From Vulcanimicrobiota bacterium (GTDB taxonomy: Bacteria > Vulcanimicrobiota > Vulcanimicrobiia > Eremiobacterales > Eremiobacteraceae), in contig JAFAKE010000018.1 in NCBI GenBank assembly GCA_019235715.1, positions 1-46,130 of the forward strand: a DNA stretch of 46,130 nt, given 5' to 3'. A program made the translations under genes and the position numbers. Positions within the stretch are counted from its first letter, which is position 1, and each line of letters starts with the position of its first letter. Of the stretch, positions 1-46,130 are shown piece by piece. The notes under the pieces were generated by a model that saw only the letters and a program-made list of their open reading frames with translations, ran no database searches and was not told where the DNA came from.

Positions 1-1827
1 GAGATGGCGGTATAACTCGTGGACGTAGGGGCGCACTTCCAGCCCTGGCGCGGACGGCAATGATGCTGGATCGATCCGCGGACCCGCGACGGCGATCATG
101 CGCAGCGACGGCACGAGCTTTTTGGCGGCCGCGAACGAGTCGATCACGCGGCGCAGCAGGTGTCCGCCCACGCCCGATCCGCCCACCGTGACGATGCAGA
201 CCGTCTCATCGCGTCGATAGCCCAGCTCTGCGCGCAGTGCGGCGCGGTCGGCGAACGCGGCCGGGTCGAATCCGGTGATGTAGCCGGAGAAATCGAAATG
301 GTCGCGCGTCCAATCCGCGATGCGCGGCAGATCGGCGCCGAACGTGTCCGGAACGATGTCCTCGGGATTGCCGACGAAGATGGAACGGTCGCGCAAGCGC
401 GGATAGCGCGCGATGTGCTCGATCATCTCCGCGTTGTAATCGGTCGTGATCGCGGCTTCGCGCGTGCCGCCATCGGGCATCGGGATCCAGCCGACGAAGT
501 CGGTCATCCAGACGAATGGCGCGCGCTTCTCTTCGGGGTTCTCGTGCAGGAAATAATCGAGCTCCCACGCTTCGTCGCCGATCCAGACGTCGTACGGCTC
601 GTCGCGCACGATGTCGTGGAACACCATGAAGTTGTTGACCAGGATCTCGTCCATGCGCCGGACCGCTTGGAACGCGTGTAGGTCGTGTTCGGCCGATTCG
701 CTTTCGATGTGCGCGCTCTCGCTGGCGAGAAAAGCGCTCGCCGGGTGGATGCGTTCTCCGGCTGCGGACAACACACGCGTGACCGGGTCCTGCGCGAGCC
801 AATCGATCTCAAGATCGGGATGCAGGCGGCGCAGCTCGCGCGCGATCGCGAGATCGCGCTGCGCGTGGCCGAGGCCGATCGGCGATGAGATGTAGAGCGC
901 GCGCCGGCGACGCGTGCGCGCGACGGACCAGCGTGATGTCGGGACCATGGAGTACGTCCTCTCCGCAAAGTCGCGCAGCAGCAGATTGATCTTGACGGGC
1001 TCACGGCCCCACAGGACGTGGCAGCCGCCCTCGATGACGACGTGTTCCGCATTCGTCGCTTGAGCGACGGCGGCGCCGCGCGTCGGCGACACCAAGCGAT
1101 CGTCGCTGCCGTGGATGACCAGCACCGGGCACTCGATCTTGCGATAGAGCTCAGCCAGGGCCGGCTCGCCAGGTTTCAACGTCGCCAGATATTCCGGCGC
1201 GTCGACTGTGGCCGCCAGCGTCGCCGGGTCGGTCTGTAAACCCCAGCCGACGCAATCCTCGATCTGCTTGCTCGAATGAGGTTCGCTCAGCGCTTGATCG
1301 AAGAAAAACTCAAGGAAGTCGCGATAGTTCGTCTGCCAGTACGCGCGGTTCTCTTTGGCCCACCCTTCGTGCGTCGCAAGCACGTCGTCGAACGAATAGC
1401 GCTCGCGCTCGGGCAAACTTTCTCCGTAGGGGGACACCGGCGCGAAAAAGACCAGACCTTCGCAGCGGCCCGGGTGTTCGCCGGCGAGCAACGTCGCCGT
1501 CCACGCTTCGGTGCAGATGCCGACGACGACGGCGCTTTCGGTGCCCGTCGCGTCCAACACAGCGATCGCGTCGGCGACGCGCTTCCAATCTGTGTACTGC
1601 GCAGGATCCTGCGAGCGATCGGACTTACCGTTGCCCGGCGGATCGTAGGCGATGACTCGAAAGTGGCGCGCGAGGTATGGCACCTGCAGCTTCCACGCGC
1701 GCGAGTTGCTGATAGCCCACGGCGGCAACAGCAATATCGTATGCGGACCGTCGCCGAAGATCTCGTAGTAGATCTTGAGGCCGTCGCGCTGTGCGTAACC
1801 GCTTTGGTCGGGTTCGCGCGCTCTCAT
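1..1827 (-). CDS. alpha/beta-hydrolase / glycosyltransferase fusion (3' end beyond window)
   Basis: One open frame of 609 codons runs from ATG 1827 off the left edge without a stop. Residues 1-290 are an alpha/beta-hydrolase: DPPGNGKS near 62-69, a nucleophile elbow GICTEA (Cys105 where Ser is usual, as in dienelactone hydrolases), an acid in HGSDDRLVSP near 242, and His270 in GGCHVLWG. From about 294 the frame continues into an MGT/MurG-like glycosyltransferase, with SSPIGLGHAQRD near 314-325 and TVGGSGVGGHLLRR later. An internal ATG lies at 948, but there is no stop or gap between the two parts (1827 minus 948 is 293 codons), so I read one protein. It starts 9 bases after the TetR stop. Substrates are unknown. 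The Cys nucleophile is seen in the sequence; its catalytic use is inferred. Confidence 0.8.
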   Translation of the reverse strand, partial: MRAREPDQSGYAQRDGLKIYYEIFGDGPHTILLLPPWAISNSRAWKLQVPYLARHFRVIAYDPPGNGKSDRSQDPAQYTDWKRVADAIAVLDATGTESAVVVGICTEAWTATLLAGEHPGRCEGLVFFAPVSPYGESLPERERYSFDDVLATHEGWAKENRAYWQTNYRDFLEFFFDQALSEPHSSKQIEDCVGWGLQTDPATLAATVDAPEYLATLKPGEPALAELYRKIECPVLVIHGSDDRLVSPTRGAAVAQATNAEHVVIEGGCHVLWGREPVKINLLLRDFAERTYSMVPTSRWSVARTRRRRALYISSPIGLGHAQRDLAIARELRRLHPDLEIDWLAQDPVTRVLSAAGERIHPASAFLASESAHIESESAEHDLHAFQAVRRMDEILVNNFMVFHDIVRDEPYDVWIGDEAWELDYFLHENPEEKRAPFVWMTDFVGWIPMPDGGTREAAITTDYNAEMIEHIARYPRLRDRSIFVGNPEDIVPDTFGADLPRIADWTRDHFDFSGYITGFDPAAFADRAALRAELGYRRDETVCIVTVGGSGVGGHLLRRVIDSFAAAKKLVPSLRMIAVAGPRIDPASLPSAPGLEVRPYVHELYRHL

Positions 1828-1836
1828 CGTCTTCTC

Positions 1837-2529
1837 TCACGCCGGCTTTTTCGCCGACTCGCGCTGCGCCTTTGCAGCTTCGAGCTGTACGAGCCAGCCG
1901 TCGATCGCGCGCAGCAGTTCGCGATGCCCCCAGTTAACACCTGACAGCCGCTGCAAATGGATGCCCATGTTGAACGTGCCGACGAGCGTCACGATGGCTT
2001 CCGATGAGAAGGTCGAGCGGTCAAGCCCGTACTCGTCCATCGCCTTGGTGAGCGCCTCGTCGATGACGTCGTACCACACGCGAGTGATCCTGGCGACGCG
2101 CTTGCGGATCTCCGGATCGTTCCAGCCCATGGCCTGCAGCTCGTACCAGATCTTCGCGTAGCCGCTGTCTTCATCTTCATCAAGGTAGCGCATCGCCGTG
2201 CGCCACTTCTCGATGAAGGGGCCGGGCGCGGCATACATCTCGCGCTGGCGCTCGACGAGCCGATCGGTAAACCGCTCGAGCACCTGCAGCAACAGTTCTT
2301 GCATGGAGCCGAAATAGTAGTGGACCAAGCCGTGATTGAGGCCGGCCTCTTCGGCGACCTTGCGTGTCGTGATGCCGGCGTAGCCGACGCTTACGAGCAG
2401 CCGCTCGGCCGCGTCTAAGAAAGCTTGCTCGGCTTCTTCTCTCGCTGGTGTGATGCCGGCGCGCCGGCGCGGTATTGCTTCGATCGGGGGAGCTCCTTTA
2501 CAGTCCCGGTATCGCGTGCGGCAGCGCAA
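1837..2529 (-). CDS. TetR/AcrR family transcriptional regulator
   Basis: The N-terminal helix-turn-helix reads AGITTRKVAEEAGLNHGLV followed by HYYF, the classic TetR DNA-binding module. A helical ligand/dimer domain follows, about 200-230 residues in all. The start is uncertain. The only standard in-frame start is TTG 2529, inside the preceding gene. A very good ribosome site (TAAAGGAG, overlapping the upstream stop) lies 8 bases before an in-frame ATC at 2484-2482, as if an ATG had become ATC. The gene is last of a DUF1326-DUF2182-TetR operon and probably controls it through the inverted repeats at 3987-4051. The ligand is unknown. Confidence 0.88.
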   Translation of the reverse strand: MRCRTRYRDCKGAPPIEAIPRRRAGITPAREEAEQAFLDAAERLLVSVGYAGITTRKVAEEAGLNHGLVHYYFGSMQELLLQVLERFTDRLVERQREMYAAPGPFIEKWRTAMRYLDEDEDSGYAKIWYELQAMGWNDPEIRKRVARITRVWYDVIDEALTKAMDEYGLDRSTFSSEAIVTLVGTFNMGIHLQRLSGVNWGHRELLRAIDGWLVQLEAAKAQRESAKKPA

Positions 2530-3286
2530 GCGCGATCGCGGCGAGCACTGCGAGTGCGACGCCGACAGGCATGACGAAGCGTTCGCCGTCGCGAGCGCCC
2601 TTTTCGACCAGCATGACGGCGCCGAGCACGCCCATCCACGCCAGGTGCGCGACGCCGGCCGCGAACATCACGAGCATGAGCGCCCAGCAGCAGCCCAGGC
2701 AGAACAGGGCGTGGCCAAAACCGATGCGCAGCCCGTTGAGCGCGCCACGGCGGTAATGCGCGGCGAGGTACATGCCGGGGTGGCGGCACGCGCGCAGGCA
2801 CGCGTCTTTGAGCGGCGTGAGCTGGTATACGGCTGCGAGCGCCAACGTGCCGGCTGCGATGATCTGTGGGTGCGCGTCCAGCCACGGCCACGCATCGACA
2901 AGCGCGTGCAGCCGCATGTCGCCGAGGAATGCGAGCAGCGCGAATCCGCTCCACACCGCGAAGTAGGCGAACAAGAACAGCGCGAGCGCGGCCGGGAACT
3001 CCGGCGCGCTGCGTGCGGCGGCGGCGTACATGCGGATGAAGCCGAGCGACGAGGGCAGCATCATCGCCGCCGTCATCGCTTGCCAGGCGACGAGCAGCAG
3101 CAGCGCGGACGACCAGAGCGGACGTCCGTTTTCGTACAGCGCGTGGTGATGCACCGTCGCCGCGACGCCGCTGATCTCCGCCCAGATACAAAGCGTCCAG
3201 GCGCCGGCGATGGCGGCGAACAAGATCGCGAGAGCTTTGGTGTGACCGGTGATGCCACCGGTCACACCGCGAGCGATTGCCGACAT
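2498..3286 (-). CDS. DUF2182 predicted metal-binding integral membrane protein
   Basis: A 262-residue polytopic membrane protein with about six or seven hydrophobic segments. It carries the DUF2182 hallmarks MTAAMMLPS near 80, LTPLKDACLRACRHP in the middle, and GHALFCLGCCWALM further on, where paired Cys and His could bind metal. I chose ATG 3286, one base after the DUF1326 stop. The open frame extends further upstream, but only as a shadow of DUF1326. DUF1326 and DUF2182 genes are commonly paired, which supports both calls. The function of the pair is not firmly known to me; a metal or copper-linked membrane role is inference from the Cys/His motifs. Confidence 0.85.
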   Translation of the reverse strand: MSAIARGVTGGITGHTKALAILFAAIAGAWTLCIWAEISGVAATVHHHALYENGRPLWSSALLLLVAWQAMTAAMMLPSSLGFIRMYAAAARSAPEFPAALALFLFAYFAVWSGFALLAFLGDMRLHALVDAWPWLDAHPQIIAAGTLALAAVYQLTPLKDACLRACRHPGMYLAAHYRRGALNGLRIGFGHALFCLGCCWALMLVMFAAGVAHLAWMGVLGAVMLVEKGARDGERFVMPVGVALAVLAAIALALPHAIPGL

Positions 3287-3287
3287 G

Positions 3288-3932
3288 TCAGGCTTCGAAG
3301 CGGAAGTCGCCTTGGATCGCGTTGCGGTCCTTGAACGTCCACACCATGCCGTGTTCGGGGATGTTGACGAAGTGCTCCGACGCTTTCGAAACGTAGGCCG
3401 GCGCTCCGGCGATCGTGCTGAATATGCTGTCGCGCAGCGTCGTCGCCGTACCGTAGGCGCTCTTGTAGGGCGCCATCTTCGCGTGGATCTTGTCACCCAC
3501 GCTGATCGTGCCTTCGCCGCCGACGAGCTTGTGCTCGATCGGCACGTCGTAGCTGGCTAGGTCTTCTTTGACGAGGCCGCTCAAGTCGCCGAGCGGTCCG
3601 CCAAGCCGGCCTTGGAACGCATCGAGTAGCGCCTTCTTCTGCTCTGGGCGCGCGCGGTTGTCGACGAACGTCACGCGGCTCCAGCTCTTGGGCACGAGCA
3701 CGTTGCCCGGGATCTTCACCACGCCGACGAACGTGAGACCGGAAACGTCGATGCCGTTGATCTCGCCCTTGGTGATGTTGTATGCGAGGAACGCGTCGCA
3801 TGCGCCGCCGTCGGGGTCTTCGCCGATCCAGCAGCGGCATAGCGTGCGGCAAGAGCAGGCCTCGAGAATCGTGCCTTGCAGCACGTAGGTTTTTGCAGCC
3901 GTCTTCGCCTGCGGTTGGGTCTGGGTCGCCAT
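3288..3932 (-). CDS. DUF1326 domain protein
   Basis: 214 residues, soluble, with no signal peptide. The N-terminal motif EACSCRTLCRCWIGEDP followed by GGAC is the Cys-rich signature of DUF1326. The rest is a mixed beta domain ending in FRFEA. ATG 3932 is preceded by a clear ribosome site (CAAGGAGAGCG). It is the first gene of the operon with DUF2182 and TetR, and a promoter with operator-like repeats lies directly upstream. The clustered cysteines suggest metal binding, but no reaction is assigned. Confidence 0.88.
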   Translation of the reverse strand: MATQTQPQAKTAAKTYVLQGTILEACSCRTLCRCWIGEDPDGGACDAFLAYNITKGEINGIDVSGLTFVGVVKIPGNVLVPKSWSRVTFVDNRARPEQKKALLDAFQGRLGGPLGDLSGLVKEDLASYDVPIEHKLVGGEGTISVGDKIHAKMAPYKSAYGTATTLRDSIFSTIAGAPAYVSKASEHFVNIPEHGMVWTFKDRNAIQGDFRFEA

Positions 3933-3986
3933 TTCACGCTCTCCTTGAGGGAACAGGAAACCAGAGGCCGCTGTGGCCCTACGGGC

Positions 3987-4051
3987 TTTAGTCGGACGCC
4001 TTGGTCAATTGACTAAATACCACAGTTACCATCCCCTTGTCAAGATGGTAA
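3987..4051 (-). promoter_or_regulatory. promoter and nested operator of the DUF1326-DUF2182-TetR operon
   Basis: On the minus strand a -35 box TTGACA (4043-4038) is followed by an 18-base spacer and a -10-like TATTTA (4019-4014), upstream of DUF1326. Three inverted repeats surround it. TTACCATC (4026-4033) and GATGGTAA (4044-4051) are perfect 8-base arms flanking the -35. GTCAATTGAC (4004-4013) is a perfect 10-base palindrome at the -10 edge. TTTAGTC (3987-3993) and GACTAAA (4011-4017) are perfect 7-base arms. The GTCAATTGAC core is typical in size and symmetry of TetR operators. Binding by the operon's own TetR is inferred. Confidence 0.6.
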
Positions 4052-4070
4052 ACCTTCGCCGGCCCTTGGC

Positions 4071-5135
4071 TCAGCGGGTGCGAGCTTTAGCGGCTCCCGT
4101 CGCCTTGAGGTAGGCCTCGACAACGCCCGTCATCGTCGTCTGATCCGTCTCCGGTAGGCAGCGGGTCGGGTGCGGCATCCAGGATTGGAACAGCACGAAG
4201 TCGGGCTTGCCCTGTTCGCTTCCTTGGTACTGCTCGAAGCGCGCGATCGACTTGCTCGCCCAGATCTGGTCCGAGGAGTCCTGCAAGTCGCCTATGTAGA
4301 GGATGCCGAATTTCATCCCCGCCGCGCGCGTCGAGCTCTCGAGCGTCTTCACGAGCGCGGGCCAGGTGGGGTTCGAAAAATCGATATCGGCGATGTAGAA
4401 GGGAAACGGCGCTCCGGCTGCCGCCGCAAACGCGCTGTGCCATTGCGTCAGTGCGGTGACGACGTCGGGCGAGTACGCGCTTGCGATGACGGGTTCGATG
4501 TCCCCGACTTGCGCATTCGGATAGACCGTGTGCACCAGTTGTGCGAACTGCGCGACCTGTTGTGCGACGTAATTGACGCTCCAATGACAAGGCGGCGATG
4601 AGGCGAGCGGATCGCTCGTGATCACGCTGCCGAAATAGAAGGGTTCATCGACCTTCAGGTATGCGACATTGACGCCGAGAGCGCGCAAGCGCTGCAGATA
4701 TGTGAGCGTGACGTCGTGCACCGTAAGAAAGTTGGGCACGAACCCCTCGACGCCGTTGCCGCAAGCGGCCGTCGCTTGCAATGACGGCACTTCGAGCTCG
4801 ACTGCCATGTGGTGAGCGTTGAGAAAAGACGCCGCCTGCGCGAGTGTCGGGTCGTCGATGCTCAGCACCCAGCCGGCATAAAGCCCGAACACCGCGGTAT
4901 GCGCGGCGACGTCCGCCCAGCTCGCGTCGCTCTGGAAGAGCGCAAGAAAGTCCACTGCGCCCCCACCGGTCGGCGGCGGCGCAACGATGTACGGCTTTGG
5001 ATGCATCCAGATCTGTGCGTTGGAGGCGAACCCGTTGGGTGTGCTCGGCAGCGCCAGCGTCGCGCTGTTCGAGCTGCAGCTTGCGAGCAGCAGGGCGCAT
5101 GCGATGGTGACGCCGATGAGCCAGTTCGCACGCAT
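4071..5135 (-). CDS. predicted lipoprotein, barrel-like, function unknown
   Basis: 354 residues with a lipoprotein signal: a charged start, a hydrophobic stretch and the lipobox LLASC near residues 16-20. The mature part has alternating hydrophobic strands and motifs such as MAVELEVPS, NVAYLKVDEPFYFG and FPFYIADIDF, which look like the beta strands of a TIM-barrel glycosidase-type domain (an acid in KVDEP). I do not recognise the family. It starts 4 bases after the LTxxQ protein stop, as the last gene of the ECF sigma operon, so it may be part of that envelope-stress output. Confidence 0.75.
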   Translation of the reverse strand: MRANWLIGVTIACALLLASCSSNSATLALPSTPNGFASNAQIWMHPKPYIVAPPPTGGGAVDFLALFQSDASWADVAAHTAVFGLYAGWVLSIDDPTLAQAASFLNAHHMAVELEVPSLQATAACGNGVEGFVPNFLTVHDVTLTYLQRLRALGVNVAYLKVDEPFYFGSVITSDPLASSPPCHWSVNYVAQQVAQFAQLVHTVYPNAQVGDIEPVIASAYSPDVVTALTQWHSAFAAAAGAPFPFYIADIDFSNPTWPALVKTLESSTRAAGMKFGILYIGDLQDSSDQIWASKSIARFEQYQGSEQGKPDFVLFQSWMPHPTRCLPETDQTTMTGVVEAYLKATGAAKARTR

Positions 5136-5138
5136 GTG

Positions 5139-5585
5139 CTAGCGGTCTTGTGCGGCGCGCAGCTGTGCGATTTTCGCCAGCTGCTCGCTCGTCAGCTCGT
5201 TCTTGATGGCGATCATGAGCTGCAGCTGCGTGTGCTTGATCTCGCGTTCGAGCGCGAGCTCCTTGTCAAGCTGCGCGAGCGCCTTACTCGCGTCGACGTG
5301 CGGCTGTTTCAGGATCGATACGAGCGTCTCCATCGCAGCAGAGAGCTGCCACTGCGTCGACGTGAACTTGGCTTGCGCCGACTGCATCGCGGATTGGATC
5401 GCCGCCTTTTGGTTCTCGCTCAGGCCGAGCTCTTGTTGATGGCCCATTACGAGATCCGGCGGCACAAGTGCAGCCCCGACAGGGTCATTGGCGGTCGGTT
5501 GTGCGTTCGGCGCCGGATCGGCGAGCGCGCCGGTGTTCGTCAGCAGCAGCAGCGCAGTTGCAAACGCTGCTATCTTACTCATCAT
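5139..5585 (-). CDS. periplasmic LTxxQ / CpxP-CnrX-like small protein
   Basis: 148 residues: signal peptide (hydrophobic core FATALLLLTNTGALA), a short linker, then a long helical domain with LSENQKAAIQSAM and the C-terminal LTSEQLAKIAQLR. These match the LTxxQ pattern of Spy/CpxP-like and CnrX-like periplasmic sensors. I chose ATG 5585, with GGAG six bases upstream; three other in-frame ATGs lie nearby. It overlaps the anti-sigma gene by 11 bases. In cnr-type systems the trio sigma, anti-sigma and periplasmic sensor responds to metal or envelope stress. That role here is inference from gene order. Confidence 0.78.
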   Translation of the reverse strand: MMSKIAAFATALLLLTNTGALADPAPNAQPTANDPVGAALVPPDLVMGHQQELGLSENQKAAIQSAMQSAQAKFTSTQWQLSAAMETLVSILKQPHVDASKALAQLDKELALEREIKHTQLQLMIAIKNELTSEQLAKIAQLRAAQDR

Positions 5586-6066
5586 GTTTGTCTCCATTCG
5601 ATACATCCACGTGGACGCGTGAGCTGCCGGCTAGTCCGCCCGGTGCGTTGACGTTGAACACGCTCCCGGAGGGCGCGAGCAGCGTTGCTGTCGGCGAGTT
5701 CCAGTCGAGAACCGATTGGCGCTGTTGCGGCGTGCTCGCGACGGGTGCATGGCGCATGCCGACATACGATGCGACGACAAGCGCGAGCGCGGCGGCAATA
5801 CCGGCCGAAAGCGGCAATGCGGCCGGCATGCGCGCCTGCGCTGACGCGCGGGTCCGGATCATCACCCGCTCGGCGATGTCGCTGGGCGGTGCCTGCGCGA
5901 TCCACCGTTGCACGGCGCCGTCGATGCGCTCCATGAGCGCGCGCTTTCGCTGCAGCTCTTGAGCGCATTCGTCGCAGGTTTGCAGGTGCGCACTCAAATC
6001 AGCATCCGCAGTCGCGCCCGCCGCGACGTCGTCCAGGATCTGCCGGAAACGATCGCAGGCGTTCAC
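5575..6066 (-). CDS. anti-sigma factor with zinc-binding domain
   Basis: 163 residues. The cytosolic N-terminus has the anti-sigma zinc motif H-x3-C-x2-C (His27, Cys31, Cys34 in HLQTCDEC). One membrane segment spans about 82-104 (LPLSAGIAAALALVVASYV), followed by a short periplasmic tail. It starts at GTG 6066, overlapping the sigma factor stop as GTGA. It should hold the adjacent ECF sigma factor inactive at the membrane; release by proteolysis or by the downstream LTxxQ protein is inferred. Confidence 0.88.
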   Translation of the reverse strand: MNACDRFRQILDDVAAGATADADLSAHLQTCDECAQELQRKRALMERIDGAVQRWIAQAPPSDIAERVMIRTRASAQARMPAALPLSAGIAAALALVVASYVGMRHAPVASTPQQRQSVLDWNSPTATLLAPSGSVFNVNAPGGLAGSSRVHVDVSNGDKHDE

Positions 6067-6563
6067 GACGCAAACGCCTTCAGCAGCGCGCGGCGCGCCA
6101 AGAACAGCCTGGAACGCACGGTTCCTTGCGGAATGTCAAGGATCCGCGCGACCGACGCGTGATCGAGTCCCTCGACGGCGCACAGCAGCATGACGTCGCG
6201 CAGTTTCGCCGGCAATTGAGCGACGCGCTCGCGTACGTCCGCGGCAAACGCGCGCTCTGCCTCAAGCGATTCAACGTCGGCCGGCGCATCGCGCTGTTCG
6301 AACGCCCTGATCTCGCGCTGCCTCGCACGCTGGCAATCGCGCACGCGATTGAGCGCCAAACGATGGCTGATGCGCGCGACCCACGCGCTGAATTTGTGCG
6401 GCTCGCGCAGCGCGCCGATGGCGCGGAATGCCCGTACGAAGGTCTCTTGGGCGACGTCTTCGGCGTCCGCGGAATTGCCGAGCACGCCGAACGCGATCTG
6501 ATAGACCACGCGCTGATTCTCCCGTACCAGGCGCTCGAAGGCGCCGTCATCGGTCGTCCTCAC
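6063..6563 (-). CDS. ECF RNA polymerase sigma factor
   Basis: 166 residues, normal length for a group 4 sigma factor. Region 2 has NSADAEDVAQETFVRAF and region 4 has DHASVARILDIPQGTVRSRL. The start is GTG 6563, with no strong ribosome site. It is the first gene of a four-gene operon with its anti-sigma factor, an LTxxQ protein and a lipoprotein. The nearest cognate promoter candidate would be the 40 bases upstream, where I see a palindrome but no clear GGAAC/GTC pair. Confidence 0.93.
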   Translation of the reverse strand: MRTTDDGAFERLVRENQRVVYQIAFGVLGNSADAEDVAQETFVRAFRAIGALREPHKFSAWVARISHRLALNRVRDCQRARQREIRAFEQRDAPADVESLEAERAFAADVRERVAQLPAKLRDVMLLCAVEGLDHASVARILDIPQGTVRSRLFLARRALLKAFAS

Positions 6564-6582
6564 CGGAATGTCGTGATACTGA

Positions 6583-6598
6583 CACCGCGGACGCGGTG
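6583..6598. repeat. 16-base palindrome between holA and the ECF sigma gene
   Basis: CACCGCG-GA-CGCGGTG is a near-perfect palindrome (7-base arms, 2-base centre) in the 40-base gap between the holA stop and the sigma start. There is no T-run, so it is not an obvious terminator; a regulator site is possible. Confidence 0.4.
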
Positions 6599-6603
6599 CG
6601 CGT

Positions 6604-7650
6604 TCACTGCTTGCGGGCGGTGAGCCGGACGATGACCTCTTCGAGCGCCTGATCGGGCTGGCGCCGGCCGGTGAGGGAGCGCTCGAGCGCCGCCATGGTG
6701 ACGTCGACGCGCTCTTTGAGCTCTTTGCTGCTCAGGCCGCGGCCGGCGCCGAGCAGCTTGCTGACGCGCCAGGTGTTCTGGCCAGTCGCGGCTGCGTATT
6801 CGGCCGCGCGCGCGCCGTGGCGCAGCTCCCAAATCATCTGCTGTTCGGCGGCAAGCCAAACGAGCGGTCCGATGGCGTCGCCCGGATCGGCGACGAGCTC
6901 TCGTGCCAGCCGCAGGGCGTGTTCGGCCTGACCGTCGTTGATCGCGCCGGCGAGGTCCCAAAACTTCGCGTCGCCGCTCGGCAGTGCATATTCGCGAACG
7001 TCGTCTTCGCTGATGTGTTTTTTCACGAGCGACAGCAGCTCGAGGGCGTTCTTGATCTCTGTCACGTTTTCGACGGAGGCGAGCGCTGCGGCCGCGCCAG
7101 GGTCGACCTCGATCCCGAGCCGTTGCGCGTGCATCTGTATGTAACGCTCGCATGCTGCGGCGTTGAGCGTGACGTCGATGAGCAGCGAATCGGGCAGCGC
7201 CTTTGCAAAAGCCGCCGCTTCGTCAGCCGGCTTGCGTCCCTGCGGACGTGCAGGCTTGCCGCTGTGATCGACGATGAGCAAAGCGCCGGCCGGCACGAGC
7301 GCCGCGGCTGCCGCGATCTCGTCGCGCTGCTCTTTCTTGAGGTCGATGGTGCCGCGCACGATGACGACCCGGCGCGATGCGAGGAACGGCAACGCAGCGC
7401 TCTTCTCCGCGATCGCACTGAAGTCACTAGCTTCGCGAGCGTCGATGACATCGGCGTTGAGCGCACGCAGCGATTCGTCGGGCAGCGCGGCCGCGACTAG
7501 CCGCTCGAGCACGTCGTCGGCAAGCGCCGGCTCCTTGCCGGCGACGACGATCAGCCGCGGCGGGTCTGCGGGCGGGTCGGCGATGAAATCGAGATACCCC
7601 ACCTTTCCTGCGCTCTTCTTCGCGCGCGGCCCGGCTGCTCGCGCGCTCAC
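6604..7650 (-). CDS. holA: DNA polymerase III delta subunit
   Basis: 348 residues, the usual size. The pattern of the clamp-loader delta subunit is recognisable: LIVVAGKEPALADDVLERLV near the start, VVIVRGTIDL, ALLIVDHSGKP, a lid-like KFWDLAGAINDG near 230, and the C-terminal collar helices LLGAGRGLSSKELKE with LERSLTGRRQPDQALE. Delta opens the beta clamp in the clamp-loader complex. The start is GTG 7650, overlapping the mtnA stop (GTGA), so it is translated as the last gene of an aminotransferase-mtnA-holA operon. Delta is poorly conserved, so the call rests on the overall pattern. Confidence 0.85.
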   Translation of the reverse strand: MSARAAGPRAKKSAGKVGYLDFIADPPADPPRLIVVAGKEPALADDVLERLVAAALPDESLRALNADVIDAREASDFSAIAEKSAALPFLASRRVVIVRGTIDLKKEQRDEIAAAAALVPAGALLIVDHSGKPARPQGRKPADEAAAFAKALPDSLLIDVTLNAAACERYIQMHAQRLGIEVDPGAAAALASVENVTEIKNALELLSLVKKHISEDDVREYALPSGDAKFWDLAGAINDGQAEHALRLARELVADPGDAIGPLVWLAAEQQMIWELRHGARAAEYAAATGQNTWRVSKLLGAGRGLSSKELKERVDVTMAALERSLTGRRQPDQALEEVIVRLTARKQ

Positions 7651-8771
7651 GTCTTGGCGGTCGCCGGAGCCGCGGCGCCGGCCTTGCCTAACGCCGCGAT
7701 CGCTGCATCGAATGGCGGCGCGAGAACGCCGGCGTCGGTGATGAATGCCGTGATGTATCGAGCGGGCGTCACATCGAACGCCGGATTGGCGACAGGCGCG
7801 TCGGCCGGTGCGATAGGTACGCCTTGCACCGCGCGCACTTCGCCCGCAGATCGCTCCTCGATCGGAATGTCGTCACCGGTCTGCGCGTCGGGGTCGAACG
7901 TCGAGCGCGGCGCGGCCACGTAGAACGGGATGTCGTGCTCGCGCGCGAGCACGGCCAGTGCGTAGGTGCCGATCTTGTTCGCCGTGTCACCATTCGCTGC
8001 GATGCGGTCCGCGCCGACGATCACCGCTCCGATGTCGCCGCGCCGCATGAAATGGCCGGCCATGCCGTCGGTGATAAGCGTGTATGGGATGCGGTCGCCA
8101 TCCAGCTCATACGTAGTCAGGCGAGCGCCCTGCAACGCCGGCCTCGTTTCGTCGACATACACCCGGCGCAGCGCACCGGCGCGCCACGCCGAGCGGATGA
8201 CGCCGAGCGCGGTGCCGTATCCGCCGGTCGCAAAGTCCCCGGTGTTGCAGTGCGTCAGCACGTTCGCCCCGCGCGGCAAGAGCGGCGCCCCCGCATCCCC
8301 AATGCGCCTGCAAGCGGCGATGTCATCGGCATGCAACGTTTTCGCTTCCTTTTGAAGCTGGACCGCCACCGCTTCGGGCGGCACGCCGTCGTTGACGTGG
8401 CGTTTCGCCTCATTGAGCAGACCGTGCACGGCCCACGCGAGGTTGACAGCCGTCGGCCGCGCGGCTTCAAGCGTTTGCGCAGCGTCCGCCAGCATGCCGA
8501 GGAAATGATCGGGGCTGTCGGCCTTTCGCGCCGACTGCAGCGCCGCGATCGCAAGGCCGTAGGCGCCCGCGATACCGATCGCGGGCGCGCCGCGCACGCG
8601 CATCTCACGGATCGCCGACGCGACTTCGCCTGCCGACGTCAACGAGAGCACGTCGAGCTCGCCGGGCAGTTTCGTCTGGTCGACGATGCGCAGGACGCCG
8701 GGCTCGTACGCGATGTGCGGGGCGCGCTCGCGCGTCTGCCCACTGTCGCTCACCTTTGTCGGATCGCTCAC
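7647..8771 (-). CDS. mtnA: S-methyl-5-thioribose-1-phosphate isomerase
   Basis: 374 residues, slightly longer than usual because of an Ala/Pro-rich C-terminus. Family motifs are intact: MRVRGAPAIGIAGAYGL, NVLTHCNTGDFATGGYGTA (catalytic Cys) and VGADRIAANGDTANKIGTY (catalytic Asp). It isomerises methylthioribose-1-phosphate to methylthioribulose-1-phosphate in the methionine salvage pathway. The start is GTG 8771, overlapping the aminotransferase stop. The related eIF2B-like ribose-1,5-bisphosphate isomerases are less likely given the full RVRGAPAIG block. No other salvage gene is in the window. Confidence 0.93.
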   Translation of the reverse strand: MSDPTKVSDSGQTRERAPHIAYEPGVLRIVDQTKLPGELDVLSLTSAGEVASAIREMRVRGAPAIGIAGAYGLAIAALQSARKADSPDHFLGMLADAAQTLEAARPTAVNLAWAVHGLLNEAKRHVNDGVPPEAVAVQLQKEAKTLHADDIAACRRIGDAGAPLLPRGANVLTHCNTGDFATGGYGTALGVIRSAWRAGALRRVYVDETRPALQGARLTTYELDGDRIPYTLITDGMAGHFMRRGDIGAVIVGADRIAANGDTANKIGTYALAVLAREHDIPFYVAAPRSTFDPDAQTGDDIPIEERSAGEVRAVQGVPIAPADAPVANPAFDVTPARYITAFITDAGVLAPPFDAAIAALGKAGAAAPATAKT

Positions 8772-10084
8772 GCTTGCGCGAACTCGCGATCGGCGACGCC
8801 CAGCGCGTCATCGAGAATGCCAGCCGCTTCATCGGCCTGCGCGCGCGTGATGACGAGCGGCGGTTGAATGCGCAGGGTGTTCGCGTACAATCCCCCGCGT
8901 CCGATCAGCAGGCCCTTGTCTTTTGATAGGTTCAGGACGCGCTCGGCGGCCGCCGGCGCCGGCTCCTTGCTGTCCCGGTTCGATACGAGCTCGATGCCGA
9001 TCATCAGGCCGCGTCCGCGCACTTCGCCGACGATGGGATGCGCGCGCGCAAGGTCGCGCAAGCGGGCGAGCAGGTGGTCGCCGATCGCTGCGGCATTCGC
9101 CGTCAAGCCTTCAGTCTCGATGACGTCGAGCGTCGCGATCGCGGCGCGCGCGGACAGCGGATTGCCGCCAAACGTGTTGATGTGCGGGCCTGCGTACGCG
9201 TCGGCGATCTCGCGGCGTGCGATCACCACTGAGATCGGCAATCCGTTGCCAAGTCCTTTTGCAGACGTGACGATGTCCGGGATGACGCCCCAATCGGAGA
9301 TGCCGAACAGGTTGTGGCCGAGCCGGCCCCACGCGGTCTGCACCTCATCGGCGATGAACAAGATGCCGTGCCGGTCGAGGATCTCCTTGACGATGCCATA
9401 GTACTCGGGCGGCGGCGTGATGATGCCGCCGACGCCCTGAATCGTCTCGGCGTAGTACGCCGCGACGTTCCCGGATGTCTCCGTCTTGATGACGTCTTCG
9501 ACCGCTTTCGCGCACGCGATGCCGCAGGATGGATACGTCAGGTGAAGCGGACAGCGATAGCAATACGCGTTGGGCGCGAAGACGACTTTGGAAGGCTCGG
9601 CTCCGAAGTTGCGCCACGACGAAAGCCCGGTGAGGCCGACCGTCCACGCCGAGCGGCCGTGATACGCGTGTGCGAGCGCGATGAACTCCGAGCGCTTGGT
9701 GAAGTGGCGTGCCAGCACCGCGGCAAGTTCGTTCGCTTCGGTGCCCGAGTTTCCGACGAACACTTTATCGAGGCCCGGCGGCGACAGTTCTGAGAGCTTT
9801 TCGGCCAGGTCGAGCACCGGCTCGTTGAGGTACAGCGTCGAGGTGTGCACCAGTTTGCCGGCTTGATCGTGCACCGCCGCGCTGACCTGCGGATGATTGT
9901 GGCCGGCGACGAGCACCGCGATGCCGGCGAAGAAATCAAGGTAGCGCCTGCCCTCTTCGTCCGTCACGTACGCGCCCTCGCCGGAGACGAGGGTCAACGG
10001 TTCGGGATAATACGTCGTGGCGCAGTCCATGAGATACGCGGCCTTGCGCGCCGCATTGCGGCTTGTCGTCTTTGCCATTGCCAC
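8768..10084 (-). CDS. class III PLP-dependent aminotransferase
   Basis: 438 residues from GTG 10084, which has GGCGGAG nine bases upstream; the frame stays open to 10171, but that extension has no good start signal. Fold type I motifs: GHNHPQVSAAV, FVGNSGTEANELA, HAYHGRS, LFIADEVQTAWGRLG and the PLP lysine in TSAKGLGNGLP. Similar enzymes act as 4-aminobutyrate, acetylornithine or alanine-glyoxylate aminotransferases. The insert PNAYCYRCPLHLTYPSCGIAC is shared by the AGXT2/GABA-type subgroup, as far as I can judge. The substrate is not assigned. It leads the operon with mtnA and holA and is divergent from kdp. Confidence 0.87.
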   Translation of the reverse strand: MAMAKTTSRNAARKAAYLMDCATTYYPEPLTLVSGEGAYVTDEEGRRYLDFFAGIAVLVAGHNHPQVSAAVHDQAGKLVHTSTLYLNEPVLDLAEKLSELSPPGLDKVFVGNSGTEANELAAVLARHFTKRSEFIALAHAYHGRSAWTVGLTGLSSWRNFGAEPSKVVFAPNAYCYRCPLHLTYPSCGIACAKAVEDVIKTETSGNVAAYYAETIQGVGGIITPPPEYYGIVKEILDRHGILFIADEVQTAWGRLGHNLFGISDWGVIPDIVTSAKGLGNGLPISVVIARREIADAYAGPHINTFGGNPLSARAAIATLDVIETEGLTANAAAIGDHLLARLRDLARAHPIVGEVRGRGLMIGIELVSNRDSKEPAPAAAERVLNLSKDKGLLIGRGGLYANTLRIQPPLVITRAQADEAAGILDDALGVADREFAQA

Positions 10085-10299
10085 TCGCGAGTTCTCCGCC
10101 CACCGGGCGCGCTCCGCCGGGCACGGGACGAACCTGCGCCCGAGTTCATCGCGACTTCCGGCGCCCTTCACCAGGCAGCGATATGATAGCTGCGACCTGG
10201 CATGCTGGAAGCCGATTGGTTCATCCGTTCGGCGGATGGTAGCAGGCGTACCGCGGTGCTACGATGCGTACGGAATCTCGGAGGCGACGCGGCGATACT

Positions 10300-10383
10300 A
10301 TGCTCGATATCATCCTGCTCGTTTTGACGCTGGTCATCTTCTACGCGTTCGATCGCTACACGGTCGGATTGGAACGGCTCTAG
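10300..10383 (+). CDS. 27-residue membrane ORF heading the kdp operon
   Basis: ATG 10300 to TAG 10383 encodes MLDIILLVLTLVIFYAFDRY followed by TVGLERL: a single hydrophobic helix ending in a short charged tail with ERL. Similar tiny proteins ending in a Y..G.(E/D)RL-like pattern are found before kdpF in other bacteria, as I recall, usually unannotated. It sits 2 bases before kdpF in the same direction. A GGAGG lies 15 bases upstream, longer than ideal. The 215 bases between here and the divergent aminotransferase must hold the kdp promoter; I see a small hairpin (CATCCG/CGGATG) but no convincing sigma-70 boxes. Confidence 0.6.
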   Translation: MLDIILLVLTLVIFYAFDRYTVGLERL

Positions 10384-10385
10384 CG

Positions 10386-10472
10386 ATGGCCGACCAGATC
10401 ATCGGACTCGTGCTCTCTCTGTTGGCGCTTTGCTATCTCACCTACGCGATGCTGCGTCCGGAGAAGTTCTAA
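10386..10472 (+). CDS. kdpF: potassium-transporting ATPase small subunit KdpF
   Basis: 28 residues, one membrane helix: MADQIIGLVLSLLALCYLTY then AMLRPEKF. The pattern GxxLxxxLxxYLxYAxxxPExF is that of KdpF, the lipid-like peptide that stabilises KdpFABC. It sits 1 base before kdpA. Confidence 0.88.
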   Translation: MADQIIGLVLSLLALCYLTYAMLRPEKF

Positions 10473-10473
10473 G

Positions 10474-12174
10474 ATGAACCTTTTCGGCTGGGCGCAAGCC
10501 GTCATCTTCCTCTTGCTCGTCCTGCTCGTGACGCGACCGCTTGGCGCCTACATGGCGCGTGTGTTCGAAGGCGAGCGCACCTGGTTCCAGCCGGTATTCG
10601 CGCCGCTCGAGCGCGCGTTCTACCGGCTATGCCGCATCGATCCCGCCACGGAGATGTCGGCTGCGTCCTACCTGCTCGCCACGCTGGCGTTCAGCTTGAT
10701 CGGACTCGTCTATCTCTACGCCTTGCTGCGCACGCAGAAGTGGCTGCCGCTGAACCCTCAGCACTTCGACAATCTGCCGGCCGACAGCGCCTGGAACGTC
10801 GCCGTCAGCTTCATGACCAACACGAACTGGCAGTTCTACTCCGGCGAGAGCACGATGAGCTATCTTTCGCAGATAGCCGGCCTTGCCTGGCATAACTTCG
10901 TGTCGGCAGCTGTCGGCATCACGATCGCGATCGCCGTCATCCGCGGCGTGACGCGCACCGACCGCACGACGGTCGGGAACTTCTGGGTCGACGTCACGCG
11001 CGCCACGCTCTACGTGCTCCTCCCTATCAGCATAGCCGGCTGTCTGCTCTTGGTATCGCAGGGCATCCCGCAAAACTTCCATGCCTATCAAGATGTCGTG
11101 TCGATCGAAGGCTTCAGGCAGACCATCACCGGCGGACCGATGGCGTCGCAAGAAGTCATCAAGGAGCTCGGCACCAACGGCGGCGGCTTTGTCAATGCCA
11201 ACTCCGCATCGCCCAACGAGAATCCGACGCCGCTCTCAAATCTGCTTGAGATGTTCTTGATCTTCTGCATCGGAGCGGGACTCACGTATACGTATGGCCG
11301 TTATGCGAAGGATCAGCGCCAGGGTTGGGCGTTGTTCGTGGCGATGGCGATCTTATTCGCCGCGGGCTTCACGGTCGCTTACGCATCCGAGAGCGCCGGC
11401 AATCCGTTGGTGCACGCGCTCGGCGTCAGCGGCGGCAATATGGAAGGCAAGGAGTGCCGCTTCGGAGTGGCGGCTTCATCACTGTTCGCGGCGGTCACGA
11501 CCGACACATCGTGCGGCGCTGTCAACGCGATGCATGACTCGTTCACCCCATTGGGCGGCCTCGTTCCGCTGGCGAACATGCAGCTCGGCGAAATCGTGTA
11601 CGGCGGCGTCGGCACCGGCCTCTACGGCATGATTCTTTTCGTGGTGCTGACGGTGTTCATCGCCGGGCTCATGGTTGGACGCACGCCCGAATATCTCGGC
11701 AAGAAGATCGAGCGCAGCCACGTGCAGTACGCGATTCTCGCGGCGCTGGTCTTGCCCGTGTTCGCGTTGATCCCGACCGCGATCTCGGTGCTCGTGCCTG
11801 CCGGAACCGCAACGCTGGGCAACGCCGGCGCGCACGGATTTTCCGAGCTGCTCTACGGCTTCACCTCGACGACCGAAAATAACGGCAGCGCGTTCGCCGG
11901 TCTTGGCGGCAACACGTATTTCAACATCCTGATGGGCGTCGTGATGCTGTGCGGGCGCTTTCTTTTCCTCATCCCGGCCGTGCTGCTCGCAGGATCGTTG
12001 GCGGGCAAGCCGCGCGCACCCGTCACCAGCGGCACGTTTCAGACGCATTCTCCCGTATTCGTCGGCCTGCTCATCGGCGTCATCATCATCGTCGGCGCGT
12101 TGACCTTCTTTCCGGCAGATGCGCTGGGTCCGATCGTCGAGCATTTGCAGATGCTGCACGGAAAGTCGTTCTAG
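10474..12174 (+). CDS. kdpA: potassium-transporting ATPase subunit KdpA
   Basis: 566 residues, the normal length, about ten membrane helices. Selectivity-filter-type repeats of KdpA are visible: TNTNWQFYSGE, TNGGGFVNANSA, GNMEGKECRFG and NNGSAFAGLGGNT. KdpA is the potassium-binding channel-like subunit of the high-affinity Kdp P-type ATPase in the inner membrane. Its stop is directly followed by the kdpB ATG (TAGATG). Confidence 0.97.
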   Translation: MNLFGWAQAVIFLLLVLLVTRPLGAYMARVFEGERTWFQPVFAPLERAFYRLCRIDPATEMSAASYLLATLAFSLIGLVYLYALLRTQKWLPLNPQHFDNLPADSAWNVAVSFMTNTNWQFYSGESTMSYLSQIAGLAWHNFVSAAVGITIAIAVIRGVTRTDRTTVGNFWVDVTRATLYVLLPISIAGCLLLVSQGIPQNFHAYQDVVSIEGFRQTITGGPMASQEVIKELGTNGGGFVNANSASPNENPTPLSNLLEMFLIFCIGAGLTYTYGRYAKDQRQGWALFVAMAILFAAGFTVAYASESAGNPLVHALGVSGGNMEGKECRFGVAASSLFAAVTTDTSCGAVNAMHDSFTPLGGLVPLANMQLGEIVYGGVGTGLYGMILFVVLTVFIAGLMVGRTPEYLGKKIERSHVQYAILAALVLPVFALIPTAISVLVPAGTATLGNAGAHGFSELLYGFTSTTENNGSAFAGLGGNTYFNILMGVVMLCGRFLFLIPAVLLAGSLAGKPRAPVTSGTFQTHSPVFVGLLIGVIIIVGALTFFPADALGPIVEHLQMLHGKSF

Positions 12175-14226
12175 ATGATCTCCGAACGACGGCTTGACCG
12201 CCGCCCGAAGGCGCGCTCGCTCTTCGATCGCGCGATCCTCTCGCGCGCGGTGATCGATGCGTTCCGCAAGCTCGACCCGCGCTGGCAGTTCCGCAATCCC
12301 GTGATGTTCGTCTGTGAGATCGGTGCGCTCGTCACGCTGCTGTTCTTTTTGCGCGACTTGCGCACGCACGGACCGGCCGGCTTCGACTTTGCCATCTCGG
12401 TCTGGCTGTGGTTCACGGTTCTGTTCGCGAACTTCGCCGAGGCCGTCGCCGAAGGACGAGGCAAGGCGCAAGCTGATTTCTTGCGGCGGACGAAATCCGA
12501 CACGAAGGCACGCCGCGTCGTCGCGGGGCGCGAAGAAGTCATCAGTTCGACCGAGCTGCGCAAGGGCGACGTCTTCCGCGTCGACGCCGGCGAGCTGATC
12601 GCGGCCGATGGCGACGTCATCGCAGGCGCCGCAACCGTTGACGAGTCGGCGATCACGGGCGAGTCGGCGCCCGTCATCCGCGAGGCCGGCGGCGACCGCA
12701 GCTCAGTCACCGGCGGCACGCGCGTGCTCTCCGATTCGATCCTCGTGCAAGTGACGGCGAATCCCGGCGAGGCGTTCCTCGACCGCATGATCTCGCTGGT
12801 CGAAGGCGCCAAGCGCCAGAAGACGCCGAACGAGATCGCGCTGTCGATCCTCATCTCGGGCCTCACCATCATCTTTTTGATCGCCGTCGCGACGCTCTCG
12901 CCGTACTCGATCTATGCGCACACGGCGCAGTCGGTCACCGTGCTCATCGCCTTGCTGGTCTGCCTCATCCCCACGACGATCGGCGGGCTGCTCTCGGCGA
13001 TCGGCATCGCGGGCATGGACCGCGTGCTGCAGCGCAACGTCCTCGCGATGAGCGGACGTGCCGTCGAGGCTTCGGGAGACGTCGATACGCTGCTCTTGGA
13101 CAAGACAGGGACGATCACGCTCGGCAACCGGCAGGCGACCGAGTTCTTGCCGGCGCCCGGCATCCGCATCGAAGACGTCGCGCGCGCAGCCTACCTGTCG
13201 TCGCTGTCCGATGAAACACCCGAAGGACGCTCGATCGTCGTGCTGTCCGAGCAGTACGGCGCAGCGCAAGGCGGCAAGCCGGCCGATGCGACCTTCGTGC
13301 CCTTCTCAGCATACACGCGCATGAGCGGCGTCGACGTGCCGGGCGCAGCGCCGATCCGCAAGGGTGCTCCAGACTCGATCCGCACGTGGGCGCGAGAACA
13401 GGGCGCAGCCAACGCGGACGTGCTGAGCGCGGAGGTGGATCGCATCGCGCGCGCCGGCGGCACCCCGCTGCTGCTCGCGCAGGGCGGCACCATTCTGGGC
13501 GCCATCCAGCTCAAAGACATTCTCAAACCCGCGATGCAACAACGCTTCGACCGCTTGCGCAAGATGGGCATTCGCACCATTATGATCACCGGCGACAATC
13601 CGCTCACCGCCGCGACCATCGCGCGCGAGTCGGGCGTCGACGATTTCCTCGCCGAAGCGACGCCGGAGACCAAGATGGCGTTGATCCGTCGCGAGCAAGA
13701 ATCCGGCAGGCTCGTCGCTATGACCGGCGACGGCACGAACGACGCGCCGGCGCTCGCGCAAGCCGACGTCGGCGTCGCCATGAATTCGGGCACGCAGGCC
13801 GCCAAAGAGGCCGCCAACATGGTCGACCTCGACTCCGATCCCACCAAGCTCATCGAGATCGTCGAGATCGGCAAGCAACTGCTCATGACGCGCGGCGCGC
13901 TGACGACGTTTTCGATCGCCAACGACGTCGCCAAGTATTTCGCGATTCTGCCAGCGATGTTCCGACTCGCGTACCCGGAAATCGATGCGCTCAACGTCAT
14001 GCATCTGTCGACCGCGCAAAGCGCGATCCTCTCGGCCGTCATCTTCAACGCGCTTATCATCATCGCGCTGATCCCGCTCGCCTTGCGCGGCGTCAAGTAC
14101 CGTCCGGTCGGCGCGAATATCGTGCTCCGCGACAACGTGCTTTGGTACGGCATCGGCGGCGTCATCGTACCATTCATCGGCATCAAACTGATCGACGCGC
14201 TCCTAACCGCGTTGCACCTGACGTAA
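12175..14226 (+). CDS. kdpB: potassium-transporting ATPase ATP-binding subunit KdpB
   Basis: 683 residues, P-type ATPase. The actuator motif is ITGES, the phosphorylation site [11 protein letters not shown], the nucleotide region ends in [15 protein letters not shown], and the hinge is [18 protein letters not shown]. Membrane helices include [18 protein letters not shown], the KdpB signature near the ion path. ATP hydrolysis drives uptake through KdpA. All key residues appear intact. Confidence 0.97.
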
Positions 14227-14235
14227 GGACCCGGC

Positions 14236-14841
14236 ATGAACGCTATCGACCTCAAAGACAACACGCTGCGACATCTGCGCATAGCGCTCGTGTATACGAT
14301 CGTCAGCGTGATCGCGTTCGGACTCGTCTATCCTTTCCTGATGACCGGCATGGCCATGCTGATCTTCCCGCGTCAAGCCAACGGCTCGATCGTCTTCATT
14401 GGCGGAAAGCCGATCGCGTCGGCGCTGATCGGTCAGTTGTGGACGAAACCGCAATACTTCCATGGCCGGCCTTCGGCGGCCGGCAAAGGCTACGATCCGA
14501 CGTCCACCGGCGGCACAAACCTGGCCCCGACCTCCAAGAAGCTCGTCGATACGACGCGTCAGACGATCGCCGCATTGCGCAAAGAGAATCCGGATGCGAC
14601 GCTTCCTATTCCGATGGACCTCGTCACGTCGAGCGGCAGCGGCATCGATCCCGATATCAGTCCGGAGGCCGCACACTACCAAGCGCCGCGCGTCGCTCGT
14701 GCGCGCGGCATGACCACGGCCAGCGTCGACGCGCTGATCGACCGGCACGTGCAGCCGCGAACCTTCGGGATGTTCGGCGAGCCGCGCGTCAACGTGCTGG
14801 AGCTCAATCTGGCGCTGGATGCCCAAAAGCCACGAACATGA
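14236..14841 (+). CDS. kdpC: potassium-transporting ATPase KdpC subunit
   Basis: 201 residues: a single N-terminal helix (ALVYTIVSVIAFGLVYPFLM), then the KdpC periplasmic domain with GSIVFIGGKPIASALIGQ, YFHGRPSA, VTSSGSGIDPDISPEAA and the C-terminal FGEPRVNVLELNLALD. Normal length. Its TGA overlaps the ATG of the following beta-barrel gene (ATGA). Confidence 0.96.
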   Translation: MNAIDLKDNTLRHLRIALVYTIVSVIAFGLVYPFLMTGMAMLIFPRQANGSIVFIGGKPIASALIGQLWTKPQYFHGRPSAAGKGYDPTSTGGTNLAPTSKKLVDTTRQTIAALRKENPDATLPIPMDLVTSSGSGIDPDISPEAAHYQAPRVARARGMTTASVDALIDRHVQPRTFGMFGEPRVNVLELNLALDAQKPRT

Positions 14842-15701
14842 TCCGCATATCATCGATAGCGCTCGCCGCTTTCGTTCTGTGCGCGGCGGGAGCACTTTGC
14901 GCCCCGGCGCTCGCGGATCCGACGCCTAACCCGTCGCCGTCGCCGTCGCCGACGCCAAGCGGCGTCTCCGATCCGTGCACCTCGATCCTTGCGATCGTGA
15001 CGCGACCGACTGTGACGACCGACGTGTGCACCGTGCGCGAAGGCCATTTGCTCGTCGAGAACGGGTACACAAACACGACGACGACAGGTCCCGGCGGCGG
15101 CAATACCGTGGCTTATCCGCAATCCTTCGTGCGCATCGGTTCGAATATTCCGCGCATTGAGATCGACTGGACCCCGCCGGGCTACAACAAGACATCGCTC
15201 GGGGGTGCAGTCGTCAGCGGTGCGAGCGACATGGCGTTCGGCGCGAAGTGGGAAGCTGGGTATTCAGCCAACGCCCTGTGGGGCGCCAACGCTTTCGTCA
15301 GCGTGCCGAGCGGCGATCCGGCGTTCAGCGCGGGCGGCACGCAGTACGTCGCAAACCTCAACTGGGGATACAGTTTCAACTCCGAGATCTCGGCGGCCGG
15401 CACGCTGGGCTTCAATTGGCTCACCGCGTACGACGCGAACCATACCCTGCAGCACTTTTCTTCCATTATACCGTCGGTAGAATTCACGGCGGGCTTGCCG
15501 GACAACTCGGAGGCCTTCGTCGAGTACGCCTACTTCAGTCACGCCGGATTTGGCCTCCCTGGCAAAAGCCTGATCGACGCCGGGCTCATCCACGATTTCG
15601 GTCCGCACCTCCAAGCCGACATCGAATACGGATATTCGCCAACCGCCATCAACGGTCAAAAGCAGCACTACGCCGGTTTCGGCCTATCGTTCATGTATTA
15701 G
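14838..15701 (+). CDS. predicted outer-membrane beta-barrel protein in the kdp operon
   Basis: 287 residues from ATG 14838 (overlapping the kdpC stop). Signal peptide with core LAAFVLCAAGALCAPALA, then a Pro-Ser linker (TPNPSPSPSPTPSG), then alternating strands ending in an aromatic residue (YAGFGLSFMY), the usual outer-membrane barrel C-terminus. It resembles the MetA-pathway/transporter barrel group; I cannot name a substrate. Translational coupling to kdpC suggests a porin accessory to potassium uptake, but that is inference. Its end overlaps the end of the convergent KdpD-like gene by 11 bases. Confidence 0.75.
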   Translation: MIRISSIALAAFVLCAAGALCAPALADPTPNPSPSPSPTPSGVSDPCTSILAIVTRPTVTTDVCTVREGHLLVENGYTNTTTTGPGGGNTVAYPQSFVRIGSNIPRIEIDWTPPGYNKTSLGGAVVSGASDMAFGAKWEAGYSANALWGANAFVSVPSGDPAFSAGGTQYVANLNWGYSFNSEISAAGTLGFNWLTAYDANHTLQHFSSIIPSVEFTAGLPDNSEAFVEYAYFSHAGFGLPGKSLIDAGLIHDFGPHLQADIEYGYSPTAINGQKQHYAGFGLSFMY

Positions 15702-17898
15702 ACGGGCTGCCGTTAGGCGCGGGCGGTTGCAACACAAGCAGCTCGTGGGCGCCTGCCTCAAGGGTGCGGCGCGCAAACGTAGGACCGCGCGGCCAGTGTG
15801 GGGTTGCGCGTGCGCCTTCCAGCGCGAGCAGCGCGCCGCGCTCGCGTGCGAGCGCGACGAGGCTCTTTGCTGCGTCCGCGGCGCTCGCATAAAGCCAGTC
15901 GGCTTGGACTGCTTCTGCAGCCGTTTGCAACGCGTTGAGGACGTCGGGCGGCGTCACGCGGCCCTTCTGCTGGATATGCGCGACGGTGTACTGGGCATCG
16001 AAACGCGCGCGCAGCTTCGCACCGCGGTAGATGAGGTTGACATCACGTGCTCTCGGCCCGACGCCGAGCAGCAGAGCGGCGACGGGCGAACGACGCGGTT
16101 CCCCAGCGCTCGTACGCACCGTTTCGCGCAATGCCAACTCGCGCAGCGCCGCGAGATTCTCGGTGCGGAAGAAATTTGACAGCGACGCCTCGACGCGATT
16201 GCTCGGATAGATGAAGCCGGCACGCAGTCGTTCGCGCAAGATCTCGGGCGACACGTCGATCAAGATGAGGTCGTCCGCCATGTCGAGGATCCAATCAGGC
16301 AGCGTCTCGCGCACGGTGACGCCCGTGAGACGCATGACCGAATCCCCTAATCCTTCGAGATGCTGGATGTTGAGCGTCGTCAGCACGCTAATGCCCGCTC
16401 CCTGCAGCGCGAAGACGTCCATGTAACGCTTCGCTGCAGCGCTGCCGGGGGCATTGGTGTGCGCGAGTTCGTCCACCAGCGCGACTTGAGGATGACGCGC
16501 GATGATCGCGTCGCGATCCATCTCTTCGTATGTGATGCCTCCTGCGAGCGTGACCCTGCGCGGCACAACTTCAAGCCCTTCGAGTTTGCGCGCAGTCTCG
16601 GTGCGGCCGTGCGTCTCGATGTAACCGACCACGACGTCTATTCCCGCATCTTTGAGCTGGTGTCCGCGGTCGAGCATCGCATACGTCTTGCCGCTGCCGG
16701 CGGCCGAGCCGAGGTAGATCGTCAGCCGTCCATAAGCCTGGCGCAACGGATTTTCGCCGGCAGCGCTTTGTGCGGGCGTTTCGGCGGCGGCCGCGCTTTG
16801 GCTCAGCTTGCCGTCGGTGACGAGGATATCGCGATCGATGCCGCGGCTCAGCACGCTGCGCGCAAGCTCTCCATAAGGCAGCGCGATGAGCGCGCCGGTC
16901 AGCGCGTCGAGACGCAGCAGCGACCCGTCGCCGACGGGCCACGGGACGCTCTTGCCGCCGCTCTTGGCGACCGCCGCTTCGCAGTTCTCGGCGCTGACAT
17001 CCGGGGCACACGCCACGTCGACCGCGAGATCGAAAACAGACGCGAGCGACGCAACGCGCTTCAGATACGCGCTCGCGTCTGCGCGATCCGTGAGCAGCGC
17101 GACCGCGGTCGACGCGCGCGCGGGCGCCACCGCGGGAATGGTGAACTCGTCGACCAAGCGCAGCATCAGTTCGCGCATGGAATTCAAGGCCGCAAGTCTG
17201 AACGGTCCCGCGAGCGCCCGTTCGATGTCTTCGCCGTGAACGATCTTGCCTTCGCGTAAACGAGCTTGCAGCTGCTCGGGCGACACGTCGACCGCGACCA
17301 GCTGATCGACGTGCTTGAGGAATGACATCGGGATGATCTCGCGCACGGGAAAGCCGATGATGCGTTCGGCAGCCGGCGCGAGCGACTCGATATGCTGCAC
17401 GTTCACCGCACCGAGCACGCCGATGCCGTGCTTCACCAGATCTTCGGCGTCTTGCCAGCGCTTGCCGTGACGGCCGCCGGGCAAGTTCGCATGCGCGAGC
17501 TCGTCGAGCACGACGATGTCCGGTTTCTCCGCGAGCGCCGCAGCGAAATCAAAATCCTCGAAACTCGAGTTCGCAATGCTTACCGTGCGCGGCGGGATCT
17601 GCGGCAGGGGCGCGGCCAGTGCGGCAAGGTCTGGACGCCCCTTCGTGTCGAGCGCGCCGATGAAGACGCGCCGGCCGCTCTTGCGCAGTGCGAGCGCATC
17701 CTCGAGCATGCGGCGCGTCTTGCCGGCGCCGGGCGCAAAGCCGAGGTATACGCGTAAACGCGGACCAGCGCCGATGTCCGACAAGAGCGCTTGCGCGGCC
17801 TTAGCCCGCGTGTCTATCGCGTCCACGCGACCAACCTTCGCGCCCGTTTCAACGTCCCCATGCGCATGAAACGTTTTGCGGCGGCGCGAACCAGTCAT
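15691..17898 (-). CDS. tandem KdpD-sensor-domain protein, lacks kinase
   Basis: 735 residues containing two complete KdpD cytosolic sensor modules. Module 1: Walker A GFAPGAGKT at 53-61, LDELAHANLPG near 131, NVQHIESL near 166, DVSPEQLQARLREGKI at 204-219, then a USP-like segment (about 262-360). Module 2: GSAAGSGKT at 397-405, VDELAHTNAPG near 475, NIQHLEGL near 510, DVSPEILRERLRAGFIY at 548-564, then a second USP-like segment (about 602-727). There are no membrane helices and no HisKA or ATPase domain. Full-length KdpD has one such module in front of its membrane/kinase half; short KdpD proteins with only the N-domain are known in cyanobacteria and Deinococcus. The ATG 17898 lies next to the start of the divergent kinase. 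Confidence 0.92.
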   Translation of the reverse strand: MTGSRRRKTFHAHGDVETGAKVGRVDAIDTRAKAAQALLSDIGAGPRLRVYLGFAPGAGKTRRMLEDALALRKSGRRVFIGALDTKGRPDLAALAAPLPQIPPRTVSIANSSFEDFDFAAALAEKPDIVVLDELAHANLPGGRHGKRWQDAEDLVKHGIGVLGAVNVQHIESLAPAAERIIGFPVREIIPMSFLKHVDQLVAVDVSPEQLQARLREGKIVHGEDIERALAGPFRLAALNSMRELMLRLVDEFTIPAVAPARASTAVALLTDRADASAYLKRVASLASVFDLAVDVACAPDVSAENCEAAVAKSGGKSVPWPVGDGSLLRLDALTGALIALPYGELARSVLSRGIDRDILVTDGKLSQSAAAAETPAQSAAGENPLRQAYGRLTIYLGSAAGSGKTYAMLDRGHQLKDAGIDVVVGYIETHGRTETARKLEGLEVVPRRVTLAGGITYEEMDRDAIIARHPQVALVDELAHTNAPGSAAAKRYMDVFALQGAGISVLTTLNIQHLEGLGDSVMRLTGVTVRETLPDWILDMADDLILIDVSPEILRERLRAGFIYPSNRVEASLSNFFRTENLAALRELALRETVRTSAGEPRRSPVAALLLGVGPRARDVNLIYRGAKLRARFDAQYTVAHIQQKGRVTPPDVLNALQTAAEAVQADWLYASAADAAKSLVALARERGALLALEGARATPHWPRGPTFARRTLEAGAHELLVLQPPAPNGSPSNT

Positions 17899-17899
17899 C

Positions 17900-19489
17900 G
17901 TGCCGCGTTCTTGGATCGTCTACGCGTGCGTCGGGCTCGTGCTGGCGGCCTGGCTCATCGACATGTTCACACCGCAGCTATTCGTCGCGGCGATCCTGTT
18001 CGACGCGCCCGTCGCATTAACGGCGCTGGCCCTCAACCGGCGCTTCACGTGGACGATCGTCGGACTGTGCCTCGTCTTCAATGCGATCGCCGGCTGGTAC
18101 AACGGATTGCACGAGGGCGTATACTATCCGATCGCGACATTGGATCGCGTGCTCGCCGGTCTTTCGACCGTGTTGGTCGGCGGTCTGGCCGTTGCCACGC
18201 AAGGCGCCGCGCGCTTCGCCGGTGAGTCTGCCGAGCGCGACGCGGTCGCCAAACGCGCAAACGCGCTGCGCCGCGCGGGCGAGCGCATGCGCGAATCGCT
18301 CAGCCTGGAGCTGGTCTGGCGCGAGGTGGTACGGCAAGCAGTCGCGCTGTTGGACAGCGATGCCGCGACGTTGTTCCCTTGCGACAACGGACGTCTTTCC
18401 GAAAACTCGTTCGTCGCCATGCACGACAGCGATGACGTCGAAGCGCGCAACGAACGTCCCGGACCGGGCGTGTGGACTGCGCTGCAAAAGGCGCTGGCCG
18501 AGCGCGGTATCGTCTATCTAAACCAAGCCGACGCGCTGGCGCGCTTCACGCTTGGGAACATCGGCGCGCAGAGCGCCCTTATCGCGCCGCTCGGCTCAGG
18601 ACCCGACGCGGTCGCCGTGCTGCTCGTCGAGTGGCGCCAGCACGAAAGACAGTTCGATCGCGAACTTGAGAATCTCGTCCAAGCGTTCGCTGACCAAAGC
18701 GCGCGCGCGATCGAGCAGGCAAAGCTCGTCGAAGCGCTCGCGGCGACGAACGACCAGTTGCAATCCGCCAATCGCGAGCTGCTCGAGCGCAACCAAGTCA
18801 TTCGAGACCTCGTGTATGCGCTGTCGCACGATCTGCGCACTCCGCTCATGGCCGGCAGCATGACGATGCGTCAAGCGCTGGCCGGAGCTTACGGGCGGCT
18901 CCCCGCCGAATATGTCGAAGTGCTGCGCCGTTCGCTGCAGTCGAATGAAGAGCTCGAACGGCTCGCGCAGACGCTGCTCCTGGTCGCACGCTATGAGTCA
19001 CGCGAAGAGTCGAAGCAACGGCGGCCGGCCGACCTGGGGGCGCTCGCGCGCTCTGTGGTCGCCGAACTCGAGTCGCTGTGGCGTTCAAAGCACATCGAGT
19101 GCCGCGTCGAGGGCGAAGGCGTGTTCGGACTCGTCGACGAGAGCGAGATGCGGCGCGCGCTGATCAACCTCATCGCGAATGCGGTCACGTGGACTCCTGA
19201 AGGAGGCAAGATCCTCGTTCGCGTCAGCCAATCCGACGGCACGGCGCAAGTCGACGTTGAGGACGACGGTTTTGGCGTGCCCGCGCAGGAGCGCTCGGCG
19301 CTGTTCCAACGGTTCTTCGGCGACGGCATGGCGCGCCGCGGGGGCGGCACGGGTCTAGGCTTATACATCGTGCGCCGCATCGCCGAAAGCCACGGCGGAA
19401 GCGTGACGTACCAACCGCGCCAACCTCGCGGCAGCGTCTTCACCCTTCGTGTGCCGAGCGCCGTGCCCGCCGAGGCGCCGCATGCCTAG
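17900..19489 (+). CDS. membrane histidine kinase (4TM-GAF-HisKA-HATPase), probable KdpD kinase half
   Basis: 529 residues from GTG 17900; the frame also allows TTG 17876, which would overlap the divergent gene. About four N-terminal membrane segments (WIVYACVGLVLAAWL through LSTVLVGGLAVA) are followed by a GAF-like domain (about 115-265), a coiled segment, an H-box ALSHDLRTPLMA and a Bergerat ATPase (NLIANAVTWTPEGG, DDGFGVP, GGGTGLGLYIVRRI). This is the order of the C-terminal half of KdpD, but the membrane part is not obviously the KdpD type. It is divergent from the tandem KdpD-domain protein and overlaps the response regulator by 8 bases. The signal is probably potassium or turgor, by context. 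Confidence 0.85.
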   Translation: MPRSWIVYACVGLVLAAWLIDMFTPQLFVAAILFDAPVALTALALNRRFTWTIVGLCLVFNAIAGWYNGLHEGVYYPIATLDRVLAGLSTVLVGGLAVATQGAARFAGESAERDAVAKRANALRRAGERMRESLSLELVWREVVRQAVALLDSDAATLFPCDNGRLSENSFVAMHDSDDVEARNERPGPGVWTALQKALAERGIVYLNQADALARFTLGNIGAQSALIAPLGSGPDAVAVLLVEWRQHERQFDRELENLVQAFADQSARAIEQAKLVEALAATNDQLQSANRELLERNQVIRDLVYALSHDLRTPLMAGSMTMRQALAGAYGRLPAEYVEVLRRSLQSNEELERLAQTLLLVARYESREESKQRRPADLGALARSVVAELESLWRSKHIECRVEGEGVFGLVDESEMRRALINLIANAVTWTPEGGKILVRVSQSDGTAQVDVEDDGFGVPAQERSALFQRFFGDGMARRGGGTGLGLYIVRRIAESHGGSVTYQPRQPRGSVFTLRVPSAVPAEAPHA

Positions 19490-20123
19490 GACGAAGGTGC
19501 TTATCGTCGAGGACCACGCCTTGACGAGGACCGGCTTGCGCACCGCGCTCGATCTCAACCAGACGCTCGAAGTGGTCGGGGAAGCAAGCGATGGGGAGTC
19601 AGGACTCGACGCGGCGTTGCGCCTGCATCCGGACGTCGCCGTCATCGATATCGGACTGCCGGGCATCGATGGCATTGAGCTGACCAGGCGCATCCGACAC
19701 GAGTTGCCCAAGACGAAAGTGCTCATCCTCACGATGCACGACATGGATGACGAGGTGATCGGTGCGCTCGCAGCCGGCGCGGATGCGTACTGCCTCAAGG
19801 CGGCCGATCCCGAGCGCATCGTCGACGCCGTGAAAACCGCGGCCGCGGGCGGGGCCTATTTCGATCCCGGCATCGCGCACGTCGTCCTGCGCGCGTTCAA
19901 CCGCCCGGAAGTCGCCGAAACGACCGCGCGATCTCCGCTCACGGCGCGCGAGACGCAGATCCTCGGCCTGATCGCCGGCGGCACGAGCAATGCGGATATC
20001 GCCGACCGGCTCTCAATAGGGTTGGGCACGGTCAAGGGCCATATCCGCGATATTATGGAGAAGCTGTCCGCCGCAGACCGCACGCACGCGGCGGTCATCG
20101 CGCTGCGCCGCGGCTTGATCTGA
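19482..20123 (+). CDS. NarL/FixJ-family response regulator
   Basis: 213 residues from ATG 19482. The receiver domain has IVEDHALTRTG, the phosphate acceptor Asp56 in VAVIDIGLPG, and the conserved Lys in YCLKAADPE. The C-terminal LuxR-type helix-turn-helix is LTARETQILGLIAGGTSNADIADRLSIGLGTVKGHI (read in two parts). KdpE, the usual partner, is an OmpR-type winged-helix regulator, so this is a different output domain for a kdp-linked kinase. It is co-translated with the kinase. The target promoter is presumably that of the kdp operon. Confidence 0.92.
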   Translation: MPRTKVLIVEDHALTRTGLRTALDLNQTLEVVGEASDGESGLDAALRLHPDVAVIDIGLPGIDGIELTRRIRHELPKTKVLILTMHDMDDEVIGALAAGADAYCLKAADPERIVDAVKTAAAGGAYFDPGIAHVVLRAFNRPEVAETTARSPLTARETQILGLIAGGTSNADIADRLSIGLGTVKGHIRDIMEKLSAADRTHAAVIALRRGLI

Positions 20124-20404
20124 TGCATGAGCCGTGCGACGGCGATCACTGTGAGAGGAACCACAGGAGTGCCAGTACGCGGGTAGGTGTGACATCAGTC
20201 CGGGGGTCTATCACGGGAACCTTGCGCGCCAAGCGGTAGACTAGGCGACATTGGGGGGCCGCTTCTCAAGCGCGAGGGCGGCCGTGTTTCGTTTCAAAGA
20301 GAGGGTTCATGGCGACATAGTCGCCGGCGGCAACGTCTACCTCAACAGGGGCGGAGCCAGAGCACATCGTGATGTTCGCCTACAGCGAATATTAGAGCTT
20401 AAGA

Positions 20405-20424
20405 AGCGGCCTTAGTCGGCCGCT
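20405..20424. terminator. 7-base-pair hairpin, terminator-like without T-run
   Basis: AGCGGCC-TTAGTC-GGCCGCT forms a perfect stem with a 6-base loop. No U-tract follows on either strand, so rho-independent termination is doubtful. Confidence 0.35.
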
Positions 20425-20441
20425 CCCCGCACGAGCGTCTC

Positions 20442-20473
20442 GAACGACCCGCGCTGGCAGGCGCGGGTCGTTC
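20442..20473 (+). terminator. strong 13-base-pair hairpin, probable terminator
   Basis: GAACGACCCGCGC (20442-20454), loop TGGCAG, then the exact reverse complement (20461-20473), followed on plus by CTTCT. The 13 perfect pairs are GC-rich. It lies 319 bases after the response-regulator stop and just before the pilin fragments. The short pyrimidine tail makes it a plausible plus-strand terminator. Confidence 0.45.
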
Positions 20474-20518
20474 CTTCTGCATCGGCGTCGCAAACGCAAA
20501 ACCGGGAAGACCTCAATC

Positions 20519-20668
20519 GTGACGCAGCCGTTCCTGCTCGCCAACAACGGCTGCCCGCAAGTCCGTGGCTCGGCGAAGATGTTCGACTGCGTCGTCACCG
20601 TCACGTGGACGGTGGCCGGCGCGCCGCGCAGCATCGAGGTGGAGTCGTTTGTCACGCAACAGATCTAG
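20519..20668 (+). pseudogene. C-terminal remnant of a minor pilin-like gene
   Basis: From GTG 20519 the frame reads VTQPFLLANNGCPQVRG, continues with FDCVVTVTWTVAGAPRSIEV and ends ESFVTQQI with TAG at 20666-20668. Paired Cys, a beta-rich tail and overlap with a following prepilin start are typical of minor pilin (PilV-like) clusters. No prepilin leader exists upstream in this frame, and the frame runs back through the 20442-20473 hairpin without sense, so I read it as the 3' end of a lost gene. Confidence 0.5.
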
Positions 20669-20768
20669 GGCACGGCGCGGCTACACCTTCGCCGAAGTGC
20701 TCACCGTCTCGGACTTTTCGTTCGCGCTGCCCGGTACGATCGTCGTCTCGACGTTCGGCGCATACTAG
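20649..20768 (+). pseudogene. truncated prepilin: leader and start of helix joined to a short tail
   Basis: From TTG 20649, with GAGGTGGAG just upstream, the frame reads MSRNRSRARRGYTFAEVLTV and then SDFSFALPGTIVVSTFGAY before TAG. A basic leader followed by G-YTFAEVL is the type IV prepilin cleavage and methylation motif (G-[FY]-T-x-x-E, Glu at position 5). The normal hydrophobic helix and globular domain are missing: about 39 residues instead of 130 or more. An internal in-frame deletion of a minor pilin gene is the simplest reading. The stop overlaps the stop of the convergent pentapeptide gene. Confidence 0.55.
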
Positions 20769-23700
20769 AGCGCTTTTCGGTATCCGAGCAGCCGGCGCAA
20801 CACGCCGGTGAATGTCAGAATGCCGAGTGGGATCAGGACCAGACCCAACGCGCGTTCGCCGCTGGCGACTTGCGGCGCCGTGAACGGCGTGCCCGGAATC
20901 GCGCAGCTGGAAATGCGCCATTGCGTCAGCGGTGCTGGATCCAACCACGCATATGCGGCCGCGCCGAGCAGCGCCGCGTCACCCGCTGGTGCGCGCGCAT
21001 CGCAGGGATAGGGGATCGTGACTTCGTCGCTGGGCGGCGGCACCGTCGTACCCGGCAGCATGAAGAGCGCTGCCGCGAGGATCAGCGGAGCAAGAAGCCA
21101 CCCGAGCATGCGCCATGGGCGCACGCCGTACCCGGTGATTGCGCGCAGCGCGCGGTCGCCTGCGAGGCGCAGCAGATCGGCCCAAAACGCCGCTGACCAG
21201 ACCGGCGAGCGCAACGGATGTACCCGATTCCCCTCGAGCTCGCGCCGCAGATAGAACGCGTCTGCAGCCTTGCGGCGCTGGCTGCGCGGCGGCGCGGTGG
21301 CGTGCGCCTTCTCAGCGCTCTTGGCCGGGAATGCTGCGTCATCTGGTGCGCGCGAGGCTGACTGCAAGATGACGAAATGGCCGCCGCGCAGGTCGAGCGT
21401 GATGCCGCGATCGCGCGAGCGCGGCGCGGCGGGCGCCTGTGCCAGCTCGCCGTTCGAGCGCGCGCGTTGCCGCGGCGCAGGCGCACCTGCGGCCGCGCGT
21501 TCACCGAGCTCGAGCGCGCCGAATTGCATCCAGCGAAGATCGATCGGCGCTGCAAATGTCGCGTCCGATAGCTGGATCTCGCGCCCTGCGCGGGCGCCGA
21601 TGAAGCGCGCCTCGGCGGCAAACGACGCGCGCTCGAGACAGAGGTCGGTGCCGACATCCATGCCGTCGAAGACGGCGCGTTGCCCGAACGTCGAGTCCGA
21701 CAAATCGGCGCGGCCTCCGGCCCGGACGGCGTCGAAGCGTGCATCGCCATCGAAGAGCGCGTGCGTCAACGTAAGGTCGCCGCGCACGGTCACGCCGTCG
21801 AAGTCAGCGCGTTCGCCGAAGCGCGCGCCGCGTGCGTCGAACTGGGCGCCGAAGAGCGAGCCCGAAAATTCCGCACGGCGTGCAAAGCGTGCGCCGGCAA
21901 AACCGGCACTGCCCGCGATGCCGATGCGATGGAAGATCGCGGCAGCGGAAAATATCGCATTCGGCGCGCTCAGGCCGCCCGCAGCCGTGACATCGTTGCA
22001 GCGCACGTCACCGTCGAACGCCGCTTTGGCGAAGTCGATCGCCGCTTTGACCTCCAGTCCGTCGAACAGCGCGGGCCCGCTCACTTTTGCCCCGGCGAAC
22101 AGGAGACCGGATGTGACGCGGCTGGACCGCAGGTCGGCCACGGCAGCGAAGGTCGCGCCGCTGCAATCGATCGCGCCGCCCGAATTGAGCGCGCCGAGTT
22201 GCGCTTGCCCGGCGAAACGCGCGCCTGCCAGCATGACACGGCCTGCGCAGCGAGCGACGCTCAGATCGACGTCGCCGCCGAACGCGACGCCGCCGGCCTT
22301 CAGCGCGCCACCAATGGCAGCGGCGCGCAGCGAAAAGGCGCGCTGAAGTTCAGCGCGCTCTAGGCGCAGGTCGCCGCCGATCTTGCTTCCTGCCAGGCGC
22401 AGATCGGACGCAAAACGCGCGCCCTCGGCATTGAAATCGCCTTTGATGGAAAGATTGGTCGCCGCGAGGTCGCCTTCGAACACGGCCGCGCTGAGATCTG
22501 CGCCGGCGCCGCTTTCCACATCGCTCAGATCGGCGCCGCGCGCGAACGTCGCATGCGATGCGTCCAACGCGCCGGCGCGCAGCGCGTGGCAGTTCGCGCC
22601 TGCGCGAAACGCCGTCCACGCAAAGCACGCCGCGCCGTCCGCGCGCGCATCGATGAACTCGGCATCAGCCTCGAAGACTGCGCGCGTAAAGTCAAGCCTT
22701 CCAAAGCGCGCGTTGGCGAAGTTCGCCGTACGCCGGAACGCCGCGTGCGTGAAGTCGGCGATTTGGGCGGCGCGCGCATCCGCAAAGTCTGCGCTGTCCT
22801 CAAATGTCGCAGATTCGAACTCAAATGCTCCGCCGCCATCCGCGGCGCGCATCCCAATCGTTCCTTTGAACACCGCGTCTTCGAAATTGATGTCGCCGCC
22901 GGCGACCAGGCGCGTGAGATCGACGTCGCGGGCGAAGGACGACTGCATGCACAACAGGCGGCGCGCGATGCGCGCATCGGTGAGAACGAGCCGTCCCTGG
23001 AACGAGATGTTGGAAAACGCCGCTTCGCCCAAGGCCGCAGCGTCCAGCGCGACGTCAGCGGCGAGCGACGCTGCGGTCGCGACCAGCGCCTCGGCGACGC
23101 GCACGCCGCGCAGGCGCAACTCGCCTTTGGAAGACGCTTCGCTGAGATCGAACGTGCCGCCGATCTGCGCGCGCTCGAGCGCAAGGCCTTGCCCAAAGGC
23201 AGTATGTTTCGCGCTGACGTTGCGGATCGCCGACAGCTCGCGAATGATGAAGTCGGACTCGATGACGCTGGCGTCGAGTACGACGTCTGCGCCGACTTGA
23301 AGCTCCTCCAGGCGCAGACCGCGCTGGAATGTCGCATTCGACGCGAGCAGGGAAGCGCCGACCCGCGCGCTCTTCCCCGTGAACGGGCCATCGAGGCGGA
23401 CGCCGTCCAGCACAAGATTGCCGCCGACGGCGACGCCGCTCACGTCGACCTCACCGCGTATCCGAGCGCCGGCGAACGAGACATCGCTCTCGGCGCGCAT
23501 GCTGGTCAAGCGCACCCCGCTCTCCAGACGGCAGCCGTCGAAGCGAACCGCTTGTAGGAAACGCGCGTCGCCCAGATCGAGGCTCGAAAGCGTCGAATTC
23601 GTCAGCGAGAACGGCGCAGGTATGTAACGCCCTTCGAGCTGCAGCGGCCCTGCGACGATCGCGTTGTCAACGTCGACGGCCAACCCAAGGCGTACCGCTT

Positions 23701-23812
23701 CGATGATCCACTCAGCGCGGACGACGCGTGCACCATCAGGCCCCTCGGGGGGAAGATGAAGCGCGCTGCCGGCGAGTATCGCCTGCAGATTGGCGTCGTC
23801 GACGACGTCCAT
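20765..23812 (-). CDS. very long pentapeptide-repeat membrane protein
   Basis: 1015 residues. From about 75 to 740 it is almost entirely degenerate pentapeptide repeats of the A(D/N)LxF type, for example DARFLQAVRFDGC, ADFTHAAFRRTANFANARF and GDARFDAVRAGGRADLSDSTF, which fold as a right-handed quadrilateral helix. A low-complexity linker follows (about 745-830), then FYLRRELEGNR, a GYGVRPWRMLGW segment and two C-terminal membrane helices (LLAPLILAAALFML and LGLVLIPLGILTFTGVL). The FYxRxE...GYGxRPWR block is shared with other membrane-anchored pentapeptide proteins. Function unknown. ATG 23812 overlaps the ribH stop (ATGA), so it ends the riboflavin operon, although no link to flavins is evident. 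Confidence 0.87.
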   Translation of the reverse strand: MDVVDDANLQAILAGSALHLPPEGPDGARVVRAEWIIEAVRLGLAVDVDNAIVAGPLQLEGRYIPAPFSLTNSTLSSLDLGDARFLQAVRFDGCRLESGVRLTSMRAESDVSFAGARIRGEVDVSGVAVGGNLVLDGVRLDGPFTGKSARVGASLLASNATFQRGLRLEELQVGADVVLDASVIESDFIIRELSAIRNVSAKHTAFGQGLALERAQIGGTFDLSEASSKGELRLRGVRVAEALVATAASLAADVALDAAALGEAAFSNISFQGRLVLTDARIARRLLCMQSSFARDVDLTRLVAGGDINFEDAVFKGTIGMRAADGGGAFEFESATFEDSADFADARAAQIADFTHAAFRRTANFANARFGRLDFTRAVFEADAEFIDARADGAACFAWTAFRAGANCHALRAGALDASHATFARGADLSDVESGAGADLSAAVFEGDLAATNLSIKGDFNAEGARFASDLRLAGSKIGGDLRLERAELQRAFSLRAAAIGGALKAGGVAFGGDVDLSVARCAGRVMLAGARFAGQAQLGALNSGGAIDCSGATFAAVADLRSSRVTSGLLFAGAKVSGPALFDGLEVKAAIDFAKAAFDGDVRCNDVTAAGGLSAPNAIFSAAAIFHRIGIAGSAGFAGARFARRAEFSGSLFGAQFDARGARFGERADFDGVTVRGDLTLTHALFDGDARFDAVRAGGRADLSDSTFGQRAVFDGMDVGTDLCLERASFAAEARFIGARAGREIQLSDATFAAPIDLRWMQFGALELGERAAAGAPAPRQRARSNGELAQAPAAPRSRDRGITLDLRGGHFVILQSASRAPDDAAFPAKSAEKAHATAPPRSQRRKAADAFYLRRELEGNRVHPLRSPVWSAAFWADLLRLAGDRALRAITGYGVRPWRMLGWLLAPLILAAALFMLPGTTVPPPSDEVTIPYPCDARAPAGDAALLGAAAYAWLDPAPLTQWRISSCAIPGTPFTAPQVASGERALGLVLIPLGILTFTGVLRRLLGYRKAL

Positions 23813-24303
23813 CAGATGTCGAACTTCTTTCGCAATTGCGCCATGTCGACCGCGCTGAGGGCGGCCTCGTATCCTTTATTCGAGCGCGCCGAGCGCTCGG
23901 CATCGGCCGGCCGTCCTTCGCCCCCATGGCCGGCGGTCCGTCCGGCTCCTACCTCAGCGCGCGCAAGCGCCTGTTCCAACGTATCGGTCGTCAGCACGCC
24001 GAAGATGACCGGGACCCGAGTGCGCAGCGCCACATCGGCGACGCCGCGCGCGGCCTCGCGGGCGACGTGCTCGAAGTGCGGGGTCTGGCCACGGATCACG
24101 CAGCCCAGGCAGACGATGGCGTTATATTTCTTGGTCTCGGCGAGCCAGAGCGCGGCCAGCGGCAGCTCGAACGAACCGGGCACCTCGAACGACTCGATGA
24201 GATCGGGCTCGATGCGGGCGTCCGCAAAACCGCGCATGGCGCCTTCGAAAAGCGCCTGCGTGATCGGCGCGTTGAAACGGCTGCGGACGACGGCGAATCG
24301 CAC
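23812..24303 (-). CDS. ribH: 6,7-dimethyl-8-ribityllumazine synthase with an in-frame insertion
   Basis: 163 residues from GTG 24303. Core motifs are intact: RSRFNAPIT, SFEVPGSFELPLAA, GCVIRGQTPHFEHV (catalytic His) and FGVLTTDTLEQALARA. After RA the family normally has five residues (GTKAG-like) before NKG. Here 25 residues separate them, so about 20 residues are inserted next to the phosphate-binding loop. The flanking Arg and the NKG Lys are both kept. The enzyme joins the ribityl pyrimidine and the butanone phosphate in riboflavin synthesis. The gene follows ribBA by 12 bases. Confidence 0.92.
   Translation of the reverse strand: MRFAVVRSRFNAPITQALFEGAMRGFADARIEPDLIESFEVPGSFELPLAALWLAETKKYNAIVCLGCVIRGQTPHFEHVAREAARGVADVALRTRVPVIFGVLTTDTLEQALARAEVGAGRTAGHGGEGRPADAERSARSNKGYEAALSAVDMAQLRKKFDI
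23888..23901. repeat. 14-base perfect palindrome inside the ribH insertion
   Basis: GCCGAGCGCTCGGC is its own reverse complement and lies in the DNA coding for the extra residues of RibH (roughly 23881-23955). The same insert has further self-complementary GGCCGGCC blocks and repeated GGACGG, unlike the flanking conserved coding sequence. Confidence 0.6.
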
Positions 24304-24315
24304 CGGCGTGCGTCT

Positions 24316-25530
24316 TTAGCTAGAGCGGCGCTCGAGCAGGTGGCCGAGCTTTTCTCTCTTCGTGCGCAGGTACTCAGCATTGTGCTCGTCGCCGTCGACG
24401 ATCAGCGGAATGCGGCCTGTCATCTTCAGCCCATAGCCCTCAAGCCCGACGATCTTACGCGGGTTATTGGTGATGATCTTCATCTCGCGCACGCCTAGGT
24501 CGTGCAAGATCTGCGAGCCGGTTCCATACTCGCGGCTATCGACCGGCAATCCGAGTTTGACGTTCGCCTCGACCGTGTCGGCGCCGCTGTCTTGCAGTTC
24601 GTACGCACGCAGCTTGTTGGCCAGACCGATGCCGCGGCCTTCCTGATGAAGATACAGAAAGACGCCTCGTCCGGTGCGCGCGATGATCTGCAGCGCGGCA
24701 TCGCGCTGCGCGGCGCAGTCGCAGCGTTTGCTGCCGAGCGCGTCGCCGGTCAGACACTCTGAGTGGACGCGCACCGGCACGTCGCGGCCGTCGCCGATGT
24801 CGCCCATCACCATGGCGACGTGGCATGCTTGATCGACCTTGGATTCGTACGCGTAGCCCGTGAAATCGCCGAAGCGCGTGGGCAGCCGGAACGTCGCAAT
24901 GCGCTCGACGAGCTTCTCATGAAGCATGCGATACGCGATGAGATCGGTCACCGTGATCATCTTAAGGCTGTGTTCGGCGGCGAAGCGCTCGAGGTGCGGG
25001 CGGCGCATCATGGTGCCGTCCTCGTCCAGGATTTCGCATACGACGCCGGCCGGATACAGACCGGCGAGCTGCGCGAGATCGACAGCCGCCTCGGTTTGCC
25101 CGGCGCGCACGAGTACGCCGCCTTCGCGCGCCCGCAGTGGAAACGTATGACCGGGGCAGACGAAGTCGCTCGGCTTTGAGCGCGGATCGAGCAGCGCTGC
25201 GATCGTCGCTGCGCGATCGTGCGCTGAGATCCCGGTCGTCGTGCGGCCGCGCGCTTCGATGGAAACCGTGAACGCCGTCTCGAGCGGCGATGTGTTCTCA
25301 TGCACCATCATCGGAATGTGCAGTTCGTCGAGCCGGCGCCCGATGATCGGCACGCAGATCAAGCCACGGCCGTGTTTGGTCATGAAGTTGATGGCGTCGG
25401 CGGTGGCCAACTGCGCGGCCATCGTCAGGTCGCCTTCGTTCTCACGATCCTCGTCGTCCATGACGACGATCATCCGTCCGGCGCGGATGTCTGCGATGGC
25501 GTCTTCGATGCGTGCGAGCGGCATGGTCAC
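24316..25530 (-). CDS. ribBA: bifunctional dihydroxybutanone-phosphate synthase / GTP cyclohydrolase II
   Basis: 404 residues, normal for the fusion. The N-terminal DHBP synthase domain has MDDEDRENEGDLTMAA, TKHGRGLICVP and DRAATIAALLDP. The C-terminal GTP cyclohydrolase II domain has VHSECLTGDALGSKRCDC (zinc cysteines), HQEGRGIGLANKLRAY and NNPRKIVGLEGYGL. It makes both precursors of lumazine. ATG 25530 overlaps the ribE stop (ATGA). Confidence 0.97.
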   Translation of the reverse strand: MTMPLARIEDAIADIRAGRMIVVMDDEDRENEGDLTMAAQLATADAINFMTKHGRGLICVPIIGRRLDELHIPMMVHENTSPLETAFTVSIEARGRTTTGISAHDRAATIAALLDPRSKPSDFVCPGHTFPLRAREGGVLVRAGQTEAAVDLAQLAGLYPAGVVCEILDEDGTMMRRPHLERFAAEHSLKMITVTDLIAYRMLHEKLVERIATFRLPTRFGDFTGYAYESKVDQACHVAMVMGDIGDGRDVPVRVHSECLTGDALGSKRCDCAAQRDAALQIIARTGRGVFLYLHQEGRGIGLANKLRAYELQDSGADTVEANVKLGLPVDSREYGTGSQILHDLGVREMKIITNNPRKIVGLEGYGLKMTGRIPLIVDGDEHNAEYLRTKREKLGHLLERRSS

Positions 25531-26126
25531 TCTTTCAAGATAGAGGCTTGGACGTAGCGGGCGACGGGATCGACCTCCAGGTTGAGACGGTCGCCGGCCT
25601 GCGCGCGGCCGAGCGTGCTGCGCGCGAGCGTTTCAGGGATGAGCGCGACCGCGAAGGACGGCCGGCTTGCGTCTACTTCGGCGACGGTGAGGCTCACTCC
25701 GTCGAGCGCCACATACCCCTTTGCTACAATCATCGGCCTCAGCGCGGGCGGCGCAGAGCACCACATGCGAAAACCGGGCCCCTCTGACAGCTTGCGTTCG
25801 ATCTGCACGGTCGTATCCACGTGACCGTAGACGAGATGGCCGCCGAGCGGATCACCGAGCCGCAGGCTTGGTTCGAGATTCACGACGTCGCCGGCTTTAA
25901 GATCGCCGAGGTTGCTGCGCGCGAGCGTTTCGGGAACGACATCGAACGACAGACATCCGCGGTGCGCCTCCACCAACGTCAAGCAGACGCCGCTTACGTT
26001 GATGCTGGCGCCCGGCGCTTCGCTGTGCGCGAGCTGCGGGCTTTCGACGACGAGCCGGCGCGCGCCGTCCTTCGCTTCGACGGCGACGATCGTGCCTTCA
26101 TGTGCGATGAGCCCGGTGAAGATCGT
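25527..26126 (-). CDS. ribE: riboflavin synthase alpha subunit, apparent ACG start
   Basis: 199 residues if read from ACG 26126. It is a tandem lumazine-binding-domain protein: IFTGLIAHEGTI at the start, VSGVCLTLVE, SFDVVPETLARSNLGDL, GGHLVYGHVDTT, then the second repeat with ALDGVSLTVAEV and IPETLARSTLGR. It converts two lumazines to riboflavin. No ATG, GTG or TTG lies near the expected N-terminus. The expected start codon before IFTGLI is ACG, with GGAGGTG four bases upstream. An ATG there would also create the ribD stop (ATGA). The open frame continues upstream, but only as a shadow of ribD. Confidence 0.9.
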   Translation of the reverse strand, partial: TIFTGLIAHEGTIVAVEAKDGARRLVVESPQLAHSEAPGASINVSGVCLTLVEAHRGCLSFDVVPETLARSNLGDLKAGDVVNLEPSLRLGDPLGGHLVYGHVDTTVQIERKLSEGPGFRMWCSAPPALRPMIVAKGYVALDGVSLTVAEVDASRPSFAVALIPETLARSTLGRAQAGDRLNLEVDPVARYVQASILKE

Positions 26127-27226
26127 TGCACCTCCGGCGTGCCGGACACGAACACATCGCGCCCGATCGGCGCAACCGCATCGATCCGCGCGCGCGCGAT
26201 CTCGGGCGCGGCTAAAGCGTCCGGCAGCCGGCCAAAACGCTTCGATGCGATCAACCAATGAATGCGATCGACGAGACGTGCGGCGAGCAGTGCGCGCGCA
26301 AGCGTCGGCCCGGCTTCGCATAGCACGCTTAGGTGTCCTTGACGGCCCAAGCGCTTCAAGAGATCGTGCAAGTCGACCCGCCCGTCAGGCATATGCCGGC
26401 AGACCATGACGCGCGCGCCGCTGCGTTGCAAGCGCGCGCGCACCGCACGCGGCATCGTACGCGTCGTCGCGATCAGCGTTCGTGCCGCGCGTTGATCGTG
26501 CAAGATGCGTGCGCCGGGCGGAATGCGTCCGTGCGAATCGACGACGACGCGCAGATACGGCACAGCGCGGCGATGACGCGGGCGCACGGTCAACAGCGGA
26601 TCGTCGACGATCGCAGTGTCGACGCCGATCATCACGACATCGTGTTCGATGCGCTCGCGGCGTGTGAACGCGGCCGAGCGCGCGCCGGTGATCGGCGTGC
26701 GCTCGCCGCGGCGGCGCGCGACGTAGCCGTCGAGCGTTTGCGCGATCTTGAGCGTGAGGTATGGCAGACCGCTCGTCCGTTGCTTGAGATAGGCGCGATT
26801 CAATTCGCGCGCGGCATCGCCGCCATCGCCGATCTCGACGTCGACGCCGGCACGCTTCAGCGCCGCGATACCTCGTCCACGTACGCGCGCATCGGGATCC
26901 TCAAGCGCGATCACGACGCGCGCGATGCCGGCTCTTACAATCGCATCCGTGCACGGCGGGGTTCTGCCGCGATGCGCGCACGGTTCGAGCGTGACATACA
27001 GTGTCGCGCCGCGCGCGCGCGCGCCGGCCTGCGCGATCGCGACGTGTTCTGCGTGCGCCGCGCCGGCGCGGCGATGATGTCCTTCTCCGACGACACGGCC
27101 GTTGCGCACGAGAACGGCTCCAACCATCGGATTCGGACTTGTATCGCCGGCTGCGCGCGCCGCAAGGCGCAGAGCGCGGCGCATGTGCGGCGAAGGCTCG
27201 GCCGCGTTCTTGCGACGTACGATCAT
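25994..27226 (-). CDS. ribD: bifunctional diaminohydroxyphosphoribosylaminopyrimidine deaminase / reductase, with read-through tail
   Basis: 410 residues as written. The N-terminal zinc deaminase domain has GDTSPNPMVGAVLV, HAEHVAIAQAG and LEPCAHRGRTPPC. The C-terminal reductase domain has LTLKIAQTLDGYVA, GVDTAIVDDPLLTVR and LCEAGPTLARALL. The natural end is near GRDVFVSGTPEVQ (residue 367). The last 43 residues are an out-of-frame copy of the ribE start region, reached because a CGA replaces the expected TGA at 26125-26123. It acts after GTP cyclohydrolase II in riboflavin synthesis. No FMN riboswitch is seen upstream; comF ends 39 bases away. Confidence 0.93.
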   Translation of the reverse strand: MIVRRKNAAEPSPHMRRALRLAARAAGDTSPNPMVGAVLVRNGRVVGEGHHRRAGAAHAEHVAIAQAGARARGATLYVTLEPCAHRGRTPPCTDAIVRAGIARVVIALEDPDARVRGRGIAALKRAGVDVEIGDGGDAARELNRAYLKQRTSGLPYLTLKIAQTLDGYVARRRGERTPITGARSAAFTRRERIEHDVVMIGVDTAIVDDPLLTVRPRHRRAVPYLRVVVDSHGRIPPGARILHDQRAARTLIATTRTMPRAVRARLQRSGARVMVCRHMPDGRVDLHDLLKRLGRQGHLSVLCEAGPTLARALLAARLVDRIHWLIASKRFGRLPDALAAPEIARARIDAVAPIGRDVFVSGTPEVQRSSPGSSHMKARSSPSKRRTARAGSSSKARSSRTAKRRAPAST

Positions 27227-27265
27227 TGCGTCTGTGGGTTTTCGCGCTGACGCGGCGCGCTTCCG

Positions 27266-27907
27266 TCAAAGTTTGGCGGCCGCGCAAATCGCCATGATGC
27301 TGCGCGCTCCACAGGCGCGCAAGACCTGCGCGCATGCCCGCAGCGTCGCGCCTGTGGTCACGACATCGTCCACGAGCACGACGCGCCTGCAGGCGACGAC
27401 GCGTGCCTGGGGTCCCGCCGCGAACGCATCGCGGACATTGGTTTCACGCGCGCCGAGGTGCAATTCGCTTTGGGGTGACGTCGCGCGCACCCGGCACAGC
27501 GCATCAGCCAGCTCGAGCCGGCTCTCTCTTGCGAGTCGCCGCCAGCCCAGAGCCAGCGCGGCTGCCAACAGGCGCGCTTGATTATATCCGCGCGCGGCGA
27601 GACGCGCGGGATGCAATGGAACCGGCACGAGCACCTCGCCGCCCGGCGATACTCGTGCGGCGATCAGCGCACCCAGCGACACAGCGACGTCGCGCCGGTT
27701 TTGGTACTTACATGCGAGGATCGCTTGGCGCAACGGTCCGTCGTACGCTCCAAGCGCTAGGATCAAGCCAACGCCGTCCACATCGCGCCGCTTCGTCAGC
27801 GGCGTTTCCGCGATCCTCAAACGGCAGACTGGGCAAAACTCGTGTCCTGCGCGACCGCAGCCGGCGCACCGCGGCGGTGCGATCGCATCAAGCAACGCGC
27901 GCAACAC
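27266..27907 (-). CDS. comF: ComF family phosphoribosyltransferase-like protein
   Basis: 213 residues. The N-terminal zinc ribbon is PPRCAGCGRAGHEFCPVC, the middle has YDGPLRQAILACKYQNR and LVPVPLHPARLAARGYNQA, and the C-terminal PRPP-loop motif is VVLVDDVVTTGATLRAC. This matches ComF/GntX proteins, which assist uptake of transforming DNA in competent bacteria. The start is GTG 27907. It sits between an unknown gene and ribD in one long transcription run. Decayed pilin fragments elsewhere in the window are the only other possible competence link. Confidence 0.92.
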   Translation of the reverse strand: MLRALLDAIAPPRCAGCGRAGHEFCPVCRLRIAETPLTKRRDVDGVGLILALGAYDGPLRQAILACKYQNRRDVAVSLGALIAARVSPGGEVLVPVPLHPARLAARGYNQARLLAAALALGWRRLARESRLELADALCRVRATSPQSELHLGARETNVRDAFAAGPQARVVACRRVVLVDDVVTTGATLRACAQVLRACGARSIMAICAAAKL

Positions 27908-27952
27908 ACGTGCCGTGTCACGCGCGCAATCGCGTAGGACAAGGCTCCGGTA

Positions 27953-28348
27953 TCAGCGGCCGGAGCCGTAGACCTCGTTCATGTCAGCCGCGAGCTTGGA
28001 AAGGTCTCCGGCGATCGTATGATTGTCGGGCGAGAGCGCAGCGCGCGCGACCGCGTACGGGAGATCGTTGAATCTTGCGACTTTCACGAAAAAGGCGCTC
28101 GGGGACATACCGATAAGCGGAAAGTCACCCTCAAGCACCGGCTCGGCAGCCGGCGAGCCGATGATCCAAAAGTTAGACCCGCCGCCCGCTACGCAGCGCG
28201 CCTTCACGCCGCGCAGCGTGAGAACCGGCGCATTCATGTCCGCGCGCGGCTGCGGCGTCGACAAGAGCCTTTCCGCGGTCGCTTTGGATGACTTGATCAT
28301 GTGGTCGTTGATCCAGTCTTCTCCGCTCCCGGGCGGCTTATCGGGCAC
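27953..28348 (-). CDS. unknown protein between nadC and comF
   Basis: 131 residues from GTG 28348, chosen because GGAGGTG lies seven to nine bases upstream and the start overlaps the nadC stop by 11 bases. ATG 28300 is an alternative without a ribosome site. The N-terminus PDKPPGSGEDWINDHMI is hydrophilic, the middle has LTLRGVKARCVAGGGSNFWIIG, and the end is helical (DLSKLAADMNEVYGSGR). No signal peptide, no membrane segment, no family recognised. Coupling to nadC suggests co-expression with NAD synthesis only. Confidence 0.65.
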   Translation of the reverse strand: MPDKPPGSGEDWINDHMIKSSKATAERLLSTPQPRADMNAPVLTLRGVKARCVAGGGSNFWIIGSPAAEPVLEGDFPLIGMSPSAFFVKVARFNDLPYAVARAALSPDNHTIAGDLSKLAADMNEVYGSGR

Positions 28349-29198
28349 GCTCGCGCACCTCCGCGAAGTCAAGTGCTACGTCTAACCACGGCGCAGCGTG
28401 CGTCAAGGCGCCGGTCGAGATGATCTCGACTCCGGTGGCGGCGACGGCGCGGACGTTCTCAAGGCTCACGCCACCCGAGGCTTCGATGACTGCGCGGCCT
28501 TTCGCGATGCGCACCGCGTGGCTCATTTGTTCGAGCGGCATATTGTCGAGCAGCACGGCATCGGCACCGGCGTCGACGGCCTGCGAAACCGCTGCGAGGT
28601 CTTCGCACTCCACCTCGATGACCGTACCCGCCGGCGTGTTCGAGCGCGCCAGAAGCACGGCTTGGCCTGCGGTCAAACCTGCGGCGAGATGGTTGTCCTT
28701 GATGAGCACGGCGGACGCGAGATCGAAGCGGTGATTGAAACCACCGCCTGCCCGAACCGCATACCGTTCGAGAGCGCGCAGACCCGGAGTCGTCTTGCGC
28801 GTGTCGGCGATCCGCACAGGCAGCCCGCGAACGGCATCGACGAACCTGCGAGTAAGAGTTGCGATCCCGCTCAACCGGCCGATGAAATTGAGCGTGACGC
28901 GCTCGCCGGATAGGATGCCGCGTGCGGGGCCGGCGAGCCGTATGACGGCAGCGCCCGCGTTCACCAGCGCGCCGTCGGCATCCAAGATCTCGGCATCGAT
29001 CCGTTCGTCGGTAAGTCTCATCGCCATAAGACCGATCTGCAGCCCGGCGACGACGCCCTCCGAGCGCAACCGGACGTCGCCGTGGATACGGGCGCGTTCG
29101 CCGACTGTAGCCAGCGTGGTCACATCCTTCTCAGCGGCGTCTTCGTCGAGCGCGCGGCGTATGAGAGGCGCAAATCCGGCGGCCTGTGCCTGCGTCAT
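28338..29198 (-). CDS. nadC: nicotinate-nucleotide pyrophosphorylase (carboxylating)
   Basis: 286 residues from ATG 29198, which leaves 24 residues before DVTTLATV, as in other NadC proteins; GTG codons at 29225 and 29237 are alternatives. Motifs: NFIGRLSGIATLTR, IADTRKTTPGLRALERYAV, GGGFNHRFDL, IKDNHLA, VIEVECEDL, LLDNM and IEASGGVSLENV. It converts quinolinate and PRPP to nicotinate mononucleotide. It follows nadB by 41 bases. Confidence 0.96.
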   Translation of the reverse strand: MTQAQAAGFAPLIRRALDEDAAEKDVTTLATVGERARIHGDVRLRSEGVVAGLQIGLMAMRLTDERIDAEILDADGALVNAGAAVIRLAGPARGILSGERVTLNFIGRLSGIATLTRRFVDAVRGLPVRIADTRKTTPGLRALERYAVRAGGGFNHRFDLASAVLIKDNHLAAGLTAGQAVLLARSNTPAGTVIEVECEDLAAVSQAVDAGADAVLLDNMPLEQMSHAVRIAKGRAVIEASGGVSLENVRAVAATGVEIISTGALTHAAPWLDVALDFAEVRERAR

Positions 29199-29239
29199 CG
29201 GCTCGAAGGGAGCATTGTCGAGCACCGCATGACGCACTG

Positions 29240-30790
29240 CTAGCGCGGCACCGGCAGTGGCGCGATGGCGCTGCCGGCACGATCCCAAATGATGTGGACC
29301 AGCCATTGCGTGTCGTCGCGCTCGGGGAAGTCCTTGCGGTAGTGCGCCCCACGGCTCTCCTCGCGGATCAACGCCGATCGCGCGACGTACCGCGAAGCTT
29401 GCCACAAGGCGCGGGCTTCGAGCGCAGGGCGCGCGATGAGCTGACGGCTCAACTCTTGCGCCGCGATGCTCGCGAGTAAGGCCTGCAAGCCCACGGCGTC
29501 GCGTTCGATCCCCGCCGACCTCCACATCGCGGCCTGCAGACGCGCGATGTCTCCCGGCGCTTCGACAAAAGCAGGCGGAGACGAAAAAGGCGCGCCCGGG
29601 AACTCGTCGCGCAGGATGCTTTCGATGTCGTCGGCGGCACGCGCCGCGAAGACCAGACATTCGGCCAACGAATTGCTCGCGAGCCGGTTGGCGCCGTGCA
29701 GACCGGTGCACGCGCATTCGCCGATGGCGTAGAGCCGTGGCACTGAGGTGCGACCCCACAGGTCGGTGAGCACTCCGCCCATGTGATAGTGCGCGGCGGG
29801 TGCGATCGGAATCGGCGCCGTTGCGATGTCAATGCCGAAACGCGCACATGCCGCGGCGATGTTCGGAAAGCGCGTGCAGATCGCGTCGGGCGATCCGGCC
29901 GGACGCAGATCCAAGAACGCGACGCCGCCCGATTGCAGTTTGCCGAAGATCGCCCGAGCGACGATGTCGCGCGGCGCGAGCTCGCCGCGCGCATCCGTTT
30001 GGAAGAGGAACCGCTCACCGGCTCCATCGACGACGATCGCTCCTTCACCGCGCGCCGCCTCCGAAATGAGCAGCGCGGGCGCGCCTGCCACTGCGAGCGC
30101 CGTCGGATGGAATTGGACGAATTCGAGATCGCTCAACTTCGCGCCGGCTGCAAGGGCAAGCGCGAGCCCATCGGCCGTCGCTCCCGGCGGATTCGTCGTG
30201 CGCGAGAACAGCTGGCCGCTGCCACCCGTCGCCAGCGCCGTCGCGCCCGCCGCGACGCCGAGCAGCCGGTTGTCCGCGACCAGCCAGGCACCGCGGCAGC
30301 CTTCCGCCCCGCCGACGAGTTCGACGGCACACGCGCGCTCGACAACGGTGATGTTCGGATGCGCGCCGACCTTGTCGGCGAGCGTGGTGGCTATCGCCGC
30401 ACCGGTATTGTCTGCGGCGAACGCGACGCGGGCGTGAGAGTGCGCCGCCTCACGCGTGAGTGCGAGACCACCGTGAAGGTCGAAGGTGAATGCGACGCCT
30501 AGCCGCAGCAGCTCCTCAACTCGCTGCGGAGCCTCGCGCGCGACAAGTTCGGCGGCCGCCTCGTTCACCAGACCCGCGCCCGCGGCGATCGTATCGGCGG
30601 CGTGCGCCGCAGGAGAGTCGTCCTCAAGGTTGAGCGCCGCGGCCACGCCGCCTTGGGCCCACGCGGTATTCGACTCTTGCAGCGTGCCCTTCGTGGCTAA
30701 CACAACGTCAAGCCCGCGCTCGGCGGCGTGCAGCGCGAGGAGCAGTCCGGCCGCTCCTGCTCCGACGACGAGGACGTCTGTCTTGATCAA
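29240..30790 (-). CDS. nadB: L-aspartate oxidase
   Basis: 516 residues from TTG 30790, which overlaps the nadA stop. The FAD-binding start is VLVVGAGAAGLLLALHAAE, followed by SNTAWAQGGVAAAL, VQFHPTAL, HYHMGGVLTDLWGRTSVP and GLHGANRLASNSLAECLVF. It oxidises aspartate to iminoaspartate, the substrate of NadA. The flavin-binding and active-site blocks look complete. Confidence 0.96.
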   Translation of the reverse strand: MIKTDVLVVGAGAAGLLLALHAAERGLDVVLATKGTLQESNTAWAQGGVAAALNLEDDSPAAHAADTIAAGAGLVNEAAAELVAREAPQRVEELLRLGVAFTFDLHGGLALTREAAHSHARVAFAADNTGAAIATTLADKVGAHPNITVVERACAVELVGGAEGCRGAWLVADNRLLGVAAGATALATGGSGQLFSRTTNPPGATADGLALALAAGAKLSDLEFVQFHPTALAVAGAPALLISEAARGEGAIVVDGAGERFLFQTDARGELAPRDIVARAIFGKLQSGGVAFLDLRPAGSPDAICTRFPNIAAACARFGIDIATAPIPIAPAAHYHMGGVLTDLWGRTSVPRLYAIGECACTGLHGANRLASNSLAECLVFAARAADDIESILRDEFPGAPFSSPPAFVEAPGDIARLQAAMWRSAGIERDAVGLQALLASIAAQELSRQLIARPALEARALWQASRYVARSALIREESRGAHYRKDFPERDDTQWLVHIIWDRAGSAIAPLPVPR

Positions 30791-31749
30791 ACCGCCATCA
30801 TGCGCTCGATGGAGCGCCGCGCGCGGATCATGATATCCGTCGGAATCTCGATCGGATTGCGTTCGTTCTCAAGGCAATCCAAGACGGCGTCGAGTTCGAT
30901 GAACTTCATGTACGGGCAGTGCGGACATGGGGCGATCGAGTAGAAGTGTTTGTGCGGATGCAAGCGCTTTAGCCGCAGCAAAAGGCCGGCTTCGGTGAGG
31001 ATGATAAACCGCTGTGCCGGACTGGCGCCGGCGTAGTCCATGATTCCCTGTGTGCTGCCGACGTAGTCGGCGAGCTCGAGCACCTCGGGCGAGCACTCGG
31101 GATGGGCCAGCACCAGCGCGTCGGGATGTTGTTTCTTGCTCGCCAGCACCATGGGCGGCTGGATGACGAAGTGCGTTGGGCAGTATCCTTGCCACGCGAT
31201 GATCTTCTTATTCGGGACTTTCTTTTGCACGTAGCCGCCCAAATAGCGGTCGGGGCAGAACAAGACCTCGTCATCGGGCAGAGACTCGACCACCTTGGCG
31301 GCGTTGGTGGACGTGCAGCAGATGTCCGACTCCGCCTTCACCTCTGCGTACGTGTTCACGTATGAGACCAGTGGGAGCCCGGGGTATTTCGCGCGGAAGG
31401 CGCGTGCTTGATCCGCGGTGATCATATCCGCCAAACCGCAGCCGGCCTTCATGTCCGGCAACAGCACGAGTTTGTTCGGGCTGAGCAGTTTTGCCGTTTC
31501 AGCCATGAAATGGACACCGCAAAAGACGATAATGTCGGCTGAAGTGCGCGCGGCCTCGCGGCTCAAGTTGAGGCTATCACCGATGAAATCGGCCACCTCC
31601 TGGACTTCCCCGCGCTGGTAGATGTGGGCCAGGATGACCGCGTTCTTCTCGCGCGCGAGCTCACGAATGCGCTGCTGCGTGGCGCGCAGCGCGGGCGTCT
31701 GCTTTGCTTCGACTGTGCCGTCATCGGCAGGTAGGGCGATCGCAGTCAT
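30787..31749 (-). CDS. nadA: quinolinate synthase
   Basis: 320 residues. The three iron-sulfur cysteines are in CGVHFMAETAKLLSP, ECSPEV and CPHCPYMKF. Substrate motifs VILAHIYQRGEVQEVADFIG, SYVNTYAEVKAESDICCTS and LFCPDRYLG are present. It condenses iminoaspartate with dihydroxyacetone phosphate. The 77 bases between it and the upstream barrel gene could hold a promoter for nadABC, but I see no clear boxes. Confidence 0.97.
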   Translation of the reverse strand: MTAIALPADDGTVEAKQTPALRATQQRIRELAREKNAVILAHIYQRGEVQEVADFIGDSLNLSREAARTSADIIVFCGVHFMAETAKLLSPNKLVLLPDMKAGCGLADMITADQARAFRAKYPGLPLVSYVNTYAEVKAESDICCTSTNAAKVVESLPDDEVLFCPDRYLGGYVQKKVPNKKIIAWQGYCPTHFVIQPPMVLASKKQHPDALVLAHPECSPEVLELADYVGSTQGIMDYAGASPAQRFIILTEAGLLLRLKRLHPHKHFYSIAPCPHCPYMKFIELDAVLDCLENERNPIEIPTDIMIRARRSIERMMAV

Positions 31750-31826
31750 GCTCTAGTTCTTCTTCGACGTCCGCGGCCGCAGCACCCGTACATCCCACGT
31801 GCATCAATCGTCAGAGCGAGCACAGA

Positions 31827-32546
31827 TTATCTCGCTACCTTAAAGCGCGCTTCGAGAATGGCGCCGAACGACGTGTTGCGATCGGCAAGCGCCGGCGGTG
31901 AAACGAAATGCGCTTGATAGTCGATGTCGCGCACGCCGGCGCCGAAGTCGACGCCGCGCAAATGCAGCACGTATTCGGCTGTCCAATCCGTCGCCTCGGC
32001 GACTTCACTGTCGTAGCCCGGCGGCACGGGGATCGGACCTAATTCATAGCTGACCGAGCCATGCATCGCGGGCATGTACGCCGCGCGCAGCTCGAGCGTC
32101 CCCATATGACCGGAAGGCAGAAACGCGCGCGCTTCATAGCGGCTGCCCGTCACACGCGATGCGGCCGCCAGCGGCGGCGACAAGAGCGACGTCTGCTGAT
32201 TGATGATGACGATGCCGCCGCCGATCCAGAAGCGGTCGGTGCGACCGATGCGCAGGTGCGCGAGCGCGTTGAAAACGCTGACGTTGGTCAAGGGCTGCGG
32301 CACGCCGTGCGGCGCGACGAGATAGCTGCGGCCGCCCACCGACGGGATGCCCTCGATGGCAAGATCGACCGTTTTCCAGCGTTGGCGAAGTTCGAGTAAT
32401 GGTGCGACGCCGCTTATGGGCGCGCTGCCCGCCTGTTCGGCGTGCGTGCCGCTGACCATCACGCCTTCGATGCCCAACGTCGTCTCAGCACGGCTGGGAG
32501 CCGCGGTGAGCGCTAAAAGCGCGGCGAGGATGAGCAGAGCGCGCAC
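31827..32546 (-). CDS. secreted, probably outer-membrane beta-barrel protein
   Basis: 239 residues from GTG 32546. Signal peptide core ALLILAALLALTAAPSRA, then alternating polar and hydrophobic strands with aromatic ends, such as RFWIGGGIVIINQQ, YEARAFLPS and FGAILEARFKVAR, consistent with a small outer-membrane barrel. No family recognised. It lies 28 bases after the sugar nucleotidyltransferase on the same strand. Confidence 0.68.
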   Translation of the reverse strand: MRALLILAALLALTAAPSRAETTLGIEGVMVSGTHAEQAGSAPISGVAPLLELRQRWKTVDLAIEGIPSVGGRSYLVAPHGVPQPLTNVSVFNALAHLRIGRTDRFWIGGGIVIINQQTSLLSPPLAAASRVTGSRYEARAFLPSGHMGTLELRAAYMPAMHGSVSYELGPIPVPPGYDSEVAEATDWTAEYVLHLRGVDFGAGVRDIDYQAHFVSPPALADRNTSFGAILEARFKVAR

Positions 32547-32574
32547 TACGTCGATCTATTTCGTTTGCGTTCGC

Positions 32575-33567
32575 TTAACCGCCGCGCGCCGCAGTGACTG
32601 CGGCGTGCTCGCCGCCTGAAACGACGGCGCCAGCCTCGATCGAAACGCCGTTGCCGATGACCGCATCGCGCACGCGTGCGCCGGCACCGATCTTCGCGCC
32701 ACTCCATACGATCGAACGCTCGACGCTCGCGCCCGCTCCAACCACGGCGTCGTGGCCGATGCATGATGGGGCGACGATCGTCGCATCTTCCGCCACGCGT
32801 GCAGCGGCGCCGATGAGAATGCCGTCGCGCACGGTCGCGCCGGCGCTCGGCGTGAGCCGCACCCGGCCCTCCAGCGCCTCGCGGTGCACCCGCCGGTATT
32901 CGGAGGGAGTGCCCACGTCGCACCAATACGCGTCCTGCACCATGCCAAAGAAGCGTTCTTGCGAACGCAGCAGATGCGGAAACACCTGCTTGCCGAAATC
33001 GTAGAACGTGTTCGCGGGGATGTGCTCGAGCACGCCCGGCTCGAAGATATAGACGCCGCTATTGACCAGCTTGCTCAATTCAGTGCCGGGCGCGGGCTTT
33101 TCTTGGAAACTGCGGATTCGTCCGTCCTCATCTGTCACGACGACGCCATACTGGCTCACGTCCTCGGCGCGCGCGAGCACGATCGTGGCCATCGCGTGGT
33201 GCGCGCGATGAAATTCGACGGCGGCCGCAAGGTCGAGCGTCGTGACGTCGTCGCAACCGATCACGGCGAACGTCTCGGTGAAGCGCGCAGCGAGCTGCTT
33301 GACCGCTCCCGCGCTGCCCATCAACTCGGTCTCATGCAGATAGGTCACCGACGCGCCCCACGCCGAGCCGTCGCCGACGAATTGGCGCACCGCTTCGGAG
33401 AAGTAGTGGATGTTGATCGCGATGTCGTCGACGCCGAAACGGCGCAAATAGTCCAGCACGTGTGCGACGACGGGCCGGTCGAGAACGGGCACGAGCGGTT
33501 TGGGCAGCTTCAGCGTCAGCGGATACAGTCTCGTCGAAAGACCGCCCGCGAGGATCATGCCGCGCAT
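32575..33567 (-). CDS. NDP-sugar nucleotidyltransferase with left-handed beta-helix tail
   Basis: 330 residues from ATG 33567, with AAAGGAA just upstream. The nucleotidyltransferase domain has MILAGGLSTRLYPLTLKLPK, ETELMGSAGAVKQLA, FAVIGCDDVTTLDL and FQEKPAPG. From about 250 a hexapeptide-repeat beta-helix follows (GAAARVAEDATIVAP, GHDAVVGAGASVERS). This architecture is that of mannose-1-phosphate guanylyltransferase/GlmU-like pyrophosphorylases; the sugar is not assigned. It lies next to a WecG/TagA glycosyltransferase, so surface polysaccharide is likely. A related protein is at 42342-43388. Confidence 0.88.
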   Translation of the reverse strand: MRGMILAGGLSTRLYPLTLKLPKPLVPVLDRPVVAHVLDYLRRFGVDDIAINIHYFSEAVRQFVGDGSAWGASVTYLHETELMGSAGAVKQLAARFTETFAVIGCDDVTTLDLAAAVEFHRAHHAMATIVLARAEDVSQYGVVVTDEDGRIRSFQEKPAPGTELSKLVNSGVYIFEPGVLEHIPANTFYDFGKQVFPHLLRSQERFFGMVQDAYWCDVGTPSEYRRVHREALEGRVRLTPSAGATVRDGILIGAAARVAEDATIVAPSCIGHDAVVGAGASVERSIVWSGAKIGAGARVRDAVIGNGVSIEAGAVVSGGEHAAVTAARGG

Positions 33568-33644
33568 GTGTTTCCTTTGCGCGGCGGCTCGCGTCGGGCC
33601 AACATGAAACGAGCAGCCGATAAAGGCGTGCGGCTCATGGACCG

Positions 33645-34427
33645 CTATTTGACCTGCGGCTGGGCGGCGCCTACCCGTGCGCTCAATGACTGACGCAGCG
33701 CACGCATCGCGAAGACCGGGAGGGCCAGTTGGCGGCGCAAGCGCCGCGGCTCGCGCGCGAGGCGATACAGCCACTCGAGCCCGGCGCCGCGGATGGCGGC
33801 CGGCGCGCGCGGCAAGCGGCCGGCGATGACGTCGAACGATCCGCCGACGCCGATGCACACGCACGGCGCGAGCGGTGCGCGATTGTCGTAGATAAATCGT
33901 TCTTGCCGTGGAAACCCTAGGCCGGCGAACAGCAGGCGCGCGCCCGAGGCGCGGATGCGCTCGCAAACCTCAGCGGCGTGCGCATCATCGAAATATCCAT
34001 GTTCTGCACCGGCGATGCGCAGGCCAGGATGCCGTTGCGTCAACGCATTGGCAGCCGCATCTGCGACACCGGGCGCGCCGCCAAGAAGGAACACCGGATA
34101 CTGAGAGCGCGACGCGCTCGCGCAGACGCGCTCGAGCAGATCGACGCCCGCGACGCGCTCCGGCAGCGGTGTGCCCATAAGCCGCGCGGCGAAGACGATG
34201 CCGACGGTGTCGGGCACGACGAGGTCAGCGGCGTTGATGATGTCGCGGTACGTGCGATCGCTATACGCGAGATTGGCCATTTCGGCGCCCAACGTGACGA
34301 CCTGCGCGCTGCTGCCGCGCTCGATCAACTCGTCTATGCACGCTGCGGCGCCTTGCGAATCGACGCGATCGACGCGGCAGCCGAGGATGGAAACGCTCTC
34401 CGGCCTGCGCAGGCCGGAGCCGGTCAT
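33645..34427 (-). CDS. WecG/TagA/CpsF family glycosyltransferase (GT26)
   Basis: 260 residues from ATG 34427, which overlaps the dapA stop as ATGA. Family motifs: TLGAEMANLAYSD, ADLVVPDTVGIVFAARL, RVAGVDLLERVC, FLLGGAPGVADAAA, LLFAGLGFPRQERFI and CIGVGGSFDVIAGRLPRAP. These enzymes transfer N-acetylmannosamine or its uronate to a lipid-linked carrier in teichoic acid or common-antigen synthesis. The donor here is unknown. Linkage to dapA looks positional rather than metabolic. Confidence 0.93.
   Translation of the reverse strand: MTGSGLRRPESVSILGCRVDRVDSQGAAACIDELIERGSSAQVVTLGAEMANLAYSDRTYRDIINAADLVVPDTVGIVFAARLMGTPLPERVAGVDLLERVCASASRSQYPVFLLGGAPGVADAAANALTQRHPGLRIAGAEHGYFDDAHAAEVCERIRASGARLLFAGLGFPRQERFIYDNRAPLAPCVCIGVGGSFDVIAGRLPRAPAAIRGAGLEWLYRLAREPRRLRRQLALPVFAMRALRQSLSARVGAAQPQVK
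34398..34419. repeat. 22-base perfect palindrome at the start of the WecG-like gene
   Basis: CTCCGGCCTGC is followed directly by its reverse complement GCAGGCCGGAG. It begins 8 bases after the start codon (residues SGLRRPE), so the mRNA can fold an 9 to 10 base-pair hairpin over the early codons. Confidence 0.55.
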
Positions 34428-35320
34428 ACCGCTGCTCGCACGCGCCCTCGCCATGGCTCCAGCGCGCGATCGAGCGCGCGCTCCTGCTCCGCGTTGAGCG
34501 GGCACAGCGGCGGGCGGCAGCGGCCGGTCGCGAAACCGAAACGCTGCATCGCGGCCTTGACCGGGATGGGGCTGGTCACTGCGAAGAGCGCCTTGATAAG
34601 CGGCAACAGCGACTGATGGATCTGCGCCGCCTGCGCCACGTCGCCGTCGGCGAAAGCGTCGCACATCGCGTGGATATGCTCGCCGGCGACGTGGCTGGCG
34701 ACGCTGACGACGCCGCAGCCGCCGATCGCCATGATGGGCAGCGTGAGATGATCGTCGCCGGAATACACGTCGAAATCGTTGGACACCTTGGTGATGAGCT
34801 CGCCGATCTGCATGAGATCGCCGCACGATTCCTTGACTGCGACGATACGCGGGTGATCGGAGAGCGTCGCGATGGTCTCTGGTAGGATGTTGACCGCCGT
34901 ACGCCCGGGGATGTTATAGATCATGAGCGGCAGGTCGACCGCATCGGCGATCGCGGTGAAATGCTCGATGAGCCCGGCCTGCGGCGGCTTGTTGTAATAA
35001 GGACCGACGACGAGCAGCGCGTCGACGCCGCACTCGGCCGCGCGCTTGCTCAACTCGACGGAATGATGCGTGTCGTTGCCGCCGGTGTTGGCGATGATCT
35101 TGGTTCGGCCGCGCACGGCGGCGGACACCTCGCCGAACAACTTCGTCTTTTCGGCGTCGCTCAAGGTCGGCGATTCGCCGGTGGTGCCTGCAAGCACGAG
35201 CCCGGTGCTGCCATTGTCGGCGAGCCAGCCGGCAAGCCTGCGCGCTTCGGCGTAGTCTACGGCACCGTCGTCGCGCATCGGCGTGATCATCGCGGTGACG
35301 ACCGGTCCAAAGCGTGCCAT
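34424..35320 (-). CDS. dapA: 4-hydroxy-tetrahydrodipicolinate synthase
   Basis: 298 residues. TIM-barrel lyase with GLVLAGTTGESPTLS, LLVVGPYYNKPPQAG, MIYNIPGRTAVNI (catalytic Tyr) and IVAVKESCGDL (Schiff-base Lys). It condenses pyruvate with aspartate semialdehyde at the head of the lysine/diaminopimelate branch. ATG 35320 has AAAGGAAGGA just upstream. It lies downstream of lysC with a 45-base gap that holds a tandem repeat. Confidence 0.96.
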   Translation of the reverse strand: MARFGPVVTAMITPMRDDGAVDYAEARRLAGWLADNGSTGLVLAGTTGESPTLSDAEKTKLFGEVSAAVRGRTKIIANTGGNDTHHSVELSKRAAECGVDALLVVGPYYNKPPQAGLIEHFTAIADAVDLPLMIYNIPGRTAVNILPETIATLSDHPRIVAVKESCGDLMQIGELITKVSNDFDVYSGDDHLTLPIMAIGGCGVVSVASHVAGEHIHAMCDAFADGDVAQAAQIHQSLLPLIKALFAVTSPIPVKAAMQRFGFATGRCRPPLCPLNAEQERALDRALEPWRGRVRAAV

Positions 35321-35334
35321 GCGGTTCCTTCCTT

Positions 35335-35358
35335 TAGAAGAGCGTCTAGAAGAGCGTC
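35335..35358. repeat. two perfect 12-base tandem repeats between lysC and dapA
   Basis: TAGAAGAGCGTC occurs twice in a row, filling half of the 45-base gap and ending just before the dapA ribosome site. It is probably a replication-slippage duplication. Confidence 0.7.
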
Positions 35359-35365
35359 GCGCGCG

Positions 35366-36595
35366 CTAGCCCTTGGCATCCAGTCCGAAGTGCGCGTGCA
35401 GCGCGGCTTCGGCTGCCGCCGCGCGCGCGCCCGGCACGAGGATGGAGATCGTGATATTCGAGTCGGTGCTATGCATGATCGGCACGCCGGCATCGACCAG
35501 CACCTGGACGACCGCACACATGACGCCCGGCGTGCCGCGCATGCCGGCGCCGACGATCGAGATCTTCGCGCACTCCGGAGTGAAGCGCAGGGCGACCGGA
35601 ATCTTGTTGAGCGCGAGGCGCGCGTTGTTTAGATCGTCGCCTTGGACGCAGAAGAACAGGCCTGCGCGGTTGATGTTGATGCAGTCGATGCTGATCTGCG
35701 CGTCGCGCAGCGCCCGCAATGCGTCAAGCTCCCAGCCGCCAGGCATCGCTGCCGCCTCGGGAACCAGGTGGCAGAATGCGTAGCCGCTGATGGTCGCCAG
35801 GCCGGTGACGGGCCGGTCAGGTCCGAGCGGCCGCTCGCGGTCGATATCGGTGCCCTCGCCGGATCGCAACCCGAGCACTGAGTACGGTGTTTGATCCTCG
35901 CGCGCCAGCGCGGCAGCGCGGTCGTGCATGATGCCGGCGCCGTTGGCGGCGAGCTCGTCGACCTCTTCGAACGTGAGCTCGCCGATCGTATGCGCATGCG
36001 GCACGCGCTTCGGATCCGCCGTCATCACGCCGTCGACGTCGGTGAAGATCTCGCAGCGCACGTTGCCCAGCGCGCCCGCAAGCGCGACCGCGGTGAGATC
36101 GCTGCCGCCGCGCCCCAGCGTGGTGATAGCGCCCTCGGGCGACACTCCTTGGAAGCCGGCGATGACGGGCGTCAGGCCGGCGTTCAAGCGCGCGAGCACC
36201 GGATTCGGATCGGTGCGCACGATGCGCGCGTCGCCGTGCCGTTTATCCGTGTGAATCCCCGCTTGGGCCCCGGTCAGCGCGCGTGCGGACACGCCCGCGC
36301 TTTCGAGCAGCGTCGCGAAGACGGCCGCGCTGATCGCTTCGCCGCTCGCCGCGAGCAGATCGCGATTCGCTCCGGCGCGCGCCGGCGCCAAGCCGAGAAG
36401 CGAGTCGGTCGAATAGGGTTCCGGCGCGCGTCCCATCGCAGAGACGACGACGACGGGCTGCAACCCGTTCGCGATCTCGTTTTTCACGCGTTGCACGGCG
36501 ATGTCGCGCAGCGCGGGCGTCGCCAGCGACGAGCCGCCGAATTTCATGACGACGATGCGGCTCTTGCGACCGGTCGCCGCGGCCAAATCTTTCAC
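35366..36595 (-). CDS. lysC: aspartate kinase
   Basis: 409 residues from GTG 36595, overlapping the asd stop (GTGA). The kinase domain has VVMKFGGSSLATPALR, VVVVSAMGR, ITTLGRGGSDLTAVALA and EIFTDVDGVMTADP. The C-terminal regulatory half has two ACT domains (ISIDCININRAG and ISIVGAGMRGTPGV). It phosphorylates aspartate, the first step toward lysine, threonine and methionine; the ACT pair suggests feedback control by end products. Confidence 0.96.
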   Translation of the reverse strand: MKDLAAATGRKSRIVVMKFGGSSLATPALRDIAVQRVKNEIANGLQPVVVVSAMGRAPEPYSTDSLLGLAPARAGANRDLLAASGEAISAAVFATLLESAGVSARALTGAQAGIHTDKRHGDARIVRTDPNPVLARLNAGLTPVIAGFQGVSPEGAITTLGRGGSDLTAVALAGALGNVRCEIFTDVDGVMTADPKRVPHAHTIGELTFEEVDELAANGAGIMHDRAAALAREDQTPYSVLGLRSGEGTDIDRERPLGPDRPVTGLATISGYAFCHLVPEAAAMPGGWELDALRALRDAQISIDCININRAGLFFCVQGDDLNNARLALNKIPVALRFTPECAKISIVGAGMRGTPGVMCAVVQVLVDAGVPIMHSTDSNITISILVPGARAAAAEAALHAHFGLDAKG

Positions 36596-37605
36596 ACCGC
36601 CACCCGTGATGCGTTCAGCGCGTGCTCGACGATCTGCACTGCGTTCGTCGCCGCACCTTTGCGCAAATTGTCGCAGACGACCCAGCACAAAAACCCACCG
36701 GCGTGTGCGGTGTCGGGGCGCAAGCGGCCGACGTGCACGTCGTCGTCTTTGCCGGCGACTTCCAGCGGAGCCGCGTACTGCGAACCTTCATAGAAGCGGA
36801 TGCTCGGCGCGCTGCGCAAGACTTCGGCGATCTGGTCGCGTGAGGCCGGCCGTGCGGTCATGAACGACACCGCCTCGCTGTGCCCGACCGCAACGGGCAC
36901 GCGCACCGCGGTGGCCGACACCGGCAAGTTCGGCTGGCGTAATATCTTCTTCAACTCCGCGGCGATCTTGCGCTCTTCTTCGCCGTATCCGTCGTCGTGC
37001 CACGCGCCATTCTCTGGGATGACGTTGCCGACGACGCGGCGCGGCAAGAACTTGACCGCGTCGCCGCCGCGCGCTTGCTCTTCGAATTCGGCGAGCGCAT
37101 CTTTGCCCGCGCCCGAGACGCTCTGGTACGTCGCGACGCTGACCCAAGCAAGACCGAACTCGCGCTCGATGGGCGCGAGCATCACGGCGAGCGGAATCGT
37201 CGAACAGTTCGGGTTGGCGATGAGCCGGTTCGGCCCGATCGCCCCGGCATTCGCTTCGGGAACGACGAGCGGCGTGCTGTCGTCGAGGCGAAATACCCCG
37301 GACTTGTCGACGACGAGCGCGCCGGCGTCAACGGCTGCGCGCGCATAGCGTTGACTCACCGCGTCGCCTGCCGCGAAGAACGCGACGTCGATCCCATGAA
37401 ACGGCTGCGCGGAGTCTTCGAGCTGTTCGATGGTCGCGCTTTGGCCGCCGGCCTGAAGCCGCTGACCGGCAGAGCGCTGCGTGCCGAACGCGCGCAGCGA
37501 GGCAAGCGCAAAACGCCGTTCGTCGAGGATGCGCGCCAGCGTTTCGCCGACGACGCCGCCGGCGCCGACGATCGCGACCGACAACCCGCCCTCAGTTCGA
37601 CTCAT
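36592..37605 (-). CDS. asd: aspartate-semialdehyde dehydrogenase
   Basis: 337 residues. NADP-binding start SVAIVGAGGVVGETLARIL, then NPNCSTIPLAVMLAP (active-site Cys), YQSVSGAGKDALAE, NVIPENG and RVPVAVGHSEAVSF (catalytic His). It reduces aspartyl phosphate to the semialdehyde. ATG 37605 overlaps the dapB stop (ATGA). Confidence 0.96.
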   Translation of the reverse strand: MSRTEGGLSVAIVGAGGVVGETLARILDERRFALASLRAFGTQRSAGQRLQAGGQSATIEQLEDSAQPFHGIDVAFFAAGDAVSQRYARAAVDAGALVVDKSGVFRLDDSTPLVVPEANAGAIGPNRLIANPNCSTIPLAVMLAPIEREFGLAWVSVATYQSVSGAGKDALAEFEEQARGGDAVKFLPRRVVGNVIPENGAWHDDGYGEEERKIAAELKKILRQPNLPVSATAVRVPVAVGHSEAVSFMTARPASRDQIAEVLRSAPSIRFYEGSQYAAPLEVAGKDDDVHVGRLRPDTAHAGGFLCWVVCDNLRKGAATNAVQIVEHALNASRVAV

Positions 37606-38351
37606 ACAAGCTCATCAAGACCATCGACAAAGCGGGCCAGATCTTTTGCGGCGCGCACCGCCAGCAGCACGCCGGGCATGAACGATTGGCGCGACAGCGA
37701 CTGGTGACGGATGCTCAAGATCTCCCCCTGACCCCCCAAGACCACTTCTTGCTGCGCGACGATGCCGGGCAGCCGCAAGCTGTGCACGCCGATGCCGGAG
37801 ACGTCTGCGCCGCGCGCTCCGGGCGCCTTGATGACTTTCGTCTCGGCACGTGCGAACGCCCCTGAGCCGGCGAGTTTTCGCGCGGTCGTCATCGCGGTGC
37901 CGGAGGGCGCGTCTTTCTTGCCGCTTTCGTGCGTCTCGACGATTTCGACCGCATCGTAGCGCGGCGCGGCCGCGAGCGCGAAGCGCATCATGAGAACGGC
38001 TCCGACTGAGAAATTCGGGGCGAAGATGGCGCCGACGCCCGTGCGCTCGACCGCGGAGCGGATGTCGGCGAGATCGTCTGGCCCATATCCGGAGGTGCCG
38101 ATGACCGGACGCACGCCACGCTCGAGCGCATCGAGCGCGATGCGCTTAGAATCCGGGAAGAGCGAAAAATCGACCAGGACGTCGGGCTTCGCCGCAGCGA
38201 TGAAAGCCGCGGTATCGTCGAATTGCCCCGGCTGCGCGGTTCCCTTACGCACAAGTCCGCCGACGTACTCGATGTCGTCGGCGGCCTGCAGCGTGGTCGC
38301 GGTCAGAGCACCCATCTTGCCGTTCGCCCCGGCGATACCCACCCGTATCAC
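37602..38351 (-). CDS. dapB: 4-hydroxy-tetrahydrodipicolinate reductase
   Basis: 249 residues from GTG 38351, which gives the usual N-terminus MIRVGIAGANGKMG; ATG 38411 would add 20 basic residues. Motifs: VDFSLFPDS, VIGTSGYG, NFSVGAVLMMRFA, and VETHESGKKDAPSGTA, where the catalytic His and the Lys four residues later are both kept. It reduces the DapA product toward diaminopimelate. It is the first gene of the 17.5-kb minus-strand run; the 109 bases to the divergent secreted gene should contain its promoter. Confidence 0.95.
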   Translation of the reverse strand: MIRVGIAGANGKMGALTATTLQAADDIEYVGGLVRKGTAQPGQFDDTAAFIAAAKPDVLVDFSLFPDSKRIALDALERGVRPVIGTSGYGPDDLADIRSAVERTGVGAIFAPNFSVGAVLMMRFALAAAPRYDAVEIVETHESGKKDAPSGTAMTTARKLAGSGAFARAETKVIKAPGARGADVSGIGVHSLRLPGIVAQQEVVLGGQGEILSIRHQSLSRQSFMPGVLLAVRAAKDLARFVDGLDELV

Positions 38352-38460
38352 GTCCGTTCGGCGTTTCAAGAGGCGGTCAGACCGGCCCTTGAGAGGGGTC
38401 GGTTGTACCATGCGCCGCGGCCGGAAACGCGGGTTCGCAGCGCATAAGCAAGGCAGGACT

Positions 38461-40170
38461 ATGCCGAACAACGCGCTCGCATCGTTGCGCACGAGCGCTG
38501 CCGCAGCGCTCCTCTTATCGATCTGCGTAACCGGCGCCGCGGCATGCGCAAGACCTGCGGGAGCTCCCGCGCAACAGCGCGTGACGCTCGCTGCCGCTTC
38601 AGCGGATCCGGCTCCGGATCCATCCGCGACGCCGCTCGCGCATTTTCCGATCTGGATCTATTCGGGTTGCTCGAACGAATTCATCAAAGAGTACAATCCC
38701 GAGCTTAGCTTCCGCGGCGCTGCGGCGAAGAACGCCGATTTCTTGGAGAACACGAATAGTGCACCGCTGTCTGGATCGCGCTGCGGTCAAGTCGCGCAAC
38801 CGACCAATCAGCAGGCGTGCGCGCTGTCGCAGTCGCCATTGCCCGGCGAAGCGCGCTGCGTTCCTGTCGTCTACTTCACGGCGACGAATGCGGGCAAGCG
38901 CTCCGGCTGCAACAACGCCGATTTTCTCAGCCGCCGCGGCACGACGGACGCGGACTGGTACCACTACCAGCGTCCGCTGAGCAACGCGACGATCGCGACG
39001 AACGATCGCTATTGCTCGGGTGCAGGCTCGCAGATCCTCGTGCCCAACTCGGCGGACTTCGAAAGCTGGCTCACGACAAGTGCGGCGTCGCCGATGAATG
39101 GCGCTCCCTCGAATCAGGCGTACTTCCGCGACGACGTGTACGCATGCCACTCAAGCTGCATCGGTTCGCTCGTCTCCTACGTATCGCAGCATACGGTGGC
39201 TGAATGCGCCGACGATCCGTGTGCGCTCGCCGCCGAGAGTGCGCTGAACGCATACTTGGCGCCGCGCGCGATCTTCCAAAATTCTTTCGGGGGCGGCGGG
39301 CTCGGCTTTTCGAACGTCGCGCATGTGCCCATGAAGCTGTACACCGATTACAAGCCGGCCGGCAACATCCAAGGCGTGATCACCGAACAGTGCCTCACCG
39401 ACACCAAAGGAGTGAACAAGTCGGGCGGTTGCATCGCCATCATCAATTCGTGCACGAAGCTCTTCGCAGCGCACGGCGGCCGCTGCGTATTCTTGAACAA
39501 CGCGTCGCCGAATGCGGGCGGCACGCTCGGCGCACGGCGCGCCGCGCTGGCGATCTTGTGGCTGACCTACGCCGCGGTGCAACCGTACGGCGCGAGCGCG
39601 TGGAGCGATGTCGTCAGCTTCACCGACATCGGCGGCGGCGGGGTGTCAGCCGACGATGTCGACATCTATCCAGAGGATGACATCTGGCCGGATCCGCGCG
39701 CGATGCGTCTGCCCTCAGGACAGCCCTACATGCGCGAGTTCACCTACAGCGGCTCTGGACCGGGCAGCGGCTGTCCGGGCGACGAGCGCAGCGTCGGCGG
39801 AATGGCGGACGAGCTCATCCCCGGTTCGTGCGCCAGTTCGTCAAATGCGAAGCCCGCCGGCGTGTACGCAGTGGAATTCGCGGATTGCAGGTATCAGTGG
39901 ACGAGCGGCGGCGCGAAAGCGGACCTCGGCGGCTGCGCAGTCGTGTGGAATCCGACGAACGCGCCATACGTGCTGAGCGCCGGCAAGCTGCACTACACAT
40001 ACGCGAACCAGCTGCAGATGAACGGCGACGAGCTGCGCAAGGCGATCGGCGGCACGCTGCAGTGCCGCAACTGCGAGGGCTCGATCCAGAGCGCGCCGGT
40101 GAGTTTCCCAGCGACGATCTCCGCCGGCGACGCGCTGATCCTCGTGCGCTCGACCTTCGGGCCGCTCTGA
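38461..40170 (+). CDS. large secreted cysteine-rich protein, function unknown
   Basis: 569 residues from ATG 38461. Signal peptide (SAAAALLLSICVTGAAACA, possibly a weak lipobox), a Pro/Ala linker, then a long exported domain with about 20 Cys, many in short pairs (CGQVAQPTNQQAC, ACHSSC, CADDPC, CRNC). Conserved-looking blocks include FPIWIYSGCSNEF, AKNADFLENTNSAP, WLTYAAVQPYGASAWSDV and IYPEDDIWPDPRAM. The frame is also open upstream opposite dapB, but that part is a shadow. I recognise no family; a disulfide-stabilised surface protein is the safest description. Confidence 0.75.
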   Translation: MPNNALASLRTSAAAALLLSICVTGAAACARPAGAPAQQRVTLAAASADPAPDPSATPLAHFPIWIYSGCSNEFIKEYNPELSFRGAAAKNADFLENTNSAPLSGSRCGQVAQPTNQQACALSQSPLPGEARCVPVVYFTATNAGKRSGCNNADFLSRRGTTDADWYHYQRPLSNATIATNDRYCSGAGSQILVPNSADFESWLTTSAASPMNGAPSNQAYFRDDVYACHSSCIGSLVSYVSQHTVAECADDPCALAAESALNAYLAPRAIFQNSFGGGGLGFSNVAHVPMKLYTDYKPAGNIQGVITEQCLTDTKGVNKSGGCIAIINSCTKLFAAHGGRCVFLNNASPNAGGTLGARRAALAILWLTYAAVQPYGASAWSDVVSFTDIGGGGVSADDVDIYPEDDIWPDPRAMRLPSGQPYMREFTYSGSGPGSGCPGDERSVGGMADELIPGSCASSSNAKPAGVYAVEFADCRYQWTSGGAKADLGGCAVVWNPTNAPYVLSAGKLHYTYANQLQMNGDELRKAIGGTLQCRNCEGSIQSAPVSFPATISAGDALILVRSTFGPL

Positions 40171-40196
40171 TGCGCGGCGCGGATTCTAAAGAGGAG

Positions 40197-42341
40197 TTAG
40201 ACCTTTTCGAGCTTCGCGTAATTGAGCATGATGCTCTTACGCCCGACTGCGCCGAAATCCACCGTCACGAATGCGTCGCCGCCGGCACCGCGCACTTCCA
40301 GCACCTTGCCCGCCCCGAATTTCGGATGCGTGACGCTGTCGCCGACGGCCAGCTCGAGCGTGCGCTCGATCGGCGGCGGCGCTGCCACTTCTTCCCACGT
40401 GCCACCCGTGCCGACGGGTGAGACGGGCGGTGCGTTGAGAAATTCCAAGCCCGTCATCTCATTGAGAAAGCGCGACGGCGGATGCAGATATGCGCTGCCG
40501 AACGTCGTGCGCCGTTTGGCGTAGCTCAAGTACAGTTCGTCGATCGCGCGCGTGACGCCGACGTAGCACAGACGCCGCTCCTCTTCGATCTCATTGGGAT
40601 CGACGAGCGCACGATTGTGCGGAAAAACGCCTTCTTCCAAACCGGCCAGGAACACGACGGGAAACTCGAGGCCTTTCGCCATGTGCAGCGTCATGAGCGT
40701 GACCGCCGAGCCGCCTTTGTCCATCGCATCCAGATCCGACACGAGCGAGATGTTGGCGAGGAAGCCGGCGAGATCGGGACCTTCGCGTTCTTCGTACTCG
40801 CGCGCAACGCCGATGAGCTCTTGCAGATTCTCGATGCGCGAGCGCGATTCGACGGTGTCCTCATCGCGCAGCTCTTTCACATAACCCGTGTCTTCGAGCA
40901 CGGAAAGCAGCGCTGCGGCAGGTCCTTGGTCTTGGGCGATCACGCTGAACGCTTCGATATCGCGCAGGAACGCCGCCAGATCTTTGCTTTTCTTCGGCGC
41001 GACCGCTGCGATGAGATCGGCGTCGCGCATCGCTTGCGCGAATGACAGCCCGCGGCGCGCGCCTTCGTCCGCAATCGCGTTGAGCGTCGCCTGGCCGATC
41101 CCACGGCGCGGCGCGTTGATGATGCGCCGCAAGCTGACGCCGTCCTCGCGGTTCATGATGTAACGCAGGTAGGCGAGCGCGTCTTTGACCTCGGCGCGCG
41201 CGTAAAATCCGACGCCGCCGACCACGCGATACGGCAAGCCGGCGACGAGCAGCGCTTCTTCAAACGCGCGCGACTGCGCGTTGGTGCGATAGAGCACGAC
41301 GTGGTCGCTGAGGCTGCGGCCCTCATCGGTCACGCCCGTGTGAATCGTGTCGACGACAAAGCGCGCCTCGTCGCGCTCGGTCGTCGCGGCATAGACGCGC
41401 ACGGCCTTGCCGCCCTCGCGGCTGGTCCATAGCTTCTTGCGATGACGCTGCGTATTGTGCTCGACCAGCGCATTTGCGGCTTTGAGCACTGGGGACGTGG
41501 AGCGGTAGTTGCGCTCTAAGCGAAACGTCGTCGCGCCGGGAAAGTCGCGTTCGAAGCGCAGGATGATGCGATGGTCGGCGCCGCGGAACGCGTAGATGGA
41601 CTGATCGTCGTCGCCCACGACGCAGATGTTTCCGCTGCCGCGCGAGAGCGCACGCACCATGCGGTACTGCGCCTCGTTGACGTCTTGATATTCGTCGACG
41701 AGCACGTATTCGAAACGCTCGCGCCACTGCGCCCCTTGCTGATGCTCGAGCAGGGCGATCGTGCGCATGATCAAGTCGTCGAAGTCGAGCGCGTTCGCCT
41801 GACTCAAGCGGCGCTGATACTCGCTGTACAATGAGGCGACGACCGGCGAAAGCTGTCCGTCAGCGCTGTCCGCATATGCGAGCGGATCCATGAGCCGCTC
41901 TTTTGCGCGACTGATGTGGCGCAACACAGCGCCTGGATGATAGTTGCGCTCGTCGATGTTGAGGTCGTGCAGAATCTCCTTGAGCAGCGTGCGCTGATCG
42001 GCCTCATCATAGATGACGAAATTGGGCGCGACGCCGACCGCGTCGCCGCTGCGCCGTAGTACGCGCACGCCGATCGAGTGAAACGTGCCGACCCACAAAC
42101 CGTGCGCGTTCTCGCCGACGAGCGCATGCAGGCGCGTGCGCAGTTCGCCGGCCGCTTTGTTCGTGAAGGTCACGGCCAAAATGCGATGCGCGGGCGCACG
42201 CTCGGTCGCCAGCAGGTGCGCGACGCGGTGCGTGAGCACGCGCGTCTTGCCGCTGCCGGCTCCGGCGAAGATCAAGACCGCGCCTTCGGTCTGCGAGGCG
42301 GCGGCGCGCTGCTCGTCGTTGAGCTGTTCGAGAGGATCCAT
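40197..42341 (-). CDS. pcrA: ATP-dependent DNA helicase UvrD/PcrA
   Basis: 714 residues, superfamily 1A. Motif I FAGAGSGKTRVLTHRVA, Ia VTFTNKAAGELRTRL, II LVDEYQDVNEAQYR, III VVGDDDQSIYAFRGAD, IV FRLERNYRS, V LMTLHMAKGLEFPVVFLAGL, VI EERRLCYVGVTRA. The C-terminal Tudor-like domain (LAVGDSVTHPKFGAGKV) is that of PcrA, which contacts RNA polymerase. It unwinds DNA in nucleotide excision repair and replication. It ends 26 bases from the convergent secreted gene. Confidence 0.95.
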   Translation of the reverse strand: MDPLEQLNDEQRAAASQTEGAVLIFAGAGSGKTRVLTHRVAHLLATERAPAHRILAVTFTNKAAGELRTRLHALVGENAHGLWVGTFHSIGVRVLRRSGDAVGVAPNFVIYDEADQRTLLKEILHDLNIDERNYHPGAVLRHISRAKERLMDPLAYADSADGQLSPVVASLYSEYQRRLSQANALDFDDLIMRTIALLEHQQGAQWRERFEYVLVDEYQDVNEAQYRMVRALSRGSGNICVVGDDDQSIYAFRGADHRIILRFERDFPGATTFRLERNYRSTSPVLKAANALVEHNTQRHRKKLWTSREGGKAVRVYAATTERDEARFVVDTIHTGVTDEGRSLSDHVVLYRTNAQSRAFEEALLVAGLPYRVVGGVGFYARAEVKDALAYLRYIMNREDGVSLRRIINAPRRGIGQATLNAIADEGARRGLSFAQAMRDADLIAAVAPKKSKDLAAFLRDIEAFSVIAQDQGPAAALLSVLEDTGYVKELRDEDTVESRSRIENLQELIGVAREYEEREGPDLAGFLANISLVSDLDAMDKGGSAVTLMTLHMAKGLEFPVVFLAGLEEGVFPHNRALVDPNEIEEERRLCYVGVTRAIDELYLSYAKRRTTFGSAYLHPPSRFLNEMTGLEFLNAPPVSPVGTGGTWEEVAAPPPIERTLELAVGDSVTHPKFGAGKVLEVRGAGGDAFVTVDFGAVGRKSIMLNYAKLEKV

Positions 42342-43388
42342 TTAGCGCGCGGCGGTCACGCGCTCGCCGCGGCCGAGCACGGCGCCTGCAGGAACTGCGG
42401 CATTCGCTTCGACGGCGACGTCCAGCCCCAAGATCGCGCCGCGCACTTCGCCGCCGGCGCCGACGTCGCAGCCTGGCCACAGAATGGCATCGCCGACGGT
42501 GGCGTCGGCACCGACCGAACAGCCGTCATACAGCACGGCGTAAGGCTCAAGCGTCGCGCCGCTGCTGACGCGCGCACCCGCGCCGATGTACATCGGGGGA
42601 TGGACGCTGACGTCGCGCGGCAACGGCGCGCCGTCTGCGGACCAGACGCCGGGTGCGAGCTCGACGCCGAGCGGATGGGCGAACGTGCCGTCGAGGATGT
42701 CGTGATGCGCTTGCCGGTATGTGTTCGGCCGCCCGACGTCGATCCAATAATCCTGCGTCGAAACCGCGAATACGCGGTGCGTCGTTTCAATGAGAAGCGG
42801 AAAGGTTTCGCGCTCGATTGAGACTGGCCGCCCTTCAGGAATCGCCTCGACGGCCTCCGCCTCCAGGATGTACGTACCGGCGTTGATGTCGCGCGCGCTC
42901 GTCTGGCCGGGCTTGGGTTTTTCGACAAAGCGGCGCACGCGGCCGTCCGTTTCGGTTTCGACGACGCCGAATTGGCTCGGATCGTCGACCGGACGCGTGT
43001 GAATCGTCGCCACCGCATCTTTGGCACGGTGCGTCGCCAGCAGCGCGCGCAGATCGACCGCGCCCAGGATGTCGCCGTTACAGGCGAAGATCGATCCTTC
43101 GATGTGCGCGAGCGCGTTTCTGATCGCACCCGCGGTGCCAAGCGGCTCTTCCTCATGCACGTAACGCAGGCGCACGCCGTGCGAGCGGCCGTCGCCGAAG
43201 TGCGCTTCGATCGCCTCGGGGAGATAGCAGCAGGACAGGATCACGTCTTCGACACCCGCGGTGCGAAGGCGCTCGATGATCCAGCCGATGAACGGGCGCC
43301 CGAGCAGCGGCGCCATGGGTTTGGGGAGGGCGTAGGTGAGGGGCCGCAATCGCGTCCCCTCGCCTCCGACGAGTATGACTGCTTGCAA
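42342..43388 (-). CDS. second NDP-sugar nucleotidyltransferase with beta-helix tail
   Basis: 348 residues from TTG 43388, chosen because GAGGAG lies four bases upstream and the protein then begins MQAVILVGGEGTRLRPLTY. Further motifs: KPMAPLLGRPFIGW, EEPLGTAGAIRNAL, IFACNGDILGAVDL and FVEKPKPGQ. The hexapeptide-repeat tail starts near 255 (PPMYIGAGARVSSGATLEP). It resembles mannose-1-phosphate guanylyltransferase (ManC/GMPPB type) and is a paralogue-like relative of 32575-33567. It abuts the pcrA start (TAA next to ATG). Confidence 0.87.
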   Translation of the reverse strand: MQAVILVGGEGTRLRPLTYALPKPMAPLLGRPFIGWIIERLRTAGVEDVILSCCYLPEAIEAHFGDGRSHGVRLRYVHEEEPLGTAGAIRNALAHIEGSIFACNGDILGAVDLRALLATHRAKDAVATIHTRPVDDPSQFGVVETETDGRVRRFVEKPKPGQTSARDINAGTYILEAEAVEAIPEGRPVSIERETFPLLIETTHRVFAVSTQDYWIDVGRPNTYRQAHHDILDGTFAHPLGVELAPGVWSADGAPLPRDVSVHPPMYIGAGARVSSGATLEPYAVLYDGCSVGADATVGDAILWPGCDVGAGGEVRGAILGLDVAVEANAAVPAGAVLGRGERVTAAR

Positions 43389-43461
43389 AAAGCTCCTCGT
43401 ACGTGGAAACGGGCAGATACGTACTTGGCTTTTACAGCGGCGGTCTACTCCTTGGCGGCCG

Positions 43462-43617
43462 CTATAGATGCAGCCCGATCTGCGCAGTTGCCGGCGCATA
43501 TTGGTTGGCGATCGGTCGATCCGTTGCGCGTACGATGAAGGACGGCGACAATAGCGTCGCGATCAATATGACGGCGCACAGCGCGTCGACGATTTTTTCC
43601 GTGAGAGTCCGTGTCAT
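43462..43617 (-). CDS. 51-residue secreted or membrane-anchored small protein
   Basis: ATG 43617 is preceded by a strong AAAGGGG eight bases upstream. The protein starts MTRTLTEKIVDALCAVILIA, continues with TLLSPSFIVRATDRPIANQY and ends APATAQIGLHL. A charged N-terminus and one hydrophobic helix (about 11-28) are typical of a signal anchor. It stands alone between the nucleotidyltransferase and the MFS gene, same strand. No family recognised. Confidence 0.65.
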   Translation of the reverse strand: MTRTLTEKIVDALCAVILIATLLSPSFIVRATDRPIANQYAPATAQIGLHL

Positions 43618-43724
43618 GATGAGGTCCCCTTTCTAAAGCGGAGCGGCGGTACGGCTTGAGCATAGCCCGCCGCGCTGTGGGGACGCCTCGGGGAAAGCAC
43701 GGAGAATGGGCGCCGCGGGGTACG

Positions 43725-43744
43725 GAAAAGGCTCGTTTACGAGC
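43725..43744 (-). terminator. small rho-independent-type terminator at the MFS gene end
   Basis: On minus, GCTCG-TAAA-CGAGC forms a 5-pair stem whose loop contains the MFS stop codon, followed by CTTTT. The stem is short, so it is likely weak. Confidence 0.4.
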
Positions 43745-44939
43745 GCGCTTTGGGCGCGCGGCCGGTGAACCAGGCGGCGGCGACCGCAATGGCGGGCAGC
43801 GCACCGATGAGCCGCGCATTGGCGCCGACGATGGCGGTGCCGACGGCCGGGGCGAGGATCAAGGCGGCGCTCGCTACCGCGTCGCTGACGCCCATGACCG
43901 CGCCACGCTCCGACTCTGGAGCGCGCCGCGAGAGCAGCGCCATGAGCGTCGGTTCGACGAGCGCCGCACCGCTCGCCCACAAGAGAAGCACCGCCGCGAA
44001 CCACCACACATCGCGTACGAAATAGATCAAACAATACGCGATGAACAACAGCAGCAGTCCGAGCTGCGCGACCCAGCGATCGCCGAAGCGTCGGGTCAGC
44101 GGCGTCACACCGAAGATCATCGCGATCGCGCCGACGATGCCGGCGGATGCAAGCAGCCAACTCACCGTCGCGAGTTGGAGATGCAGTTGGTGGTCGAGGA
44201 AGAGCGCAAAGTCGGCGAGCAAGTAGACGACCGCAAAGACGAAGAGGAACTGGCGCACCAATACGCGGCGGATCTGCGGCTGCAACGCCGCGTTGATGGA
44301 GTGTTCGATGCTCGTCGTGCGTCGCTGCGTGCGCGTGAAACGTGGCAACAGCCAGATCGTCAGCCCGATGTTGAGCGCTTCAAGCGCGGCAGCGACGTAG
44401 AATGGGAACTGCAATCCGGCGTGCTGCAGCAGTCCAGCGGCAACCGGACCGATGATGAACGAAGCGCCGAATACCGCCCCAAAGATCGCGTACGCACGAT
44501 TGCGCTCGTGCGGCTCGGTGACGTCGGCGATGTAGGATTGAGCCGTGCCGATGCTGCCTGCGCCGATGCCTGTGACGAGACGCGAGATGAAGATCCCAGA
44601 GAGCGAGCGCGCGCTGGCGAGCACGATATAGCCGGTCAGCGTGAACGCCTGCGCCGTCAACAGGACCGTTTTGCGGCCCATGCGATCGCTCAGCTTGCCC
44701 CACACGGGCGCTGCGGCGGTCGCGAATGCGGCCGGAATGCTCAGCAGCATGCCGACGAGCCAGTCGTGCGCGCCGTAGACTTTCGCGATCGCCGGCAGGA
44801 GCGGAATGAGCAGCGTGTAGCCGAGCATGTCGACGAAGGTCGTCAAATAGATCGGCAACACGGAGCGGGGCAGTTGGATCAGCGGCACCCGCGCGGCAAT
44901 GGCTTTGCGGGCTCTTGCCGGGCGGGCCGCTGAGCTCAC
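43737..44939 (-). CDS. MFS transporter, TetA/multidrug-like
   Basis: 400 residues from GTG 44939, about 12 membrane helices. It has the motif-A loop PVWGKLSDRMGRKTVL, helix 4-5 residues GIGAGSIGTAQSYIADVTEP, and a long central cytosolic loop with FTRTQRRTTSIE. TetA-type drug/proton antiporters have this layout; the substrate is unknown. No regulator is adjacent. Confidence 0.85.
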   Translation of the reverse strand: MSSAARPARARKAIAARVPLIQLPRSVLPIYLTTFVDMLGYTLLIPLLPAIAKVYGAHDWLVGMLLSIPAAFATAAAPVWGKLSDRMGRKTVLLTAQAFTLTGYIVLASARSLSGIFISRLVTGIGAGSIGTAQSYIADVTEPHERNRAYAIFGAVFGASFIIGPVAAGLLQHAGLQFPFYVAAALEALNIGLTIWLLPRFTRTQRRTTSIEHSINAALQPQIRRVLVRQFLFVFAVVYLLADFALFLDHQLHLQLATVSWLLASAGIVGAIAMIFGVTPLTRRFGDRWVAQLGLLLLFIAYCLIYFVRDVWWFAAVLLLWASGAALVEPTLMALLSRRAPESERGAVMGVSDAVASAALILAPAVGTAIVGANARLIGALPAIAVAAAWFTGRAPKARS

Positions 44940-44985
44940 GAAAGCCGTGTACCCACAAAGGTCGGGTCACCTAGCAGTCTGAGTG

Positions 44986-45276
44986 TCAGTTCCCCCTGCT
45001 GGTGAAGCTGCCCATGGCCGATGCATACGTCTCTTCGGAGGTTGCCATGAGCCTCGAGCTTTGGAACACGTTCGCGACCATGGGGACATTTATCGTGATC
45101 TCAGCGAACCCGCAACGGCGATCAAGCGCCGGCGCGATCGCGACATCTGGCTTCATTTCGAATACTTCATCGTCAACGCTCAAGATTGCCGAGCGTCGCA
45201 CCCAGAGGGCGTCTATCCGAGTGATCTTCGGCGCATCGACGTGAACGATCCATGCCTTGCTGCTGATAAAGGACAT
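44986..45276 (-). CDS. small unknown protein near the tRNA
   Basis: 96 residues from ATG 45276 to the TGA at 44986. The middle looks like folded protein: KITRIDALWVRRSAILSVDD, then EVFEMKPDVAIAPA and GFAEITINVPMVANVF. There is no strong ribosome site, and an overlapping plus-strand frame (44983-45291) is less protein-like. No family recognised. Confidence 0.42.
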   Translation of the reverse strand: MSFISSKAWIVHVDAPKITRIDALWVRRSAILSVDDEVFEMKPDVAIAPALDRRCGFAEITINVPMVANVFQSSRLMATSEETYASAMGSFTSRGN

Positions 45277-45308
45277 GTGGAATCGCCGTGAAGCGCGCGC
45301 CGCGCAGC

Positions 45309-45384
45309 TGGTAGCCCCAAGGGAATTCGAATCCCTGTCTCCGCCTTGAGAGGGCGGCGTCCTAGGCCTCTAGACGATGGGGCC
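45309..45384 (-). tRNA. tRNA-Glu (CTC)
   Basis: A 76-base cloverleaf on minus: acceptor GGCCCCA pairs with TGGGGCT (one G-U), D arm TCGTCTAGAGGCCTAGGA, anticodon arm CCGCC-CTCTCAA-GGCGG with anticodon CTC, T arm AGGGATTCGAATTCCCT, discriminator A and an encoded CCA. All stems pair, so it should be functional. Confidence 0.95.
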
Positions 45385-45427
45385 CCGAAAACAAGCGGTC
45401 GACACACGTTCGACCGCTCGTTGCAAT

Positions 45428-45472
45428 TGGCTCCCGGGCAAGGTCTCGAACCTCGAGTCTCCTGGTTCAGAG
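45428..45472 (-). pseudogene. 3' half of a tRNA resembling tRNA-Gln(CTG); possible att site
   Basis: On minus the sequence reads CTCTGAA (anticodon loop, CTG), CCAGG, a five-base variable loop, a good T arm CGAGG-TTCGAGA-CCTTG, the acceptor strand CCCGGGA, discriminator G and CCA. The expected 5' partners (CCTGG before the loop, TCCCGGG at the acceptor) are missing: homology stops exactly at the anticodon loop (45472). A clean 3' fragment of a tRNA is what tRNA-targeting integrases leave at one end of an element. It lies 43 bases from tRNA-Glu. Confidence 0.65.
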
Positions 45473-45593
45473 GCGCTGGCCCTTCGGCTCTTGAGCCTCG
45501 TTTGACGCCGTTTGCTTTCGACCTGGTTCGACGGGTTGTGCTAAGGCTCCGTGCGATAAGGTCAATGTACCTAAAGAAGGCTTGGGGCTGCGA

Positions 45594-45950
45594 CTAGGCC
45601 AGCGATCTGTGACGCGGGCAAGTGTAGAACAAAGCCCATTTGTCAGAGTGTTCGGCGTCGGGTCCGGAAACGGCGAAGCAGCCTATTCCGCGAGCATCGC
45701 GCCATTCGTTCATCGTTTCGATGTGTTCCGATGCGCTGCGCTGAGTGAACATCTTGTCGCTGGTGGATTTGAGCTTCTCCGGGTCCCGTTTGAGGTCTGG
45801 CGGATAGCACGCAAACAACATTGATGGGAGGGACGGCGGCGGTCGCCATACGCCATCGGTTCCCATAGATTCGCCCCGGTGCCGCATCGTCGGCGTTACC
45901 GGCTCGCCCAGCAGCGAGATCAGCTCATCGCGTGTGTATTGCTGTCTCAT
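45594..45950 (-). CDS. unknown small protein with C-terminal CPRHR motif
   Basis: 118 residues from ATG 45950. It starts MRQQYTRDELISLLGEPVTP, contains a Pro-rich middle (WRPPPSLPSMLFACYPPDL), a helical stretch, and ends GIGCFAVSGPDAE...WALFYTCPRHRSLA. The GxGC...W...CPRHR end is shared with the next gene upstream (45958-46130). Cys and His at fixed spacing could bind metal. Codon use is less GC-extreme than in the core genes, suggesting transfer. A perfect inverted repeat spans its start codon. Confidence 0.6.
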   Translation of the reverse strand: MRQQYTRDELISLLGEPVTPTMRHRGESMGTDGVWRPPPSLPSMLFACYPPDLKRDPEKLKSTSDKMFTQRSASEHIETMNEWRDARGIGCFAVSGPDAEHSDKWALFYTCPRHRSLA

Positions 45951-45958
45951 AGCAATAC
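45936..45958. promoter_or_regulatory. inverted repeat across the start codon of the CPRHR gene
   Basis: GTATTGCT (45936-45943) and AGCAATAC (45951-45958) are perfect 8-base arms around a 7-base centre containing the ATG of 45594-45950. In mRNA this would hide the start codon; in DNA it could be an operator. Confidence 0.5.
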
Positions 45959-46130
45959 TAGCCGTCGGCTTCTTGTGCTACTAGATGCCTGTGCCTTGGG
46001 CAGGCGTGCAGCCACCACGTATCGGGTTCGTCCGTCTTAGACCCCGCCGAACATCCCCATCCCAGAGCCTCATTCTTTTTATCTTGGATGGCCTGATCGC
46101 GTTCTTCAAGAGCCTTCGCCTCGGCTTTGT
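45958..46130 (-). CDS. C-terminal part of a second CPRHR-motif protein (5' end beyond window)
   Basis: The frame entering from the right edge reads KAEAKALEERDQAIQDKKNE, then ALGWGCSAGSKTDEPDTWWL, then HACPRHRHLVAQEADG and TAG at 45958-45960. The first part is a charged helix or coiled coil. GWGC...W...CPRHR matches the end of the following gene (GIGC...W...CPRHR). It ends 7 bases before that gene, so the two are probably co-transcribed. Confidence 0.6.
   Translation of the reverse strand, partial: KAEAKALEERDQAIQDKKNEALGWGCSAGSKTDEPDTWWLHACPRHRHLVAQEADG

What the first reader, a model, noticed from the sequence alone, without database searches (positions are those of the whole stretch)
15691..19489. 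KdpD split into a kinase-less protein with two complete sensor modules and a separate, divergent histidine kinase
Seen: residues 53-61 and 397-405 are two Walker A motifs, each followed by the full KdpD set (DELAH, NxQHxE/L, DVSPExLxxRLxxG) and a USP-like segment. The protein has no membrane or kinase domain. A 4TM-GAF-HisKA-HATPase kinase begins one base away on the other strand. Known: KdpD normally carries one sensor module fused to this kinase half, and short KdpD proteins exist. Inference: an internal duplication gave an intramolecular pair of ATPase/c-di-AMP-type sensor modules that acts on the kinase in trans.
Basis: partly seen in the sequence, partly recalled or inferred. Interest (0 to 1): 0.75.

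Follow-up and report, generated by a model that had tools for sequence, protein, structure and literature searches.

The report
Doubled KdpD beside potassium pump
A bacterium's potassium-pump locus carries a doubled version of the pump-control protein KdpD, which probably switches the pump off by phosphorylating it; the doubled form is found across the organism's whole class and also in Bacilli and some cyanobacteria, so it is a recurrent but seemingly undescribed variant of a known regulator.

Summary
In detail: 15691-17898 (-) encodes KdpD-Usp-KdpD-Usp without membrane or histidine-kinase domain, beside kdpFABC and divergent from a TM-GAF-HisKA-HATPase kinase plus response regulator.

(1) The neighbouring kinase is not KdpD's detached half: its membrane region does not match KdpD's, other kinase families match it better, and its regulator is NarL-type, not KdpE-like.
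(2) The architecture is not unique. It is class-wide here and occurs in Bacilli (32 of 71 sampled KdpD-positive genomes) and four cyanobacteria, usually right behind kdpC or kdpB.
(3) KdpD domains are atypical serine kinases that shut off KdpB (Silberberg 2024). Module 2 keeps every catalytic residue, KdpB keeps the target serine, and the tandem gene co-occurs with the pump. Where pump and kinase are lost, catalytic residues decay (4 of 7 proteins, against 0 of 47 linked).
(4) c-di-AMP is doubtful: no diadenylate cyclase was found in this genome or its nearest relatives, and the published binding motif is absent.

Best explanation: a duplicated KdpB serine kinase with an intact C-terminal catalytic module and a diverged but constrained N-terminal module, separate from the two-component system. 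New variant of a known kind.

The parts
10386..10472 (+). kdpF-like small membrane peptide (28 aa, MADQIIGLVLSLLALCYLTYAMLRPEKF)
   Evidence: read from the ORF translation; KdpF by resemblance from memory, not tested
10474..12174 (+). kdpA
   Evidence: PF03814 E 8e-236
12175..14226 (+). kdpB; Ser164 of TGES, the expected target serine, at 12664-12666
   Evidence: TIGR01497 1037 bits; TGES position
14236..14841 (+). kdpC
   Evidence: PF02669 E 3e-69
14838..15701 (+). outer-membrane-protein-like gene, ATG overlapping the end of kdpC by 4 nt; recurs in other Kdp islands of the class
   Evidence: ORF translation; no Pfam or NCBIfam match; blastp hits in class islands
15691..17898 (-). tandem KdpD-Usp-KdpD-Usp protein, 735 aa (true start perhaps GTG at residue 25)
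   Evidence: two PF02702 stretches; AF2 model
17152..17760 (-). KdpD module 1 (residues 47-249): diverged; keeps GKT, DE and R190, has Arg for the adenine aromatic
16732..17151 (-). Usp-like segment 1 and linker
   Evidence: position between modules; AF2 strands and helices; alignment
16120..16731 (-). KdpD module 2 (residues 390-593): complete serine-kinase set
15694..16119 (-). Usp-like segment 2; no c-di-AMP motif
17900..19489 (+). TM-GAF-HisKA-HATPase_c histidine kinase, class-conserved; phospho-accepting His in YALSHDLRTPL at about 18827-18829
   Evidence: not kin to KdpD's membrane half
19482..20123 (+). NarL/LuxR-type response regulator overlapping the end of the kinase gene
   Evidence: PF00072 and PF00196; NarL best NCBIfam match; conserved in 44 loci

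Best explanation
The gene encodes a duplicated, stand-alone KdpD/Usp atypical serine kinase of the Kdp pump. Module 2 is the catalytic unit: it binds ATP and, when K+ is plentiful, phosphorylates KdpB Ser164 (TGES) and arrests the pump. Module 1 is a diverged but still constrained partner in the same chain that probably binds nucleotide differently and pairs with, gates or positions module 2. The Usp-like segments are the input domains; their ligand is unknown and probably not c-di-AMP in this organism. The divergent kinase and NarL-type regulator form a separate two-component system that probably controls transcription of the island. Shown: architecture, conservation, co-occurrence, catalytic residues, target serine, decay in orphans. 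Inferred: KdpB as substrate, the division of labour between modules, the signal, and the role of the two-component system.
For: Published: the KdpD domain phosphorylates KdpB S162, needing Walker A, D109/E110 and W39/R190, and a short KdpD/Usp chain of Deinococcus geothermalis does the same (PMC11018627). Module 2 keeps this whole set. KdpB has Ser164 in TGES, a motif kept in 54 of 55 KdpB ORFs of the loci. In class genomes at least 90% complete (tallied by hand): 54 with tandem KdpD and KdpA, 5 tandem only, 0 KdpA only, 13 neither; Fisher p 1e-10. No pump-linked class protein has lost a core catalytic residue in either module (one frame cut at its N-terminus left out), while 4 of 7 unlinked ones have. 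Tandem KdpDs of Bacilli and early cyanobacteria also lie directly behind kdpC or kdpB, so across lineages the shared partner is the pump. There, as here, module 2 stays catalytic and it is module 1 that departs, in the Bacillus/Paenibacillus-type group mostly by loss of the Walker B Glu.
Against: Pump, kinase and regulator are absent together in the orphan genomes, so the decay test alone does not separate pump from kinase as partner. Three orphans (G015, G055, G088) keep an intact core set without a pump. The sample of orphans is small. No biochemistry exists on any tandem KdpD that I found. The AF2 monomer model gives no reliable view of how the modules contact each other (pTM 0.67, no PAE seen).
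Confidence: 0.6

Rival explanations
1. The tandem protein is a cytoplasmic sensor that acts on the divergent histidine kinase in trans, replacing KdpD's missing input half and controlling transcription.
For: Divergent adjacency of tandem gene and kinase-regulator pair conserved across the class; all lost together in orphans; in E. coli the N-terminal domain affects KdpD signalling (PMC2714519, abstract only).
Against: The kinase is not kin to KdpD's half; tandem KdpDs in Bacilli and cyanobacteria follow the pump genes instead, though only short stretches were held there; the published activity of a KdpD/Usp chain is on KdpB.
Confidence: 0.15
2. The tandem protein has a second or different target in K+ homeostasis (the TrkA pair or the Na_H_Exchanger protein of the same island) besides KdpB.
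For: In G055, G088, G130 and the second G086 copy it lies directly behind two TrkA genes without pump or kinase, and in G055, G088 and G086 beside the exchanger; three orphans keep intact catalytic residues; pairwise dN/dS stays at 0.13-0.23 in orphan-sister pairs.
Against: Four of seven orphans have lost core residues, and dN/dS of pairs includes the time before pump loss; the TrkA genes are equally present in pump-bearing islands, so adjacency may be a relic of deletion; no TrkH found in any of the 11 genomes tested.
Confidence: 0.12
3. Module 1 is a mere relic of duplication without function, and the protein works as an ordinary single-module KdpD/Usp kinase.
For: Module 1 diverges faster (mean within-class identity 59% against 67%) and has lost several family-invariant residues.
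Against: Its own residues (R40, K63, L68, R65, D109, E110, R190, W59) are near invariant over more than 50 proteins and its core is intact in all linked ones; it is retained class-wide.
Confidence: 0.08

Closest known systems
Short KdpD/Usp atypical serine kinase (Deinococcus geothermalis KdpD, PMC11018627; NCBIfam NF038185 KdpD-like non-kinase potassium sensor)
   Same: KdpD and Usp domains only, no TM or kinase half, encoded with the pump, complete catalytic set in module 2
   Different: two modules in one chain; convergent with kdpABC instead of downstream in the operon; no detectable diadenylate cyclase in the genome, whereas DgKdpD is stimulated by c-di-AMP
Split kdp regions with a KdpD/Usp chain and a separate TM/GAF/kinase chain (described in PMC11018627, with Alicyclobacillus, Anabaena and D. 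radiodurans as examples)
   Same: serine-kinase chain and histidine-kinase chain on separate polypeptides in one region
   Different: the kinase's membrane region is not KdpD-like, its regulator is NarL-type, and the serine-kinase chain is doubled
Tandem KdpDs of Bacilli and early-branching cyanobacteria (found here)
   Same: KdpD-Usp-KdpD-Usp with a complete C-terminal module and, in most, a departing N-terminal one
   Different: placed directly behind kdpC or kdpB; trees place their duplications apart from this class's; in Bacillus/Paenibacillus-type proteins module 1 mostly lost the Walker B Glu and kept the aromatic, the reverse of this class
Escherichia coli KdpD
   Same: module homology: module 2 is 50% and module 1 is 42% identical
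   Different: one module fused to a 4TM-GAF-HisKA-HATPase half

Membership tests
KdpD domain (atypical serine kinase) | PF02702 match above the gathering score | tested here: met
   two stretches, 280.6 and 225.1 bits against a cut-off of 26.1
KdpD domain (atypical serine kinase) | catalytic set (G-X5-GKT, aromatic at W39, D109/E110, R190) in module 2 | tested here: met
   GSAAGSGKTY, DELAH, R190
KdpD domain (atypical serine kinase) | the same catalytic set in module 1 | tested here: not met
   aromatic at 39 replaced by Arg; GKT, D109/E110 and R190 kept
KdpD domain (atypical serine kinase) | phosphorylates KdpB | not testable with these tools
   needs purified proteins; target Ser164 is present
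c-di-AMP-binding KdpD-Usp | (A/G/C)XSXSX2N(Y/F) motif of PMC8214093 | tested here: not met
   absent from both Usp segments; the motif was defined in Firmicutes and the D. radiodurans KdpD aligned here lacks it too, so binding is not excluded
c-di-AMP-binding KdpD-Usp | diadenylate cyclase in the genome | tested here: not met
   PF02457: no candidate in the own genome, no match in G015, G016, G021, G022; 131 of 149 phylum genomes match
Kinase half of KdpD (for the divergent kinase) | KdpD-type 4TM region and closest kinship to KdpD kinases | tested here: not met
   no DUF4118 match; TM against TM hhalign probability 0.8%; KdpD ranks 11th in NCBIfam
KdpE (for the response regulator) | OmpR-type output domain | tested here: not met
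   GerE/LuxR-type output domain; NarL best match
Kdp pump operon | kdpA, kdpB, kdpC | tested here: met
   PF03814, TIGR01497, PF02669

The most novel reading that the evidence does not exclude
Tandem KdpDs are a recurrently evolved two-module serine kinase in which an N-terminal module, a pseudokinase or altered nucleotide sensor, gates a C-terminal kinase within one chain; and in this class the unit also acts on a K+ transport target other than KdpB, which would explain why it outlives the pump beside TrkA and exchanger genes.
Probability: 0.18. Interest if true: 0.65.

Novelty: new variant of a known kind. Interest (0 to 1): 0.42.

Why it matters
The post-translational arm of Kdp regulation (KdpD as a serine kinase of KdpB) was described only in 2024, and tandem forms are not discussed in the main text of that paper; its supplements could not be opened. 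If tandem forms are as common as seen here (a whole class, nearly half of the sampled KdpD-positive Bacilli, some cyanobacteria), a frequent form of this regulator has been overlooked. The repeated pattern, in which the N-terminal copy changes and the C-terminal copy stays catalytic, suggests a pseudokinase-kinase style of control that can be tested directly in vitro. Genomes with the tandem KdpD but no diadenylate cyclase give a natural test of whether c-di-AMP is really the signal for short KdpDs.

Tried and rejected
Using a locus as centre for the genome search failed; genome handles obtained were used instead. Two batches failed because a member did not translate openly; the first was rerun with other members, the second replaced by a script. 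One S. meliloti outgroup was dropped because the frame I guessed held stops. Rejected: chance double match (E-values and model); assembly artefact (class-wide, many contigs); KdpD split by a break (the kinase is of another family); tandem architecture unique to this lineage; a riboswitch or other known RNA at the locus (no Rfam match). A first tree with the very divergent L100 modules gave an uncertain placement of module 1, and without them modules 1 and 2 group at only 62/50, so internal duplication is compatible but not proven for this class. The dN/dS comparison of orphan and linked pairs (0.13-0.23 against 0.06-0.17) was not decisive. A first attempt to hand in this report failed for missing fields.

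Full report
OBSERVATION. The ORF at 15691-17898 (-) is 735 aa and matches PF02702 (KdpD) twice, at 17152-17760 and 16120-16731, with Usp-like segments after each module. The AlphaFold2 model is confident over both halves (mean pLDDT 87) and matches the solved KdpD N-terminal domain (2r8r, TM 0.95) and the S. aureus KdpD Usp domain with c-di-AMP (7ji4, TM 0.81). No membrane or kinase domain is present. The divergent gene encodes a GAF-HisKA-HATPase_c kinase followed by a NarL/LuxR-type response regulator. Upstream and convergent lie kdpF (by eye), kdpA, kdpB, kdpC and an outer-membrane-protein-like gene. The one-base gap between start codons is as written, but the N-terminal 43 residues of the tandem protein have pLDDT below 50 and a GTG at residue 25 is a plausible start.

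EXTENT IN THE CLASS. Searching 149 genomes of the phylum, nearly every KdpD-bearing genome of the window's class has two PF02702 matches about 1 kb apart in one frame of 700-800 aa. The order kdpABC > < tandem KdpD, kinase > regulator > recurs, in either orientation, in about 45 of 54 class loci; most exceptions are contig ends. From, tallied by hand for class genomes at least 90% complete: 54 have tandem KdpD and KdpA, 5 tandem only, 0 KdpA only, 13 neither (Fisher p 1e-10). Organism names are not shown by these tools; a class of Eremiobacterota/Vulcanimicrobiota is my guess from genome sizes and habitat-typical gene content, not a result.

EXTENT OUTSIDE. A genome-collection scan found tandem KdpDs in Bacillus methanolicus, four Paenibacillus species and Candidatus Cyanaurora vandensis. 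In a sample of 200 Bacilli, 71 have KdpD above the cut-off and I count 32 with two matches in one frame; two more (G337, G348) have two adjacent KdpD/Usp genes whose products fall with the N- and C-terminal modules respectively, a fusion or fission intermediate. In 146 cyanobacterial genomes four are tandem. Two other classes of the phylum have divergent tandem forms (L011, L100). No plasmid record holds one place covering 80% of the query. Trees place the class modules 1 and 2 as two clades with 100/99-100 support, so the tandem form predates the class radiation; whether the two are sisters is open (62/50). The Bacillus/Paenibacillus-type N-terminal modules group with Bacilli C-terminal modules (98/89, 88/69), and a second Bacilli group has its own pair, which points to several independent duplications with moderate support.

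RESIDUES. Using the set shown to matter in E. coli KdpD (Walker A, W39/R190, D109/E110; PMC11018627): module 2 of the class keeps all of it, with Tyr at 39 in the window. Module 1 keeps G34, G36, K37, T38, D109, E110 and R190 but replaces the aromatic at 39 by Arg (75%) or His (18%), G30 mostly by Ala, H63 by Lys and T68 by Leu, and has its own near-invariant residues (R40, W59, W125). Module 2 in turn varies at Q126 and around 120-122. In most Bacillus/Paenibacillus-type tandem proteins module 1 has lost the Walker B Glu (Gly, Asp, His or Gln) and keeps the aromatic, with module 2 intact. The second Bacilli group keeps the core set in both modules. So the N-terminal copy tends to depart, by different residues, while the C-terminal copy stays complete.

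PARTNER. Published work shows that the KdpD domain phosphorylates KdpB at S162 of the TGES motif to stop the pump, that some species keep only KdpD/Usp chains, and that separate kinase chains are a known arrangement. KdpB here has TGES with Ser164; 54 of 55 KdpB ORFs in the loci keep TGES. Tandem KdpDs of Bacilli and cyanobacteria lie directly behind kdpC or kdpB. Seven class proteins are not linked to a pump (G015, G055, G086 second copy, G088, G093, G116, G130; G116 and G130 with the limits of a short contig and 74% completeness). In the five that are at least 93% complete and lack KdpA, no ortholog of the kinase was found, only scraps beside the tandem gene in G015 and a 46-residue piece in G093, and no KdpB beyond about 33% identity. 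Four of these seven proteins have lost a core residue in at least one module (G086 second copy, G093, G116, G130) against none of the pump-linked class proteins, leaving out one frame cut by a contig end and the non-class L100. This supports selection tied to the pump-kinase block but cannot tell pump from kinase. G055, G088 and G015 keep the core.

THE KINASE. Its membrane region does not align with that of KdpD (hhalign probability 0.8%), its GAF region does so as GAF domains do (95.8%), and KdpD ranks eleventh among curated kinase families matching it. With a NarL-type regulator the pair is best read as a separate two-component system, probably for transcription of the island; that is inference.

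SIGNAL. The diadenylate cyclase family is found in 131 of 149 phylum genomes but not in the own genome (no candidate at all), G015, G016, G021 or G022. Neither Usp segment has the Firmicutes c-di-AMP motif. The motif is also missing from the D. radiodurans sequence aligned here, so motif absence alone is weak; the missing cyclase is the stronger point. c-di-AMP is therefore an unlikely signal in this organism, although it may serve relatives.

VERDICT. A real, conserved, duplicated KdpD/Usp chain, most likely the serine kinase that shuts off KdpB, with an unexplained second module. It is a new variant of a known kind rather than a new system.

Noticed in passing
L068 6783-11563, L209 8457-13098, L066 6995-11574, L213 2703-6275; compare L075 4502-18046: In several class genomes the island reads TrkA, TrkA, tandem KdpD, exchanger, i.e. 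the island of related genomes without the kinase-regulator and kdpCBA blocks, with tandem KdpD left in place (exchanger not seen in L213).
   Followed up: partly
own genome G000, G015, G016, G021, G022: Diadenylate cyclase (PF02457) not found in the window's genus and two related genera, although nearly all other members of the class have it.
   Followed up: partly
window 14838-15701: Outer-membrane-protein-like gene overlapping the end of kdpC by 4 nt; relatives occur in many Kdp islands of the class but no family model matches it. A possible outer-membrane partner of the pump.
   Followed up: no
11 class genomes tested: No TrkH (PF02386) was found although paired TrkA genes sit in many of the class islands; what the TrkA pair regulates is unknown.
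   Followed up: no
L205 1283-3671 and L206 1081-3423: Bacilli with two adjacent single-module KdpD/Usp genes behind kdpC, whose products pair with the halves of tandem proteins in the tree.
   Followed up: partly
window 20765-23812 (-): A 1015-aa protein of pentapeptide-like repeats with a C-terminal membrane segment.
   Followed up: no
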